Shown: positions 1 to 64,000 of the stretch, in pieces
How positions within the stretch are numbered: the first letter of the stretch is position 1
How the letters are laid out: every line of letters starts with the position of its first letter
From: Moorella sp. E308F
GTDB lineage: Bacteria > Bacillota > DSM-521 > Neomoorellales > Neomoorellaceae
Direction of reading: 5' to 3'
Assembly (NCBI RefSeq): GCF_006538365.1
Contig: NZ_BJKN01000003.1
Span: 267,965 to 331,964, forward strand
DNA length: 64,000 bases
Notes under the pieces: model-generated
What the model saw: the letters and a program-made list of their open reading frames with translations, nothing else
Told to the model about the DNA's origin: nothing
Database searches by the model: none
Program-made: the position numbers and the translations under genes

Positions 1-70
1 TCTCCCCACGGAGCATTTCCAACACGATGTTTGCTTTTTGTTCAGCTGTAAATTTTTTTCTCTTTTCCAT
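1..70 (-). CDS. IS3-type transposase OrfA, N-terminus (cut by window edge)
   Basis: Read on the minus strand from the ATG at 70-68, the 23 visible codons give MEKRKKFTAEQKANIVLEML followed by RGE. The 'KKFTAEQKANIV' pattern is typical of the helix-turn-helix start of IS3-family OrfA proteins. A GGTGA ribosome site precedes the start. The rest lies outside the window, so completeness cannot be judged. It abuts a duplicated scrap of the agr locus at 128-218, and this mobile element is a plausible agent of that rearrangement (inference). Confidence 0.7.
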   Translation of the reverse strand, partial: MEKRKKFTAEQKANIVLEMLRGE

Positions 71-127
71 GTCACCATTATAGCTTAATTTTTTTGTTTT
101 TGTGTCTTAACCTATGGGTCCATTATA

Positions 128-169
128 AGTTGGCTGGCCTGGTACCAGCCAGAAGCTCCACGGGAAATT
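128..169 (+). pseudogene. agrD 3'-end remnant
   Basis: Codons 128-169 read SWLAWYQPEAPREI, matching the C-terminal half of the intact AgrD-like peptide at 4384-4509 almost residue for residue. The leader-encoding 5' half is missing, and the frame upstream has no matching leader. The similarity continues into the operator at 179-218 and on to about 290, parallel to the sequence after the intact gene. This is therefore a relic of a segmental duplication, not a functional peptide gene. Confidence 0.75.
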
Positions 170-178
170 TCGTCTTGC

Positions 179-218
179 AAAAACCGCATTTTATCCCAAT
201 ATTTCCTCATTATATCCC
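179..218 (+). promoter_or_regulatory. Tandem LytTR-type operator, copy 1
   Basis: Two direct repeats (AACCGCATTTTATCCC at 182-197 and TTCCTCATTATATCCC at 203-218) start 21 bp apart, i.e. two helical turns. This is the usual spacing for dimeric LytTR regulators such as AgrA. A TAAAAT -10-like hexamer lies at 249-254, about 31 bp after the second repeat, the same distance as in the copy at 4594-4632. It would control the genes at 407-1175. The binding assignment is inferred from repeat geometry and the adjacent LytTR gene. Confidence 0.6.
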
Positions 219-406
219 ACAAATGGATCCGATTAGGAAAAGTGATGGTAAAATAGAGGTAGCAAGAATAGGGAGGGGGAGATACCGTTGGATTAATTTA
301 GAAGAATTATATAAAATGTAACCCCGGTGAAGGGAGAAAGTGGATGAACTAACAGCATGCGCAGCAAAGTGAAGTTGCTGTAATAACAAAAAATAATGTT
401 AAAGAC

Positions 407-946
407 ATGTTAGAAAAGGCTAATAAAGGCGACCAAGCTGCCATTAAAGCACTTTCCAAATTCTCAATTTTTGACTCCAAGAAAGTTGCAGAAAAAGTTA
501 ATGGTGTACGAGTATACGCTGGCCAAACCAAAACCATTGATTTCGGAGACGGAAGTGCCATTACATTAGACTATCAGATAACTTCCGGTGGAACTCAAAT
601 CCCAGCCTATTATACATGGGAAGGCGATTACGTACATGCTATAGCGATGCATAAGTGGTTTCTTTTGGGAGTAGAAGTTGGAAGATACGAGTTACATTTC
701 ATTTATGATCCTAATGGCAACAATCCCATTCTCAAGGAAAAATGGGATACTGGGTCTGCTATTTATGGTAATCAGGTGAATCCGCTTGGAACAGATGTGT
801 TAACCGATGTTGGCCCTTACGCAGTTGGTGTTACTGGTAGGGGTATTTGGTCAACAAATATGGGGGCAAGCCAAACAGTAAAAATAAACGCTTATGGATA
901 CTTTGATCCCTCTCTCAATTGGGCTGAAGAATGGATATATTATTAG
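407..946 (+). CDS. Putative agr-controlled effector, 5' end probably damaged
   Basis: Encodes 179 residues with no recognised domain. The body is rich in Gly, Thr, Tyr and Trp and ends in an aromatic tail (AEEWIYY), as the protein at 4759 does (IDFYSIY). The frame stays open upstream to 353 but has no start codon, and the ATG at 407 has no ribosome site and no signal peptide. The secretion signal therefore seems to be lost or out of frame, or the real start is further up with a frameshift. It lies behind a LytTR-type operator duplicated from the one before 4759, suggesting that the two are diverged paralogues. A secreted bacteriocin-like role is only a guess. Confidence 0.5.
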   Translation: MLEKANKGDQAAIKALSKFSIFDSKKVAEKVNGVRVYAGQTKTIDFGDGSAITLDYQITSGGTQIPAYYTWEGDYVHAIAMHKWFLLGVEVGRYELHFIYDPNGNNPILKEKWDTGSAIYGNQVNPLGTDVLTDVGPYAVGVTGRGIWSTNMGASQTVKINAYGYFDPSLNWAEEWIYY

Positions 947-968
947 TTTAACCTAACGGGGGGTCTAT

Positions 969-1175
969 ATGCTAATGCCTCCAGAGGCACCATGGTATGC
1001 CGGTTTCTACAACTCCTTCCTATTGCTAATTCCTATAGTGATTATAATTGTTTTTGGGATCTTATTAACGACGATTATTGTTTTATTGCTTAGATTGAAG
1101 AAAATGCAAGAAGAAATAACCATAAAATTGGACAGAATATCTAAAGAGGTTACGAACAGGATTAAGGAGAAATAA
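969..1175 (+). CDS. Small single-span membrane protein
   Basis: 68 residues: a short outer segment, one long hydrophobic helix (about residues 16-43) and a charged, coiled-coil-like tail (residues 44-68, Lys/Glu rich). A strong GGGGGG-type ribosome site precedes the ATG, and the gene follows 407-946 by 22 bp, so the two are probably co-transcribed. Size and position would suit an immunity or accessory protein for the upstream product, but nothing in the sequence proves this. Confidence 0.6.
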   Translation: MLMPPEAPWYAGFYNSFLLLIPIVIIIVFGILLTTIIVLLLRLKKMQEEITIKLDRISKEVTNRIKEK

Positions 1176-1405
1176 CCCCTCACACTTAAAAGCAGTAAAC
1201 CGACTGAACAACTTATGAATCGGGAAAAAATAGAGGGCGCTGTGCGTCTAGCTGGCGAACAGCGCCTTATAAAGGGAAAATTTTGTACTAAAGTGCGATT
1301 TCGAGCAGCCTGGAGGAGGGCATATGATCTGATAGCCTGATGGTGCTCCGGAAAAGCATTTCAAGCATAAGTTAAATGTTAGCTAAAACACGTTCTTTAT
1401 TGCTG

Positions 1406-1437
1406 CCGCCCGGCGCGTTGTTGCCAGGCGGTTTTTT
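1406..1437 (+). terminator. Rho-independent terminator
   Basis: CCGCCCGGC (1406-1414) pairs with GCCAGGCGG (1423-1431), with one mismatch and an 8-base loop, followed by TTTTTT. It would end transcripts coming from 407-1175 and insulate the agr-like run. Confidence 0.75.
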
Positions 1438-1584
1438 ATTACCCTTCCTGGCGATATAGAACCAGCCGCGGAGTGCCATTCTATGACAGGAAAATTTAGG
1501 TTTATGGCGAATAATGACATTAAATACAGTGTAGGGAAAACCGGTCCGAAAGGCTGAGACATAAAGCCATGCATTTCATCCGCC

Positions 1585-1623
1585 AAATACCGCATCATAT
1601 CCTTCTAAAACCGCATTTTGCCC
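1585..1623 (+). promoter_or_regulatory. Tandem LytTR-type operator, copy 2
   Basis: AAATACCGCATCATATCC (1585-1602) and TAAAACCGCATTTTGCCC (1606-1623) share a TA-ACCGCAT core 21 bp apart, like the operators at 179-218 and 4594-4632. The position just before the sensor/regulator genes implies positive autoregulation, as in classical agr. A clear -10 box at the expected distance is not obvious because the ribosome site follows quickly. Confidence 0.55.
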
Positions 1624-1675
1624 TAATTCGGGAGGAAAGAGAAGCCGGTCCAAGAATATCTTGGAGGTAAAAAAT

Positions 1676-2140
1676 ATGGATAAAATGCCGTTAATAAATT
1701 TGGCCTTACAGTCATTCCCGGAAAGTATCCTGTTATTGCTTTTTGGCTCAGGCCTATTTAAACGTTGTCCCAGCATTTACAGGCTACTAATTGGGGCGGC
1801 CCTTTCCTCCATAATTTCCTATTTTATCAGGAGATTGCCTTTTCCTTATGGCGTTCATGCCCTGATAGGGGTTGCGGTTTTAACTCTAATATTTTGGCTA
1901 ATATTTAATTTGGATTTCAATCAAAGTTTGGTAGCATCGCTGGCAACCCTGGCCACCCTTGGCGCTATTGAAATAATTTTACTGCCAGTGGAGAGTCATT
2001 TATTAGGATTAAGCCGGTTTAGTGACGCCTGGCCTGATCCCAAATTGCGCCTGCTTATGGCCATACCGGAATTGATAATTCTATTATTAATAACATATTT
2101 ACTATATAGGGATAACCGCTGTTTTAAAGGAGATTTGTGA
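1676..2140 (+). CDS. Polytopic membrane protein, probable detached sensor domain
   Basis: 154 residues with about five hydrophobic segments and no cytoplasmic domain. The start is placed at the ATG at 1676, seven bases after GGAGGT (1663-1668), rather than the TTG inside the ribosome site. The stop is directly adjacent to the start of the kinase gene at 2141, so translation is coupled. In AgrC-type kinases the N-terminus is a multi-span peptide receptor, while the kinase next door has only two spans. A split receptor is the simplest reading, but no family name can be assigned. Confidence 0.65.
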   Translation: MDKMPLINLALQSFPESILLLLFGSGLFKRCPSIYRLLIGAALSSIISYFIRRLPFPYGVHALIGVAVLTLIFWLIFNLDFNQSLVASLATLATLGAIEIILLPVESHLLGLSRFSDAWPDPKLRLLMAIPELIILLLITYLLYRDNRCFKGDL

Positions 2141-2977
2141 ATGGCTACCGCAAATCATAGTTACTGGTTAATCGCGGCCTTGCTAGGTCAGTCCTTACTA
2201 ATAAACATTGCTGTCCAGAGCCTGCAGCTTTCCCAATATACCTACTATAAACCGATAGTCATAGGAGCGAACCTTGTTAGCCTGTCATTTTACCTTATGG
2301 TTCTCTTATTGATTAAAAAAATATCGGAATTAAAGCAGCAACAGCAAGTCCTGGAGCGAAAAGAAACGGAGCTGGACAGCGTTCAGAGCCTCTTGCGCAC
2401 CGTACGCGCCCAAAGGCACGATATCATTAACCATCTTGACACTGTCTATGCCCTGCTTTCCTTGGGAAAAGAAGTCCCGGCCCGGGAGTACGCCTCGCAT
2501 TTAGTGCAAATTGCGGGCAATACCAGCCACCTGATACGGTTGGAGCAACCGGTGATTGCTGCCTTCTTACAAAATAAACTCAATCAGGCTTTAACTAAGG
2601 AAATAACTATGTTAATTGACGTAAGTACGGATTTGAAGGATTTGGCTGTAAAGCCGTATGCTCTAATTACTATCCTGGGGAACCTCCTGGAAAACGCCAT
2701 GGAGGCGGTAGAGACCTTACCGCCCGATCAGCGCTGGATAGAATTGGAGATATCCAGGGCCAACCTGTATTATCTATTTACCGTCAGCAATTCCGGCCCT
2801 CCCTTAGACTCCGCAATTAAAGATGTTATCTTCCAGCCGGGCGTCTCTACCAAAGGGCCTGACCGGGGCCTGGGCTTGGCTACGGTAAAGGAAGTGGTCG
2901 AGAACCACGGCGGGACAATTGAAGTCGAGGCTTACCCGGTTACTTTCCGGGTTAAGTTTCCCTGTCAAAGTACATAA
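2141..2977 (+). CDS. AgrC-like sensor histidine kinase (SpoOB-type)
   Basis: 278 residues: two hydrophobic segments (about 8-24 and 38-59), a linker coiled coil (60-85), a SpoOB-type dimerisation helix with the phosphoacceptor in RHDIINH (His93), then a GHKL ATPase with N-box NLLENAMEA (about 181-189) and G-box GLGLATV (243-249). The RHDxxNH form of the His box is characteristic of AgrC/CitA-like kinases. It should autophosphorylate on peptide binding and pass phosphate to the LytTR regulator 20 bp downstream. The short membrane part suggests cooperation with the protein encoded at 1676-2140. Confidence 0.85.
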   Translation: MATANHSYWLIAALLGQSLLINIAVQSLQLSQYTYYKPIVIGANLVSLSFYLMVLLLIKKISELKQQQQVLERKETELDSVQSLLRTVRAQRHDIINHLDTVYALLSLGKEVPAREYASHLVQIAGNTSHLIRLEQPVIAAFLQNKLNQALTKEITMLIDVSTDLKDLAVKPYALITILGNLLENAMEAVETLPPDQRWIELEISRANLYYLFTVSNSGPPLDSAIKDVIFQPGVSTKGPDRGLGLATVKEVVENHGGTIEVEAYPVTFRVKFPCQST

Positions 2978-2997
2978 GTGGAAGATGAGGTGATTAT

Positions 2998-3729
2998 ATG
3001 CTGACAGCTATAATTGCCGATGACAACGAGGCGGAAAGGACTTATTTTTGCAAATTACTCCGGGAAACTAAAAAGGTAAAAGTACTGGGCGAAGCCGCTG
3101 ATGGCCTGGCAGCCTTGGATTTAGCCTCCCAACTGCGGCCGGATATTGCTTTTTTAGATATCGAAATGCCCGGTCCGAACGGTCTTGAAGTAGCCAGGGA
3201 AATCATGGCAATAATTCCACCAATTTCAATCATCTTTTTTACGGCTCATGCGGAGTATGCCGTCGATGCCTTTGAAATAAACAGCGTCGATTATCTTCTC
3301 AAACCCTTTGACGCCTTCCGCCTAAGGAAAGCCCTGGCTAAAATTGAAGAAAAGCTGGCCCTCAGACAAGTTAATAAAAGAAGTCAAAAGTTAAACAAAC
3401 TGGCTTTAAAAAGCAGGGGAGAAATAATCCTTATCGACCTCAACGAAATAGTGTTTATCGAAAAGAGCGGCAAGAACACAACAATAGTCCATACCGTCAA
3501 AAGGGACTATACCACGAGTCAAACCATTGGAGAACTGGTAGAGCAACTGGAGAGACATGACTGCTTTCAAAGGGTTCATAAGTCATACCTGATTAATTTA
3601 AATATGGTGGAAAGGATCAGCCCTTTTGCCGATAACTCCTTTGTGGTCAGGTTTGCCGGATATAAAAAGGATGCCCTCATTAGCAGGAACAATATTGAAT
3701 TGGTCAAAAAGCATCTTAATCTTATTTAA
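2998..3729 (+). CDS. LytTR-family response regulator (AgrA-like)
   Basis: 243 residues. The receiver domain (1-120) has acidic pocket DD at 8-9, phosphoacceptor Asp54 in FLDIEMPG, and the conserved Lys102 in LLKPFD. The C-terminal LytTR DNA-binding domain (about 140-240) includes the 'F-RVHKSYLINL' region. LytTR proteins bind pairs of short direct repeats about 21 bp apart, and this window has three such pairs. It is likely the direct activator of its own operon and of the genes at 407 and 4759 (inference). Confidence 0.9.
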   Translation: MLTAIIADDNEAERTYFCKLLRETKKVKVLGEAADGLAALDLASQLRPDIAFLDIEMPGPNGLEVAREIMAIIPPISIIFFTAHAEYAVDAFEINSVDYLLKPFDAFRLRKALAKIEEKLALRQVNKRSQKLNKLALKSRGEIILIDLNEIVFIEKSGKNTTIVHTVKRDYTTSQTIGELVEQLERHDCFQRVHKSYLINLNMVERISPFADNSFVVRFAGYKKDALISRNNIELVKKHLNLI

Positions 3730-3745
3730 GCAAAGGACTGATTGA

Positions 3746-4378
3746 ATGCTTCATAACCTATCGCTGCGCCTGGCAAAGTCTTTGGCCTTTAACGGCGGCC
3801 TTGATCCCTCCCGGATACCTGTTATTACTTATGGACTGGAAATAATCCTGGGAATTGTAGTTAAAACATTTTGTTTTTTAGCCATTCCCTCTGTACTGGG
3901 CGTTTTGCCCCAAACCCTGGCAGCCTTCACGGCTTCAGCCCTTTTCCGCCTCCCGGCCGGGGGCGCCCATTGTACGGGCTTCGCTCGTTGTTTATTTGGA
4001 AGCATTGTTGCTTTTACAGTAATTGGGATCCTTGCCAGGTTTATCGGGGGATTGGGCGATTGGACATTGACACTATTTTATATTGTCCTCGGCCTGGCCA
4101 TCCTGTTAACTCTATCCCAGGTTCCCGTAGATAATCCCTCCAGACCGGTTAAAAAACCGGAAGAAAGGTCACATATGCAGAAATGGGCTTTAGGAGTTTT
4201 GTTTTCGTACGTTTTGATGGCAAACGTCCTGCCACTTACGAACGACTTGATTTTCGCGGCTTCCTTAGGGCTACTGCTGCAGCTATTCACGCTACTGCCG
4301 GCAGGTTATAAATTGATGCACCATTATGACATGTTATTAATAAAAGTTACCAGCTCTATTACTAAAGGGGGGAGGTGA
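3746..4378 (+). CDS. agrB: AgrB-family peptide-processing membrane protease
   Basis: 210 residues with several membrane spans. The catalytic pair of the AgrB cysteine endopeptidases is visible as His75 and Cys82 in GGAHCTGFARC, seven residues apart as in the family. AgrB removes the C-terminal tail of the AgrD pre-peptide and closes the (thio)lactone ring. The AgrD-like gene follows after 5 bp and has a strong GGGAGG ribosome site. Length and motif look complete, so the enzyme is probably active. Confidence 0.9.
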   Translation: MLHNLSLRLAKSLAFNGGLDPSRIPVITYGLEIILGIVVKTFCFLAIPSVLGVLPQTLAAFTASALFRLPAGGAHCTGFARCLFGSIVAFTVIGILARFIGGLGDWTLTLFYIVLGLAILLTLSQVPVDNPSRPVKKPEERSHMQKWALGVLFSYVLMANVLPLTNDLIFAASLGLLLQLFTLLPAGYKLMHHYDMLLIKVTSSITKGGR

Positions 4379-4383
4379 TCCGG

Positions 4384-4509
4384 ATGAGGAGACGCTTTTT
4401 ATTTACCCTAGTGGCTAACTTAGCGATATTTGTCGCCCTGCTGGGGGTCCGGCCGACCAGCTGGCTGGCCTGGTACCAACCGGAAGCTCCCCGAGAATTG
4501 TTGAAGTAA
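4384..4509 (+). CDS. agrD: AgrD-like cyclic lactone autoinducer pre-peptide, serine type
   Basis: 41 residues: a positively charged start (MRRR), an amphipathic/hydrophobic leader (residues 5-21), a core around PTSWLAW and the tail YQPEAPRELLK. The acidic, Pro-containing tail right after the core is the AgrB recognition hallmark. Most family members carry Cys four residues before this tail, but here Ser26 is at that position and the peptide has no Cys, so an ester lactone rather than a thiolactone is predicted. Serine AIPs are known from a few staphylococci. The ribosome site GGGAGG precedes the ATG. The ring boundary is inferred, not observed. Confidence 0.8.
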   Translation: MRRRFLFTLVANLAIFVALLGVRPTSWLAWYQPEAPRELLK

Positions 4510-4516
4510 ATTACTA

Positions 4517-4552
4517 AAAGGGGACAGGGAAGAAACCTGCCCCTTTAAAATT
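4517..4552 (+). terminator. Probable terminator after agrD
   Basis: AAAGGGGACAGG pairs with CCTGCCCCTTT across a short loop (one bulged A), followed by a weak T-containing tail. It probably separates the agr run from the operator-controlled gene at 4759. Confidence 0.55.
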
Positions 4553-4593
4553 TGTCAAAGACCCCTGAACCGGCACTGCTGATTTCGTCTGGC

Positions 4594-4632
4594 AAAAACC
4601 GCATTATATCCGCTAAAAACCGCATTATATCC
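4594..4632 (+). promoter_or_regulatory. Tandem LytTR-type operator, copy 3
   Basis: AAAAACCGCATTATATCC occurs twice, at 4594-4611 and 4615-4632, identical over 18 bases and 21 bp apart. A TAAAAT hexamer at 4664-4669 sits about 32 bp after the second repeat, as in copy 1. This is the best-preserved of the three operators, and it precedes the secreted protein gene at 4759. Confidence 0.7.
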
Positions 4633-4758
4633 CAAAAAAAGATCGGATTGGGTAAAATGGTGATAAAATGGAAGCAGGAAATGAAAAGGGGGAGAGATTC
4701 CAATGGATCGTTCCTGTCGTTTTAGATATCTTTATTCAAATTAAAGAAAGGAGTGTTT

Positions 4759-5484
4759 ATGAGAATGAGGAAAATTTGTATAGCGATAATTACTCTGGCC
4801 GTAAGCATATTATTCTGTTCAGTTGCTATAGCTTCTGTGCCCGAGAAAACCCAGCTAAAAAGCAAAGTTAATCAGGAAATAGTAGACGAGTTAATGAAAT
4901 CGCTTAGTTATAATCAAGATTCCTCACCAATAAAGGCTATGGCTTCAGCTAAAGATAAAGATGGCAAACTCCACGAACTCCCGGTTAAAATAGCAACAAA
5001 AAAATTAAGCCAAAAAGTTGCTTCTGATGGTACAATAACTACAGAATATATTACCCTTGCCAGTGTAGAAACATATCAAAGTTCTAGATCATATGATGGT
5101 AAAATAAAAGAGTGTATGTTAACAGAATATGAAACGACTACTGCTAATGGAGGTTTATACTACATTAGATTTCATTGGACGGAAGGATGGTGGGAACGAA
5201 ATAATTTTTCCTATGACGTAAGAAATGCATTTGTATACACTAGCCAAGAAGGACAAAAAATAGATGGAACTTTTTTCTCTGACAGTGATCAGTATGATAT
5301 AGGCGAGCCAATTTGGAATACTTACGGTACCAAAACTGCAGTTTATTCAAATAATACCTGGGACTTCCCTTTTACCCAAAAGGATCCTCCAGGAGCGTGG
5401 GGCACCAGAGTGGGCTCTGACCTGTATGTAAACGGACAATTATTATATGACGATTGGTGGATCGATTTTTATTCAATATATTAA
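4759..5484 (+). CDS. Secreted protein, probable agr-regulated effector
   Basis: 241 residues beginning with a clear Sec signal peptide (MRMRKI, a hydrophobic stretch, then a likely cleavage after AIA). The mature part is rich in Tyr, Trp, Asn and Thr, with a YYIRFHWTEGWWE segment and an aromatic C-terminus (WWIDFYSIY). No enzyme motif is seen. The ATG at 4759 follows AAAGGAG by five bases. The placement behind the strongest LytTR-type operator and the signal peptide suggest a peptide-signal-induced exported product. A large bacteriocin or surface adhesin are the two ideas, neither proven. Base composition is AT-richer than the agr genes. Confidence 0.6.
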   Translation: MRMRKICIAIITLAVSILFCSVAIASVPEKTQLKSKVNQEIVDELMKSLSYNQDSSPIKAMASAKDKDGKLHELPVKIATKKLSQKVASDGTITTEYITLASVETYQSSRSYDGKIKECMLTEYETTTANGGLYYIRFHWTEGWWERNNFSYDVRNAFVYTSQEGQKIDGTFFSDSDQYDIGEPIWNTYGTKTAVYSNNTWDFPFTQKDPPGAWGTRVGSDLYVNGQLLYDDWWIDFYSIY

Positions 5485-5577
5485 TGTAAACAGAATACCT
5501 ATTCCTTAGGTCTGAGCTTTTACAACGAATGTAAAGTGGGCTCAAACCTATTTTTACCGCAATGGGAGTTGATCAAA

Positions 5578-6132
5578 ATGCTTTATAATAACCGTTCCCA
5601 TATAAAGTGGCAATTACTTGCTATGGGGTTGATATTGGTATTTCTAATTATTATAGTGGGATGCCTTTATAAAGAGACCAAGGTTTTTTTGACGCCTGAA
5701 GAAGCATTGTTCTCTATCAATCAAGGGATGCGTATTATTGACAAAAAACCTTTAGGAAACGATTTTATCTTTTTTGCTAAAGAAAAAAACAATGATTATA
5801 TAGTACGAGTGGAACATAAAGGAAACGGTTGGGTTGTAGTTCCAGGCATATCTTCTTCTTCAATGCTGTCTGCGTCTGACAATATGAATGTAGGAATTGA
5901 TACGTATAAAAGTGAAGATGAAGCAAAATCTTATACTCTAGTGTATGGAACTGTATATAATCCAAATATATTTGTAATAGAGATCCATTTTCCTGACAGC
6001 GTAATAATGAAAGAAATGGTTAATGGTGAAGGATTTTTAGTAGTTAGGGAAGGGTTTTACCTAAACAGGGGTGAAAAAATACGCGTGCTAGGATTGGATG
6101 ATAAAGGAAATAAGATGTGGCAAAGTCAATAG
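5578..6132 (+). CDS. Putative lipoprotein, unknown function
   Basis: 184 residues. After MLYNNRSHIKW comes a hydrophobic stretch ending in IIIVGC, a lipobox placing Cys near residue 28, so membrane anchoring is likely. The start at 5578 follows a GGGAG site. The rest (strands such as GNGWVVVPG and GFYLNRGEKIRVLG) suggests a small beta-rich domain. It lies 93 bp after the secreted protein in the same orientation and could be its immunity or partner protein. No family recognised. Confidence 0.6.
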   Translation: MLYNNRSHIKWQLLAMGLILVFLIIIVGCLYKETKVFLTPEEALFSINQGMRIIDKKPLGNDFIFFAKEKNNDYIVRVEHKGNGWVVVPGISSSSMLSASDNMNVGIDTYKSEDEAKSYTLVYGTVYNPNIFVIEIHFPDSVIMKEMVNGEGFLVVREGFYLNRGEKIRVLGLDDKGNKMWQSQ

Positions 6133-6239
6133 TTTTATAAAGGGTGAGCAAATATGGACCCTGGGTGACCTGGAACCTAATTGGATCGAGTTATGTATTA
6201 ATTCCAACTTTCCTTCTCTGCCAAAAGGAGGAAGAAATA

Positions 6240-7481
6240 ATGTCACAAGTGCCCGGGTTCATCGGGTGGGCTTGCAAGCTTGCCATCACCCTGTTATTCT
6301 CGCTAATCCTTTGGACACAGGTGCCACTGTCCACAGGGCAAGCACTTGGGCAGAACCCTGGCGACCAAAGGAGTAACGAAACTGGCAATTCAGCACCGGC
6401 TTTTACAGATATCCAGGGTCATTGGGCGGAGACCGTAATTCAAGAAGCGGCGTCCGTTGGCTATGTGCACGGCTACCCGGATGGTACTTTTCGTCCTGAT
6501 AATCCGGTCACCCGGGCCGAGGCGGTCACCTTTATCGTGAAAGCTCTGCAGCGGGTACAGTACCTACCAGATATTAACTTGCCGCCGGATATGATGGCCG
6601 AATATTTCCCGGATACTCGGGACCACTGGGCCGGGCAAAAAGGCTCCTTACCCCTTGCCTTTTCAGCCTCCCTGGTAACCACCGAAGATGCCCGGGCGGG
6701 CAACCGGTTTGAGCCCGATGCCCCTGCGACCCGGCTAGAGGCTGTCATATGGCTGGCCCGGGCCGTAAACCCCGCCCTGGAGGCGCGTCGTCGCATTAAA
6801 GAAGAGCGCCAAAGGGAAGGATGGTCGGCGGAGGCCCAAGCGGCTGTGCTCACGGGATTAGAAAACATCCGCTGGCCATTCCGGGATACGGTAGCAGAAA
6901 AAGTAAGAAGCTATGTTATGCAAGGGATTAAATCAGGGCTGATCAGTGGCTTCCCGGATGGGAGATTCGGTGGCAATGAAATCGTAACCAGAGGACAAAT
7001 GGTCGCGATGCTACAGCGCTTGCAGCCGATAGCATCCCTGTCAACCCAGCATCCCGAGATTAACGAGCCCGTAATGCCAGAACGTGGTCGTATTATGGAA
7101 GCACGTCAAAGCTGGCCTCCGGCTGCAGGAAAATCGCCGCGTATTTTAAATGGCGATAATAAGGAAGACTGGCCGGCGCTGAACCGCTTGGTAATGGCCT
7201 TACGCAGTGTAGAAAAATTCGAACCCCCGTCCGGGGTAGGCGATCTCCCGGTTGCACCACCGCACAGGGAAATGTTGTATATTCGTTTCGCCGATGGCAG
7301 TGAAGATATCCTGTATCCAGCAGTACGCTGTGAGACTACCCCCACAGGTGGACGACGCTGCACACCGGAACCGGATTGGATGATCCTTAATAGTCAGGTC
7401 GTTCATTCACCATTACTCTGGGATTATTACCACGGACAGATGAAAATGGACATGCCACTTGTACTTTCGCCGGCAACTTGA
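6240..7481 (+). CDS. SLH-domain cell-surface protein
   Basis: 413 residues with a signal sequence followed by three SLH modules: FTDIQGHWAETVI (first), YFPDTRDHWAGQ (second) and WPFRDTVAEKVRSYV (third). They are marked by the repeated GYPDGTFRPDNPVTRAEA-type ends. SLH triplets anchor proteins to pyruvylated cell-wall polysaccharide in the S-layer. The ATG at 6240 follows AAAGGAGG. The C-terminal 120 residues contain a CETTPTGGRRC segment with two Cys and no known domain. Just upstream, 6148-6173 repeats a 25-base stretch of the propeller gene at 7668 (see findings). Confidence 0.85.
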   Translation: MSQVPGFIGWACKLAITLLFSLILWTQVPLSTGQALGQNPGDQRSNETGNSAPAFTDIQGHWAETVIQEAASVGYVHGYPDGTFRPDNPVTRAEAVTFIVKALQRVQYLPDINLPPDMMAEYFPDTRDHWAGQKGSLPLAFSASLVTTEDARAGNRFEPDAPATRLEAVIWLARAVNPALEARRRIKEERQREGWSAEAQAAVLTGLENIRWPFRDTVAEKVRSYVMQGIKSGLISGFPDGRFGGNEIVTRGQMVAMLQRLQPIASLSTQHPEINEPVMPERGRIMEARQSWPPAAGKSPRILNGDNKEDWPALNRLVMALRSVEKFEPPSGVGDLPVAPPHREMLYIRFADGSEDILYPAVRCETTPTGGRRCTPEPDWMILNSQVVHSPLLWDYYHGQMKMDMPLVLSPAT

Positions 7482-7555
7482 GGGGATAGATTGGGTTCAT
7501 GTGAACTCAAGCGATAGAAGTAATATGATAGAAGTAATATAGAGAAAGCAAATCC

Positions 7556-7592
7556 GAAGGGATAGGTCTAACAATATCCCTTCTTCGTTTTT
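7556..7592 (+). terminator. Rho-independent terminator
   Basis: GAAGGGATA (7556-7564) pairs perfectly with TATCCCTTC (7575-7583), 10-base loop, followed by TTCGTTTTT. It ends the SLH gene transcript. Two copies of GATAGAAGTAATAT lie just upstream at 7513-7542. Confidence 0.85.
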
Positions 7593-7667
7593 GACTAATA
7601 TTGAAATTTGATCCAGCGTTATCTTTATCACAAACTTATATGAAGTTGCAAAATAGGAGAGATCGAT

Positions 7668-8900
7668 ATGTCTAAGTTGAAATTAATCGCTCTTCTGGTC
7701 ATCGGCCTATTAGTTTTGGGGACGGGGTCAAAATTTATATTATCTGGAACAACAACGAACAACGGTGATGTTGCCCGGGAGCAGTCAAAAGGAAGGGCAA
7801 GTATAAAGCCCCCGGAAAGTAAAGACCAAAAAGAAAACCCTGAGGAGAAAGAAACGATTCCCTATAAAACAGTACCCCATGCTATCACTGTCGCTGGCGT
7901 GAACCATGAAGGAGAGATTATTGTAACTCTACCCCATCCCCACAACCCCGGGGATATATCATTAACCTACTATTGTTTCGATCCATATGAGCAAAAGCTT
8001 TATGAGCTGGCCAGTCCCTTAAGTTCAAAAAGGAAGATTCATTCTATATGCAAATATGGACCCTGGGTGGCCTGGATTGAAGGGACTACCGATTTTGAAT
8101 CCGAAGATTGGCTCCTGGCAGCCAAACACCTCCCTACCGGCAAGATAATCGAAATCAGCAAGAACAGGGTTGAGGAAATTAAGATCGAAGGCCCCGGGCC
8201 TTCTGGTATTCGCTATGAACCCGGGGATCTATCTATATTTGGCAATAAAATTACATGGGCACAATATGAAATTATAGACGGGAATTTGACAAGCGTCATA
8301 TATATCTATAACCTCGACCAAGGGCGTCTAGAAGCAATCGAGGAGTTGCCCGGCGCTCCACGAGTTATATTAAACAGTCCGGACATATATGACAATAAGC
8401 TGGTTTGGTCCCAGGCGCGTTTCGTATATGAAGAAATACGGGCGGAAAGCGATGTGTTCTTTAAAGATTTAGTCACCGGAAAAAAGTTTCGCCTAACATC
8501 CAACCATTGCAGCTTTGCACCCCGGATAAATGGCAGGAATGTTACCTGGCTGGCCAGAGACACAAGAGTGGGTAAATACGGCGAAATTGTCAAATATAAT
8601 TTAGATACTGATGAATCTATCCAGATCACCAATAATAGTGCCCATCGATACAGCACTACACCAACTATTGGAAATAAATTCATAACCTGGATGTGGAATG
8701 TTCGGGAGGAGGTCCAAGCATATGATCTGGAAATGAACGACGTCAGGGTTTTCGATACCGGTGTTATCGATTTGATTTATACCGGGGGGAATGTGCTGGC
8801 CTGGAGATGGAGAGACCCCTTTGAGATGGAAAAGTGGAGAAACAGTGAAACAGATCAAGTTCCCAGGAGTGAGGTCCGGTTCGTAATTATCGAACCTTAA
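7668..8900 (+). CDS. Exported beta-propeller (TolB-like repeat) protein
   Basis: 410 residues starting with a hydrophobic signal or anchor (LLVIGLLVLGTG). At least six repeats with the pattern [N/G]-x-[I/V]-[T/V/L]-W occur at intervals of roughly 45-60 residues (GPWVAWIEG, NKITWAQ, NKLVWSQ, GRNVTWLA, NKFITWMW, GNVLAWRW), as in TolB-like propellers. Such proteins often act as extracellular binding scaffolds. AGGAGAG precedes the ATG. It stands alone between two terminators, so it is probably monocistronic. Confidence 0.75.
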   Translation: MSKLKLIALLVIGLLVLGTGSKFILSGTTTNNGDVAREQSKGRASIKPPESKDQKENPEEKETIPYKTVPHAITVAGVNHEGEIIVTLPHPHNPGDISLTYYCFDPYEQKLYELASPLSSKRKIHSICKYGPWVAWIEGTTDFESEDWLLAAKHLPTGKIIEISKNRVEEIKIEGPGPSGIRYEPGDLSIFGNKITWAQYEIIDGNLTSVIYIYNLDQGRLEAIEELPGAPRVILNSPDIYDNKLVWSQARFVYEEIRAESDVFFKDLVTGKKFRLTSNHCSFAPRINGRNVTWLARDTRVGKYGEIVKYNLDTDESIQITNNSAHRYSTTPTIGNKFITWMWNVREEVQAYDLEMNDVRVFDTGVIDLIYTGGNVLAWRWRDPFEMEKWRNSETDQVPRSEVRFVIIEP

Positions 8901-8929
8901 TTTTTTGAGAGGGCACAAATCCAAAAAGC

Positions 8930-8964
8930 GGGGCTGTCACGAAAGCCAGTCGTGCAGCCCCTTT
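8930..8964 (+). terminator. Rho-independent terminator
   Basis: GGGGCTGTCACG (8930-8941) pairs with CGTGCAGCCCC (8951-8961) with one mismatch, followed by TTTCCTCT. It ends the propeller gene and faces the minus-strand cluster beyond. Confidence 0.75.
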
Positions 8965-9072
8965 CCTCTGTAATATTATAATGAGCTTTAAACTTGTTAA
9001 GTAGTGTGATACATTATAGGCAAAAAGGCAGATAGCATGATAGGTCCCCGCAATGAAAGCAGTCCCCTGCAG

Positions 9073-9711
9073 TCACAGGGGGCTCAATTTTTCTTCCCGA
9101 CGGAGGATTATGACGTCACCCTTGCGGTCGATGAGCTGTGCGGCGACAGTACTGCCGCCGGGCTCTACCAGCAGGTAGCAGCTGTTTTTTTCACGGCAGA
9201 CAGTACCGCGGGCGGAAAGTTTACAAAAGGTTTCCCGGCGGCGCTGGAGGGCTCTTTCTCCGTCCAGCAGGCGCAGGGCCAGGGTATCCATATTTAAAAG
9301 GCAGGGCAGGACCTGGTTGCCGGCCAGGATCAGCCGGGTGCGAAAGAAGCCCTCGACGTAAGGCTCAAAACTTTTTACTTTGCTACCGACCACATAGCCT
9401 GTCCCGCCCTCATCACGGCAGCGGGGCCGGCGCAGGCGTAAAGGTACCAGGACCATTTCCGGCCCCAGGACAATGGGGGCCAGGTGACTGCGGCCTTCCC
9501 TGGACCAGGCGGTATACTCCTGCCGCCAGGAAACCCCCAGATGAGAGGCCAGGGCCTTCAGGACGGTCTTTGTCCGACGGCGGTCCAGGATTTTTTGGCC
9601 GTCGTCCAGCCAGACCTCGGTGTAGTTACCGCAGTCGTCGCCTGTGCCGTAGACCGGCACCAGGCAATTAAGATTTTGCCACAGACCTTTCTGTATCCAG
9701 CTGACTGCCAA
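9073..9711 (-). CDS. Conserved-type protein, faint ComK-like pattern
   Basis: 212 residues. The TTG at 9711 is favoured over the GTG at 9720 because GGAGGT lies at the right distance only for TTG. The middle region (KTVLKALASHLGV ... APIVLGPEMVLVPLRLRRPRCRDE ... GYVVGSKVKSF) recalls the layout of ComK competence regulators, where a 'cPI-i---g-y-fP--S-----C-W' segment occurs. The match is weak and made by eye. It is the last gene of the minus-strand run of small proteins, 130 bp after the YvrJ gene. Confidence 0.5.
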   Translation of the reverse strand: MAVSWIQKGLWQNLNCLVPVYGTGDDCGNYTEVWLDDGQKILDRRRTKTVLKALASHLGVSWRQEYTAWSREGRSHLAPIVLGPEMVLVPLRLRRPRCRDEGGTGYVVGSKVKSFEPYVEGFFRTRLILAGNQVLPCLLNMDTLALRLLDGERALQRRRETFCKLSARGTVCREKNSCYLLVEPGGSTVAAQLIDRKGDVIILRREEKLSPL

Positions 9712-9853
9712 ATATACCACCTCCTGCCTAAGTTATATTATAAACGAACAGAAGTTCGCCCATCAAGACGGCCATTAATCACGAATCGACATAACGGCAG
9801 CAGCCGGCCTGCGGCACCGGCCGGAGCTTCAGTTTACGGCCCCGGCATTGGCT

Positions 9854-10003
9854 TTAGCCCGGCGCGGCCCTGTTCAAAGATTGGGCCAGGGCTTGGATGG
9901 CCGCCGTCAGGTCGTCGAGTTTTTTCTCCACCCTGACTAAGAGGTAAAAGGCGATGACCATGGGGAAGCCATAGTTGCCGATCTGGACCCAGAGGTTTTC
10001 CAT
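9854..10003 (-). CDS. YvrJ family protein
   Basis: 49 residues read on the minus strand from the ATG at 10003: MENLWVQIGNYGFPMVIAFY followed by LLVRVEKKLDDL and a short tail. A hydrophobic helix preceded by 'GNYGFP' and followed by 'RVEKKL' is the YvrJ signature. These are tiny membrane proteins of unknown role found in many spore-forming Firmicutes, often beside DUF2922 and DUF1659 genes as here. A GGAGG site (AAGGAGGGAGCC) precedes the start. Confidence 0.85.
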   Translation of the reverse strand: MENLWVQIGNYGFPMVIAFYLLVRVEKKLDDLTAAIQALAQSLNRAAPG

Positions 10004-10004
10004 G

Positions 10005-10235
10005 TCAGGCTCCCTCCTTTTCCTCGCTGAAGTTCCACTCCTGGACTACCTTTTCCCGGCCCTGGCCCAGGAGTTCCCCCCAGGCGGCGGCGCATTCGCC
10101 GCAGAGAATAAGGTCGCCGATGAGGGCAGTATCCTCCAGGAGCAGGATTTTACCTTCCAGGGTTTGCTGGCGGTCGCAGCAGTTGCAGCGTCCCCGCCGG
10201 GGCCGGGCGAAATAACTAAATTTGACCTGCAGCAT
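10005..10235 (-). CDS. Small zinc-ribbon-like protein
   Basis: 76 residues with CNCC near residue 17 and CGEC near residue 45, giving a likely zinc-binding four-Cys site. It ends one base before the YvrJ gene begins, so the two are translationally linked. No named family recognised. Probably a structural or nucleic-acid-binding ribbon (inference). Confidence 0.65.
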   Translation of the reverse strand: MLQVKFSYFARPRRGRCNCCDRQQTLEGKILLLEDTALIGDLILCGECAAAWGELLGQGREKVVQEWNFSEEKEGA

Positions 10236-10401
10236 ACCAGGAGCCTCCTCTTCTTATTTCCACCATTCGATGGTGGCGGTATGTCGCCATGAGCGGCTCC
10301 TCCAAAGCCACCTTGAACGGTTCCTGCTAAATTAAGGGGATGGGGTGAGCTACGAGTACCTCAACCCGCTCACCCCATCCTGGAATAACTAACCGCAAAG
10401 C

Positions 10402-10623
10402 TTAAGCAGCGATGATGTCGGTGACATCCCTGGTGACGATACGGGCCCCGACGATAGCCGTCAAGTCGCCGCCGGGCGAGGTAAAGATGTTCCTGGCCAG
10501 GATAAGGTCCATGACGGCCCGGACTTCAGCTTCGGTCAGGTTGTCGCGTGGGTCCTGGACGGCCAGGGTGGTGCGGCGGCCGGCGGCATTCTGGAAGATC
10601 AATTCCAGGCGTTTGGTAAGCAT
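10402..10623 (-). CDS. DUF2922 family protein
   Basis: 73 residues, full family length: 'KRLELIFQNAAGRRTTLAVQ', then DPRDNLTEAEVRAVMD and a C-terminal ARIVTRDVTDI. The pattern matches DUF2922 proteins, small Firmicute proteins of unknown function nearly always next to a DUF1659 gene. A GGAGGTGA site precedes the ATG. Confidence 0.85.
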   Translation of the reverse strand: MLTKRLELIFQNAAGRRTTLAVQDPRDNLTEAEVRAVMDLILARNIFTSPGGDLTAIVGARIVTRDVTDIIAA

Positions 10624-10648
10624 AACTGTTCACCTCCTATAGATTTAC

Positions 10649-10876
10649 TTAGGCGCCGGCACTGAGGTCGTTCTCGTTAACGCGGCTGACGGCGTTAACG
10701 GGATGTACCTGCAAGCTGCCGATGGCCTGGGCGACGTCGTAGACATCCTGGTCGCTGGCAGAGGGTTTGACGCGGCTGTAGGAGCGCACCCGGTAAACGG
10801 GCTGCCCAGTAGCGTCGGTCCCGGTCTGCACCTGCAGGCGTAAAGTGGTGGCCAGCGGGGTACTGATCACAGCCAT
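10649..10876 (-). CDS. DUF1659 family protein
   Basis: 75 residues from the ATG at 10876, preceded by GAGGTGAAA. Segments LRLQVQTGTDATGQPVYR and DVYDVAQAIGSLQ match DUF1659. It is the first gene of the minus-strand run DUF1659 - DUF2922 - zinc-ribbon - YvrJ - 212-residue protein. Function unknown. Confidence 0.85.
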   Translation of the reverse strand: MAVISTPLATTLRLQVQTGTDATGQPVYRVRSYSRVKPSASDQDVYDVAQAIGSLQVHPVNAVSRVNENDLSAGA

Positions 10877-11067
10877 TTGTTTCACCTCCCTTCGGACGGC
10901 TACATCATAGCATGGTTGCCTGCAAAAACGAACTAATGTTTGCATACAATTACGAGCCAGAACCTGTCGTTAACCGCTAATACCGGCTGCTAAGGAAAGC
11001 CAATAAAGCAGAAAAACGAAAGCAGGAATATCGTACCAGGCGGATTACTTTAACTTTTGGCAAAGAG

Positions 11068-11280
11068 ATGGAGAACCAGGCCGGCAGGCCCCTGGCAGGA
11101 TACCGGAGCGTTTATGTAGATAACAGGTCGCTCCGGATTATATGGAAGGTTACAGAACTGCAGGTAATCGAGGTCGCCATCATAGCCGGCATAGCCGAAC
11201 GCGAAGGAATGCTGGCCTATAAACTGGTTTCCAGGCGCAGGGAAGAATTGGAGAGGTTTATCAAAGAACTGGTTAAGTAA
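11068..11280 (+). pseudogene. RelE/ParE-like toxin, N-terminus doubtful
   Basis: 70 residues with GRPLAGYRSVYVDNRSLRIIWKV and a final LVSRRREELERFIKEL, resembling the central and C-terminal core of RelE/ParE mRNA interferases ('L-g-yr-r---yRiiy'). The frame is open back to 10981, but that part (KAEKRKQEYRTRR) has no start codon and lacks the usual N-terminal helix, so the gene is probably 5'-truncated. No antitoxin gene is seen next to it. Confidence 0.45.
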
Positions 11281-11375
11281 TAACAGGTCTTAATAAAATG
11301 CTAAGTAGTATCCAGTATGAACTACTTATCCAGGACGGTGTTACCGGCCTGGTAGAACTTCCAGGGAGCTCTTAA

Positions 11376-11759
11376 CTACGCAGCCATTATACAAAATTAA
11401 CCTTGTAATCCATTGACGCGCTTAACATATGCTGGTATTATTGTTCATAAAGTAAGCATAAGATATGTCGAAATAAATATAATGGAGCAGTCGACATGGA
11501 TAGCCATTACGCAGTCCTGGACTGTCTGCAAAGAAACGACAAGCTCACCCAGCGCGACATCGCCCGTTACACTGGCCTTTCCGCTTTCTGCGCTGCAGAT
11601 CTGGCCGGTATAGACGGCCGCAATACCCTGGTAATCACCTGGCAGGCCGGGGAAGAATACCAGCCCCCGGGGATAGAAGTGGTGAATATAATCCCCCGAT
11701 TGTAGGGATTAGGGAGTAGAAAAAAATAATAGACACTCATAGTTACATAAAATGGTATT
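11376..11759 (+). repeat. ~385-bp direct repeat, copy 1
   Basis: This block recurs at 12890-13275 with the same order: the end of a DUF433-like fragment (CTACGCAGCC...), an AT-rich leader, the winged-helix ORF and a trailing 'ACTCATAGT-ACATA-AATGG'. Identity is high to the eye throughout. The two copies flank the 11844-12717 gene pair, so recombination between them would delete it. Confidence 0.85.
11496..11705 (+). CDS. Small winged-helix-type ORF, copy 1
   Basis: 69 residues. The N-terminal half (HYAVLDCLQRNDKLTQRDIA, then GLSAFCA) looks like the helix-turn-helix of MarR-type regulators associated with polysaccharide clusters. The second half (GRNTLVITWQAGEEY...GIEVVNII) is a short strand-rich segment of unknown origin. 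GGAGCAG precedes the ATG. Compared with copy 2 it has several substitutions (GLSAF for GLSAS) and one fewer codon near the end. Role unknown. A regulator remnant is possible. Confidence 0.45.
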   Translation: MDSHYAVLDCLQRNDKLTQRDIARYTGLSAFCAADLAGIDGRNTLVITWQAGEEYQPPGIEVVNIIPRL

Positions 11760-11843
11760 AATTATTAGCGGTAGTAGAACTATTTAAGCAGAGGGCTTTT
11801 TAGTATGCTCTTTTAGCTTCTTTGTTGAGGGGAGGGTTAGCGG

Positions 11844-12194
11844 GTGGAAGAACAAAAAGACGCCAACCTGGCAATGTATGCGGACGAGCACGCCATGCGA
11901 TTAGAGTTTGCCGATATTGTAAGAGTTGACGCTAACGCGGAAAGGGTTATTCTAACCTTTATTCAACGATATCCAGAAGCCGAGGCAGCAAACCGAACAG
12001 AAACTAAGCCCCCTATTCCTGGCGTCCAGTATATGCCGAATGGGCGTATCGTTAGCCGCGTGGTTGTGTCTTGGCCACATCTGATACGTATACGGGATAT
12101 GCTTAATAAACTTATCTCCGAACGGGCCTCTGATGTAGTAGCTGCCGCCCAAACTATAATGGGAGGGAAAAAAGCTATTGATTCAGAAAAATAA
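11844..12194 (+). CDS. DUF3467-like small protein
   Basis: 116 residues from a GTG at 11844 behind GGGGAGGG. The layout 'FADIVRVDANAERVILTFIQ ... GRIVSRVVVSWPHLIRIRDML' resembles DUF3467 proteins, where a phage-like 'd---v--sp-eF-ldF' segment is followed by 'aRiimsp-HakrLl-aL'. The stop overlaps the start of 12178-12717, so they form a coupled pair. Function unknown. Confidence 0.6.
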   Translation: MEEQKDANLAMYADEHAMRLEFADIVRVDANAERVILTFIQRYPEAEAANRTETKPPIPGVQYMPNGRIVSRVVVSWPHLIRIRDMLNKLISERASDVVAAAQTIMGGKKAIDSEK

Positions 12195-12717
12195 CATAAT
12201 CCAATTCCCCGGCGGAGATCAGACTACTTTTGAACAAACGCCCCGTGATATTACCGTCAATGATGCTGGACTGCCCATTGGGAATATTATAAAAGAGGCA
12301 TTCCTCGATAGGATTGTATTCGTACCAAGAGTTTCTGAGAGACAGGAGAATCTAAGAAACGAACTAATGCAAAGAATTGTCCAAACGGCGCAGGCAATTA
12401 ATGAAACAGCCGTTACCCGGGAAGGGGAGACTCAGGTGGACTGGCAGGAGAAATATCTCGATAAGCTGGACCGTGATATCGGCGAAATCAAGCAATCGCT
12501 GCAAGCTACCGAGGAGCGTATTGCCGCTATGGTGAGCCAGACCCTGGGTGAAATCCGCGACCGCGATAATCAGCGGCACGCAGAGGTTCAGACCATCAGG
12601 GCCGACATGCAGGCTATACGTTCGGATAACGAGGAGACCCGCCGCTGGATAATAGGGATGGCTATAGCTACGATCCTGGGTATAGCTGCAATGGTTGTTA
12701 CTGTTCTACTAAAGTGA
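12178..12717 (+). CDS. Coiled-coil protein with C-terminal membrane anchor
   Basis: 179 residues from a TTG at 12178 that overlaps the upstream gene by 17 bp, with GGGAGG 10-15 bases upstream. Residues 60-155 are charged and heptad-like (KLDRDIGEIKQSLQATEERI, RADMQAIRSDNEETRR). The last 25 residues (WIIGMAIATILGIAAMVV) form one membrane span. This tail-anchored coiled-coil design is common in phage-derived and small Firmicute proteins. No family assigned. It lies between the two 385-bp repeats with its DUF3467-like partner. Confidence 0.6.
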   Translation: MIQKNNIIQFPGGDQTTFEQTPRDITVNDAGLPIGNIIKEAFLDRIVFVPRVSERQENLRNELMQRIVQTAQAINETAVTREGETQVDWQEKYLDKLDRDIGEIKQSLQATEERIAAMVSQTLGEIRDRDNQRHAEVQTIRADMQAIRSDNEETRRWIIGMAIATILGIAAMVVTVLLK

Positions 12718-12733
12718 AGGTGAGGTTCCGCAT

Positions 12734-12850
12734 TTGGCATTAGAGCGACAGGAGCCTGAAGAGGGTAATTTGTCCCCTCGCAAACGCGAAGAAGTTGAGA
12801 AAAAGCTTCAAAGAAAAGATAAAATTGAAGATAGTGTGCTTATCAAATAG
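12734..12850 (+). CDS. Possible 38-residue charged ORF
   Basis: A TTG at 12734 follows GGTGAGG by about nine bases and opens a very charged 38-residue frame (PRKRE, EVEKKLQRKDK). It starts 17 bp after the coiled-coil gene. Only the ribosome site and position support it. Confidence 0.3.
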   Translation: MALERQEPEEGNLSPRKREEVEKKLQRKDKIEDSVLIK

Positions 12851-12857
12851 TATTGTT

Positions 12858-12914
12858 GTGAAAAAAGAAGATATCCTGGCGGCACTGCGCTACGCAGCCA
12901 TTATACAAAATTAA
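12858..12914 (+). pseudogene. DUF433-type antitoxin C-terminal scrap
   Basis: The frame reads KKEDILAALRYAA followed by IIQN and a stop. 'EDILAALRYAA' is the usual ending of DUF433 antitoxins. The preceding two-thirds of the gene are absent. The last part of this scrap is also the left end of both 385-bp repeats. Confidence 0.5.
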
Positions 12915-13275
12915 CCTTGTAATCCATTGACGCGCTTAACATATGCTGGTATTATTGTTCATAAAGTAAGCATAAGATATGTCGAAATAAATATAATGGA
13001 GCAGTCGGCATGAATAGCCATTACGCAGTCCTGGACTGTCTGCAAAGAAACGACAAGCTCACCCAGCGTGAGATCGCCCGCCGTACTGGCCTTTCCGCTT
13101 CCTGCGCTGCAGACCTGGCGGGTATAGACGGCCGCAACACCCTGGTAATCACCTGGCAGGCCGGGGAAGAGTACGTAGTATTGCAGGGAATTGAAGTGGT
13201 GAATATAATCGACCGATTGTAGAGATAAGAGAGTATAAAGAAATTAAAAGGCACTCATAGTAACATATAATGGTA
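12890..13275 (+). repeat. ~385-bp direct repeat, copy 2
   Basis: Second copy of the block at 11376-11759. It begins inside the DUF433-like scrap and ends just before the AbrB fragment at 13285. Differences are scattered substitutions and one small indel in the ORF. Confidence 0.85.
13010..13222 (+). CDS. Small winged-helix-type ORF, copy 2
   Basis: 70 residues, nearly the same as the ORF at 11496. The HTH-like half reads KLTQREIARRTGLSASC, closer to a canonical winged helix than copy 1, so this may be the parental copy. The same GGAGCAG ribosome site is present. Location upstream of the polysaccharide cluster fits an EPS-linked MarR-type regulator fragment, but the protein is shorter than such regulators. 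Confidence 0.45.
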   Translation: MNSHYAVLDCLQRNDKLTQREIARRTGLSASCAADLAGIDGRNTLVITWQAGEEYVVLQGIEVVNIIDRL

Positions 13276-13284
13276 TTTTGTGGG

Positions 13285-13498
13285 GTAGTCCCAGTGTTGC
13301 CGATTATCCCTGCTACCAACAAAATCACTATCAGAGTTGTTAATAAACGGCAACAGGAAAGGGTAGTGCGGGCTATTGCCGGGAAATGGAAAGATCGTCG
13401 TGACCTGGTCGACGATCTTTTGAAAATTCGGGAGGACGAAGATGACCGCCCGGGAACAAGCCTTGAATAAATATGTTATAGATACCGGAGTGACTTAA
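13285..13498 (+). pseudogene. AbrB-type antitoxin / PIN toxin remnant
   Basis: Codons from about 13285 give IPATNKITIRVVNKR ... DDLLKIREDEDDRPG, matching the C-terminal two-thirds of the intact antitoxin at 43957-44226 (PGTNKITIKL ... EMLRIREDEDDRSG). The overlapping frame at 13442-13498 reads 18 codons ending KYVIDTGVT, parallel to the start of the intact toxin at 44198 (KYVVDTNII), then stops. Both genes are truncated, so this is a dead copy of the 44-kb toxin-antitoxin pair. Confidence 0.7.
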
Positions 13499-13501
13499 AC
13501 C

Positions 13502-13609
13502 ATGAAAGGCCTTATCCTCTCCGGCGGCAAGGGCACCCGCCTGCGGCCCCTCACATACACCACCACCAAGCAGCTCATTCCTGTGGCCAACCGGCCCATT
13601 TTTTATTAA
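13502..13609 (+). pseudogene. Glucose-1-phosphate thymidylyltransferase N-terminal remnant
   Basis: The frame [18 protein letters not shown] followed by [15 protein letters not shown] is the nucleotide-binding start of RfbA-type sugar-1-phosphate nucleotidyltransferases (signature GGxGTRLxPLT and the KQLxPVxxxP motif), but it stops after 35 codons. Full-length enzymes are about 290 or 350 residues. It lies 13 bp before the first intact sugar gene, so the 5' gene of the cluster was lost by deletion. Confidence 0.85.
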
Positions 13610-13622
13610 AGGAGCGACCTAC

Positions 13623-14972
13623 ATGTCCGTTCCCCATGTCATTACCGAAAAAACTTATGCCGCCGAACTGATACATAAAATCAAAACGCGCCAGGCCAAC
13701 GTAGCCGTTGTCGGCCTGGGATATGTAGGCCTACCGCTGGCGGTAGAGAAAGCCAAGGTGGGCTTTAATGTTTTAGGCATCGAGCAGAATCCTAAAAGAG
13801 CGTTCAAAGTAAACAACGGCGAAAACTATATCCTGGACGTCAAAGATGAAGAGTTAAAATCCCTGGTCCAAGAGGGGAAGATAAAAGCTTATACTGATTT
13901 CAACTGTTTACCCCAGGCCGATGTCATCGTCATCTGCGTTCCCACCCCCCTGGACGCCAACCGTGATCCAGATATCACCTACATCAAAAACGTTACGGCA
14001 GAAATAGCCCGGCACTTGCGCCCGGGCCAGCTAATTACCCTGGAGAGCACCACCTACCCCGGCACCACCCAGGAGGTCATCCTGCCCCGCTTAGCAGCAA
14101 CGGGCCTCAAGGTAGGCGAAGATTTCTTCCTGGCCCATTCGCCGGAAAGGGTGGACCCCGGCAACAAGCGTTTTACCACTAACAACATTTCCAAGGTCGT
14201 CGGCGGCGTGACACCCGCATGCCTGGAGGTGGCCTGTACCTTCTATGCCCAGACCATCCAGCAGGTAGTACCGGTATCCTCGCCGGCCGTAGCCGAGATG
14301 ACGAAAGTCTTCGAAAATACCTACCGCGCCGTCAACATAGCCCTGGTGAATGAATTAATGCTCCTCTGCGACAAAATGGGCCTGGACGTTTGGGAAGTAA
14401 TTGACGCCGCCGGTACCAAGCCCTTCGGCATCCAGACCTTTTATCCCGGCCCGGGCGTTGGCGGTCACTGCATCCCCGTCGATCCCTTTTATCTGGCCTG
14501 GAAGGCGCGGGAGTACGACTTCCAAACCCGTTTCATCGAGCTTGCGGGGGAAATCAACATCCAGGTATCTTATTATGTTGTCGATAAGGTTATCGAGGCC
14601 TTAAATAGGATACAAAAAGCCGTTAACGGCTCCCGCATCCTTATCCTGGGCGTGGCTTACAAAAAAGACATTCCCGACATCCGGGAGTCTCCGGCCTTGA
14701 GGATTATCCCCCAGCTCATCAAACGCGGCGCGGTTTTGAGCTACCATGATCCCTATATTCCCTTTATAGAACCCCGGGAATGCCCTCAATTCAGCGCCGC
14801 CAGCGTGGAGCTTTCGGCCGAAAGAATCGCCGCCGCCGATCTCGTCCTGATTCTCACCGACCACTCCGGTATCGACTACCAGTGGGTGGTGGATCAGGCC
14901 AGGATCGTCGTTGATACGCGCAACGCTACTAAACACGTAAATAATAACCGGCACAAGATCATCAAAATTTGA
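13623..14972 (+). CDS. wbpA: UDP-N-acetylglucosamine 6-dehydrogenase (WbpA type)
   Basis: 449 residues, full length for the UDP-glucose/GDP-mannose dehydrogenase superfamily. The Rossmann motif VVGLGYVGLPLA (about 29-40) binds NAD. The catalytic Cys283 is in GVGGHCIPVDPF. ESTTYPGTT and SPERVDPGN are also conserved. It oxidises C6 of a UDP-HexNAc to the uronic acid. The following WbpB-, WbpD- and WbpE-type genes indicate that the substrate is UDP-GlcNAc and the product feeds a 2,3-diaminouronic acid route. GGAGCGACC precedes the ATG. Confidence 0.9.
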   Translation: MSVPHVITEKTYAAELIHKIKTRQANVAVVGLGYVGLPLAVEKAKVGFNVLGIEQNPKRAFKVNNGENYILDVKDEELKSLVQEGKIKAYTDFNCLPQADVIVICVPTPLDANRDPDITYIKNVTAEIARHLRPGQLITLESTTYPGTTQEVILPRLAATGLKVGEDFFLAHSPERVDPGNKRFTTNNISKVVGGVTPACLEVACTFYAQTIQQVVPVSSPAVAEMTKVFENTYRAVNIALVNELMLLCDKMGLDVWEVIDAAGTKPFGIQTFYPGPGVGGHCIPVDPFYLAWKAREYDFQTRFIELAGEINIQVSYYVVDKVIEALNRIQKAVNGSRILILGVAYKKDIPDIRESPALRIIPQLIKRGAVLSYHDPYIPFIEPRECPQFSAASVELSAERIAAADLVLILTDHSGIDYQWVVDQARIVVDTRNATKHVNNNRHKIIKI

Positions 14973-14997
14973 GCCCTGGAACGAAAGGGAATGACCT

Positions 14998-15945
14998 ATG
15001 AATGTAGGAGTAATCGGTGCGGGGAACTGGGGTAAAAACCTGGTGCGCACTTTCCACCGCCTGGGGGAACTGGCCGGGGTAGCGGAGGTAAATCCCGAGC
15101 TGCAAAAGGCCATCAGGACAGATTACCCCGGCGTTACGGTTTATAAAGAAGCCGGGGAAATTATCGCCAGCGACGTTCCTGCCGTAGCCGTGGCTACACC
15201 GGCCCATACCCACTACCGGGTAGCGCGGGAGGCCCTGCTGGCCGGTAAAGACGTATTTGTCGAGAAACCCCTGGCCCTATCCCGGGCCGAGGCTGAAGAA
15301 CTGGTAGACCTGGCGGCGGCTAAAAACCGCATCCTGATGGCCGGGCACCTTCTCCTCTACCAGCCAGCCATCCAGTGGCTGAAAAACTATATTGCCTCCG
15401 GCGCCGTCGGCGATGTAGCCTACCTCTCCCAGGAAAGGTTGAAGCTCGGTCGCGTGCGCGCGGTGGAGAACGTCCTGTGGAGCTTCGGCGTCCACGATAT
15501 TGCCGTGCTCCTCTACCTGGTGGGAGAAAAGCCACAGGAGGTCAAGGCCGCAGGCCAGTGTTTCCTGCAGGAAGGTATCGAAGACGATGTCCACGTGCAT
15601 CTCAAGTTTAGCGGCGGCGTGCAGGCCCACCTGCATGTATCCTGGCTGTGGCCGGAGCAGAGGCGCCGCCTGACCATAGCCGGTTCCAAAGCCATGCTTA
15701 CCTATGATGAACTGGCGCAGGAGGTCGTTCTGCATAAAAAGCGGATAACCCCGGAGCTGCATAACCGTGATGAGGGCAGCGAGGTAGTCTTCCGGGGCAG
15801 TGAAGAACCACTCCTGCTGGAGTGCCGCCATTTCCTGGAGTGTATAAAGGAGCGGAAAGAGCCTTTATCTAACGGCCGGAGCGCCCTGGAGGTAATCGAA
15901 GTCCTGGAGAGGGCCGGAAAACAATTGAAGGAAGATGGAGTATGA
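14998..15945 (+). CDS. wbpB: Gfo/Idh/MocA oxidoreductase (WbpB type)
   Basis: 315 residues. NAD-binding start [14 protein letters not shown], the conserved EKPLALS with catalytic Lys near residue 92, and GHLLLYQPA. In diaminouronate synthesis this enzyme oxidises C3 of UDP-GlcNAcA to a ketone for later transamination. It follows WbpA by 25 bp, and its stop overlaps the acetyltransferase start by 4 bp (ATGA), a strong sign of operon coupling. Confidence 0.85.
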
Positions 15946-16529
15946 GCGAAAAAGATTATTTTGTCCACGAAACGGCCTGCGTAGATGCCGGGGCCAGAAT
16001 CGGCAGGGGAACGAAGGTCTGGCACTTCTGTCATATTATGCCGGGAGCGGAAATAGGTGAAAACTGCAACCTGGGCCAGAATGTTTTTGTGGCCCGGAAC
16101 GTAAAAATAGGCAACAACGTCAAGATCCAGAACAACGTTTCCGTTTACGAAGGGGTTATCCTGGAAGACGACGTCTTTTGCGGGCCGAGCATGGTCTTTA
16201 CCAACGTCAGAACGCCGCGGGCGGCTTATCCCCGCAATACCAGCAGCGATTACGCTAGCACTCTGGTGAAGAGGGGGGCCTCCATCGGCGCCAATGCCAC
16301 AATTGTCTGCGGGGTGACTATCGGCGAATGGGCTTTTGTTGCGGCGGGGACGGTGGTGACAAAAGACGTGCCGCCCTACGCCCTGGTGGCCGGCGTACCG
16401 GCCCGGATCGCCGGCTGGGCCTGCGAGTGCGGCGTACCTTTAAAGTTTGCCGGGAATACCACTACCTGCAGCGAATGCGGCAAGAAATATGAAAAGCGAG
16501 GAGAAGCTACCGTTGAGCGGATTGCCTAA
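15942..16529 (+). CDS. wbpD: Left-handed beta-helix N-acetyltransferase (WbpD type)
   Basis: 195 residues with hexapeptide repeats ([52 protein letters not shown]) building a trimeric beta-helix. It should acetylate the 3-amino group of UDP-GlcNAc(3NH2)A with acetyl-CoA. The C-terminus carries CECG...CSECG (about residues 166-183), a zinc ribbon seen in several WbpD homologues. It overlaps both neighbours. Confidence 0.9.
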
Positions 16530-17625
16530 AATTCCCGTTTTAGACCTTACTCCCGAGATTGAAGCCCTCTGGGACGAGCTGATGGCTGCCATCCAGGGTG
16601 TCTTGAAGTCAGGCCAGTTCATCATGGGTCCCAATGTAAAAGCCTTTGAACAGGAAGCAGCCGCTTACCTGGGGGTCAAGCACGCCGTCGGGGTGAACTC
16701 AGGTACCGACGCCCTGGTTATAGCCTTACGCGCCGCAGGAATCGGTCCTGGGGCTGAAGTAATTACCACTCCCTTCACCTTTTTTGCCACCGCCGAGGCC
16801 ATCAGCCAGGTGGGAGCAACTCCGGTTTTTGTCGATATCGACCCAAAGACTTTCAATATCAACCCCGACCTTATCGAGCCAGCCATCACATCGCGCACCA
16901 GGGCCATCTTGCCGGTGCACCTCTACGGCCAGGCCGCCGACATGGACCCCATAATGGAGCTGGCGAAGAAGTACAACCTTAAAGTAATCGAAGATACCGC
17001 CCAGGCCTTCGGGGGGGAGTATAAAGGACGGAAACTCGGCACTATCGGCGACGCCGGGTGTTTTTCCTTTTTCCCTTCTAAGACCCTGGGCGCTTTCGGT
17101 GACGGGGGGCTTATCGCCACCAATGACGACGAAATTGCGGAAAAAGCCCGCATGCTGCGGGTCCACGGGGCTAAAAAGAAGTATTACAATGAAGTAATAG
17201 GCTACAACTCTCGCCTGGACGAGATCCAGGCCGCCATCCTGCGGGTGAAACTGCCGCACATTGATGAGTGGAACGAGGCCAGGCGGCAGGCGGCAAAGCG
17301 TTACAATGAGCTTCTAAAAGACGTGCCGGGCATCGTAACACCTTACGAAGCCCCGTACGCCAGGCATGTCTATCACCAGTACACTATACGGGTGCCGGAC
17401 GGGATGCGGGATAAGATGAAGCAGTTCCTGGCCGACCAGGCCATCGGCACCATGGTCTACTATCCTGTTCCCGTGCACAAACTGCCGGTCTACGCCGGAA
17501 GCAACTACCGTCTACCAGAATCCGAAAAGGCGGCTGGCGAAGTGCTGTCGCTGCCCATCTGGCCGAAAATCCTTGATGAAACACAGGCAAGGGTTGCTAA
17601 AGTCCTGGAGGCCACTCTGGTATGA
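16513..17625 (+). CDS. wbpE: DegT/DnrJ/EryC1 aminotransferase (WbpE type)
   Basis: 370 residues if started at the TTG at 16513, which has GAGGAG nine bases upstream. An ATG at 16489 is in frame but lacks a ribosome site. PLP enzyme features: [24 protein letters not shown] and the Schiff-base Lys in [12 protein letters not shown]. It should aminate the 3-keto-UDP-uronic acid made by WbpB, usually with glutamate. It starts inside the acetyltransferase gene, so A-B-D-E are one transcript. Confidence 0.9.
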
Positions 17626-17834
17626 GCGCCGGCCTTACCCGTATTAAGGCCCTGCTTCGCAGGAGTTCCTTTGCCCGTAATGTGGCGGTTCTCGCTGGAG
17701 GCACAGCGGTAGTGCAGGCCATCGTGGTGCTGGCTTTGCCCATTCTCACGCGGCTTTATAATTTTAGGCCGAGCCGGTCATCTAATTGTTCTCGTCTACA
17801 GCACTTTCTGCTCTCGAACCTCAAGATATATTGA
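17622..17834 (+). pseudogene. Truncated first Wzx flippase
   Basis: The start (FARNVAVLAGGTAVVQAIVV, then LPILTRLY) is the first membrane span of a polysaccharide flippase, and it is coupled to the aminotransferase by a 4-bp ATGA overlap. After about 46 codons the sequence becomes non-membrane (NFRPSRSSNCS) and stops. The break near 17760 is a recombination junction, and an intact but different flippase begins at 17869. The lineage has probably exchanged the downstream half of its sugar cluster here. Confidence 0.8.
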
Positions 17835-17868
17835 GTGTGAGTACCCGGATAACGCTTGGTGATTTTTT

Positions 17869-19131
17869 ATGATTAATCGTCTGCTTCGGCATCCTGTAGG
17901 GCAAAACATTCTGTATCTATATGGCGTTCGTTTTGCAGGATACCTTATCCCGCTTTTTACGTTGCCCTACCTAGCGCGGGTAATGGGGGCCGAGACCTTC
18001 GGTTTACTTGCTTTCGCGCAGTCGTTTGCCCTCTGGCTGGCTCTTCTCGTGGAGTACGGGTTCAACCTTTCGGCGACCCGCGACGTAGCCCGTTATCGGG
18101 AGGACGCATCCAGGGTGGCTGGTATCGCGGCGGGGGTTCTGGGGGCAAAGGGTTTGCTACTGGTTTTGAGCTTGGGAATAGCTGGCCTATCTTGGTTGGC
18201 GGCGCCCCTTTTTCACGACCATTCAGCGTTACTCTGGTGGGCCTGGCTGGCGGCTATATTTCAAGGTCTGAGCCCGCTTTGGTACTTCCAGGGGATCGAA
18301 CGCATGCAAACGCCAGCTTTGCTGGATATCGGCAGCCGTGTGCTCGTGATGCTGGGCATCTTTGCTCTCGTTAAGGCCCGCGAAGATGCCTGGCGGGTAC
18401 TAGCCCTCCAGGCGTTTGGTAATGGCATGGCGGTTGGACTGTCCCTTAACCTAATGTACAGGGAAGTGCGTTTCCGCCTTCCCACACTTTGGGACACCTG
18501 GCAAGCTCTTCGCCTGGGTTTTAGCATGTTCTTCTTCCGGAGCGCGGTAAGCCTATATACGACTGCGAACGCCTTTATTCTCGGGCTCTTCGTTGCACCT
18601 GCCCTCGTAGCATACTATGCAGGAGCAGAAAAGATTGCCAAGGCGGTGCTAGCGTTAGTCGGTCCCATCTCCCAGGCCTTATACCCTAGAGTGAGTCATG
18701 AAATCGCGAGGGACTATAGTAGGGCGCGTCGTTTGGCCCGGTTTAGCCTATTTGTGATGGGGCTGTCTGGGGGACTGATGGCTGCGGGGCTTATTATTGC
18801 GGCACCTCTAGCAGTGCGCGTATTACTCGGTCCAGGATACGAGCCAGCAGTCCCCGTGCTACGGCTCATGGCTTTGTTGCTCCCCATTATCGCGTTGAGT
18901 AACGTTTTTGGCATTCAGTGGATGCTACCCCTGGGCCTAGATCGTAATTTCAACGTGATCATTGTTTCTGCTGGACTGCTCAATCTCGTTTTGGCGGTAT
19001 TGCTCGCCCCTCGCTTTGGCCCGCAAGGTATGGCCTGGGCAGTGGTCATTTCTGAAGCTTTTGTCACATTGGCTATGTATGTTATACTTTCGCGTCTGGG
19101 GCTTAGCCCCCTGCAGGAGGAGACGGTATGA
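17869..19131 (+). CDS. Oligosaccharide flippase (Wzx/RfbX type)
   Basis: 420 residues, about 12 predicted membrane spans. The start GQNILYLYGVRFAGYLIPLF, then LPYLARVMG, is typical of RfbX-like translocases of the polysaccharide biosynthesis superfamily. It flips undecaprenyl-linked repeat units across the membrane. Its stop overlaps the UDP-galactopyranose mutase start by 4 bp. Codon use in this gene and the next few differs slightly from the upstream wbp genes (more TTG/CTT Leu), consistent with separate acquisition. Confidence 0.9.
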   Translation: MINRLLRHPVGQNILYLYGVRFAGYLIPLFTLPYLARVMGAETFGLLAFAQSFALWLALLVEYGFNLSATRDVARYREDASRVAGIAAGVLGAKGLLLVLSLGIAGLSWLAAPLFHDHSALLWWAWLAAIFQGLSPLWYFQGIERMQTPALLDIGSRVLVMLGIFALVKAREDAWRVLALQAFGNGMAVGLSLNLMYREVRFRLPTLWDTWQALRLGFSMFFFRSAVSLYTTANAFILGLFVAPALVAYYAGAEKIAKAVLALVGPISQALYPRVSHEIARDYSRARRLARFSLFVMGLSGGLMAAGLIIAAPLAVRVLLGPGYEPAVPVLRLMALLLPIIALSNVFGIQWMLPLGLDRNFNVIIVSAGLLNLVLAVLLAPRFGPQGMAWAVVISEAFVTLAMYVILSRLGLSPLQEETV

Positions 19132-20249
19132 AGGTAGATTGGCTGATCGTGGGCGCAGGGTTCACGGGGGCTACGCTGGCCGAGCGGATCGCTTCGGTGA
19201 TGGGTCAGAAAGTGCTTTTGGTTGAACGTCGCGACCACATCGGGGGCAACGCCTATGACGAGTACAACGAACACGGCATCTTGGTACATCGCTACGGTCC
19301 CCATATCTTCCACACCAACAGCAAGAAGGTCTGGGACTATCTATCCCGCTTCACGCGGTGGCGGACTTACCAACATCGGGTACTGGGGATTGTGGAAGGG
19401 AAGAAGATACCTATACCGTTCAACTTAAATTCCCTTTACGCCATTTTCCCTCCCCGCCATGCCGAGCGCCTGGAGGAAAAACTCGTCGGCTATTATGGTC
19501 TGGGCGCAAAGGTGCCAATTCTGAGACTTCGGGAGAATGAGGACAAGGACATTCGCTTTTTGGCCGAGTATGTTTACCAGAACATCTTCTACGGTTACAC
19601 TCTGAAGCAGTGGGGACTGAGGCCGGAGGAACTCGACCCTTCCGTAACCGAGAGGGTACCGGTCTACATAAGCCGTGACGACCGCTACTTCCAGGACATC
19701 TACCAGGCCATCCCTGGCGAGGGCTATACCGCTATGTTTCGCCAAATGCTCCGGAATCCCAACATCAAGATCTTGCTCAACACCGACTTCCGGGAGATCC
19801 TGGATGAGGTGCGCTTTAACCGCATGATCTACACCGGGCCTATTGATGCCTTCTTTGACTATATGCATGGGCCGCTCCCCTACCGCTCGTTGCGCTTTGA
19901 GTTCGTAACTTTGCATCAGGAGTGGTTCCAGGAAGCAGGTACGGTAAACTACCCCAACGAGTACGACTTCACCCGAATCACTGAGCAGAAGCACCTCTCG
20001 GGGCAGCAATTGCCGGTGACTACCTTGGTTTACGAATACCCAGAGGCCTACCGGCCGGGGGAGAACGATCCCTACTACCCGGTGCTCCGGGAGGAGAATC
20101 GGGAAGTCTATGCACGTTGCCTGGAGGAAGCTAAGAAGCTGAAGGGTACAGTACTCTTTGCTGGGCGATTGGCAGACTACAAGTACTACAATATGGACCA
20201 GGCTGTGGAAAGAGCCTTGAAGCTATTTGAAGGGGAGGTAGCCAGGTGA
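19128..20249 (+). CDS. glf: UDP-galactopyranose mutase
   Basis: 373 residues, typical for Glf. N-terminal FAD motif VGAGFTGATLAE, then RRDHIGGNAYDE, GPHIFHTN, and the conserved Y-KQWG (YTLKQWGLRPEEL). It converts UDP-galactopyranose to UDP-galactofuranose. The GalE at 40191 could supply UDP-Gal. A GGAGGAG site precedes the ATG, and its stop overlaps the next start by GTGA. Confidence 0.95.
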   Translation: MKVDWLIVGAGFTGATLAERIASVMGQKVLLVERRDHIGGNAYDEYNEHGILVHRYGPHIFHTNSKKVWDYLSRFTRWRTYQHRVLGIVEGKKIPIPFNLNSLYAIFPPRHAERLEEKLVGYYGLGAKVPILRLRENEDKDIRFLAEYVYQNIFYGYTLKQWGLRPEELDPSVTERVPVYISRDDRYFQDIYQAIPGEGYTAMFRQMLRNPNIKILLNTDFREILDEVRFNRMIYTGPIDAFFDYMHGPLPYRSLRFEFVTLHQEWFQEAGTVNYPNEYDFTRITEQKHLSGQQLPVTTLVYEYPEAYRPGENDPYYPVLREENREVYARCLEEAKKLKGTVLFAGRLADYKYYNMDQAVERALKLFEGEVAR

Positions 20250-21163
20250 ACGAACGTGTGTGTGCTGTTGTAGTGACCTATAACCGCAAGACTCTTCTAC
20301 GGGAGTGTCTGCACTCGTTGATTACGCAGACGCGGCCCCCAGACGAAATACTGGTCGTGAACAATGCCAGCACTGATGGGACGCGCGAGATGCTTCAGAA
20401 CGAGTTCCCCCTGGTAAAAGTAATAGATCTCCCCAGTAACATGGGCGGAGCAGGGGGATTCCACGAGGGAATGAAGTGGGCCTACGAAGAGGGTTATAAC
20501 TGGATCTGGTTGATGGATGATGACGGAATTCCGGCGGCGGATTGTTTGCAAAGGTTGCTTGAATTGGGCGACAATGAGCTAAGTATACGAGCTCCATTGG
20601 TATTACGAAAGGATGATTCCGAGAAAAGGCTCGCGTTCGGCCTGGTTTACAAGGGGCGCAGAATAGAGAGAGAAAAAGATGCCTTGGGTGCTGCAGTGGG
20701 CTTTTTACTGGAAGGTGTTTCTAACCCTTTCAATGGCGTCTTAGTTCACAGGAGCGTTGTAAAAAAGACTGGTCTTCCCCAAAAAGAGTTCTTTTTATGG
20801 GGAGATGAGACAGAATATATGCTGCGAGCAAAGAAGTTCGGAGTAAAAATCGGCACTGTTGTGAAGGCTTTATTCTTTCACCCACCAAATCGAATGTTGC
20901 CGAAGTCGGTGAAGGTGCTTTGGGTATCATTCAGCGTACACCATACTGAAGATCACCTGAGAAATTTCCTCATTCTCAGAAACGGAGCCTATATTGCTGC
21001 GCGGTATTACGGTTTAACCAGAATGCTAAAGCACTTCATCAAATACTTTTTATTCTACCTTCAGGAGTATGGATTAATTGCCGGGCTTTGGAGTTTGCGT
21101 GTGGCGTGGATGGGGTTGCGGGGCGATTTCAAAATGCCAGAAGCCCTTAATTGGAGAAGTTAA
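20246..21163 (+). CDS. GT2 glycosyltransferase, probable galactofuranosyltransferase
   Basis: 305 residues from a GTG at 20246. GT-A fold marks: VVTYNRKTLLRECL at the start, NNASTDGTREML, and LMDDDGIPA as the metal-binding DDD motif. Later WGDETEYMLRAKKFG resembles rhamnosyl/galactofuranosyl transferases. The direct coupling to glf suggests that it uses UDP-galactofuranose. Acceptor unknown. Confidence 0.85.
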   Translation: MNERVCAVVVTYNRKTLLRECLHSLITQTRPPDEILVVNNASTDGTREMLQNEFPLVKVIDLPSNMGGAGGFHEGMKWAYEEGYNWIWLMDDDGIPAADCLQRLLELGDNELSIRAPLVLRKDDSEKRLAFGLVYKGRRIEREKDALGAAVGFLLEGVSNPFNGVLVHRSVVKKTGLPQKEFFLWGDETEYMLRAKKFGVKIGTVVKALFFHPPNRMLPKSVKVLWVSFSVHHTEDHLRNFLILRNGAYIAARYYGLTRMLKHFIKYFLFYLQEYGLIAGLWSLRVAWMGLRGDFKMPEALNWRS

Positions 21164-21193
21164 CGTTTATCTAGATCTTGTTCAAGGATGGAC

Positions 21194-21622
21194 ATGGTGA
21201 ATTTATTCTCAGCCTTTGTCACTTTTCTAGTAGGGGTTATATCGTTATGTCATACGAGAGGGTTTGTAGCATTGTTTCTCATAGGTATCCTGCTTTTACC
21301 TTGTGTTACAGTTTATGGTTTAACATTGCGTAGTGAGATGATTCTTATACCAGTGCTCTTTGGAATACTCTTGCTCCGGAGATCATTTTCTTTAGCCTTT
21401 CCCCGTGTCAGTTGGTTGCTCTTCAGCCTTTGGTTGTGGATTTTCTTAGTTTCTCTGATTGGAGTATTGACCGGAAGCGCAGACAGGATTCTGTGGGCTA
21501 ACGTGTATGCCTATCTGAGGCCTGTGCTTGTCTTATTGATGTTTTACAATCTAGCCTTGGACCAGACGGGACAGGGGCGTCTCGGTATATGGCCCCTGAG
21601 GTATTTTATAGCGCATTTTTAA
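21194..21622 (+). pseudogene. Truncated O-antigen polymerase paralogue
   Basis: 142 codons from the ATG at 21194 (AAGGA six bases before). The stretch parallels the N-terminus of the intact polymerase at 21971: TLRSEMILIPVLFGILLLRR against DFRTEMILLPTLFGVLLLRR, followed by matching spans. It stops after the fourth or fifth span in a frame-altered tail (GQGRLGIWPLRYF), whereas the intact gene reads HDDAWRLLRYF. This is a decayed tandem copy. Confidence 0.8.
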
Positions 21623-21970
21623 GCAATCAAGTAAGCGCCCAACCATTTGTGGCATAATCTCCAAAGTTAGGAGGCGAGCCCGTTGGCTGGTGAGGTATGG
21701 ATGTATCAGTACGTAAAACAGAGAAGCACTGGAGGATTTTAGATGCACGCGGCGTGCCAAAAGTCAATATTAAATTCCTTTTGTGGTACACCGTGATCCT
21801 AGTCATTTGGATTCCTGCTCTACCATAGCTTTATATAAGAGGCGGCAGGGTATATGCGCAGAATTGAAGAGAAAATTATATAAAGTTCAGGCTGCTAACT
21901 TGAATGATGTACGGCGAATGCTGGAAACCCAAATTATGGGAATGCCTATATCACGGGAAGGATTGAATTG
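21623..21970. other. Gap between the two polymerase copies
   Basis: About 350 bp. A short plus-strand frame (VSVRKTEKHWRILDARGVPK...) begins near 21700 but ends after about 40 codons. A 62-codon frame at 21783-21971 has no recognisable content. Probably scrambled remains of the lost part of the first polymerase or an unrelated insertion. Confidence 0.4.
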
Positions 21971-23278
21971 ATGAGTATAACGACCTTGGTATCGGGCTTG
22001 GGCACTTTTCTAGTAGTATTTACTTCACTGCATCAAGTGAGGCGATCCGCCGTATTGCTTCTTTTGGTCATCCTGATGGCCCCCTATCTAAGCATTTTTG
22101 GCTTGGACTTCCGCACCGAAATGATTCTTTTACCCACTCTCTTTGGGGTCCTTTTATTGCGTAGATTTTATTTGGGCTTGGCTATCCCTTCCGTGATCTG
22201 GTTGCTCCTAGCCCTTTGGTTATGGCTCTTTACGGTATCCGCGATTGGTATAATGAGCGGAGTTGTAGACAGCGTTTTGTTGATTAACGCTTACGCTTTT
22301 GTAAGACCCATTCTGATAGTGTTAATTTTCTTCAATCTGGATTTATCGCATGACGACGCTTGGCGCCTGTTACGCTATTTTGCGTACACGGCTATACCTT
22401 TAGGATTACTTTCTATTGGCCAGAGCCTAGGAATTCCGCTGGCAATAATACTAACGGTGGAAGGTTATACTTCGGCATTTCGTACTTCCGTGGCAAATCT
22501 ACTAGAAGCTACGGGAACAATTCTACGTTCTACTAGCATCTTTGAAAGCCCTGTCTACGCTGCCGTTTATTTTCTACTTGCCCTTGGTACGGCCCTTCTT
22601 TGGCTAATGGTACCTCCAGAAAAACTAAACCATAAACAGAGACTTTTTCTAATAATTTCCGTCCTTTGTGCAGCCGTGGGAGGTTTACTAACGTTATCTT
22701 CAACTTTCTTCGCAGGAATAAGTTTACTCATAATATGGTTGATGTTTCGTTTGCCCATACGTAGAAAAATCAGGTTTTTGCTTATAAGTATAGTTTTCGC
22801 GGTACTGCTGGCTTTTATAGTGAGTTTGCTGGGTAGTCACGAATCTCGCCTTGAGGGCTCTTTATCCTATCAGGTTTCACGAATAGTAAACCTTACCTTA
22901 TTCGATACACGCTACGATCCAGAGAGAGGATTTCTTGCTAACGCTATTAAGGCGATTTTGGAGCGGCCCCTTACGGGCTGGGGTTGGAGCAGATTAGAAG
23001 ATGTGTTTGTTGGCGATTCAATTTACGTAGTCTTGGCCTACTACGGCGGTATAATCGCTCTTGGGTTGTTCCTTATAGCTTTGTTCTTTATAGCTCTTGC
23101 TGCTCTTCGTAGCGGTTTTTTGGGAGAGATTCTTTTGTTGTGGCTTGTGGTGTTTTTGGCAACTGGTTTAGGTAGCCCTTCTTTTTTTATACCTAGACTA
23201 GGGGAATGGTGGTGGGCGCTTGTTGGTATTGCATTAGCGGATAATAGCCGCAGGAGGAGAGTATGTTGCATAAAATAA
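21971..23278 (+). CDS. O-antigen polymerase/ligase-like membrane protein (Wzy type)
   Basis: 435 residues from the ATG at 21971, with ten or more hydrophobic spans and a large loop after the middle (RLEGSLSYQVSRIVNLTLF ... GFLANAIKAILERPLTGWGW). The 'ERPLTGWGWS' segment is typical of the Wzy_C/O-antigen ligase periplasmic loop. It would polymerise or transfer the repeat units exported by the flippase. Its 3' end overlaps the next glycosyltransferase by 16 bp. Confidence 0.85.
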   Translation: MSITTLVSGLGTFLVVFTSLHQVRRSAVLLLLVILMAPYLSIFGLDFRTEMILLPTLFGVLLLRRFYLGLAIPSVIWLLLALWLWLFTVSAIGIMSGVVDSVLLINAYAFVRPILIVLIFFNLDLSHDDAWRLLRYFAYTAIPLGLLSIGQSLGIPLAIILTVEGYTSAFRTSVANLLEATGTILRSTSIFESPVYAAVYFLLALGTALLWLMVPPEKLNHKQRLFLIISVLCAAVGGLLTLSSTFFAGISLLIIWLMFRLPIRRKIRFLLISIVFAVLLAFIVSLLGSHESRLEGSLSYQVSRIVNLTLFDTRYDPERGFLANAIKAILERPLTGWGWSRLEDVFVGDSIYVVLAYYGGIIALGLFLIALFFIALAALRSGFLGEILLLWLVVFLATGLGSPSFFIPRLGEWWWALVGIALADNSRRRRVCCIK

Positions 23279-24381
23279 AGGTACTCCACATCATTCCCAA
23301 CTTTGGCGCGGGCGGAGCTGAGCGGCTTTTGGTAAACCTCCTTGAGGCCTTTGATCGCGAGCGCTTTGAAGTGGCGGCCGTGAGTCTCTACCCCGAAAGC
23401 GTGACGATATTGGAAAAAGAGATTAAGAAGAAGGAGCTTAAGGTATATTTTCTCAATAAGCGCCGAGGGCTAGATCTGCGGATAATACCCCAGCTTAATT
23501 CCCTTTTTCGTTCTTTCCGCCCCGATGTTATACATACTCATCTATATGTGTTGCGCTACACTCTGCTGCCAACACTTTTTTGCAAAGTTCCGGTGCGTGT
23601 CCACACGGTCCACAATATAGCTCAAAAAGAAGTAGACTGGCTCGGAAAATTAGTGCACTGGATTGCTTTTCGGTTAGGGGGCGTTGTGCCTGTTAGTATC
23701 TCACAGGAGGTGGCGAACACCGTTCGGGATATATACGGGCAGGGTATTAATACGCCGTTGATCTACAACGGGATCCCCACTACGCGTTTTGTTTCTAAAG
23801 CAAGGCGAAATAATGCTAAAAGTGAAAAGGACGTAGTATTGCTGCATATAGGGAGGTTTGCACCTCAAAAGAATCACAAATTACTTATAGAAGCGTTTGC
23901 GCTGGCTGTTAAGGAATATACAACGATGCAGCTCTGGCTTGTAGGAGATGGCCCTTTAAGGCGAGCAGTGGAAAGGCTTGTCAAGGAGAGAGAATTGGAG
24001 GAAAAAGTCTTTTTCCTGGGTATACGGGATGATGTGCCTGAGCTCTTGGCAGACTCTGATGTATTTATTCTTCCATCCGACTGGGAAGGGGTGCCGCTGA
24101 CTGTGTTGGAAGCAATGGCGGCCGACAAGCCGGTAATTGCCACTGCCGTTGGGGGTGTTCCGGAATTGGTAGAGGATGGGGTGACTGGGATTCTGGTGCC
24201 TCCTTGTAATTCCTATGCACTAGCACAAGGAATCCTGCGTCTCGTTAAAAACACGGATCTCCGCCAACGCATGGGTAAAGCGGCGCAAAAACGGGCTCTT
24301 GAGCGATTTGACATAACCCGGACCGCCAGAGAGTATGAAGCCTTGTATTTGAAGCTCTTGAGGGAGTGTGGACGGGCATGA
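23263..24381 (+). CDS. GT4 glycosyltransferase
   Basis: 372 residues. Start VLHIIPNFGAGGAERLLVNL is the GT4 donor-side glycine loop. The C-terminal domain has LLHIGRFAPQKNHKLLIEAF and the nucleotide-sugar binding E-x7-E: PSDWEGVPLTVLEAMA. It resembles the WcaL/EpsF groups of capsule transferases. Overlap with the polymerase gene indicates an operon. Donor and acceptor cannot be read from the sequence. Confidence 0.9.
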   Translation: MLHKIKVLHIIPNFGAGGAERLLVNLLEAFDRERFEVAAVSLYPESVTILEKEIKKKELKVYFLNKRRGLDLRIIPQLNSLFRSFRPDVIHTHLYVLRYTLLPTLFCKVPVRVHTVHNIAQKEVDWLGKLVHWIAFRLGGVVPVSISQEVANTVRDIYGQGINTPLIYNGIPTTRFVSKARRNNAKSEKDVVLLHIGRFAPQKNHKLLIEAFALAVKEYTTMQLWLVGDGPLRRAVERLVKERELEEKVFFLGIRDDVPELLADSDVFILPSDWEGVPLTVLEAMAADKPVIATAVGGVPELVEDGVTGILVPPCNSYALAQGILRLVKNTDLRQRMGKAAQKRALERFDITRTAREYEALYLKLLRECGRA

Positions 24382-24390
24382 CGCATCTAG

Positions 24391-24513
24391 CCAGTTGAGT
24401 TTCGGGATCGTTGGATTACTTACCAACAGGTTTGGAAAAATCGGGTTAGGGCGCTTGGCGTTAAGGTAATTCAGAAGCTGCGGGAGCCGGGAGAGGTGGT
24501 GATCGTCAGGTGA
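24391..24513 (+). pseudogene. 40-codon C-terminal remnant of a lost sugar gene
   Basis: An open frame from 24391 to the TGA at 24511-24513 reads FRDRWITYQQVWKNRV then ALGVKVIQKLREPGEVVIVR. It has no start codon, but its stop overlaps the GTG of the next transferase by the 4-bp GTGA, exactly like real couplings in this cluster. It is best read as the tail of a deleted gene once translated with 24510. The family is not recognised. Confidence 0.5.
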
Positions 24514-25715
24514 AAATTGCTTACATAACAGCACATGCTCCGTTCGGGCGGGGGGAGACCTTCGTCCTGGAGGAGATGCTCGCGATGGCCGAACTTGGTG
24601 TTGAACTCGTCATTGTGCCCCGGAATCCTCCAAAAGAAGTTTTCCACGATCTGGCCCGGCAGCTTTTGGACCGCGCGATATGGCTGCCCTTATTCAACTG
24701 GCGAATTTTCCTCTCCTTTTTGAAAACGGTGGCTTTGAATCCTCGCTTGTGGAGGATTCTAGGTAGAATTTTACGTCATTCGCGAACGCTGAAGATCCTG
24801 GTTAAGAATCTTGCTGTTGTCCCCAAAGCGGTGTTTATCGCCGGTTTGCTGCGTCAGGCCAGAGTGGAACATATCCACGCCCATTGGGGTTCGACCACGG
24901 CCACTATGGCCTGGATAGCGTCGGAACTCACGGGTATTCCATGGAGTGTCACCCTCCACCGATGGGATATTGCGGAGAACAACCTGCTCAGATTTAAAGT
25001 AGAACGGGCGGCTTTTGTGCGGTGTATTTCCGAGGACGGGCGGCGCGAGGTACTGTGTATTGTAGGCGAAACGTATCAAGACAAAGTGAAAGTGCTGCAC
25101 ATGGGAGTCCGGCTGCCTGACACGTTGCTTCCGCAATTCCACCCATCGCGACCCGATTTTGTGTTCGCCTGCCCGGCCAATCTTGTGCCCGTAAAGGGCC
25201 ATCGGTTTCTAATAGAAGCCTGTGCGCTGCTGCTGGAAACAGGGATTCGCGACTTTCGATGCCTTTTCATCGGGGATGGTCCCCTTGAGGCTGAAATTCG
25301 CCAGCAAATCGCGCAACTTGGATTGGAGGAGGTTGTCAGTCTCGTTGGCCGTCTGCCCCATGGGGAACTATTGCGGATGTATGAAAGAGGTGAAGTGGAC
25401 GCGGTGGTCCTCCCCAGTATAGTCACTGGCGATGACGAGAGGGAGGGTATCCCGGTAGCTTTAATGGAGGCCATGGCGTATGGAATCCCTGTGGTTTCCA
25501 CCAACACCGGCGGCATACCAGAATTGCTCTCAGACGGTGCCGGTATAATTGTAAGGGATAAAGATGCGCGGCAGCTAGCTGGTGCGGTGGAAAGACTTAT
25601 CAAGGACGAAAAGCTGGCCAGGGAGATCGGTGAGAAAGGGCGTCGAAAGGTTGATGAAGAGTTTAATCTCCATAAGAATGTAAAGCTACTTTTGCAGAAG
25701 ATCAAAAGCAAGTAG
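24510..25715 (+). CDS. GT4 glycosyltransferase
   Basis: 401 residues from a GTG at 24510 behind GAGAGG. GT-B signs: MKIAYITAHAPFGRGETFVL at the start, HIHAHWGSTTATMAWIAS, then PVKGHRFLIEACALL and the donor motif REGIPVALMEAMAYGIP. The central His-Ala-His-Trp pattern is common in colanic-acid-type WcaL transferases. About 270 bp after it (25716-25987) hold no recognised gene. Confidence 0.9.
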   Translation: MKIAYITAHAPFGRGETFVLEEMLAMAELGVELVIVPRNPPKEVFHDLARQLLDRAIWLPLFNWRIFLSFLKTVALNPRLWRILGRILRHSRTLKILVKNLAVVPKAVFIAGLLRQARVEHIHAHWGSTTATMAWIASELTGIPWSVTLHRWDIAENNLLRFKVERAAFVRCISEDGRREVLCIVGETYQDKVKVLHMGVRLPDTLLPQFHPSRPDFVFACPANLVPVKGHRFLIEACALLLETGIRDFRCLFIGDGPLEAEIRQQIAQLGLEEVVSLVGRLPHGELLRMYERGEVDAVVLPSIVTGDDEREGIPVALMEAMAYGIPVVSTNTGGIPELLSDGAGIIVRDKDARQLAGAVERLIKDEKLAREIGEKGRRKVDEEFNLHKNVKLLLQKIKSK

Positions 25716-25987
25716 CAAAGAGCTGGGTGGCTTGGGCGGGCAGAGACCTATACCGAAGCTTATGCTAGCGTAGTTCCTGTATTTTCGGGTGAAGAGATTC
25801 AAAACCCTCCTGGCTCGATTGAGAGAACATATTACCGTTCGAGAAATTAATCAAAAAGTTCGGCTGGCTCGCTAACGGGGTTTGTTCTCAGATGGTATTG
25901 TGTATATAGCTATGTTATGACTTAATTTCACAAAAGCGATAAGATCCTTTTAATGAGTAATTAGGTTAAAGCACTTCTGGAGGCCCT

Positions 25988-27073
25988 ATGAAAATAGTAA
26001 CCATCGTTGGTGCCCGGCCACAATTTATTAAAGCTGCCGTAGTTTCGCGGGTATTACGGTCAGTATCAAAAGCACGTGAAATCCTGGTTCACACAGGCCA
26101 GCACTACGACGAGAAGATGTCAGACATATTTTTTAAAGAATTAGAAATCCAAAGGCCAGATTATCACTTGGGCGTCGGGTCTGGTTTCCACGGCGCGCAG
26201 ACGGGCCGAATGCTGGAGGCCGTGGAGCAAGTGCTGCTTGAGGAAAAACCCGATTGGGTACTGGTCTATGGCGATACCAATTCTACTCTGGCCGGAGCCT
26301 TGGCTGCGGTGAAGCTCCATATTTCGGTTGCCCACGTGGAGGCTGGCCTGCGCTCCTTCAACCGCCGGATGCCCGAAGAGATCAACCGGGTGCTTACCGA
26401 CCATGCTGCGGACATGCTGTTCGCTCCTACCCGGGCGGCGGTGGAGAACCTGCGCCGGGAGAGTATTTCCGAGGAACGGATCCACCTGGTGGGCGATGTG
26501 ATGTACGACGCCGCGCTCTACTACGGTGAAAAGGCGCGCCGGGAAAGCCGTGTGCTAGAAAGGTTGGGGTTGAAGCCGGAGAGCTATATTCTGGTCACCA
26601 TCCACCGGGCCGAAAATACCGACACCCCCTCAAGGCTTCAGGCCATCGTGGAAGGCCTTTGCGAGGTGGGGAAGAGTATTCCGGTAGTTTTCCCCGTACA
26701 CCCCCGTACCCGCAAGGCCCTGGAGCGCCACAGGCTCTTTGATGAGGCCGTGGCCAGCTTGCGCCTGATCGAGCCGGTGGGATACCTGGATATGGTGATG
26801 CTGGAGCAGAACGCCCGCCTCATCGCCACCGATTCCGGCGGGGTGCAGAAGGAGGCGTTTTTCTACCGGGTCCCCTGCGTGACCCTGCGGGGTGAAACAG
26901 AATGGGTGGAGATAGTGGAGCTGGGGTGGAATAGATTGGTTTATCCCCATTCTGCTAATGCGGTCGCAAATGGGATAACGGAGGGCCTTGCCTCCACCGG
27001 GGGAATGGAGGGAGAGCCTTACGGGAACGGCCGGAGCGGGGAATTAATCGTACAAAGACTGCTCGCCGTATGA
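25988..27073 (+). CDS. wecB: Non-hydrolysing UDP-HexNAc 2-epimerase (WecB/WbpI type)
   Basis: 361 residues. Hallmarks are VGARPQFIKAA, HTGQHYDEKMSD, VYGDTNSTLAGAL, VAHVEAGLRS and ATDSGGVQKEA. The enzyme inverts C2 of a UDP-N-acetylated sugar. Standard annotation is WecB (UDP-GlcNAc to UDP-ManNAc), but the 'GARPQFIKAA-VSR' start and the presence of WbpA/B/D/E genes make WbpI (2-epimerase of UDP-diacetamido-glucuronate) plausible. CTGGAGG precedes the ATG. Confidence 0.9.
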   Translation: MKIVTIVGARPQFIKAAVVSRVLRSVSKAREILVHTGQHYDEKMSDIFFKELEIQRPDYHLGVGSGFHGAQTGRMLEAVEQVLLEEKPDWVLVYGDTNSTLAGALAAVKLHISVAHVEAGLRSFNRRMPEEINRVLTDHAADMLFAPTRAAVENLRRESISEERIHLVGDVMYDAALYYGEKARRESRVLERLGLKPESYILVTIHRAENTDTPSRLQAIVEGLCEVGKSIPVVFPVHPRTRKALERHRLFDEAVASLRLIEPVGYLDMVMLEQNARLIATDSGGVQKEAFFYRVPCVTLRGETEWVEIVELGWNRLVYPHSANAVANGITEGLASTGGMEGEPYGNGRSGELIVQRLLAV

Positions 27074-27111
27074 GATAACTAAACAGAATTGAGCGAGGTT
27101 CTTGTAAGCCT

Positions 27112-28368
27112 ATGAAATATGAAACACGTACAGTGTGGATCCTTAATCACTACGCCATCAGCCCGGACATGGCCGGCGGCACCAGGCATTACGACCTGGC
27201 GCGGGAACTGGTCAGGCGTGGATATGAAGTCATCATCTTTGCTTCTGGCTTTGATCATGTTACTCATAAATATGTAAAAATCAAAAAGGGTGAGGGTTTA
27301 CGGGTCGAAGACCATAACGGCGTGAAGTTTGTGTGGCTGGAGACGAGCCCTTACCAGGGCAATGACTGGCGTAGGGTTTTGAATATGCTTTCTTACGGCT
27401 TCAGCCTTTTGCGGTATAATAAAAACTTTAAGAAGCCGGAAGTGATTATCGGCTCATCCATGCACCCCATCGCTCCTTTGGCAGGGTGGTGGCTGGCGAA
27501 AAGGTACCGGGCGCGGTTTATTTTCGAGGTTCGGGACCTGTGGCCGCAGACGGCGGTCGATATGGGCGCCATGAAAAGAAACGGCGTGATGGCCCGGCTC
27601 CTTTACGCGTGGGAAAAGTTTATGTACCAGAAGGCGGAAAAAATAATCGTCCTGTTACCGAATGCGGGTGAATACATAACCGGGAGAGGCATCAGGCCGG
27701 AAAAGATAGTCTGGATACCCAACGGCGTCGATCTAAAAAGGTTTGACAATGTCAAACCCATTGATCCGTCGTCACCGGCGGCAAAGGCTTTTGCTGAACA
27801 AAAGGATATGTTCAAAGTTGTTTACGCCGGCGCCCACGGCCCTGCCAATGGGCTCGATACCTTGGTCGAGGCGGCGGCCTTGATGGCTGGTATTGATCCT
27901 GGCGTCCACTTTTTTTTAATCGGCGATGGGCCGGAAAAAGGGCGGCTGGTCCAGCTGGCGCAGGAAAGGTCCGCCGCCAATATTACTTTTTTGGCGCCTG
28001 TGCCCAAAGATGAGGTAGGGGCTGTATTAAGGGAGGCGGATTTATTATTACACTGCTTGAAAACTATGGAGGTATTAAAATACGGCGTAAGCCCGAATAA
28101 GCTTTATGACTATTTAGCAAGCGGTAAGCCGGTCATTATGGTTAGCAATGCAAGCAATCAAATAATTAGGGAAGCCGGCGCCGGTCTTGTTGTGGAGCCG
28201 GATAACGCTGAAGCGTTAGTCTGGGGCATTCTCCAGATTAAAGAAATGCCTCCCGAAGAAAGGAAGCTCCTGGGTATTAACGGACGCTCATATGTGGAGC
28301 GGCATCACAGCATGGAAGTTCTGGGAGAAAAACTGGCGCGGGTAATAGAAGAAGTGATTCGGAAATAA
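27112..28368 (+). CDS. GT4 glycosyltransferase (WbuB-like)
   Basis: 418 residues. The start VWILNHYAISPDMAGGTRHY is characteristic of WbuB-type fucosaminyl/HexNAc transferases, followed by HYDLARELVRRGYEVIIFAS, EVRDLWPQ and the C-terminal nucleotide-binding region with SPNKLYDYLASGKPVI. It is the last gene of the first half of the sugar cluster. The defence-type block starts 26 bp later. Confidence 0.9.
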   Translation: MKYETRTVWILNHYAISPDMAGGTRHYDLARELVRRGYEVIIFASGFDHVTHKYVKIKKGEGLRVEDHNGVKFVWLETSPYQGNDWRRVLNMLSYGFSLLRYNKNFKKPEVIIGSSMHPIAPLAGWWLAKRYRARFIFEVRDLWPQTAVDMGAMKRNGVMARLLYAWEKFMYQKAEKIIVLLPNAGEYITGRGIRPEKIVWIPNGVDLKRFDNVKPIDPSSPAAKAFAEQKDMFKVVYAGAHGPANGLDTLVEAAALMAGIDPGVHFFLIGDGPEKGRLVQLAQERSAANITFLAPVPKDEVGAVLREADLLLHCLKTMEVLKYGVSPNKLYDYLASGKPVIMVSNASNQIIREAGAGLVVEPDNAEALVWGILQIKEMPPEERKLLGINGRSYVERHHSMEVLGEKLARVIEEVIRK

Positions 28369-28394
28369 CTTTTCTGAGAAGGAGGTTAAGTGAT

Positions 28395-29744
28395 ATGAAC
28401 CAATCAATTAAGGCTTTACGTGGTGAAGAATTATTAGCTGCGATGGATGAAAAGTTGGCGGATTATGCTGTAAAAAATAAAGATTATACACCTTCAAGTA
28501 GAATAATGGAAGAAGAATTAATTAAAGATGATACAAGAACGCCATTTCAACATGATAGAGATAGAATAATTCATTCTCGTGCATTTCGCCGCTTAAAAGG
28601 CAAAACACAGGTATTTCAAGCCAATCTTGGAGATCATTATAGGACAAGGCTTAGCCATACATTAGAGGTTGCTCAAATGTCCCGTTCAATAGCTCGTGTT
28701 TTCAGATTAAATGAAGATTTAACAGAAGCTATAGCCCTAGGACACGATTTAGGGCATCCGCCTTTTGGTCATGCTGCGGAACGTAAACTTAATCATATTT
28801 TGCGAGGAAAAGATAAAAAAGAAATATGCCCCTATGATATTGGCGGCTTTCGCCATAATGTAAATAGCTTAAAGGTAGTTGACTTTTTTGAACGTTATCA
28901 TGGTAATTTTCCCGGTTTAAACCTTACAAATTGGACCAGAGAAGGCATATTAAAACATACCTCTCTTATTGATAAGGATTATAAGGAACGAGTATTTGAT
29001 ACAACTTTAGATATTTCGACATTACATCCTGAAGTGGACACACCTTGTTTCCTTGAAGGTCAAGTTGTTGCATTGTGTGATGAAATAGCTCAGGTTACTC
29101 ATGATTTAGAAGATGCTTTTCGAGCAAAAATGATGTCAGTAAATTCTTCTAAATTGCTTGATATAGATATATACCGTCAAGCTTACGAGATTGCTCAAAC
29201 TGAAAAATTAAAAAATGATATTGACGAATATAACTTAAGGGTTCGATTAATACGCAATCTTATCCGCTTACTAATAAATGATGCGGTTAGTGCAACGGAG
29301 GAGAATATAAAAATCTTTAATCCTGGTCGTCCAGTCAATGAACCAATTCGGGCTAGATTAGTAGTACTTAAACAAACTGCTAGTCAAGTAGAAAAGTTAA
29401 AAAAAGTACTTGATGAAACAATGTATGATTCATATGAGGTTGCTCGTATGGATATTAAAGGTGATCTTTGTGTTGAGAAACTTTTTGAAGCTTACTATAA
29501 GGAACCCGCCCGTATGCCAGACTATGTTTTTCGAAAATATAATGATGCCCTTGAAGTATTCTCCAAGAAAATACAGGAAAAGCCCAAAGTTACATTATGT
29601 CGTGAGAATTTACATAAAAAAATAGAAGATATCAAAAAGGAAAAACATCTCAATGAGATATTCCTTCATACAATAGCAGAGCATATAGCAGGAATGACAG
29701 ATCAATTTGCTTTTAACGAGTACCGTCAATTGTTTCTACCTTAA
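28395..29744 (+). CDS. dgt: Deoxyguanosinetriphosphate triphosphohydrolase
   Basis: 449 residues, complete. HD-superfamily metal ligands: His88 in TRLSHTLEVAQ, HD pair at 117-118 in LGHDLGHPPFGHAAE, and the substrate-binding HSRAFRRLKGKTQVF. Dgt-type enzymes release triphosphate from dNTPs, and in bacteria some starve phages of nucleotides. The gene is much AT-richer than the transferase before it and the DUF262 gene after it, so it arrived separately. GGAGG lies ahead of the ATG. A housekeeping role remains possible. Confidence 0.93.
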   Translation: MNQSIKALRGEELLAAMDEKLADYAVKNKDYTPSSRIMEEELIKDDTRTPFQHDRDRIIHSRAFRRLKGKTQVFQANLGDHYRTRLSHTLEVAQMSRSIARVFRLNEDLTEAIALGHDLGHPPFGHAAERKLNHILRGKDKKEICPYDIGGFRHNVNSLKVVDFFERYHGNFPGLNLTNWTREGILKHTSLIDKDYKERVFDTTLDISTLHPEVDTPCFLEGQVVALCDEIAQVTHDLEDAFRAKMMSVNSSKLLDIDIYRQAYEIAQTEKLKNDIDEYNLRVRLIRNLIRLLINDAVSATEENIKIFNPGRPVNEPIRARLVVLKQTASQVEKLKKVLDETMYDSYEVARMDIKGDLCVEKLFEAYYKEPARMPDYVFRKYNDALEVFSKKIQEKPKVTLCRENLHKKIEDIKKEKHLNEIFLHTIAEHIAGMTDQFAFNEYRQLFLP

Positions 29745-29845
29745 GCAAAATACTTTTTCAACCCTTTAAACCTTGAAGAGGGTACCGAGTTGTGTAATTT
29801 TTTTGCAGTAGTGAGTGATGATTTTGGGAGAGGGGATGACACCCT

Positions 29846-31792
29846 TTGAAAATCGCTACCATTCTTGACCAGATCGATCTGGGAAGCATGGCCCTGCCTG
29901 AGTTTCAGCGGGGGTACGTGTGGAACCGCGATCAGGTGCGCGGGCTGATGCAGTCCCTTTACCGCCGCTATCCCATCGGCAGCCTCCTGGTGTGGGTCAC
30001 CCGGTCGGAGGGGGCAGCCTCCAGGGGCGACCAGGCTCCGGCCCCGGGAGTGGTTAAACTGCTCCTCGACGGCCAGCAGCGGATAACCACCCTCTACGGC
30101 ATCATCAGGGGCAGGCCGCCCCGCTTTTTCGACGGCAACGCCCAGGCCTTCACCGGCCTCTACTTCCACCTTGAGGACGAGACCTTCGAGTTCTACATGC
30201 CCTCCAAGATGAAAGGCAATCCCCTCTGGATCAATGTAACCGAGCTGATGCAGAACGGAGTGGGCGAGTTTATCAGCCAACTTTACGCGCATCCGGAACT
30301 GGCGCCCAGGATGAAGACATACATCCAACGCCTCACAGATATTGATGGTATCAAAAACATCGACCTACACGTGGAAGAGGTGACCGGCGAGGATAAAACC
30401 ATTGACGTGGTGGTGGACATCTTTAACCGGGTCAACAGCGGCGGCACCAAGCTCTCCCAGGGCGACCTGGCCCTGGCCAAGATATGCGCCGCATGGCCGG
30501 AAGCCAGGCAGGCCATGAAGGAGGTGCTTGCCGGCTGGGAAAAGGCCGGTTTCCATTTTAACCTCGACTGGCTACTGCGCAATATTACCACCATCCTCAC
30601 TGGGGAGGCATCTTTCTCGTCCTTAAAAGATGTAGATACACAAAGGTTCCAGAATGGCCTTACCATGGCGCGGGATACTTGCAATTACCTGTTGAATATG
30701 ATTTCCGGCCGCTTAGGTCTCGACCATGACCGGGTCCTGGGCGGGCGCTATGCCTTTCCGGTGATGACCCGCTACCTCGTCCTGCGGAGCGGGAAGCTGA
30801 AGGATGCCAGGGAACGCGATCGCCTTTTATACTGGTACGTCCACAGTTTCCTCTGGGGCCGCTTCGCCGGCTCTACGGAAACTGTTTTGAACCAGGACTT
30901 GAAGGTGCTGGAGCCGGTGGACGGTGCCCTGGACCGGTTGATCGAGCAGCTCCGGCTCTCCCGGGGAAGCCTCACTATCCGGCCGGAAGACTTTGCCGGG
31001 TGGAGCCTGGGTGCCAGGTTTTACCCCATGCTTTATCTTTTGACCAGGGTGTGCGGCGCCCGGGACTGGGGCAGCGGCGTGCCCCTTTCGGCTAATCTCC
31101 TGGGCAAGCTTAACGCCCTGCAGGTGCACCACATCTTTCCCAAAGCCCTTCTCTATGAACACGGCTACCAGAAGGCGGAGGTCAACGCCATTGCCAACCT
31201 TTGCTTCCTCACCCAGGGTGCCAACCTGGCCATCAGCGACAGCAGGCCCGAGGTTTATTTAGAGGAAGTAGAAAGAAGGTTCCCCGGGGCGCTGGCCTCC
31301 CAGTGGGTGCCCCTGGACCGGGAACTCTGGCGGCCGGAAAACTACAGGGAGTTTCTTGCTGAGCGGCGGCGCCTCCTGGCAGCGGCGGCCAACCGGTTCC
31401 TGGATGAACTGTTGAATGGTTCGGCTGCAGCCTCGGTGGCGGTCAATTACTCAACGGTCCTCAACCCGACGACTGCACCCGTTCCGGTGGAAGACGATGA
31501 AATTCGAGCCTTGATTGAATGGGTGAAATTAAACGGCCTGCCCAAGCCTGAGCTGGATTTTGAAGTATGCAGTCCCACCGGAGAGGTTCTGACCGTGGTG
31601 GACCTGGCCTGGCCCGCCGGGGTTCAGGAGGGCTACAGCCAGCCGGTAGCCCTGGTCTTACAGGAGGATAAGGACCAGAATAAAATTCTCAATCAGGCAG
31701 GCTATCGCTACTTTACAAGCGTAAAGGACCTGCGGGCTTATTTGGAAACGCTGGTGGGTATCAGCACTGATCATGAAACTTCGGTGGTTTAG
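29846..31792 (+). CDS. DUF262/HNH protein, GmrSD-like restriction factor
   Basis: 648 residues from a TTG behind GAGAGGGG. N-terminal DUF262 (GmrS-like NTPase): LPEFQRGYVWNRDQVRGLM and the DGQQR box (LLDGQQRITTLYG, about 73-85). Middle DUF1524-type HNH: VHHIFPKALL (about 428-437) and NLCFLTQGANLAISD. The 80-residue C-terminal addition (PKPELDFEVCSPTGEVL ... DKDQNKILNQAGYRYF) looks like a small nuclease-fold-like or specificity domain. GmrSD enzymes cut glucosylated or hydroxymethylated phage DNA. Defence role inferred from family and neighbours. Confidence 0.85.
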   Translation: MKIATILDQIDLGSMALPEFQRGYVWNRDQVRGLMQSLYRRYPIGSLLVWVTRSEGAASRGDQAPAPGVVKLLLDGQQRITTLYGIIRGRPPRFFDGNAQAFTGLYFHLEDETFEFYMPSKMKGNPLWINVTELMQNGVGEFISQLYAHPELAPRMKTYIQRLTDIDGIKNIDLHVEEVTGEDKTIDVVVDIFNRVNSGGTKLSQGDLALAKICAAWPEARQAMKEVLAGWEKAGFHFNLDWLLRNITTILTGEASFSSLKDVDTQRFQNGLTMARDTCNYLLNMISGRLGLDHDRVLGGRYAFPVMTRYLVLRSGKLKDARERDRLLYWYVHSFLWGRFAGSTETVLNQDLKVLEPVDGALDRLIEQLRLSRGSLTIRPEDFAGWSLGARFYPMLYLLTRVCGARDWGSGVPLSANLLGKLNALQVHHIFPKALLYEHGYQKAEVNAIANLCFLTQGANLAISDSRPEVYLEEVERRFPGALASQWVPLDRELWRPENYREFLAERRRLLAAAANRFLDELLNGSAAASVAVNYSTVLNPTTAPVPVEDDEIRALIEWVKLNGLPKPELDFEVCSPTGEVLTVVDLAWPAGVQEGYSQPVALVLQEDKDQNKILNQAGYRYFTSVKDLRAYLETLVGISTDHETSVV

Positions 31793-31924
31793 CCTGGTAA
31801 GATATATTTAGCGGGTCCCTGGAGAATTATTCGCATTAGTCGGAAGATAGATAGGCAGAAAGCATAAAAGAAACTTCACCAGGCTCTATTTTCACCTGGA
31901 GGATGAAATTTTTGGGGGTCGGTA

Positions 31925-34900
31925 ATGGTGCAGCAAGTCCCAAAAAACCGTCAGCTTCTTGCTTTTCTAAAAAACTTTGCGACCCTTCGGCGGAAGCGCG
32001 TTACAGTTTATGGGAGCGGGGATAGGGTTCTGTGGCTGGCCGATCTTCCCCACAATTTACCTTCCCGTTGGAAGGATGCATATAGGTCAGTTTTTAGCGC
32101 GGATAATCCGGATGAGATACCCGACTTGTGGCTAGAGATCCGTAAGAAGCGCAGGCCAAACCCACCGCCTGTCCCGGAAGAAATTAAATGCTGGCTTCCG
32201 GAAAAGTTTCTAGATAAACCGGAAGAATATGTCGGGAGGAACACAGAAGATTTACTTGGCTTGCTGCGCGAGAAGATCACCGTGCTTACCCCTAAAAAGA
32301 GCCTGGAGCCTTATGCACCACCCGACCAGCCTTTAATAGTGCCTCAAGATGTTCTGGAGGAGCGACTTTTGAAAGATCATCCGGAAGTGGAAGAGGCATG
32401 GCTCGAATATTTGGTAAATCATTGGGAATCCTGGGCACAAGAAGTGCACATTTGGCAGGAAGTGCAGCGAGTTTATGAAGACGTGGATTTTATGCGCCGG
32501 CGCCTCGAGGAAGCCGAGGAGCGCTACGAACTGGTGCTCGCGGTAGGGCTTTTGCAGTGGCGCGATCCCTTTGACGTCACCATTAAGCGCCACCTCCTTA
32601 CGGCTCCGGCAGAGATTTCGCAGGACGCTGCCCGCGGCATACTCACAGTAACTCCTGCCGCTTCTTTTGACGGGTTCCGGATTGAGTTAGATATGCTGGA
32701 ACTCCAGCACCAACCGGATCTGGGCCCTGTAAAAAAAGAACTGGAAGACCTACTTGAGGAACTGGATGTCAGGGTCTGGGACAAGGCCAAGGTAGGAAAA
32801 ATCTTGCACGTCATTGCCAACCGGGCAAGCTCGGATGCTTGGGTGGATGAGGAAGGGTGGAAACCCCTTGAGCGGGTAGATAAGACATTCCGCATTGTTC
32901 TTGCACCAGCCCTGGTCTTGCGCGAACGGCGCCCCACGGCATACGATGAGCTAATCAACCGCTTCCTGGAGGCATCAGAAAACGAACAGCTTTTTTCTCC
33001 GACGGGGCCCTGGAAGCAGTTTGTTGCCGAAGGCGAAGCTTCAAGCGGTTTGGACGAAGTGGTGCCTGCAGACGATACCGTATCCGGCAGCGGCGGCGAT
33101 CGCCTCTATTTTCCTCTTCATACCAACGAGGAACAAATGAAGATAGCCGAACGCCTCAGGGTACGGCCATATGTTCTCGTCAAAGGCCCTCCTGGAACGG
33201 GGAAGAGCCACACCATAGCTAATCTCATTTGCCATCTTTTAGCTTCGGGAGAGCGGGTTTTGGTGACGGCCCACGCACCAAAGGCTTTGGCTGTGTTGCG
33301 TGAACTCCTGCCGGGCGATATTCCGAACCTCTGCGTCATGGCCTTCGGGTCTACGCGCGATGATCAAAAGCTCTTAGAAGACAGCATTCGCAGGATTCTT
33401 GCGCGGAAGAATGAGTGGAACCCTCAGTGGGCGCAGCAGGAAATAAAAAGACTCGATGAGGAATTGTCAAGACTGGAGGAAGAGCAGGCAATAATCGATG
33501 GCCAACTGAGGCAATATCGTGAGGCGGAGACGCACTGCCACACGTTATTTGGCGGCTACCAGGGTACGGTAGCACAGATTGCAAGGCAGCTGGAGCGCGA
33601 TCAAGATACCTATGGTTGGTTTCCGGATGTTGTTAGTCCTGATAGCCGGTGTTCGTTGCAGGCCTCTGAGTTGGTATTCTTGGCCGGGGTTCATGGCTCG
33701 CTTACAGAGGAACGCTTAAATGAGCTTCATTTGGAGGTTGGTGACTTTCCGCTTCCCGATCCTGAAGCATTCCGGCAGGCCCTAGAAGCCCTATCTGCTG
33801 CCGAACAGAGATCGCAAGCCCTTTGTAAGGCAGTAGAGCTGGAAGAGCTTGGCCGGTTACAGCATTTTCCGGATGCCGCCTTGGAGAACTGTAAGGCGTT
33901 TTTAAACACTCTCGAAGGGGAAATTATACGAGCCGCTCGTGTGTTCGGTAAACTCTCAGGGGAAATACTGAAAGACTTGCTTTCAGGTCAGGAAGTACGA
34001 TGGCTGAGGCTTATCCAGAACCTTGAACCGTTACTTGCTCAAATCAAGGCAGCTTGCGAGAAGTTGGGAACTGCCCGGGTAGAGCTGCCAAGAGAGGTGG
34101 AACGGTCAAAGCTTTTGGGGGATGCCCGGCGGCGCCTTGAGCATTTCAGAAGGGGTGGCCGGCGGGGCTTTAGTTTTTTTGCTCCTCAAGTCGTGCGCGA
34201 GACACGCTATGTGGAGGAGAGCTGCTGGGTGAATGGGGAGGTGCCGCGGGAGCCCAGCTTGCTTGAAATTCTAGTAACGTTTCTTGAATTAGAGGCGCTC
34301 ATCCAACAGTTTTCCGCCACCTGCCCTGAACTGGCTAATTTAATAAACCAGCCCGACCTCCGGGGAGCGGCTCAAATCGCTGAAGAATTGGTTCGTGAAC
34401 TGGCCTGCCTGCTCAGGTTGTTTGAAGAACAAGAGCAGCATCCCCTGACGATTATCCCCATTCATGAAAGGGTCTTGCTTGTCGAAACCGGTGAGCTCCG
34501 GAAGTGGCTTGCGCTCCTTGAAGCGGAAATGGCCCGGCGGGCAGCGGAGCGGGCTAAAGAGGCACCCGCAACCTGGCTGGGGAATATTCGTAGCTTATCG
34601 GAAGGTAATTTGCATCCCTGCATGCACGAGCTGGCCGGGGCAATTGCAGAACGTGATGTAATTAAGTGGAAGGCTGCCTGGGAGGCAAGGGAACGTTTTA
34701 AGGAAGAAAAAGAGCGCTTTAACCGCTATCAGAAACTGGTCAACCGGCTGGAACAGGAATGTCCCGGCTTGAAGAGCCTGTTGCATTCTAATTGCGGGAA
34801 TCCTGAATGGCGGGAGCGAATTTTGCGGCTTGATCAGGCCTGGGCCTGGGCCGCCGCCCGCGCCTGGCTCCGTCAGGTAATCAATAAAGACAATTATAAT

Positions 34901-36439
34901 GTGCTGACGGAGCAGAGAAAGCGAATTAATAAAAAAATCGAAGCAACAATTTTGCGCCTCGTGGAGCTCAGGGCCTGGAAATCCTTCTTTGACCGGTTGG
35001 ACGATAGGACGCAGCAGAGCCTCATTGCCTGGCAAAAAGCTATGGCCCGTGTAGGAAAGGGGACGGGGAAGTATGCCTTCAAGCATCGTCGCGCGGCCCG
35101 CAGTTATTTGCTGGATTGTATCCAGAAGATTCCGGCGTGGATTATGCCTACCCATAAACTTTGGGATACAGTAACTGCTGAGGCCGGCATGTTCGATACA
35201 ATCATTATCGACGAGGCTTCCCAGGCCGGAATTGAGTCGCTTATCCTACTCTTGCTTGGGAAGCGCATAGTGGTCGTTGGCGACGACAAGCAGAACAGCC
35301 CGGAAGCGGTCGGTGTTCTGGAGGAAGATATTGCCCGCCTGGCGCGGGAGCACTTACGAGATTTCCGCTTCCGGGAAGAATTCAGACCAGATACTAGTCT
35401 CTATGACCATGCTGAGCGGGCCTTTGGAAATGTAATTTCTCTCCGGGAGCATTTTCGCTGCGTACCGGAGATCATTCGCTTCAGTAACGACCTGTGTTAT
35501 ACTGATGCACCATTGATTCCTTTGCGTCAACCCCCGCCCGATCGGCTTCCTCCGTTGCAAGTTACCTTTGTGCCTGAGGGATTTTGCGAAGGAGAAGGGC
35601 AGCGACTTATTAATCGAGCCGAAGCAGACGAAATCGTGCGGACGATACAAAAGTGTCTTGAAGATAAGGCCTATAAGGGCAAAACTATGGGGGTTATTGT
35701 TCTTCAAGGTAACGCTCAAGCAGAGCTGATCGAGAGAAAACTTGCCGAAGTACTTGAGCCTAAGGAACGTGAGGAACGAAAACTCCGGTGCGGCGTACCG
35801 GCTACCTTCCAGGGCGATCAAAGGGATGTAATTTTTCTTTCGTTAGTGGTGGCGCCCAACCATTCGTACAGAGCACTGACCGGTCTTCCGGACCAGCGGC
35901 GCTTTAACGTTGCCATGAGCCGGGCCAAGGATCAGGTATGGTTGTTCCATAGCGTGCGACAGCATGAACTCAGCCGTGAGGATTTACGTTGGCGCCTCCT
36001 GCATTTCTTCTATAGTCCCGGCCAGGGGGCGCTTGAGGAACTCTATGAAGAGCGGGAACGCTTGGAACGCGAAGGGAGCCGGAGACCACGGCAGATCGGC
36101 ACCCAGCCGGACCCCTATGAGAGCTGGTTCGAGGTAGACGTCGCTTTGGAGCTTCTACGCCGGGGTTACAGGGTACGACCGCAGTATGAGGTCTCAGGCT
36201 ATCGCATCGATTTGGTGATCGAAGGATTGGAGAATCGACTGGCCGTAGAATGCGATGGCGATGCATGGCATGGTCCGGAACAATATGAACGCGATATGGC
36301 CCGACAGCGGCAACTCGAACGGGCAGGCTGGACCTTTGTGCGCATTCGCGAGTCGGAGTTTTACGCGAATCGAAGGGATGCTTTACAATTAATTGAGGAA
36401 GGGTGTAAGTGGCTAAAGATTCATCCCATGGAACTGTAA
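31925..36439 (+). CDS. SF1 helicase with C-terminal Vsr-like/DUF559 nuclease
   Basis: 1504 residues. Walker A GPPGTGKSHTIANL (about 421-434), coiled-coil insertions (about 500-1040), Walker B DTIIIDEASQAG (near 1095), motif III VVVGDDKQNSPEAVG, and C-terminal motifs VPATFQGDQRDVIFLS and RRFNVAMSRAKDQVWLF of UPF1-like helicases. The last 100 residues (WFEVDVALELLRRGY, YRIDLVIEG, LAVECDGDAWHG) carry the D-x-ECDGxxWH pattern of Vsr-type single-chain nucleases. Such helicase-nuclease fusions are frequent in bacterial defence islands. No partner gene is required by the sequence. The start follows GGGGGTCGGTA. Confidence 0.9.
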   Translation: MVQQVPKNRQLLAFLKNFATLRRKRVTVYGSGDRVLWLADLPHNLPSRWKDAYRSVFSADNPDEIPDLWLEIRKKRRPNPPPVPEEIKCWLPEKFLDKPEEYVGRNTEDLLGLLREKITVLTPKKSLEPYAPPDQPLIVPQDVLEERLLKDHPEVEEAWLEYLVNHWESWAQEVHIWQEVQRVYEDVDFMRRRLEEAEERYELVLAVGLLQWRDPFDVTIKRHLLTAPAEISQDAARGILTVTPAASFDGFRIELDMLELQHQPDLGPVKKELEDLLEELDVRVWDKAKVGKILHVIANRASSDAWVDEEGWKPLERVDKTFRIVLAPALVLRERRPTAYDELINRFLEASENEQLFSPTGPWKQFVAEGEASSGLDEVVPADDTVSGSGGDRLYFPLHTNEEQMKIAERLRVRPYVLVKGPPGTGKSHTIANLICHLLASGERVLVTAHAPKALAVLRELLPGDIPNLCVMAFGSTRDDQKLLEDSIRRILARKNEWNPQWAQQEIKRLDEELSRLEEEQAIIDGQLRQYREAETHCHTLFGGYQGTVAQIARQLERDQDTYGWFPDVVSPDSRCSLQASELVFLAGVHGSLTEERLNELHLEVGDFPLPDPEAFRQALEALSAAEQRSQALCKAVELEELGRLQHFPDAALENCKAFLNTLEGEIIRAARVFGKLSGEILKDLLSGQEVRWLRLIQNLEPLLAQIKAACEKLGTARVELPREVERSKLLGDARRRLEHFRRGGRRGFSFFAPQVVRETRYVEESCWVNGEVPREPSLLEILVTFLELEALIQQFSATCPELANLINQPDLRGAAQIAEELVRELACLLRLFEEQEQHPLTIIPIHERVLLVETGELRKWLALLEAEMARRAAERAKEAPATWLGNIRSLSEGNLHPCMHELAGAIAERDVIKWKAAWEARERFKEEKERFNRYQKLVNRLEQECPGLKSLLHSNCGNPEWRERILRLDQAWAWAAARAWLRQVINKDNYNVLTEQRKRINKKIEATILRLVELRAWKSFFDRLDDRTQQSLIAWQKAMARVGKGTGKYAFKHRRAARSYLLDCIQKIPAWIMPTHKLWDTVTAEAGMFDTIIIDEASQAGIESLILLLLGKRIVVVGDDKQNSPEAVGVLEEDIARLAREHLRDFRFREEFRPDTSLYDHAERAFGNVISLREHFRCVPEIIRFSNDLCYTDAPLIPLRQPPPDRLPPLQVTFVPEGFCEGEGQRLINRAEADEIVRTIQKCLEDKAYKGKTMGVIVLQGNAQAELIERKLAEVLEPKEREERKLRCGVPATFQGDQRDVIFLSLVVAPNHSYRALTGLPDQRRFNVAMSRAKDQVWLFHSVRQHELSREDLRWRLLHFFYSPGQGALEELYEERERLEREGSRRPRQIGTQPDPYESWFEVDVALELLRRGYRVRPQYEVSGYRIDLVIEGLENRLAVECDGDAWHGPEQYERDMARQRQLERAGWTFVRIRESEFYANRRDALQLIEEGCKWLKIHPMEL

Positions 36440-36614
36440 GACGAAAAGGTGTCCACCTAGCCGGGACCTGGGAAAGTACGGGAAAATAGGAGTGTTGGTT
36501 GAATTATAACAATAACGGCCGGTGGCGGCTATAATATTAAGCTTTGCGCTATGGTAATGTCTATGATCTGGAGAGAATCCCCACGGCGAGGCGGCCATTG
36601 TACAGGGCCAATGT

Positions 36615-37441
36615 ATGAGAATGAAAAAGGTGGTATCAATTAAGTATTATGAGATACGAGATCCCATATTCGGCTTTATCACGATCAATGAATGGGAAAG
36701 GGAAATCATTGATCATTGGGCTTTTCAGCGCTTACGCCGTATTAAACAACTGGCCTGGACGGATATGGTATATCCGGGAGCCACCCACAGCAGATTCGAA
36801 CATTCCCTGGGCGTGATGCATATTGCAACGCAGATGTTTGATTCCATAGTACATAAAAATGCCGAATTTTTGAAATCCGAAATGAATTTTACTGATGCTG
36901 GTTTCCAACGTGACCGGGTACTGGTCCGGCTAGCTAGTCTTCTACATGATGTAGGACATGCTCCCTTTTCCCATGCAGGAGAGGAGGTCATGCCTAAAAA
37001 TCCCGCAACCGACAAGCCCTATAAACATGAAGCATACTCGGAAGCTGTTATTCGTTATTTGATGAAGGATGTAATTGAGAATCATCCTTTGAACCAAAAT
37101 TATCACATTAAAGCTGATGATGTAGCTGATTTTCTCGCGGGCAAACCTTCGGTTCAGCGTAGCTTGATCTGGCGTAGTTTGATATCTGGCCAACTAGATG
37201 CCGACCGGGCCGATTATCTTTTACGGGATTCACTTCATATAGGGGTAGAGTACGGCAAATATGATTTGAAACGACTTTTAGTAACACTAACTGTAGCCTA
37301 CGATGAAAATGGCGAACCTGTACTGCAATCTCCAGTGTTGTTAAAGGTTTAAATCCTATAAAACAAAGAAGGATTTATGTGCCTTTGGAGAGAAAAAAGG
37401 AAGCAGAAGACAAATTAAAAAAGTATCTTGGAGGTGTATAA
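36615..37441 (+). pseudogene. HD-domain phosphohydrolase (YwfO-like), broken
   Basis: The first frame gives 245 residues with the HD box: THSRFEHSLGVMH, LASLLHDVGHAPFSHAG and SGQLDADRADYLLRDS. This is the COG1078/dGTPase-like family, normally 400-450 residues. It stops at 37352, right after LQSPVLLKV. In another frame, 37351-37441 reads LNPIKQRRIYVPLERK ... KKYLGGV, the likely original C-terminus. A large internal deletion with a frame change explains this. The catalytic half is intact, so a truncated active product cannot be excluded. Confidence 0.7.
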
Positions 37442-37442
37442 A

Positions 37443-38000
37443 GTGAAATTAAATATCCCCTGGCATCAATATGCTTTGATAGTGCTCCTGACGGAAAAAA
37501 TGCAGGAAAACAGACAGCGGTTCGGCAAAACCGCCCTGCAAAAGTTAATTTACCTGCTGCAAACAGTATTTAAAGTGCCAGTTGGATATCAGTATAGCCT
37601 GTATATCCATGGTCCTTTTTGCAGTGAACTAATGGATGACCTGGACTATGTAAGCTATATTGGCGGCGTGTCCGTAACTATTGACCCCGGCTATAACGGT
37701 TATATTATTTCACCTTCTAATAAGGCGGCTTTGATAAAAGAAAAAGCAAATGATTTTCTATCTACTTATCAGCCGCAAATAGAAAATTTGTTATGGGAAT
37801 TCGGCTCGATGCGCGTCAGAGATTTGGAGTTGCGTTCTACCATAATTTTTGTTGACCGGGATATTGTAAACAGTAACAGGGCGATGTCGAGAAACGATTT
37901 TATTCAGGAAATAAAAAGTATCAAACCGCATTTTTCTTATGAAGAAATCGAAGAAGCCATGGCTGAGCTGGAAAGCCGCGGTTATATTGAGAGGCGTTGA
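37443..38000 (+). CDS. YwgA-like / Panacea-type (DUF4065-like) protein
   Basis: 185 residues from a GTG at 37443, eight bases after GGAGGT. The TTG at 37428 lies inside that ribosome site. The N-terminal RFGKTALQKLIYLLQTVFKV and IHGPFCSELMDDLDYV resemble YwgA/DUF4065 proteins, where 'KTkLQKliYl' and 'Y--YGPys--l--di' are the landmarks. In Bacillus subtilis ywgA lies beside the HD gene ywfO, the same order as here, which supports both calls. Panacea-type proteins can act as antitoxins, and a role as partner of the HD protein is inferred. Confidence 0.65.
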   Translation: MKLNIPWHQYALIVLLTEKMQENRQRFGKTALQKLIYLLQTVFKVPVGYQYSLYIHGPFCSELMDDLDYVSYIGGVSVTIDPGYNGYIISPSNKAALIKEKANDFLSTYQPQIENLLWEFGSMRVRDLELRSTIIFVDRDIVNSNRAMSRNDFIQEIKSIKPHFSYEEIEEAMAELESRGYIERR

Positions 38001-38089
38001 GCAGAAGGTTATTTTGGGAGATAATAAGTAAACCGTAAGGCTCTACTCCCTTAAAGTATGGAATAAAAGTAAAGGAAAATTAGGTGAGA

Positions 38090-38552
38090 ACTGCTGTGCC
38101 TATCGCTTCGCTAAGATATCATCTAAAGGCCAGGTAACCATCCCGGCAAAAATACGCAAGTTTTTAGGCGTCGCACCGGGCTCACATCTTCGCTTTTTAT
38201 AATAAGGAAGGTACCGTACAGATTGAAAAAGGTAGTCATGGCATAGCCGCCCTGAAAGGTAGCGTGCCGGTAGAGGGGGAACAGGATTTTTTGAAGGCAC
38301 GTCACCAGGTCATGGAGGAGGTTGCCAGAGAAATTGCAAGTCGGTGGCCAGGAAAGCTCTCGAGTGGTATGTAGAAAAGAATGTTGATTGGACGGATACT
38401 TTCGTTGCTGCTAAAATGGCAGCGGAAAAAAACTGGAGATATATTCTTACGATCGTCATTTTGATAAGTTTCCGGAAATTAAAAGAATTGAGCCTTAATT
38501 ATGCGGGGAAACCGGTGAAGATGATATGCGTTCGTTGTTTGCTAAACGCTTG
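38090..38552 (+). pseudogene. AbrB-type antitoxin / PIN toxin, decayed pair
   Basis: Fragment one (about 38108-38200) reads KISSKGQVTIPAKIRKFLGVAPGSHLRF, an AbrB/MazE N-terminus without a start, then shifts frame and continues NKEGTVQIEKGSHGIAALKGSV. Fragment two (38344-38500) reads ALEWYVEKNVDWTDTFVAAK, the C-terminal half of a PIN toxin, and ends in another frame as DKFPEIKRIEP. At least two frameshifts and a missing toxin N-terminus make the pair non-functional. It closes the defence-type block. Confidence 0.75.
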
Positions 38553-38666
38553 ATTAACTTTTTGGGGGCTTTTAAGTTTGGTTGGTAGAGGCAGGAATTT
38601 TTTCTTTTGGTGTAGAAATTTACCTTAAGGTGAGAAATAGACCCATGGGGGAGGGTCTTTAGCCTC

Positions 38667-40013
38667 TTGCGCTGGACAAAGTTAGTGAAGATCCTGGGGG
38701 ATCTCTTCCTTATTAATTTTAGTTTTTATTTGGCTTTCTTGATCCGTTTTCACGGGCGGATTCCCCATGCCAACTGGCAGGCCTACTGGACGACGGCTAT
38801 CTGGATCACCCTGGTGGCCTTTATTCTTTTTTACAGCTACGGACTTTATGTCGGCGGCCGCTACCAGTGGATAGAGATCTTTGCCGCCCTGGTGTGGGTA
38901 GTCGTCCTGACCACACTTTCCGGCATTGCCCTGTCATATATGTTGCAGAAATACGCCTTTCCCCGCTCTGTTTTCCTTTTGACGGCGCCGTTGCAGCTTC
39001 TGCTATTAAGCGTCTGGCGCTATGCCGTCTGGCGTTACAGCATTTGGCGGCAGGGGGTACTAACCCTGGTAGTTATTGGACCGTATGATGCAGCCGTCAG
39101 GCGGGCGCGCCAGCTTTATAGTGAAGGCGGGCGCCTATACCGGGTTCTGGGGCTGGTAGTTGAGCCTGGAGCCGGGGCCGCACGAATAGAGTTTCCGGTA
39201 CTTGGTACATATGAAGAGCTGGCGAAAGCTCTGGATAACAGTAGGCCCAAGGCGGTTTTGTTTTGTGACGGGCTCCCTTTGGCGCTGCGGGAAAGGATGC
39301 TGCGGGAAATTACGACCCGCAATTTGGCCGTTTTTATTGTTCCTGATTTTTATGAAATACTCCTCTCGCAGGCAAGGATTGGGCAGCTTGACGGCATACC
39401 AATTTTAAGGGTAGACGGTTTTACTTCGGCACCTTCGGGCGCCTGGAAGCGAATTTTTGATATCGCCCTGTCATTATGCCTGGGTGTTATTGCCATACCT
39501 TTGATTCTACTGGCAGCTATAGCGATAAAATTAGAATCTCCGGGTGGGCCGGTATTTTACCGCCAGCAGCGGGTAGGTCAGGGCGGCAGGGTGTTCCAGC
39601 TGGCCAAACTGCGGACCATGGTGCCTGATGCTGAGAAGTTAACCGGGCCGGTGCTGGCTTCGGCTAAAGACCCCCGTATAACCCGGGTGGGCCGTATCTT
39701 AAGGGCTACCCGCATTGACGAGCTGCCCCAGCTCTGGAACGTTTTGAAGGGAGACATGAGCTTCATCGGCCCCAGGCCGGAGCGGCCGGTTTTTGTGGAG
39801 CAGTTCAGGAAAGAAGTGCCGGGCTACGACTGGCGCCACCGGTTGCCGGTGGGCATCACCGGCCTAGCCCAGGTTTTGGGGCGCTACAGCACCACCCCGG
39901 CGGACAAGCTCCGCTATGACCTGCTCTACGCTAAAACCCTTTCTCCTTTGAATGATGCCCAGATTCTTTTACATACTTTGAAAGTCATGTTGATGCGTGA
40001 TAAGGCTTCATAA
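38667..40013 (+). CDS. Polyprenyl-phosphate sugar phosphotransferase (WbaP/WcaJ type)
   Basis: 448 residues from a TTG. Four N-terminal membrane spans (1-125), a nucleotide-fold-like middle domain (about 130-245), a fifth hydrophobic span, and the catalytic bacterial sugar transferase domain (KRIFDIALSL, ESPGGPVFYRQQRVGQGG, KLRTMVPDAE, TRIDELPQLWNVLKGDMSFI, GPRPERP). It starts each repeat unit by moving a sugar-1-phosphate onto undecaprenyl phosphate. A GGGAGGG site is 12 bases before the TTG. It marks the resumption of the polysaccharide cluster. Confidence 0.92.
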   Translation: MRWTKLVKILGDLFLINFSFYLAFLIRFHGRIPHANWQAYWTTAIWITLVAFILFYSYGLYVGGRYQWIEIFAALVWVVVLTTLSGIALSYMLQKYAFPRSVFLLTAPLQLLLLSVWRYAVWRYSIWRQGVLTLVVIGPYDAAVRRARQLYSEGGRLYRVLGLVVEPGAGAARIEFPVLGTYEELAKALDNSRPKAVLFCDGLPLALRERMLREITTRNLAVFIVPDFYEILLSQARIGQLDGIPILRVDGFTSAPSGAWKRIFDIALSLCLGVIAIPLILLAAIAIKLESPGGPVFYRQQRVGQGGRVFQLAKLRTMVPDAEKLTGPVLASAKDPRITRVGRILRATRIDELPQLWNVLKGDMSFIGPRPERPVFVEQFRKEVPGYDWRHRLPVGITGLAQVLGRYSTTPADKLRYDLLYAKTLSPLNDAQILLHTLKVMLMRDKAS

Positions 40014-40019
40014 ATTTGG

Positions 40020-40166
40020 TTCGACGCTGCGGGGCTTGATCGCTTCTTGGCCCTTGTTTCCCAGCCCGGCTGGCGGGCGGACATGGCCGGTGTGGAGGAG
40101 CTTTTGCACCTGGTGCTGGCGGGTTTTCGGCTCAAGAAGGAAAAGGAAATGATGCAGGTGGGATAA
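40020..40166 (+). pseudogene. capD C-terminal remnant 1
   Basis: 48 codons: [18 protein letters not shown], then [15 protein letters not shown] and MQVG before the stop. They match the tail of the CapD-type epimerase/dehydratase fragment at 55349-55879 ([18 protein letters not shown]). Everything upstream is absent. It lies between the initiating transferase and galE. Confidence 0.85.
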
Positions 40167-40178
40167 GACGGGATATAG

Positions 40179-41204
<1,026 letters not shown>

Positions 41205-41531
41205 CCAGTGAGTAAGAGATCAGTGAGCAAAAAGATAGTCCTGGGATTAGGAGCATGTAGAAAGCGACCGTGTGAAGCCTGTAAAGAGAAAGATGCTTCA
41301 TATCCAACCTTTTAGTGCGCTTAACCAGTAAAGGGCAAATGACTATTCCCCAAAGTATCAGAGCGTGCATCCTGAAGTGATACTGGTAAAATACCGGGCT
41401 TCGCGGAGCAATGCCGGGATATTGAAGACAAATCGCTGGTATAAGCTGCTGGCACGCCCGGGGCGCTGTAGGGTGGCACATTTGACGCCTGCGTAACGGC
41501 CGAACACTAGCGCTTTTTCATGGAGGATAAT
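41205..41531. other. Post-galE debris, repeated at the window end
   Basis: About 330 bp with no live gene. The stretch 41160-41370 (end of galE, then AGTAAGAGA..., GAAAGCGACCGTGTGAAGCC and an AbrB scrap) recurs near 63660-64000. A T-rich sequence ends at 41520 just before the next gene. Confidence 0.6.
41300..41380 (+). pseudogene. AbrB-type antitoxin N-terminal scrap
   Basis: 27 codons reading SNLLVRLTSKGQMTIPQSIR then ACILK and a stop. The first codon is ATA where the related gene at 63949 has ATG, and the frame ends early. A dead copy of the gene that begins at the right edge of the window. Confidence 0.75.
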
Positions 41532-42053
41532 ATGGCGCGTAAATTATCTAAATACCTGAAGGCAGATATTGAACGCGGTTTTATCCTGGCCTATTATGAA
41601 ATGGTAAAAGGCTGTACGGTGAGCCTGGATATTCCCGGGGAAAATATTGTCCCGGTAGTGGCTTTTGCCCATAAACCTGGAGAAATTTACGGCATGGATT
41701 TTTCCAGTACATACCATTTTGCAGCAAAAGAGAAACTGCAAACAAGGTTACGCCGGGTGCAGAAAAAAGTTGCTGCTCTCCAGCGCTATGCAGAGTTTGC
41801 AGCATTGCAAATGGAAATGAAGTATCAGGTGGTCTACGAAATCTGGTGTTTCATGCCGCCCAACAAATTAGTGCTTGAAACAGTGAGTAAAGCCAGAGAA
41901 GAGGGAATGCCGGTAGAGCTGGTATCTGTACAAGAGGTACATGCCCGCTTAAAGCAGGTAACCCTTCTCGAACCCATGGACAAGGACATTATTTACGAGA
42001 ATGCTTTCCTGTGGGCGGCAAGTCTTTTCCGTAATGCCGGCGCCTGGAAATAG
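41532..42053 (+). CDS. Unknown 173-residue protein
   Basis: The ATG at 41532 follows GGAGGATAAT. The protein begins ARKLSKYLKADIERGFILAY and has a mixed alpha/beta look with a basic helix (LQTRLRRVQKKVAALQRYAEF) in the middle. No motif recognised, although the second half (KYQVVYEIWCFMPPNKLVLE and EGMPVELVSVQEV) has the strand-loop-helix feel of a small nuclease-like or Rossmannoid fold. It stands alone after the galE debris. Confidence 0.6.
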   Translation: MARKLSKYLKADIERGFILAYYEMVKGCTVSLDIPGENIVPVVAFAHKPGEIYGMDFSSTYHFAAKEKLQTRLRRVQKKVAALQRYAEFAALQMEMKYQVVYEIWCFMPPNKLVLETVSKAREEGMPVELVSVQEVHARLKQVTLLEPMDKDIIYENAFLWAASLFRNAGAWK

Positions 42054-42109
42054 CCGGATAGCCTATTAGGAAAAGAAGCAACTATAATAATCGCAGGGAT
42101 AGGGTGGGT

Positions 42110-42289
42110 ATGATTATACCGGATTTAGTAGAACTAATCGTTTTGGCGGCAGGAAAGACAAATCTGCGCTGCCTCCGGTTGCCGGAACGAAAGATTATTA
42201 CCTTACGGCCGGTCGGAGGCGTCAGGGATGAAACGGAGGGAGAAATCCTCAGGGTCATCCCCAAACTTCGTCTTTACCTGAGTGGGTAA
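42110..42289 (+). CDS. Possible 59-residue ORF
   Basis: From the ATG at 42110: IIPDLVELIVLAAGKTNLRC, then LRLPERKIITLRPVGG. The ribosome site is weak (GATAGGGTGGGT). It lies 56 bp after 41532-42053 and 38 bp before the next gene. No family seen, supported only by position. Confidence 0.35.
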   Translation: MIIPDLVELIVLAAGKTNLRCLRLPERKIITLRPVGGVRDETEGEILRVIPKLRLYLSG

Positions 42290-42327
42290 TTGCTGTTCTG
42301 AAAGCAGGTCCCCGTGAGGTATTTGAA

Positions 42328-42825
42328 ATGGAGCAAATTATCCCAGGGGCGAACCCTGAGGAAATGGAGGACCCAATATCCCTGGCGGTTGAATATGCTC
42401 ATCAGGGCAATATTGATAAAACGTGGGAAATTTTGCAGTGGTGCCTGACCAAAGATCTGCGTTGCATTGATGCCTTCGTCCACCTGGGCACATATACGTT
42501 TGGAGATGGGCGCAGCGCCTGGCATGCAAAAAGAGCGATGCAACGTTACCTCGCAGGGGTTAAAGTTGGCGAGCAGGCCCTGCCGCCAGGCTTTAACGGA
42601 CTGCTTCCGTGGAGCTGGATAAATAATCGCCCTTTTCTGCGCGCCCTGCACGGGCTAGGCCTCTGCCAGTGGCGCCTGGGCCAGTTTGATGCCGCCCGCA
42701 ATACATTCTGGCGCATTTTAATGTTTGATCCCATGGATGCCCTGGGATGCCGGTTTATTCTCCCGGATGTAGAAAAGGGTCACGATTACCTTGCAACTGT
42801 AGCGGATGAAAATTGGCCTTGTTAG
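42328..42825 (+). CDS. Unknown TPR-like protein
   Basis: 165 residues. The helices AVEYAHQGNIDKTWEILQ and GLCQWRLGQFDAARNTFWRI fit TPR-type helical repeats. The middle GFNGLLPWSWINNRPFLRAL is very distinctive. GTGAGG lies nine bases before the ATG. A second, truncated copy of the distinctive part is present at 61355-61525, so this gene belongs to the fragment families spread in this region. Confidence 0.6.
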   Translation: MEQIIPGANPEEMEDPISLAVEYAHQGNIDKTWEILQWCLTKDLRCIDAFVHLGTYTFGDGRSAWHAKRAMQRYLAGVKVGEQALPPGFNGLLPWSWINNRPFLRALHGLGLCQWRLGQFDAARNTFWRILMFDPMDALGCRFILPDVEKGHDYLATVADENWPC

Positions 42826-42903
42826 AGGTGATTACGCCGGCTTGATCATCCAGTGTTATATCCATTGGTTACTCATATAATCTGCGGGGATTTAAAGAAT
42901 AAC

Positions 42904-43023
42904 TTAAAGACCGGCCCGGTTAAAGCCGGCCGGTCTTGGGAAGCGAGGGTCAATGTTTAATGGCAAGTCCCGGAAAAAGGTGGTTAGCAGTTCCTTGAAC
43001 AGGCGGTCGTGATCAACGGGCAT
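42904..43023 (-). pseudogene. Rpn-type nuclease N-terminal scrap
   Basis: Minus-strand ATG at 43023 with AGGAG ahead. It reads [20 protein letters not shown], then loses similarity and stops after 39 codons. '[14 protein letters not shown]' is the standard start of Rpn/DUF4351 PD-(D/E)XK nucleases. The truncated end overlaps a GC-rich inverted repeat (about 42908-42936), which could be where the break formed. Confidence 0.6.
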
Positions 43024-43139
43024 TGGCGGTTTCTCCTGTTTTTCTTTATTTTACCTGAAGAGGGTCAGGCTGAGGAAGGGTTAGTTATTTTTAATATTTT
43101 GCTAAAGGACCGGTCGCGGAGCTGCAGTCCCATCCAGTT

Positions 43140-43400
43140 CCCCCGGCAAATCTGCAGATGTTATTTTTGTCCTCTCGGGCGAACAGGGCGGGCGGGTGGC
43201 GACCGGGATAAAGCTCTACCAGGAAGGCCTGGCTCTAAGGCTTCTGATGCCGGCGGCCCCGTAAAATGGAACGTAACAGCGGCTGACATCATGGCCGACC
43301 AGGCAAAATTCCTGGGGGTACCGGAAAAGGATATCGTCCTTGAAAAGTGGGCTATCAGCACCTATGAGAACTCCTTTTACAGCCTTATGGCTCCAGGACC
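43140..43400 (+). pseudogene. ydcF (DUF218) fragment, frameshifted
   Basis: The DNA reads [20 protein letters not shown] then [12 protein letters not shown], followed by a frame break and [19 protein letters not shown], parallel to the longer YdcF-like frame at 55902 (ADVIIVLSGEQGERVATGVK). The N-terminus is missing, and the fragment runs into a galE piece after 'SLMAPG'. Confidence 0.75.
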
Positions 43401-43429
43401 GGGGAATAGAAGTGGTGGGCCTGGATATC

Positions 43430-43810
43430 CTTATGTTATTTCAATGCCGCCGGGGTGTCGCCGGCAGGGGATATTGGGGAGGGCGGTGCGGGACTACATC
43501 CACGTCGACGACCTGGCGGCAGCCCACGTCCTGGCCCTGGCGGCCCTGGAGCAGGGCAGCCCCACGGCGGCCTATAATCTGGGCAGCGGTCGGGGCTATT
43601 CGGTTTTTGAGGTAATCCGGGCGGCGGAAAAAGTGACGGGGCAGAAAGTACCTTACCGTGTCGGTCCCCGGCGACCCGGCGGTGCTGGTAGCCTCGGCAG
43701 AAAAAGCCATGGCGGAGTTAGGCTGGCGGCCGGGATATACAGAACTGGAGGACATCATTGCTACTGCCTGGCATTGGCACCGCCGCAGGCCGCGGGGATT
43801 TAACGGTTGA
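43430..43810 (+). pseudogene. galE fragment with internal deletion, copy A
   Basis: Begins [27 protein letters not shown]: the ~48 codons that separate these motifs in intact galE are reduced to eight. It continues to the C-terminus ([12 protein letters not shown]), with an 8-bp deletion near 43668 that breaks the frame. The same internal junction is present at 44840-44890 and 56292-56350. Confidence 0.85.
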
Positions 43811-43956
43811 GTTATACCAGGGTCATAGGGGAGCAAATGCGGCAGGATGGTGGGGTATTTAAACGAAGAAGAAACAGATACCAGATTGAGTTGGAGACGT
43901 TTTTGGGGTATAATCTTACAGAATATAATTGATATTAATCTCGAGCCTTAGGAGTG

Positions 43957-44226
43957 ATGGCATTGCTACAGGTTAAGAGAAGAGTAGAGCCAGGCGGAAG
44001 AATTACCATCGGAGAAGTATTGAAAATGGCCAAAATTAAACCTGGTGATTGGGTAGAGATTATCCCGGGTACGAACAAGATAACCATTAAGCTGACTAAA
44101 CGTAGTAAATCAAAAGGTGCTGTCCTGGCGGCTGCGGGTATCTTAAAGGACCATCCTGAATTGGTTGAGGAGATGTTACGCATCAGGGAGGATGAAGATG
44201 ATCGATCAGGTGTCGTACCCGAATAA
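43957..44226 (+). CDS. AbrB-type antitoxin
   Basis: 89 residues. QVKRRVEPGGRITIGEVLKM and KPGDWVEIIPGTNKITIKL form the swapped-hairpin DNA-binding fold of AbrB/SpoVT proteins. The C-terminal helical part (ELVEEMLRIREDEDD) would neutralise the toxin. GGAG sits close to the ATG and TTG 43963 is an alternative start. It overlaps the PIN gene by 29 bp. Confidence 0.75.
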   Translation: MALLQVKRRVEPGGRITIGEVLKMAKIKPGDWVEIIPGTNKITIKLTKRSKSKGAVLAAAGILKDHPELVEEMLRIREDEDDRSGVVPE

Positions 44227-44674
44227 ATATGTGGTCGATACTAACATAATTATTTATACACTGGCAGGAGTAAAAGCAGCAGTTTGGGCAATGAAGAAAC
44301 TAGAAGACGACGATATAGAAGTCTATTATTCAACAATAGTCGAGGCAGAGCTGTTTTCATTCCATGAACTAACTCTTGAACAAAAATCAAAGATAAGAGG
44401 TATTTTGGATATAGGAGAAATAGTGGATGTTGATTCTAAGGTCGCTCTTAAAGCCGCCGAATTACGCGCCCTTAGTAAAAAGGATTATAATCGTAAGCTA
44501 AAATTACCAGATGCCATCGTTGCAGCTACAGCCTTATTATTATCGGCTGTTTTAGTCACACGGAATGTTGAAGATTTCAAACATCTTCGCAGGCATGGTC
44601 TACATTTATACAATCCTTTTGAACATGAGGAAGATAATAGTCAACGGTTTGTTAGTGAATTGGAACAAAACTGA
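44198..44674 (+). CDS. PIN-domain toxin (VapC-type)
   Basis: 158 residues from the ATG at 44198, seven bases after GGAGG. Acidic metal ligands: Asp14 (VVDTNIIIY), Glu49/Glu51 (TIVEAEL), Asp105 (LPDAIVAATA) and Asp near 124-127 (TRNVEDF). PIN toxins cleave RNA. The pair is intact and its antitoxin overlaps its start. A truncated copy of this pair lies at 13285-13498. Confidence 0.9.
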   Translation: MIDQVSYPNKYVVDTNIIIYTLAGVKAAVWAMKKLEDDDIEVYYSTIVEAELFSFHELTLEQKSKIRGILDIGEIVDVDSKVALKAAELRALSKKDYNRKLKLPDAIVAATALLLSAVLVTRNVEDFKHLRRHGLHLYNPFEHEEDNSQRFVSELEQN

Positions 44675-44691
44675 AATCAAGCCTGTCTAAC

Positions 44692-45234
44692 AGGCGCACC
44701 TCATCACCCTCTGCACCAGGGCGGCGGGCAGGCGGCGTTATTTGAGGGTATGTGATTCATTATGGAATTTAGTCCTGGAGAAGGCCCTGGCCTTCTACAG
44801 CCGCGCCTATGACTTCCGCGCTATATCACTGCGTTATTTCAACGCCGCTGGGGCGTCATCAGCAGGGGATATTGGGCACGGCGGTGCGGGACTACATCCA
44901 CGTCGATGACCTGGCGGCAGCCCACGTCCTGGCCCTGGAAGCCCTGGAGCAGTGCGGCCCCACGGCGGCCTATAATCTGGGCAGCGGCCGGGGCTATTCG
45001 GTTCTGGAGGTAATAAAAGCGGCAGAAAAGGTGACAGGGCAGAAAGTACCTTACCGTTTCAGTCCCCGGCGGCCCGGTGACCCGGCGGTGCTGGTAGCCT
45101 CGGCAGAAAAAGCCATGGCGGAGTTAGGCTGGCGGCCGCGGTATACTAGTTTAGAGGAAATTATTGCCACTGACTGGATGTGGTACAGCAACAACCCCGA
45201 TGGGTTTTCTGCCAGCTGTAGCCAGATGTCGTAA
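44692..45234 (+). pseudogene. galE fragments, copy B
   Basis: Two pieces: 44692-44740 (AHLITLCTRAAGRR) and 44770-45234 (EKALAFYSRAYDFRAISLRY, FNAAGASSAGDIGTAVRDYI, then an open frame to the end). The C-terminal 130 codons are in frame and look well preserved ([37 protein letters not shown]). The internal deletion between FNAAGA and VRDYI matches copies A and C. Confidence 0.85.
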
Positions 45235-45296
45235 AGGTTTTGCGATACGGGCTATAATTACAAAATAAATTGATGTTATTTCAGGAGGCTAACAAG

Positions 45297-47915
45297 GTGA
45301 AATCGGTAATGGAGCCAATTTATAACTTCTTCTTGGAGCCGTTTATTCCGTGCTTGCCTATAGTAGCAACAGATGGTACGGGTGACGAACTCTCCTCTCT
45401 GAGAGAGGTTAATGATAAATCTTTGTCACAAATTATCGGTCACGCTGTCAAGCTCCATAGGCTCTATGGAGTTGAAGATGCCTACTATGCTCTTTACAAC
45501 CCTAATTGGAAATTTGTAGATATTCCTCCTAAGACCTTGATGCAATATTACTATTTCCTAACGGTTATTAACATAGAAAGATACGACCTGGAAGAAATGA
45601 GAAAGTACCTGGATAAATTAAGTGATTATTTAAAGGGTATGGAAAAATTGGAGGATGAATGGCACCGGCGCATCCATTTGCTAAAGGCTATGGCGGCAAC
45701 TCTGCGAAAAGCTGAAGGGTGGGCGGAGCAGGTATTGCCGTTGTTTGAAGGAGAGCTCCATTCGGAACCCTGGTTCAATTTCGCCCTTTATTTCGGATGT
45801 ATGGCCAGGGAACAGGAGCTTTATGACGAAGCTGATACGCTTTTAAAAAAGGCGTTATCCCTTGCGCCAACTGAACTTGAAAGGGCCATTGTCTGGTGTA
45901 ACCTGGGAGCCCTGTCCTTTGCCCGGGATGACTGGCAAACCGCACTTAAACATTATAAGGCTGCTGACGCCATTTTAGACGAGCTGGTGGAAAATATTCC
46001 GGATAGTGAGTTGGGCCTTTATCGCCAGGAAGTCAAGAGAAATATACTGGTTGTTCAAAACCTACTTTTAATGAGTAGAGATGAATTCCAAATAACGGGA
46101 AGGCTGCCACGATTAGCGGAAGGGGAAATGGCCCTGGCCAATAAATGGGAAGATATTGCCCTAGGTTATGTAAGGAATGAGGTATATGAGGAGAACCTTG
46201 CAACGCGCAATTCTATCCGGTTTTCCAACAATCTTTATGAGGCTATTCGTTACTTCAATCGTAGCGAGGCTGCCAATGCGCTGCTGGGCAATGTTTTAGC
46301 GAATAGAACGCTCTTTGACCGTGAGGTCAAAGCATTTATCAACGCAGGTTACGTAACCAATGATCGCAGGTTACTCCAGATTGCTCTTCAACAGGCCGTG
46401 GAAATTAATGAAACAAAGGCTATCAAGGGGCTAATTGGTGACACTATACCCTTTACAACATTAAGAGAGTTAGAAGAGTTTTGTCAATGGATTTTTAAAC
46501 CCGTGAAAGGACGCAGGGCAAAGATTGGCCGGGTTAATTGCCTTGCTATGCTGGTTGATTACCTGCCGGATGGCTATATTTTACAAACTTTGAGCCTTGC
46601 TTTAGAAGCTTTATCCGGTCAGTTTTCCTTCACTAGAGAACTGGACTTCAAGAGGCCAGGTATAAAGCTCCTCGGGGGATTGCTTCACCGACTGCCAGCT
46701 GAAAAACAAGAAGAAATGATTAAAAGATTGTGGGAGGAATTTGAAAAACAGCAAAACTACCTTATACGAAGTGAAATTGTCGAACAACTGCAGGTCTACA
46801 AGCAGTGGCACCAAATATCTTCGTCTTATCGTGATGAACTCGCCGTAAAAATGCTTGAATACCTGCAAGGCAAAGCAGGAGGCAAAGACCTCTGGTCTTC
46901 CCAGTTATTTTATGCCCTTGTTAGCCTCTCCCAATATCTTTCAGAAGACATGCAAAAAAAGGTTGCTGCTTATGTTATTGAAGAAGCCAGACAGAGAAAC
47001 TCTGATGCCATCGCTGTGCTCCACAATGAATGGTTGTTGCCCTTTGTCCCGGATGATTTGTGGGTTGATACTGCTAATCATCTGGTAGAACTTATGCGGA
47101 AAGAAGTCGCCGAAGAAAGTGACCGGCACCGCAGCTGGGGAGGGCGTGTTTGGGGGGCTCTTTTAGGGATTTACCTTCCCTACCTTAAGAACGACATACA
47201 GGCCGAGGCCTTGCGGGCACTGTTTAACTACATCGATGCCGACAACCTGCTTTCCTACAACCGGGCCCTAGCTTTGCATAACTTGAGCATTTTCTTAAGT
47301 GAAAACATGGACGTTGCGGTCGAGTATACAGAGTCAATAAAAAAGATATGTCACAACTGCCTGGAGGCCCCACGCAAGGAAAAAGAAAGGGGTTTTTGGT
47401 ATGACCTTGAAGATACTGATGTATTGGCTGCCAAGGCTGCATGGTTGTTAGTAACGTTGGATCATGAAGATACCCGGCAAGTTGTTCATGCGATAATGCG
47501 TCGATCTCTGGCAGCCGAATCTGATGGATTGCGGGAATGCTTACTGTTTTTGGGTAGGTACGCCCACAATTTTCAAGTGGATGATGGACTTTTAGGTGAA
47601 ATTTTGGGCAGATTCCTTGGAGAACTGAAAAACCCGGACGAGCGCATTCGAGGGGCTGTGGCGTATTATCTGCCCATTGTAGCTTGCAAAAGCAAAACCG
47701 AAATGTACTGGCCATATATCTTGGAAATCGCCAGGAGATTCTCAAAGGACGAGTCACGGGCAGTACGCCTTAATCTGGTTCAGGCGATTGGGGAAACCAT
47801 CTCTTCCTGGCCCTCCAAGTATAGATTAGAAGCCAGACCGATACTGAAGGATTTGAAAAACGATTTAAGTTTTAGAGTGAGGAGCGCGGCAAGGGTGTGG
47901 GATCGTGAACATTAG
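45297..47915 (+). CDS. Large TPR/HEAT-repeat protein, partner of SIR2 gene
   Basis: 872 residues from a GTG at 45297, eight bases after AGGAGG. The N-terminal third is TPR-like (LYDEADTLLKKALSLAPTEL, WCNLGALSFARDDWQTALKH). The C-terminal two-thirds is a chain of helical pairs of HEAT type (IRGAVAYYLPIVACKSKTEM, SRAVRLNLVQAIGETI, DLSFRVRSAARVW). No enzyme motif is seen. Its stop lies 11 bp inside the SIR2 gene, so the two are co-translated. The expected role is recognition or regulation of the SIR2 effector (inference). N-terminal fragments recur at 53488-53640. Confidence 0.75.
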   Translation: MKSVMEPIYNFFLEPFIPCLPIVATDGTGDELSSLREVNDKSLSQIIGHAVKLHRLYGVEDAYYALYNPNWKFVDIPPKTLMQYYYFLTVINIERYDLEEMRKYLDKLSDYLKGMEKLEDEWHRRIHLLKAMAATLRKAEGWAEQVLPLFEGELHSEPWFNFALYFGCMAREQELYDEADTLLKKALSLAPTELERAIVWCNLGALSFARDDWQTALKHYKAADAILDELVENIPDSELGLYRQEVKRNILVVQNLLLMSRDEFQITGRLPRLAEGEMALANKWEDIALGYVRNEVYEENLATRNSIRFSNNLYEAIRYFNRSEAANALLGNVLANRTLFDREVKAFINAGYVTNDRRLLQIALQQAVEINETKAIKGLIGDTIPFTTLRELEEFCQWIFKPVKGRRAKIGRVNCLAMLVDYLPDGYILQTLSLALEALSGQFSFTRELDFKRPGIKLLGGLLHRLPAEKQEEMIKRLWEEFEKQQNYLIRSEIVEQLQVYKQWHQISSSYRDELAVKMLEYLQGKAGGKDLWSSQLFYALVSLSQYLSEDMQKKVAAYVIEEARQRNSDAIAVLHNEWLLPFVPDDLWVDTANHLVELMRKEVAEESDRHRSWGGRVWGALLGIYLPYLKNDIQAEALRALFNYIDADNLLSYNRALALHNLSIFLSENMDVAVEYTESIKKICHNCLEAPRKEKERGFWYDLEDTDVLAAKAAWLLVTLDHEDTRQVVHAIMRRSLAAESDGLRECLLFLGRYAHNFQVDDGLLGEILGRFLGELKNPDERIRGAVAYYLPIVACKSKTEMYWPYILEIARRFSKDESRAVRLNLVQAIGETISSWPSKYRLEARPILKDLKNDLSFRVRSAARVWDREH

Positions 47916-49338
47916 TCTTAATCGACAACAGCTTATCCCCTTGCCGATAGCTGATCTCAGGAGAAGGATTCCCGACCCTGTAATTAACATTGGCAGTACG
48001 ATTTTGAAAGCCGATTTTCTGTTTCTGGAAAACGAATTACCGGATGTTTTCAATAATCCTATACCGGCGATTAAAAAAAGATTGCATGCAGGGGTTATTT
48101 TGGCCAAACAGGAGGTTCAGGATGAGAGCCTCATCTCAATGAGTTCAGACTTGCCGGCAAGAATACGTTTTATTCATGGTAACCGGTTAGTAACGTTAAA
48201 CGACTGCCGGCTCTTTACACAGAATGCCGGAACTATTTATTTTCAATCTGACGACCAAAGATCCGAAGAACTAGAAGGAGATGCCCTAAAGCTTACAGCA
48301 TATTATTTATCTAACGTAGTTTCCAGACGGTTTGAAAAAGTGGTCTTCGTCATTGGTGCCGGCGCTTCGGCGGAGCAGCTTCCGCTAGGACAAGATTTAT
48401 TAACCGAACTCCTTAACGAGGGCAACTCTAGTGACGATCTGGTTCGTTTTTTAAAAACAGTTTTCAGGATCGACCCATCCTTACCGGCCTGCAGCAGACC
48501 AACGATTAATGAAGTATTGAACCTTATTGAGATCGCTTTAGAAAAAGATGAAGCCTTAACGCCAACCTATAAACCGGACTTATTAAGGGAATTAAAAAGA
48601 ACAATCATAACTAGGTTGCTACAACTTTTTACTGATCTTACGACCCAAATAGATAGTAGAAATAGCTATGTGCAGCTGGTTAAAAACATGGTCAAGATGT
48701 TGACAACAGGTGCCTTGGAAGAGGTAGGTTTTATTACCCTTAACTATGATCCTTTTTTAGACCAGGCTTTGATAGAGGCAGTGGGGGAGGAAAATATAAA
48801 CTATGGCATACAACTAGAACCTTGGGGAGGATGCGAACGAAGGGCGATAAACGTATCCCGGGAAAAGCTGCGTAAACCTATACAGTTGGTGAAATTTCAT
48901 GGCTCCATGGATTGGATGTTCTGCCCCTATTGCCACAAAATATATCGAATTTCTACCGGGCGAGCTCTTTCCCAGGATATGCCACAATGCTCCAGTGATG
49001 GAACACCCCTTAGTTGGTTTCTTTACCCACCTATGCGTGAAAAATATTTCATGCCTGAAGCATGGTTGCACCTACATATGCAAGCTGAAGAACTGCTGCG
49101 CAAAGCGGACCGGGTCATCTTTATAGGGTATTCTCTCTCTGATGAGGATGCCTATTTTCGCTACAGGGTTAAACGAAGTCTTTACCGGGTTGAAAACCCC
49201 GTAGATATTGTTGTGGTAGACAAAACTCTAAAGGAAGAAAAACGCCCTACGAGCGTCGAGAAGAACTATTGGCATTTCTTTGGTCCAGTAGACTACCGGC
49301 CAGTAGGATTTCCAGCATTCTCACTTGCACCATTTTAG
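47905..49338 (+). CDS. SIR2-like NAD-processing effector
   Basis: 477 residues from a GTG overlapping the TPR/HEAT gene. Residues 1-135 are an unknown extension. The SIR2 core has FVIGAGAS (148-155), TLNYD (278-282), catalytic-type His332 in VKFHGSMDW, a zinc pair C340-x2-C343 with a further C362, and IGYSLSDEDAY (407-417). SIR2 domains in bacterial immunity typically consume NAD upon infection. The gene end merges with a capD fragment at 49332, so the last few residues (GFPAFSLAPF) may be foreign. No other domain is visible. Confidence 0.85.
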   Translation: MNISLNRQQLIPLPIADLRRRIPDPVINIGSTILKADFLFLENELPDVFNNPIPAIKKRLHAGVILAKQEVQDESLISMSSDLPARIRFIHGNRLVTLNDCRLFTQNAGTIYFQSDDQRSEELEGDALKLTAYYLSNVVSRRFEKVVFVIGAGASAEQLPLGQDLLTELLNEGNSSDDLVRFLKTVFRIDPSLPACSRPTINEVLNLIEIALEKDEALTPTYKPDLLRELKRTIITRLLQLFTDLTTQIDSRNSYVQLVKNMVKMLTTGALEEVGFITLNYDPFLDQALIEAVGEENINYGIQLEPWGGCERRAINVSREKLRKPIQLVKFHGSMDWMFCPYCHKIYRISTGRALSQDMPQCSSDGTPLSWFLYPPMREKYFMPEAWLHLHMQAEELLRKADRVIFIGYSLSDEDAYFRYRVKRSLYRVENPVDIVVVDKTLKEEKRPTSVEKNYWHFFGPVDYRPVGFPAFSLAPF

Positions 49339-49507
49339 AAGACATCCTGGGCCGGGAGCCGGTCCGGGTCGACCTGGCGGCCATGGCCGGTTACCTGGCG
49401 GGGGAAGTGGTCCTGGTGACCGGAGCCGGCGGTTCCATCGGGTGCTGCGCCTGGTCCTGCCGGACTTCCGGCTGGAGAAGGGACAGGAACTGGTGCAAGT
49501 GGGGTAG
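49332..49507 (+). pseudogene. capD fragment with internal deletion, copy 1
   Basis: Reads ILEDILGREPVRVDLAAMAG, then AGEVVLVTGAGGSIG, and jumps directly (frame-shifted) to the gene's far 3' end, [16 protein letters not shown]. All catalytic middle codons are gone. The same junction (TCCATCGG joined to GTGCTGCGCCTG) occurs at 53717-53892. After the stop, 49508-49599 encodes a 30-codon scrap of unknown origin (FQWYAYEVGFFLVPKGNV). Confidence 0.85.
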
Positions 49508-49637
49508 ACACCGATTTTCAATGGTATGCCTACGAAGTTGGGTTTTTCTTGGTACCCAAGGGAAATGTACGGTTTGGTATTTTTGGGCTAACCGGTTAAA
49601 ATAGTGCTAAATAAAAAACCTTTACGGAGGGATAATT

Positions 49638-50081
49638 GTGGAGAGCGTAGTATCTGCAAAGAAAGGAGTAGTAATTGGTCCTACACCCATTGTTCTGGCA
49701 TATTTTGCTGAGAAGAAAAGAGGTACCAGGAAAGAAGTAACGAGGGTTGTTTTCCAGGTCGCTAAGCGGTTGGAAGAGACAACAATTCATATAAATGCTG
49801 TATTTAGGGGAAATATATCCGGGACTGGTGATGCCATTGTTAGTGAAACAGTAGATGAGGAAATATGGTATTGGCTTTCTAATCATTTTTTACGTGAATG
49901 CCCGGACCCAGGCGAAAATGATATATGCTTTGAAGCAAGCAAACCCTTTGAGGAATATCGTTTGGATAGGATATCGCAAAATTTAAGGGAGATAGGATGG
50001 CCTTCTGAAAAAGAAAGGCAGATTTTTTTAAGAGTATTAAGGGAGGTTATTTCTCTTGAACCATGGCGGGAAAACCTCTAA
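49638..50081 (+). CDS. Unknown partner of HD phosphohydrolase
   Basis: 147 residues from a GTG behind CGGAGGG. No motif recognised. The N-terminal part (GVVIGPTPIVLAYFAEKKRG) could be strand-rich, and the C-terminal half is helical (RQIFLRVLREVISLEPW). It overlaps the HD gene by 26 bp, so the products are made together. An antitoxin, sensor or inhibitor role for the HD enzyme is plausible but only inferred from coupling. Confidence 0.6.
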   Translation: MESVVSAKKGVVIGPTPIVLAYFAEKKRGTRKEVTRVVFQVAKRLEETTIHINAVFRGNISGTGDAIVSETVDEEIWYWLSNHFLRECPDPGENDICFEASKPFEEYRLDRISQNLREIGWPSEKERQIFLRVLREVISLEPWRENL

Positions 50082-51417
50082 AATAATCCGCGATGTAGTG
50101 CATGGGTATATATCTTTATGCGAAAATGATCTACATATAATTGATACACCACTTTTTCAACGTCTAAAGCGTATCCGGCAAACAGGTGCCTATTCTGTTT
50201 ATCCTTCAGCTAATCATACCCGCTTTGAGCATTCGCTAGGCGTTATGCATTTAGGCATGAAAGTTTTGGAATCATTAGGTATTGATGCGGATGAAAGGAT
50301 ATCCAACACAGTACGATATGCCTGTCTATTACATGATATCGGGCATGCCCCTTTTTCTCATCTCGGGGAGGCTTTTTATTCAAAAGAAGAGCTTATTAAC
50401 TGGCTTAACATTGGTCTTAATAATGTAGGGCTAACAAATACTATAATGGGTTCAATGGGATCTCCACATGAATTATGTAGTTGCGTAATAGTCTTGAATA
50501 AATTTGCCGACAGGTTATTAAGCTATGGCGTTGACCTTGATTTACTTTGTCGAATGATAACGGGGCAAAAGTATAATACATCGGATAAATTTACAGAAGA
50601 TTGTCTCATAGATATTCTTAATTCTGATATTGATGTAGATAAGCTTGATTACGTTTTACGGGATGCTTTTATGTCCGGCGCTGAGCTAATAGCTATAGAC
50701 GCTGAACGGCTTATTTCGGCATATACAATTCATAACGGAACATTGGCGTTCTCTGGTAAAGCCCTCAGTACTATAGGCAACCTTATATATGGAAGGAATG
50801 CACTTTATTTTTGGGTGTATAACCATCATATCACTGTTTATACTGATTTTCTTTTCCGGCGTCTTATTAAATACTTGATTAATACAGTACCTGAAGGGCG
50901 GGAAAAGTTATTTACCTATGAATCAATAGCGGAAAAGTTGGCAGATGACTATGATTTGATTACCTTTGTTCGTAAATATATGAGTATTGATGATTACGCC
51001 CGGGATCTATATAATCAACTATTTAACCGGGCTTTTTATAAATCGCTCTGGAAAACACCTTTTGAGTTCGAAGCAATAATAAAGGACCCTGCTCACCAGG
51101 ATGCGTTCATCAGGCTTGTTGGCCAGTTTCGCAAAGAAGAAGACGGGTTAGAAGAACTTGAGCGAAGGATTATAGAAGCAAATAATGGCCTTACTAAGGG
51201 AGATTTCTATATTGCCGTTGCTGATTTTAAACCCTTTGTTCCTGTTGCTGGCAAGGCGGTTTATATTATGCTTGGTGATAAACGTAAGAGGTTCCAGGAG
51301 ATCTTTCAGGAAAGTATCTATCAAAATCCTTTTCGTGAGATCCCTTACATTTTTGTAAAGAATGAACAAGTAAAAAATATTTTAGTAAACAGGTTAAATG
51401 AGGGGAGGTTGTTGTAA
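50056..51417 (+). CDS. HD-domain phosphohydrolase (COG1078/SAMHD1-like)
   Basis: 453 residues from a TTG at 50056. KIIRDVVHGYISLCENDLHI then DTPLFQRLKRIRQTG, metal ligands in NHTRFEHSLGVMH and CLLHDIGHAPFSHLGE, and SDIDVDKLDYVLRDAF. It is full length for the family, in contrast to the broken relative at 36615. These enzymes hydrolyse dNTPs or related nucleotides. The AT-rich composition and pairing with an unknown small gene suggest an imported module. Confidence 0.85.
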   Translation: MNHGGKTSKIIRDVVHGYISLCENDLHIIDTPLFQRLKRIRQTGAYSVYPSANHTRFEHSLGVMHLGMKVLESLGIDADERISNTVRYACLLHDIGHAPFSHLGEAFYSKEELINWLNIGLNNVGLTNTIMGSMGSPHELCSCVIVLNKFADRLLSYGVDLDLLCRMITGQKYNTSDKFTEDCLIDILNSDIDVDKLDYVLRDAFMSGAELIAIDAERLISAYTIHNGTLAFSGKALSTIGNLIYGRNALYFWVYNHHITVYTDFLFRRLIKYLINTVPEGREKLFTYESIAEKLADDYDLITFVRKYMSIDDYARDLYNQLFNRAFYKSLWKTPFEFEAIIKDPAHQDAFIRLVGQFRKEEDGLEELERRIIEANNGLTKGDFYIAVADFKPFVPVAGKAVYIMLGDKRKRFQEIFQESIYQNPFREIPYIFVKNEQVKNILVNRLNEGRLL

Positions 51418-51485
51418 AAAGTGTGTCACCCCCTAGTTGACACTGGTTTTCACCAACTTTCCCTAGGTACCTCAAACCGGGAGGG

Positions 51486-51642
51486 GTCCTGGGCAGCCGG
51501 GGCAGCGTGGTACCCCTTTTTCAGCGCCAGATTGCCGCCAGCGGCCCGGTGACGGTGACCCACCCGGAGATGACCCGCTACTTTATGACCATTCCAGAGG
51601 CGGTGCAACTGGTCATCCAGGCCGGCGCCCTGGTCCGTGGCG
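51486..51642 (+). pseudogene. capD middle fragment
   Basis: Frame [20 protein letters not shown], then [20 protein letters not shown]. This is the CapD substrate-binding region, almost the same as codons in 55360-55515. It breaks off after 'LVRG' into the ribosome site of the wzz-like gene at 51671. The fusion point therefore supplies sequence to a live gene's leader. Confidence 0.85.
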
Positions 51643-51670
51643 AGAATAAAATAAAAGGAGCTGTTGCCTC

Positions 51671-52957
51671 ATGGAAGAAGTATCCTTACGAGAACTTATA
51701 GAAATCTTAATAAGACGCAAGCGGGTTATAATATTTATTACAGTTGTGGCGCTCATTACCAGTGGCGTTCTGAGCTTCTTTGTTTTGCCTCCAGTATATG
51801 AAGCCACGGCTACCCTGCAGGTTGATCTTCCTGCGGTGCCCAAAACCCCGGAAGGGAACAGCCCGCTCGAAGCCCTGCTCCAATCGCTGGCTGTTGCCAG
51901 CCATCAGGCTTCCCTGGAAACGTACCGTTACCAGGTGACAAACCCAACTGTATTGGAACGTGTCCAGAAGAAGCTGGCCCTCGACCCTCAAGTCTATTCC
52001 CTTCAGGCATTGGCAAATATCATCAAGGTGGAAAATCCCAAGAATACGAATTTATTGGAAATACATGCAAATAACTCTGACGCCAGGTTGGCCAGGGATC
52101 TGGCCAACACTGTGGCCCAGGAATACATAGCTTTCATGCAGGACTTGCAGGCCCAGAGGCTAAACCAGGTGAGTTCCACCATTGAAGCCCAGCAAAACAA
52201 AGAAGAAGAAAAGCTGAATCAAGTCATGGAAGAATACCGGCAGTTTCTGGCTCAGCCGCGCAGCGTCAAGCAGCTCAATGCCGAGCTGGAAGCCAAAGTG
52301 CAGTTGTTGACGGAATTTAAAACAAATCTAAGAAAAACTCAGGTGGAGTTGGAAGGCACCCGTCGTGCTTTAGAAGCTGCCGAAACGAAACTGGCAGGAA
52401 CGCCTGCTACCCTGAAGACTGTAAAGGTGGTGGGGGACGATCCATTATTGTTGAATATAACTGAAAGTAAAACCGGCCGTCCGTCTCAAGAAGTAGCCGG
52501 GCTTAAGCTGGAAGACGAAGAACCCAATCCAATTTATCTCTCTTTAGCGACACAGGCCAATACTTATAGGATGCAGGTAGCCCAGCTGCAGGAAAAAGTT
52601 ACTTCTCTGCAGGAACAAATAAGAAGCACGGAAAAGGAGCTGCAGGCGCTGCAGGAAGAGCTCGCCGAAAAACAATTGATCGATGATAAGTACCAGGTCC
52701 AGATCAAAAATTTGCAGGAAAATTTCCGATCCTTACTGGTTCGCAGTGAAGAAGCGCGCGTTGCCGGTTCCCTGGATACTAGTGTCCAGACGCGTCTAAT
52801 CGCCCCGGCCGTGGAGCCCTCGAGTCCCGTCAGGCCGAGAAAATTGTTGAATACGGCGGTGGCCACCTTGCTGGGACTAATGGTAGGAGTTTTGGCGGCC
52901 TTTTTCTTGGAAATGTGGAACGCGCCGGTGCCTGGAATTGAAAATATTAAGGGATAA
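51671..52957 (+). CDS. Wzz-type polysaccharide chain-length regulator
   Basis: 428 residues. First membrane span [20 protein letters not shown], then [10 protein letters not shown], a long periplasmic coiled coil (about 150-370, e.g. [20 protein letters not shown]), and a second span near the C-terminus ([19 protein letters not shown]) after PVRPRKLLN. This is the Wzz topology. AAGGAG precedes the ATG. It belongs functionally with the sugar cluster but lies 10 kb away among debris. The tyrosine kinase gene that often follows is absent: only a short frame starting GGTGGTATGGCAGTT remains at 52980. Confidence 0.88.
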
Positions 52958-53294
52958 CCTACACATCTATGATTGGAAGGTGGTATGGCAGTTATACGAG
53001 TGCCAGTTCTCATTTTTTAGCCCAACCCGAGCCCATTGTCGCCGATTAAACATTCCGCAATCCGCCCATGGATTCAACACTCTAATAACGGGATAAGAGC
53101 CTAGATTTATTCGAAAAGATTTTTCTGTTATAATACAAACGTGATTCCTGGCAGCTTACGAAAATAGCCACTTCCTTTAGCCCCTGGTAGAATGAGGTGC
53201 GAAAGAGGTGGGCATCATGGCCAAAGTGACGGCGCCCTTTAAAAATGTGGCAGTCCAGTCCGGATCCCATTCTGTCTGATTTGTCGAAACGTAT

Positions 53295-53487
53295 AAGGTG
53301 TGTTGGAAGAGGATGACTTGAGGAAACTTCGCATGGCTGCCCTTTTACATGATATTGGTCATTACCCCCTTTCACACGTAGGTGAAGCGGTTTTTATGCG
53401 CATTCAATTCGAGAAAGAGCAAGTTGTTCAAAAGAAAACACCCGATTTTGGAGAAAGTGCCTTGACCAGAGCAGGTGATAAAATCTT
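53295..53487 (+). pseudogene. HD-phosphohydrolase fragment
   Basis: Codons LEEDDLRKLRMAALLHDIGH, then YPLSHVGEAVF, then EQVVQKKTPDFGESALTRAG. The HD box is intact, but both ends are missing and the sequence flows into a TPR/HEAT gene piece at about 53488. It differs from the HD genes at 36615 and 50056, so a fourth HD-superfamily gene once existed here. Confidence 0.75.
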
Positions 53488-53716
53488 TGTTACAAATTAT
53501 CGGTCACGCTGTCAAGCTTCATAGGCTCAAAGGTTATGGCTGCAACTCTGCAAAAAGCTGAAGGGTGGGCGGAGCAGGTACTGCCGTTGTTTGCAGGAGA
53601 TCTCCATTCGGAACTGTGGTTCAGTTTTGCCCTTTATGCATCGAGAAGAACTATTAATATTTCTTTGGCCCAATAGACTACCGGCCAGTAGGATTTCAAG
53701 CATTCTCACTTGCACC
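53488..53716 (+). pseudogene. Degraded second copy of the TPR/HEAT-SIR2 cassette
   Basis: Three pieces in order: ACAAATTATCGGTCACGCTG (as at 45427), a block like 45683-45800 (MAATLRKAEGWAEQVLPLF in the intact gene), and the last 75 bp of the SIR2 gene (GACTACCGGCCAGTAGGATT, as at 49290). Two large deletions removed about 3.6 kb. It ends in the same capD junction as the intact cassette. Confidence 0.85.
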
Positions 53717-53892
53717 ATTTTAGAAGATATCCTGGGCCGGGAGCCGGTTCAAGTGGACCTGGCGGCCATGGCTGGTTACCTGGCGGGGGAAGTGATCCTG
53801 GTTACCGGCGCCGGCGGTTCCATCGGGTGCTGCGCCTGATCCTGCCGGGCTTTCGGGTAGAGAAAGGGCAGGAACTGGTGCAGGTGGGGTAG
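53717..53892 (+). pseudogene. capD fragment with internal deletion, copy 2
   Basis: Same length and same internal junction as 49332-49507: GAGGSIG-coding sequence joined to the [19 protein letters not shown] tail. A few substitutions separate the copies (VPLD to LPGF-type changes), so they have diverged since duplication. Confidence 0.85.
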
Positions 53893-54024
53893 GGTGTTAA
53901 TTGTCAGGCTCCCTTCCTGCCGCCTGGCAGGTTATGAAGTTTATAAACTCAAAATAGCAGGATTTCTACGGTTAAGCTAGAACCTATTTCCATTAGGTTA
54001 TCTAACCTATATCGGGGGCATAAT

Positions 54025-54540
54025 ATGGTAAGGGTTTTTATAGGTTTTCATGGTACTAGTAAAGCAAGTGCTGATATGATATTATTGGATAAAAGATTTT
54101 TACCTTCAAATAGAGAAGATGAATGGTTGGGGAAGGGTATATACTTTTTTGAGGATGATCCTGACCAGGCTATTGATTGGTGTGTACGCGCCAGGAAATA
54201 TAAAGAATGGGCTATCTTAAAAACTATTATTGAAGCCCAGGAGGTTCTTGATTTAACACGAAAACGGGAATGGGATATGTTTTTGTCGATAATAAAACAA
54301 CTACAGGGCAAAATGAAGCAGACAAAGTATAAAGGAAAACGCCTTTTAAATGGTGTGGCTATAAATTTTATCTGCCAACAATTTCCTTATGAAGTGGTTA
54401 GAGCTGTTTTTCTTGTGCCCGGCCGGAGTTATCCGTACGACATTACTAATATTCCCCCGGTACAAATTCAAATATGCGTAAAAGAAGAACGGTGTATAAA
54501 ATCTATTGAACAATGGAGGTGCAGTAACGGTGGATTTTAA
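54025..54540 (+). CDS. ADP-ribosyltransferase-like toxin (CmdT-like)
   Basis: 171 residues. The N-terminal FIGFHGTSKASADMIL and LGKGIYFFEDDPDQAIDW match the first two ART signature strands (HGT and G-x-GIYFF), as in PARP-like toxins. A candidate third catalytic position lies in QIQICVKEE near residue 155. GGGGGC precedes the ATG. It is followed by a small overlapping gene and a SecB-like chaperone gene, the gene order of toxin-antitoxin-chaperone systems. In CmdTAC the toxin is an ART that modifies mRNA. Assignment rests on fold motifs and context. Confidence 0.75.
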   Translation: MVRVFIGFHGTSKASADMILLDKRFLPSNREDEWLGKGIYFFEDDPDQAIDWCVRARKYKEWAILKTIIEAQEVLDLTRKREWDMFLSIIKQLQGKMKQTKYKGKRLLNGVAINFICQQFPYEVVRAVFLVPGRSYPYDITNIPPVQIQICVKEERCIKSIEQWRCSNGGF

Positions 54541-54763
54541 AGAGGTAGTTGAGCAGATAAACCAATATCTTGCCCAGGTAACTATTGAACAATTTGAAAG
54601 GGATTTACAGAGGGCTGGTATTGAGCAATGTCCCGATATTGGGGAGGAAGCAGATAGTGAATGGCAACCAGAAAGGTTAATCGTTGAATATAGTATTCTT
54701 GAGGAACCATATAGCGACTTAACAAATGGTTATATTGCTATTGCAAATGGTGAGGCGGCATGA
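54530..54763 (+). CDS. Small antitoxin of TAC operon (CmdA-like)
   Basis: 77 residues from a GTG at 54530 that overlaps the toxin stop, with GGAGGTG 11 bases upstream. It is acidic (EEADSEWQPE) and has an aromatic, poorly structured C-terminus (IVEYSILEEPYSDLTNGY), the sort of chaperone-addiction tail that SecB-like partners bind. It overlaps the chaperone start by ATGA. No HTH is seen, so autoregulation would need another factor. Confidence 0.65.
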   Translation: MDFKEVVEQINQYLAQVTIEQFERDLQRAGIEQCPDIGEEADSEWQPERLIVEYSILEEPYSDLTNGYIAIANGEAA

Positions 54764-55191
54764 TAGACAAGTCTATAGAGAGCAATTTGATTTTTCGGGG
54801 GTATAAAGTTTTACATTTATCTTATAAGTTGAATCAGAACTTTAAATCACAGAAGAATAAGTCTATACCGCTTGACTTCAAAGTACGGACTGAATCAACT
54901 GTTGATGAAACAAATAATGAGATTACCGTTGATTTATTTTGTAATATATTTGAAGAAAGCCCCGAAAAAGATAATCCATTTCACTTAGAAGTTAATTTAC
55001 GGGGCTGGTTTAAAACTAACTCTACTGTTGAAAAGAATGAGTTGTATCGTTATGCAGAAATTAACGCGCCGGCTATTCTTTTTCCCTTCTTGAGAACAGT
55101 TGTTTCGAGTATTACTATGGCTGCAAATGTTCCACCAGTAATACTTCCATTAGTTAACATCAATCGTTTAAATGAGCTTCAAAAACAATAA
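54760..55191 (+). CDS. SecB-like chaperone of TAC operon (CmdC-like)
   Basis: 143 residues. The strand pattern FHLEVNLRGWFKTN, then INAPAILFPFLRTVVSSITM and PPVILPLVNINRL, is the SecB fold, including the 'aP-iLfPyaR--i' signature. Firmicutes normally lack export SecB, so a chaperone in this context points to a TAC module, in which SecB-like proteins stabilise the antitoxin until phage proteins compete for them. It overlaps the antitoxin by 4 bp. Confidence 0.8.
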   Translation: MIDKSIESNLIFRGYKVLHLSYKLNQNFKSQKNKSIPLDFKVRTESTVDETNNEITVDLFCNIFEESPEKDNPFHLEVNLRGWFKTNSTVEKNELYRYAEINAPAILFPFLRTVVSSITMAANVPPVILPLVNINRLNELQKQ

Positions 55192-55348
55192 TAATCGCGC
55201 AATGGTCACTGAATTAAAATAGCACTTAGAAACAAGAAGTCGTTATGGAAGTTCGCCAGGCGAAAGGGAATAAATTTACTATCCTGCAGATTGAGAGAGC
55301 TTATTTACAAATGCAAGAGTGGGGCATGCTATCGCCGGAGGGAGAGGC

Positions 55349-55879
55349 GTAAAGCGCAACGTCCTAGGCAGCCGGGGCAGCGTGGTACCTTTATTCCAGC
55401 GCCAGATTGCCGCCGGCGGCCCGGTGACGGTGACCCACCCGGAGATGACCCGCTACTTTATGACCATCCCCGAGGCGGTGCAGCTGGTCATCCAGGCCGG
55501 CGCCCTGGTCCGGGGCGGGGAGATTTTTGTCCTGGATATGGGGGAGCCGGTGAAAATAGTGGACCTGGCACGGAGCATGATTATCCTGTCCGGCTACGAA
55601 CCCGGGAAGGACATTGAAATCGTCTTTACCGGCGTCCGGCCGGGAGAGAAGCTCCATGAAGAGCTCCTGACGGCCGGGGAGGGGGTCAACGCCACTTCCC
55701 ACGAGCGGATTTTCATCGCCCGGCCGGAGGAATTCGACGCCGCCAGGCTGGAGCACTTCCTGGCGCTGGTCTCCCAGCCCGGCTGGCGGGCCGACATGGC
55801 CGGGGTGGAAGAACTGCTGCGCCTGGTCCTGCCGGACTTCCGGGTAGAGAAGGGACAGGAACTGGTGCAGGTGGGTTAG
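55349..55879 (+). pseudogene. capD C-terminal half (longest fragment)
   Basis: About 177 codons in frame: [20 protein letters not shown], then [48 protein letters not shown] and the end GQELVQVG. This is the C-terminal domain of a CapD/FlaA1-type 4,6-dehydratase (intact enzymes are about 600 residues). The N-terminal NAD domain and membrane part are absent. All other capD scraps in the window align to this or to its lost first half. Confidence 0.85.
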
Positions 55880-55901
55880 GTTGTGTACCGTGTACCACAA
55901 T

Positions 55902-56477
55902 ATGAAAGCACTAAAACATAAAGGCCTGGGACTGTTAATTATTACCGCAGGTCTCTCTTTATTTTTGTTGACAACGAAAAGTTTCTGGTTACCATTTGTA
56001 GCCAGCTGGCTGATGGTAGGAGACAAAGATTTACAGCCTGCAGATGTGATTATTGTCCTCTCGGGTGAGCAGGGCGAGCGGGTGGCGACCGGCGTAAAGC
56101 TCTACCAGGAAGGCCTGGCTCCAAGGCTTCTGATGACCGGCGGCACCGTAGAATGGAACGTAGCAGCGGCTGACATCATGGCCGAACAGGCAAAATTCCT
56201 GGGGGTACCGGAAAAGGATATCATCCTGGAAAAGCGGGCTGCCAGCACCTATGAAAACGTCCTTTGTAGCCTTATGGCTCCAGGAGCAGTACATTATTTC
56301 AACGCCGCCGGGGCGTCGCCAGCAGGGGATATTGGGCACGGCGGTGCGGGACTACATCCACGTCGAGGACCTGGCGGCAGCCCACGTCCTGGCCCTGGAA
56401 GCCCATCATGGGGGAGCAGATGCGGCGGGATATGGTTGCCGGGCAAGGCGGCTGGGAAAAATAGGGCAGGTGCTTAA
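55902..56477 (+). pseudogene. ydcF (DUF218) gene fused to galE fragment, copy C
   Basis: From ATG 55902: a membrane span (GLLIITAGLSLFLLTTKSFW), then ADVIIVLSGEQGERVATGVK, MTGGTVEWNVAAADIMAEQA and EKRAASTYENVLCSL. This is YdcF-like (DUF218) up to about codon 125. At 56280 it runs into galE (YFNAAGASPAGDIG) out of galE frame, giving a nonsense tail. The C-terminal third of YdcF is lost. The galE part carries the same internal deletion as copies A and B. Confidence 0.8.
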
Positions 56478-56807
56478 ATATAGCTTTATGGTTGCTACGT
56501 TCATTAAACGGAGTGGGTACGGCGATGGTGCGGTGATGTTCGTCCTGAGCGGTTAAGTGCAATTTAATGCCGGAAATAAGTTCTGTTGTACCGGCAGCCA
56601 GCCGTGCATCCCGCTGCCTTACTTCTGTACCAAGTTTAATATTTTCTCGCGCTACGGGAAACTTTTTTCAGGGAGGGAATTTAAACTGGTAAGAAATCCT
56701 TTGCATCCTGATGGTAACGTATACCGGTAGCTGTATTCTCGGCAGCTTACGAAAATAGCCACTTCCTTTAGCCCCTGGTAGAATGAGGTGCGAAAGAGGT
56801 GGGCATC
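56478..56807. other. Spacer before the 'MAKVTAP' gene
   Basis: About 330 bp. A minus-strand stretch (about 56490-56650) stays open and reads ...TELISGIKLHLTAQDEHHRT..., possibly a transposase-like scrap, but no family is recognised. From about 56740 begins the leader shared with 53150 and 57980, which contains TAGAAT and GAAAGAGGTGG. Confidence 0.4.
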
Positions 56808-57152
56808 ATGGCCAAAGTGACGGCGCCCCTGATGTCCCTGGATGCCAGCGGCGCCTTGGGGAAGGCCCTGGTTTTTGCCAAATGGAAGGGGATCAATTAC
56901 GCCCGGCGCTATTTTGTGCCCATGAACCCCAATACTGAAAACCAGGAAAGGGTCCGCAGCTACTTCACTCAGGCGGTGACCAGCTGGCAGGGAGAGAGCC
57001 CTGAGACCAGGGCCATGTGGAACGCGGCCGTGCGCGGCCGGCCGCTGACGGGGATGAATTACTACCTGGCCCAGTATATCAAGTACCTATTCAGCCATAA
57101 CGGCCAGGCCCCGGCCACACCCTTTTTACCTCCGGGCCAGCAGCAATCCTAA
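56808..57152 (+). CDS. 'MAKVTAP' family protein, intact copy
   Basis: 114 residues from ATG 56808 behind GAGGTGG. Start MAKVTAPLMSLDASGALGKA, then [40 protein letters not shown] and WNAAVRGRPLTGMNYYLAQY. The Trp-rich, phage-like look suggests a small structural or DNA-associated protein, but no family is assigned. Two broken copies with the same leader lie at 53150 and 58039. A stem-loop follows the stop. Confidence 0.65.
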   Translation: MAKVTAPLMSLDASGALGKALVFAKWKGINYARRYFVPMNPNTENQERVRSYFTQAVTSWQGESPETRAMWNAAVRGRPLTGMNYYLAQYIKYLFSHNGQAPATPFLPPGQQQS

Positions 57153-57166
57153 AAGATTAAGCTGTG

Positions 57167-57197
57167 GAAGCGGCAGGGCCGGAGGCTTTGCCGCTTC
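57167..57197 (+). terminator. Stem-loop after the 'MAKVTAP' gene
   Basis: GAAGCGGCA (57167-57175) pairs with TGCCGCTTC (57189-57197). The T-run is poor (TCCCC), so termination may be weak. The same hairpin follows the broken copy at about 58375-58405. Confidence 0.5.
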
Positions 57198-57230
57198 TCC
57201 CCACTGCAGCCTACCAGCCTCCCTTATGCT

Positions 57231-57590
57231 CTATTTGCCACAAAGATGATTATTAATCACAGCTAAAACATCGGCTAAAGTGTTTTCGTAAGAACAAAGT
57301 ACTTCTTTTTTGTGCTTTGTATGTTTATGATGAGGAAACGTGGCTATTTCCCTGTGGTGTTCCTTGTTATCCCAGCCCATAATAACAGTATCTCCATTCA
57401 GCCAGTAGTAATTATAACGTTCCAGTTTATCGTCTTGCCAGCGATCATAAATTTCTAAAAAAGAGCCATCAATAAAATAAATCCTACCGGAGATAATGGT
57501 ACGATTCCGGCGGGTTAGTGTAGTAAAATCTTCGATGGTTGCAATAATAGTTTTATGTTTGTCCAGTGCACCCGTATAATATTGCTTCAT
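57231..57590 (-). CDS. DUF6516 (TumE-like) putative toxin
   Basis: 119 residues. ISGRIYFIDGSFLEIYDRW, YYWLNGDTVIMGWDNKEHH and FPHHKHTKHKKEV fit DUF6516 proteins, small single-domain toxins with a conserved 'G-i-f-DGS-l-v-E/D' strand pair and an 'R-DN--HH---thp-H-H' region. Its ATG overlaps the stop of the upstream partner (TAATG), typical of two-gene TA modules. AT-rich against its surroundings. Confidence 0.75.
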   Translation of the reverse strand: MKQYYTGALDKHKTIIATIEDFTTLTRRNRTIISGRIYFIDGSFLEIYDRWQDDKLERYNYYWLNGDTVIMGWDNKEHHREIATFPHHKHTKHKKEVLCSYENTLADVLAVINNHLCGK

Positions 57591-57907
57591 TATTGCTGGC
57601 CCTCTAATGCTGCTAAAAGCGTTTTAGCTTCCCTGATAATATCGAGCCACATTTCCCATTCGGTATCGTCTCTGTGGGTTTCGAAGTCTGTCATAGTAGG
57701 AACTACTTTTTTTTGGAATTCTTCATAGTTCATGTTATATTTTGCTTCTAGCCTTTTGATTTGTTCCTCGGCCTCTTTGATTTGATGTTTTAATTGGATG
57801 GTTTTCCTTTTAGCTGTAAGGTCAATGGCGTCCACGATTAAAGCTTCGCGTTCCCGAGGAGGTAGTTTTACCAACCACTCGGGTGCTCGTATTTCTATCC
57901 GTTCCAC
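57590..57907 (-). CDS. Probable antitoxin partner of DUF6516 protein
   Basis: 105 residues if started at the GTG at 57907 (GAGGTGG ahead). Begins ERIEIRAPEWLVKLPPRERE, then a coiled coil (KHQIKEAEEQIKRLEAKYN) and a helical end (WLDIIREAKTLLAALEG). It carries no DNA-binding HTH, unlike the classical TumA antitoxin. This type of coiled-coil partner precedes DUF6516 genes in thermophilic Firmicutes, to my recollection. Role assigned by overlap. Confidence 0.6.
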   Translation of the reverse strand: MERIEIRAPEWLVKLPPREREALIVDAIDLTAKRKTIQLKHQIKEAEEQIKRLEAKYNMNYEEFQKKVVPTMTDFETHRDDTEWEMWLDIIREAKTLLAALEGQQ

Positions 57908-58038
57908 TGGTAACCACCTCAATTATTTAGGTATATTCAGTTTAAAGTAGCTTTATCATTAAGTCAAGTAAGGTCACGATTTAGATTAGCCACTTCCTTT
58001 AGCCCCTGGTAGAATGAGGGGCGAAAGAGGTGGGCATC

Positions 58039-58360
58039 ATGGCCAAAGTGACGGCGCCCCTGATGTCCCTGGATGCCAGCGGCGCCCTGGGGAAGGCCCT
58101 GGTTTTTTGCCCGGCGTTATTTTGTGCCCGTGAACCCCAATACGGAGAACCAGGAAAGGGTCCGCAGCTACTTCACTAAGGGGGTGACCAGCTGGCAGGG
58201 AGAGAGCCCTGAGACCAGGGCCATGTGGAACGCGGCCGTGCGCGGCCGGCCGCTGACGGGGCTTAATTACTACCTGGCCCAGTATATCAAGTACCTTTCC
58301 GGCCATAACGGCCAGGCCCCGGCCATGTACTTTTTACCTTCGGGCCAGCAGCAGTCCTAA
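58039..58360 (+). pseudogene. 'MAKVTAP' family, frameshifted copy
   Basis: Same leader and first 24 codons as 56808, but the 23 bases coding AKWKGIN-Y are deleted, so the frame breaks at 'GGTTTTTTGCCCGGCG'. The remaining 3' part (NTENQERVRSYFTKGVTSWQ) is well kept in another frame, including the end GQQQS. Recent loss, as few other changes are seen. Confidence 0.8.
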
Positions 58361-58707
58361 AAGATTAAGCTATGGAAGCGGCAGGGCCGGAGGCTTTGCC
58401 GCTTCTCCCCTCTGCAGGCTAAAGCCTTCCTTGTGCAGGAGCGCCTGTCATTGCCTTTACCAGCAGGATATCAAGCCACATTTTCCATTCGTATGGAAAC
58501 CGCCACGAAGGAACTTTCTATAATTTGTCGAATATCCCATTATAGCCTTGATAGGGGGGCATCATGAATAGTGCTCTTGCTAAAACCGGCACCTTTCATG
58601 GAGCAAACAAGTTGTAAAAACGTGGGATCAGTTTGTAGTAGTATCTTTGTACGACCGCTTTTGGCCAGTGTGGCACCCTTTTTTTGATATTCCCGAGGGG
58701 GGTACTG
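58361..58707. other. Spacer before the 485-residue gene
   Basis: About 350 bp. It has the duplicated GC hairpin (near 58375), a scrap resembling the TumE-partner region (CCACATTTTCCATTCG near 58475), and no supported gene. The ribosome site of the next gene (GAGGGGGG) closes it. Confidence 0.5.
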
Positions 58708-60165
58708 ATGGGCATCTATCTGGGGCTGAGGGTTTTGCCAGATGAAATCGGGGCGGTGGAATGGGAGCGTTTTTATGACGCAGCCAAACAAGTGATCCAG
58801 GCCTTTGAACCGCAGCCGGTGCGCCTTACCGAAGAAGAAAAGTTTGGCTTTACGCGGCTGGTTCTTACGCGTAGCCCGGAGGGCCAGGATCACAAAGGCC
58901 GTTTTCTGGCCGTAGTCGGTGATGCCCAGACATGGGAGTGTGCTGAGCAATTTCATATCTACCGCGACATCAGGGTCTACCGGGAGATGCGAAAACGCCG
59001 AGCGGCTTCCGCCGCGTTGTCAAGGAATGCGCGTCATATTCTCCTGCGTGAAGAAGAAGGGGTTGATGTATTTTTTGCCAAAACCCAGTCCCACCCCTAT
59101 CATGATTTGGTTTGGTGCCTCGCTACCTTGGCTGAGAATGAATTCGCCGGCTTGGCCCTGGCCCGAGGCGATCTCAACGCGCGCAACTGGCTAACCGTAC
59201 ATGCCTGGCTGAGGCAGGTTAGCGGCAGGCCTCTCGTCCCGCCCTTGCTTCTGGATGTACAAAGACTTTGGGATATCCTGGGTACTGAGCTGGATGGGAT
59301 AGACCTGGCCCGAGCCGTGTCCGAGCGTATGGTAGACAAGGCACCCCTTTACAGACTCCTGCGAGATAAGGACCCCGACCTTCTGGGCAAGTTTTTGGCC
59401 GAAAGTCTACGTGAGTATCCTGCACACACCATGGGTGCCCTGCGTACTTGTATGGATTTTCTCGACAGCGTCGGGGATCTGGCCCTTTTAGTGAAGGTGG
59501 CCAGTGTGGATCCGGCGGGACCTCGATGGGAAGTGGATGAGGTCTTGCGTATTGTCGTTGCCCTGGGGGCCTTTACACCCCAGGGACGGGCTCCGGAAAG
59601 CAGTCTGGCCGCCGGTTTTCTCCCGGCCGAGTTTCGTCCGGACTTCTATTGCACTAACTTTTACGTGCAGCCGGAAGAAGCCGCGCGCCAGGTGGCCGGT
59701 ATCATCGGGCGCCCGGTAATCGACATTGAGGAGATCATTTTCCGAATACAACGCGAAGAAGCGGCGCGGATGATCCCTGGACAGGTACGGGGAGGTAAGA
59801 CAGGGAGGAATGCCGGGGAGGAACTTCCCCTGGAAGAGGCAAAGGTGGAGATACCCTACCCTGAGCAACTAATCAGCGGACTAAGGGAGGAGATGATTCG
59901 CAAGGGTTTCAGTTGGGACGAGACGCACCTGAGGCGCCTGATGCTGGCCATGATGGCCAAAGCAGGCATTATGCTTCCCGAAGAAGCGTGGGCGGCATTG
60001 GATTCTGAAACTGATCCGGACATCCTGGGCTTCTTGCCATTTCTTCTCCATGGTTATCAGGGTTCGGCAGCGGAGAGAGAAATGTTATGCCATCTTTTTG
60101 CCAATCTGGGCGAGATCAAGCAGTGCTGGAAGAGTGGACGACCATGGATTTACAACGTGGATTAA
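58708..60165 (+). CDS. Unknown 485-residue protein
   Basis: From the ATG at 58708, six bases after GAGGGGGGT. An N-terminal alpha/beta region (GIYLGLRVLPDEIG, FAVVGDAQTWECAEQFHIYR) is followed by a long helical part with GDLNARNWLTVHAWLRQVSG, and a C-terminal portion with charged linker (RGGKTGRNAGEEL). No recognised domain and no catalytic motif. It stands alone, GC-rich and well preserved, between a dead 'MAKVTAP' copy and the Rpn nuclease gene. Possibly an uncharacterised defence or phage-related protein. Confidence 0.6.
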   Translation: MGIYLGLRVLPDEIGAVEWERFYDAAKQVIQAFEPQPVRLTEEEKFGFTRLVLTRSPEGQDHKGRFLAVVGDAQTWECAEQFHIYRDIRVYREMRKRRAASAALSRNARHILLREEEGVDVFFAKTQSHPYHDLVWCLATLAENEFAGLALARGDLNARNWLTVHAWLRQVSGRPLVPPLLLDVQRLWDILGTELDGIDLARAVSERMVDKAPLYRLLRDKDPDLLGKFLAESLREYPAHTMGALRTCMDFLDSVGDLALLVKVASVDPAGPRWEVDEVLRIVVALGAFTPQGRAPESSLAAGFLPAEFRPDFYCTNFYVQPEEAARQVAGIIGRPVIDIEEIIFRIQREEAARMIPGQVRGGKTGRNAGEELPLEEAKVEIPYPEQLISGLREEMIRKGFSWDETHLRRLMLAMMAKAGIMLPEEAWAALDSETDPDILGFLPFLLHGYQGSAAEREMLCHLFANLGEIKQCWKSGRPWIYNVD

Positions 60166-60298
60166 CGGTACCAGACAGGTGGTTAACTATACGTTGATTA
60201 TATGTTATGATATATGATTCTAAAGTCTCTGGCTTACTCTTTTTGCTATCTTTGGGGAGGAAGCAACCTGCAATAACTTCAGTGGAATAAAGGACCTT

Positions 60299-61264
<966 letters not shown>

Positions 61265-61354
61265 CGCCTGATTTAATTTTACCAGTGGATTATCGCGGGG
61301 GCAAGAGCGCTTTTTTGTAGCTGGCAGGGAGAGAGCTGGGGCATGCGGTGTCCT

Positions 61355-61595
61355 AGGTCATTGGGAGATGGGCGCAGCGCTTGGCATGCAGAAAAAGCGA
61401 TGAAACGTTACCTGGCAGGGGTTAGCATCGGCGAGCAGGCTCTGCCGCCAGGCTTTAACGGCCTGCTTCCTTGGAGCTGGATAGATAATCGTCCTTTTCT
61501 GCACGCCCTGCACGGATTGAATAACGTCGGCGGCTTGACTCTCCTCCAGGCGGCTCTACACTGCGGCGTACCCTACTTCGTTTTTTCCTCCAGCC
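61355..61595 (+). pseudogene. TPR-like gene scrap joined to galE scrap
   Basis: 61355-61525 repeats the distinctive middle of the 42328 gene (GDGRSAWHAEKAMKRYLAGV, GFNGLLPWSWIDNRPFLHAL). At about 61520 it switches to the galE interior (NNVGGLTLLQAALHCGVPYF, then VFSSS). Both are truncated on each side. A further short 'MAKVTAP' scrap (GCTGGCAGGGAGAGAGC) lies at 61320. Confidence 0.8.
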
Positions 61596-61664
61596 TTGAC
61601 CGGATTAAAAATATATACTAAGCTTAAAGAAAATGTTAATGTAACCATTAATGGGGGTGTTAAA

Positions 61665-61943
61665 ATGGAACGCATTGCCGGCATAAATGAAGTCCGCCCG
61701 AAATTAACTTCCTTCATTGAATCTCTAAAAAATGATTCCCCGGTAGTTATTACAATCAACAGTGAACCTAAAGCTGTACTCCTGGATTACGAGAAATACC
61801 GGCTCTTGCAAAAAACCGCCGAAGAAAACAAAAGGTTGGCCTTAAAAACAGCCCTGGCTAAGATTAGATCCAGAGCAGCTACAAATGGTCTTACCCAGGC
61901 GGATATAGAAAAAGAAATTAAGGAGTACAGAGAGGGCAAATGA
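61665..61943 (+). CDS. Phd/YefM-family antitoxin
   Basis: 92 residues. ERIAGINEVRPKLTSFIESL, then SPVVITINSEPKAVLLDYEK is the Phd/YefM N-terminal DNA-binding fold. The C-terminal RAATNGLTQADIEKEIKEYR wraps the toxin. GGGGGT precedes the ATG. It overlaps the PIN toxin start by 4 bp, but that toxin is frameshifted, so the antitoxin is probably left without a live partner. Confidence 0.85.
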   Translation: MERIAGINEVRPKLTSFIESLKNDSPVVITINSEPKAVLLDYEKYRLLQKTAEENKRLALKTALAKIRSRAATNGLTQADIEKEIKEYREGK

Positions 61944-62361
61944 AAGTAGTTTTAGATACGAATGTAGTTATATCAGGCCTGTTGGCACCGGTAGGGCCGC
62001 CGACCTTTGGGCAGACGGGAAAATCGAAGTTGTAGTCAGCCCCGCGGTTATAACGGAGTATATGGGGGTTTTTCTCAGACCAAAGTTTGCCAAGGCCGGC
62101 ACCGTGGAAGAAAGGCAGCAATTATTAGAAGGTTTTATTAACCTTGATAACACAATTTTGGTATTGCCTGATGTAGAAGTTAACGCTATTAACGCAGATC
62201 CAAGTGATAACCGTTTTTTAGAGTGCGCCAAGTCGGGGAAAACCAACTGCCTCATCTCTGGTGACAGCCATCTGCTTGCCCTGGGGGAATATGAAGGGAT
62301 CCCCATAATCACCCCGAAGCAGTTTATAGAAACATTTTCTTTTGAAGAGTTGGCAACATAA
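61940..62361 (+). pseudogene. PIN toxin (COG1569-type), frameshifted
   Basis: The ATG at 61940 opens MKVVLDTNVVISGLLAPVGP, then the frame breaks near 61995 and continues in another frame as ADLWADGKIEVVVSPAVITE ... NRFLECAKSGKTNCLISGDS. All PIN acidic positions are present across the two frames. A small deletion at 'GGGCCGCCGACC' explains the break, or a sequencing error could. Confidence 0.8.
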
Positions 62362-62362
62362 A

Positions 62363-62509
62363 GGGGAAAGAGCGGAGGAATTTCTCGCTGCTACCGGCCT
62401 AACCGCAGAAGAATTGGCCCATATGGAAGATAAGCATCTACTGATGCCTCTTGAGAATAATGTGTACAATGACGATGACTTGATGGCCGCTAACGCACCC
62501 GGTATTTAG
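62363..62509 (+). pseudogene. MerR-like effector-region scrap
   Basis: 48 codons with no start: EEFLAATGLTAEELAHMEDK then LLMPLENNVYNDDDLMAA. The pattern 'tGLt-eeLa--e--gLl-P---vYdddDl' recalls the helical unit of MerR-type regulators. No rest of the gene is seen. Confidence 0.4.
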
Positions 62510-62647
62510 CGCGGATTTCTGCCCCCAGAACGGCCATTTCCGCTGACGAAAGGTTGGTCAACGCCCTGCTGCCCACTTCGCTTGGCCCATTTGTCCGGTC
62601 AACAACGTCCATCGCCTGGCAGTGGGAGCGGAAGCGGTAAAACTGGA
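62510..62647. other. Debris with a galE C-terminal snippet
   Basis: 62590-62640 includes CATCGCCTGGCAGTGGGAGC, the 'AWQWE-KR' end of galE (as at 41140 and 63660). Nothing else recognisable. Confidence 0.6.
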
Positions 62648-63059
62648 CTATATTTCTGGAGCAGAGATTTGTATCGCTTTTTCAAGGCTTAAGGTTAAAG
62701 AGGGAGGGAAATCTTTAAGGTTTGATGTGATTACCTTCACACCTTTTATTGCTGCAGTGGCCGCGATAAGACTATCAGCCATACTCATTGTTTTTCCTTC
62801 TGCGGCCCATTCCCGCCTTAGCGTTGCTGCGAATTCAGCAATTGTACTGTCGACGGGGAAGTTCCCAATTTTCAAGAAGAGTTTTCACGATTTTTTGGGC
62901 TTTAGGCGTTCGTGCTCCTGTTAAAAGCTCATGATAGACTATCACACTGCTAACCGCTGCGCCTGATAAAATTATTTTTTCCAACCAGTTACTGACTTTC
63001 GCGGCAAGTCTGCCGGTAAGATGATCGATTAAAACACAGGTGTCTATCAAATATTCCAT
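62648..63059 (-). pseudogene. PIN toxin (VapC-type), frameshifted
   Basis: Minus strand: MEYLIDTCVLIDHLTGRLAA ... VIVYHELLTGARTPKAQKI runs from 63059 to about 62870. The second half (STIAEFAATLRREWAAEGKT, MSMADSLIAATAAI, KVITSNLKDF) is in another frame to 62648. A single indel near 62865-62875 would join them. Until corrected, the toxin is inactive. Confidence 0.8.
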
Positions 63060-63319
63060 AGAGACGTCTCCTTATCTTTACCGCGCAAGCCTTGAACCCA
63101 TTTTGTTCCTCCAGTTTTCGTCCATTCGGGAGCATCCTCATGCGCCAAAGCGCCCCGGGTTTCTCTGAAGGCTTTAACTTGCATTTCCCGACGCAGTTTT
63201 TCGGTTACAGCTTCGACGATAAAGCTGTTGCGGTTTAGGCCGCGCTCTTTAAGATAGACCGTCATTTTATCTATCACTGTTGCGGGAAACCTTATATGGA
63301 TCATTTTTGTTTCGGGCAT
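63047..63319 (-). CDS. Ribbon-helix-helix antitoxin
   Basis: 90 residues from ATG 63319 behind GGAGGTG. KMIHIRFPATVIDKMTVYLK then RGLNRNSFIVEAVTEKL is the CopG/RHH DNA-binding fold. It overlaps the PIN toxin by 13 bp. The C-terminal tail (WTKTGGTKWVQGLRGKDKE) would contact the toxin. A promoter-like AT-rich stretch lies at 63335-63370. Confidence 0.8.
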   Translation of the reverse strand: MPETKMIHIRFPATVIDKMTVYLKERGLNRNSFIVEAVTEKLRREMQVKAFRETRGALAHEDAPEWTKTGGTKWVQGLRGKDKETSLWNI

Positions 63320-63346
63320 TTTATAACACCTCCTGTTATTATACAA

Positions 63347-63948
63347 TATAACAGATTATAGAAATAGAGACAACATGTAATTTAGCCTGTCTGGCTTAAG
63401 GATTACCATATAATAATGCTAGCAAAATGATAGCACAGGGGGTGCTGGTTTTGCCCGTCATCCTTATCCGTTTATGTTGGTTACCTGAAGGAAAAAGACC
63501 GGGAAAGGGAAGGGGAGCCGTCTGGCGGCAGTTCCAGGCGCAGGCCAGGGTGGAAGAGCTTTTGTTCCTGGCGCTGTCGGGCTTCCGGGCGAAGAAGGAA
63601 AATCCGCGTGCGCCTCGGCTGGGTGCCGGTCCACGATGACCTGGAGGGCATCATCTACTCCGCCTGGCAGTGGGAGCGGAAGAGGAATAGCGTCCCGGCT
63701 AGGCCCGCGACTATTTCACCCAGGCGGTGACCAGCGAGTAAGAGACCAGCGTGTAAGAGGATAGTCCTAAGATTAGGATCATGTAGAAAGCGACCGTGTG
63801 AAGCCTGTCGCTCCCGGCCTGCTAGGCCCTGTAGTATTTTTTGGAGATGCCCTCCACAGTAAACTTGGATTTTGCTTGTAATTATAGTGCTAGTAATGGT
63901 ATACTTCTGGTAAGAAAATCTTTCTGGAAGTAAGGAGAAGGATGCTTC
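63347..63948. other. Right-end debris
   Basis: Apart from the capD/galE chimera at 63520-63730, no gene is supported. 63427-63520 has an open frame of unknown nature. 63730-63800 repeats the post-galE sequence (GAAAGCGACCGTGTGAAGCC). A promoter-like region precedes the last gene. Confidence 0.5.
63520..63730 (+). pseudogene. capD C-terminus joined to galE C-terminus
   Basis: 63530-63600 reads QARVEELLFLALSGFRAKKE (capD tail, as at 40100), and at about 63606 it switches to galE's last 40 codons ([20 protein letters not shown]). This is the 40.0-41.2 kb arrangement with the whole galE body deleted. Followed by the same post-galE sequence as 41205-41300. Confidence 0.85.
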
Positions 63949-64000
63949 ATGTCCAACCCCTTAGTGCGCTTAACTAGTAAAGGGCAGATGACTATTCCCC
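63949..64000 (+). CDS. AbrB-type antitoxin, N-terminus (cut by window edge)
   Basis: ATG 63949 after TAAGGAGAAGG opens MSNPLVRLTSKGQMTIP, the start of AbrB/MazE-type DNA-binding proteins. The remainder is outside. A dead copy with an ATA start is at 41300-41380, so the intact parent seems to lie here. Confidence 0.8.
   Translation, partial: MSNPLVRLTSKGQMTIP

Follow-up and report, generated by a model that had tools for sequence, protein, structure and literature searches.

A serine-type agr operon in Moorella sp. E308F with a predicted lactone signal and a probable two-gene receptor

The stretch of Moorella sp. E308F DNA analyzed here, 64,000 nucleotides long and referred to as the window, carries a five-gene operon, encoded on the + strand in the order X-agrC-agrA-agrB-agrD. 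The third gene, agrA (2998..3729, +), encodes a response regulator that combines a receiver with a LytTR DNA-binding domain (Pfam Response_reg and LytTR); it also matches the AgrA model NF046049 at 5.3e-12, a score under that model's cut-off. The product of agrB (3746..4378, +) is a membrane cysteine protease of 210 aa, predicted to trim and cyclize AgrD, which matches PF04647 at 8.7e-30 (103.9 bits, cut-off 23). The catalytic pair, His75 and Cys82, is conserved without exception in all 55 AgrB partners compared, whether the accompanying AgrD is of the Ser, Cys or Thr type. A first-pass annotation had placed an intact AgrB with this residue pair next to agrD, and both the domain match and the residues bear this out. 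The last gene of the operon is agrD (4384..4509, +). A search of window positions 1-6200 against Rfam returned no match, and an RNAIII-like RNA was not recognized there. Likewise, no solved structure resembling AgrB or X by sequence was found.

The two genes at the head of the operon would together form the receptor. In staphylococcal agr systems, AgrC is a single polypeptide. Here, the multi-spanning sensor and the kinase are encoded by separate genes with separate ribosome sites, and the sensor half appears to be X. This gene (1676..2140, +) encodes 154 aa with about five transmembrane segments, and its TGA stop directly abuts the ATG of agrC (2141..2977, +), whose product of 278 aa contains two predicted transmembrane segments followed by SPOB_a and HATPase domains. 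Homology to AgrC was found for each half. On the Staphylococcus AgrC model (NCBIfam NF046015), the match of the short AgrC is confined to residues 143-396. A profile built from four separately encoded X proteins aligns with residues 1-147 of the fused, 448-aa AgrC of genome G058 (1.3e-14) and, less strongly but also collinearly, with the fused AgrCs of G032 and G035 (2e-7 and 9e-7); the profile was searched against 744 reading frames, so that these E-values are those of a small set. The fused AgrC of G058 itself spans residues 12-395 of the Staphylococcus model. This collinear match to the N-terminal region of fused AgrCs makes it most likely that AgrC is split here and that X is its sensor half. 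The stop of X and the start of agrC touch or nearly touch, and the stops and frames vary between genomes. Read-through of the stop from X into AgrC, which share a frame in the window, was considered and ruled out: the frame differs in G009, the stop codons are not the same, and agrC is served by a separate ribosome site.

X is also found as X-agrB-agrD at G008:C1:3307571, G017:C1:3221897, G010:C1:432675 and other Cys-type loci, where a kinase or regulator gene was not recognized nearby. This company makes a role in processing or export conceivable, and X might accordingly be read as an unrelated membrane accessory of AgrB and AgrD, leaving the short AgrC to sense the peptide alone. We consider this unlikely, given the collinearity of X with the sensor region in all three fused AgrCs and the complementary coverage of the Staphylococcus model, which one fused AgrC matches from residue 12 and the short AgrC only from residue 143. 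Returning to X as a sensor half, one kinase could be shared among several X sensors, since X accompanies agrB-agrD without a nearby kinase gene. We lean, with some reserve, towards the broader proposal that Moorella and related bacteria use a two-protein receptor for autoinducing peptides (AIPs), made of a five-segment X and a two-segment AgrC, in which the kinase could serve several X proteins, and that the same families close the ring through Thr as well as through Cys or Ser. The receptor appears to come in two pieces, and this is less usual than a Ser-closed ring. No paper on a split AgrC was found in the open-access literature, which is weak evidence of absence.

The agrD reading frame comprises 126 bases, from the ATG at 4384 to the stop at 4509, and is preceded by a strong ribosome site (GGGGGGAGGTGATCCGG). 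It encodes a 41-aa precursor, MRRRFLFTLVANLAIFVALLGVRPTSWLAWYQPEAPRELLK, which contains no Cys and matches TIGR04223 ('AgrD family cyclic lactone autoinducer peptide') at 3.4e-11 (43 bits, cut-off 19); in control genomes the same model gave zero matches above the cut-off. The peptide has the layout of the family, a hydrophobic leader (residues 1-25), a core holding the ring (S26-W30) and a tail (Y31-K41) with the conserved [QE]P, and the residue available for ring closure, Cys or in lactone types Ser, is Ser26. The codons of the predicted ring SWLAW lie at 4459..4473 (+), beginning with AGC for Ser26. The first-pass annotation had described a 41-residue, AgrD-like peptide that lacks Cys and has Ser26 spaced four residues from a YQPE tail. 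The translation and the family score agree with this description, and the count is correct: WLAW stands between Ser26 and Y31-Q-P-E.

Comparison across the phylum gives this Ser a clear position. Among 122 different AgrDs, the residue five positions ahead of the conserved Y/H takes only three forms (Cys 71, Ser 45, Thr 6), and neighboring positions vary widely. Ser-types thus exceed one third of this sample. Its proportions are not those of an unbiased census, because a Thr/Ser-type profile was used to retrieve the second half, and the invariance of [QE]P in this set is by construction, as that motif was used to collect it. The alignment of AgrD homologues, which the first-pass annotation had suggested as a check, puts Ser26 exactly at the position where all 122 peptides have Cys, Ser or Thr. 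On a tree of the AgrB partners, the Ser, Cys and Thr states need 8 changes compared with a shuffled mean of 20, although the number of switches is rough because this quick tree has long branches. The AgrBs that accompany SWLAW peptides form one clade (100), nested in a group with 22 members of the Ser type and 2 of the Cys type. Thr-type AgrDs occur at G001:C27:15299, G017:C1:2414367, G023:C17:30429, L213, L217 and L221 (for example AATGPWS-YQPEVP) and share a subfamily with Ser-type (G004, G011, L214) and Cys-type (G054, L215) members. In titles and abstracts of the open-access literature we found no precedent for a Thr-closed AIP, again weak evidence of absence; on that basis, a Thr-closed lactone, if real, would apparently be new.

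The relatives that share the AgrD peptide of the window belong to Moorella. SWLAW or SWMAW was read in 14 distinct copies from six Moorella genomes, including that of E308F, and Ser is encoded in all of them, by AGC or AGT. In ten intact SWLAW copies, pN/pS is 0.018 for the nine core codons, 0.204 for the leader and 0.240 for the tail. The claim of purifying selection on the core rests on this pairwise comparison; when variable codons were simply counted in core and leader, Fisher's test showed no significant difference (p = 0.32). Searching 84,980 named genomes with the AgrB protein yielded no confirmed relative, and the pattern W-x-A-W-Y-Q-P occurred in the same genomes in 81 stretches, among which, in frames of fewer than 120 residues, the sole AgrD was that of Moorella thermoacetica DSM 21394 (L138), a set from which records near the window may be missing. 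Because the Ser form is common to every Moorella copy read and its core is under strong purifying selection, a point error at Ser26 is excluded on comparative grounds.

A Ser in this place might instead be a decayed Cys, the precursor being no longer cyclized and the locus on its way to being lost. Decay is certainly present in the genus, where many agr copies are broken or orphaned, including a relic in the window, a copy in G008 and extra AgrDs in G004 and G009. Yet the intact operons of G000, G004, G005, G009 and G010 are all of the Ser type, constraint on the AgrD peptide is greatest in the core, and Ser-types are common in the sampled phylum. The second agrD of the E308F genome, at C2:72877, is Ser-type too (VWPAS-VLLW-HQPE). 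A third locus at C1:1196403 (L078) is the remnant of an agrB-agrD pair disrupted by stops and a shift of frame, with a broken AgrB and out-of-frame agrD remains that resemble the Cys-type of relatives, apparently without the Cys itself; every intact AgrD found in this genome is therefore Ser-type. Cys-type AgrDs are also present in other Moorella genomes. We regard loss of an ancestral Cys with loss of cyclization as very improbable. As a separate observation, G009 and G004 each carry several additional SWLAW agrD copies (L110, L111, L112, L113) in which agrB is broken or absent and which are mostly followed by AgrA-type sites.

The relic lies at the left end of the window (128..169, +) and is what remains of a second agrD, its 3' part (SWLAWYQPEAPRE...), fused to one end of an insertion sequence (IS). 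Positions 128-166 encode SWLAWYQPEAPRE and are 87% identical in DNA to 4459-4497. On its left the relic directly adjoins the terminus of an IS3-type element, and ten N in the assembly immediately precede the window; such an element end lies on both sides of this gap (window 1-127 and L109:15551-15966). Besides the agrD 3' end, the locus retains a partly degenerate AgrA-type double site (184..217, +, 1 mismatch) and a reading frame (407..946, +), probably a remnant, in which neither a signal-peptide-like start nor a family match was seen. G010 holds the same relic (L115), with a slightly different junction and a frame 99% identical to 407..946. The first-pass annotation had taken the sequence kept in this relic to mean that Ser is ancestral and not a point error. 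The absence of an error stands, and is better seen in the relatives; the relic itself, as a broken copy of the same family, is weak independent evidence. It supports a duplicated, decaying locus and is not strong independent proof of ancestry.

Closure through Thr25, giving a six-residue ring TSWLAW, has in its favor that Thr25 directly precedes Ser26 and that Thr holds the ring position in other AgrDs, but it is scarcely credible, since Cys-type relatives with the same KPT motif place their Cys at the Ser26 position (KPTC) and the preceding residue is mostly Ala (85 of 122 AgrDs), so that no nucleophile is required there.

Putative binding sites of the AgrA type surround the operon. Three repeats spaced by 21 bp (CCGCATNNTATCC; 1569..1623, +) precede it as a predicted autoinduction site, and a double site with both half-sites perfect (4599..4632, +, 0 mismatches) lies behind agrD; the arrangement is that of putative AgrA targets, direct repeats two helical turns apart. 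In aligned promoter regions, a -10-like TAAAAT (4664..4669, +; TATAAT in relatives) follows 31 bp behind the double site. Next comes a gene for a 241-aa exported protein with a signal-peptide-like start (4759..5484, +), which its position marks as a predicted AgrA target. A further CCGCATNNTATCC repeat is located at C3:265186, left of the window. With up to two mismatches allowed, the 3.06-Mb genome contains five AgrA-type sites, all within 8 kb, and none of the reversed repeat pattern; each site precedes a -10 or the operon start. Other Moorella agrD copies are followed by the same boxes, mostly with TATAAT or a similar sequence about 30 bp further downstream, and the genes behind the boxes differ between strains, many having a signal-peptide-like start. 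The candidate targets compared with Pfam and NCBIfam, 4759..5484 among them, gave no match to a known family, and the product of 4759..5484 has no relative in the other Moorella genomes. Left of the window, at C3:265400-266204 (L109:13401-14205), a gene for an exported protein follows an AgrA-type site and is broken into two frames, where its relatives in G004 and G009 form a single frame of about 270 aa. The distribution of sites fits an AgrA that would activate the operon it belongs to, together with a group of exported proteins.

We propose, with high confidence, that the locus is a complete Ser-type agr quorum-sensing operon with a lactone signal closed by Ser26, a receptor made of X and AgrC, and autoinduction through AgrA. 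The leader would anchor AgrD, after which Cys82 of AgrB, aided by His75, would cut the W30/Y31 bond and hold the peptide as a thioester. Attack by the Ser26 hydroxyl would then yield a lactone ring of five residues and 16 atoms, [SWLAW], which may carry a short tail, for example RPT. The residues ahead of the ring (RPT|S) make a poor signal-peptidase site, and we count this against the proposal. The exported ring might be sensed at the membrane by X with the short AgrC, which would phosphorylate AgrA; AgrA could then bind the 21-bp-spaced repeats and raise expression of its own operon and of the neighboring exported-protein gene. A lactone in place of a thiolactone had been put forward in the first-pass annotation, and on the sequence evidence this looks like the right prediction because of the position of Ser26, its sharing across Moorella, the purifying selection on the core and the catalytic pair of the adjoining AgrB.

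Ser-closed rings are already known from other bacteria. The AgrD of Clostridium thermocellum (Clo1313_2818) gives rise to a Ser-closed five-residue lactone, whose identity was confirmed by LC-MS/MS comparison with a synthetic standard (Verbeke et al. 2017, PMC5322536). Like Moorella, for which such a ring is predicted, this is a thermophilic member of the Firmicutes; however, no agr operon was found around that AgrD (PMC5322536), whereas Moorella has a whole operon, with the ring SWLAW. The AIP of the Staphylococcus intermedius group (S. pseudintermedius) is a proven lactone, cited as RIPT[STGFF] (PMC3673130, PMC12312760), which has Ser for Cys at the same place, a five-residue ring and IPT before it, compared with RPT in Moorella. 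The gene order differs, being agrBDCA in that group and X-C-A-B-D in Moorella. GBAP, of the agr-like fsr operon of Enterococcus faecalis, is a proven Ser-closed lactone (PMC12312760, PMC3673130), but its ring has nine residues in contrast to the five predicted for Moorella (PMC12312760). Since Ser-lactones are proven elsewhere and Ser-types exceed one third of the AgrDs sampled, the Moorella peptide is much less unusual than the first-pass annotation suggested; the ring chemistry is known and routine in this phylum.

No paper on agr in Moorella was found in the open-access literature, itself weak evidence of absence. The operon described here adds a full, testable Ser-lactone agr system from a thermophilic acetogen genus. 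It also illustrates how a single position of AgrD alternates between Cys, Ser and Thr while the processing enzyme AgrB retains the same catalytic pair. The split receptor, if true, would let one ask which half recognizes the peptide, and whether sensors and kinases are exchangeable.
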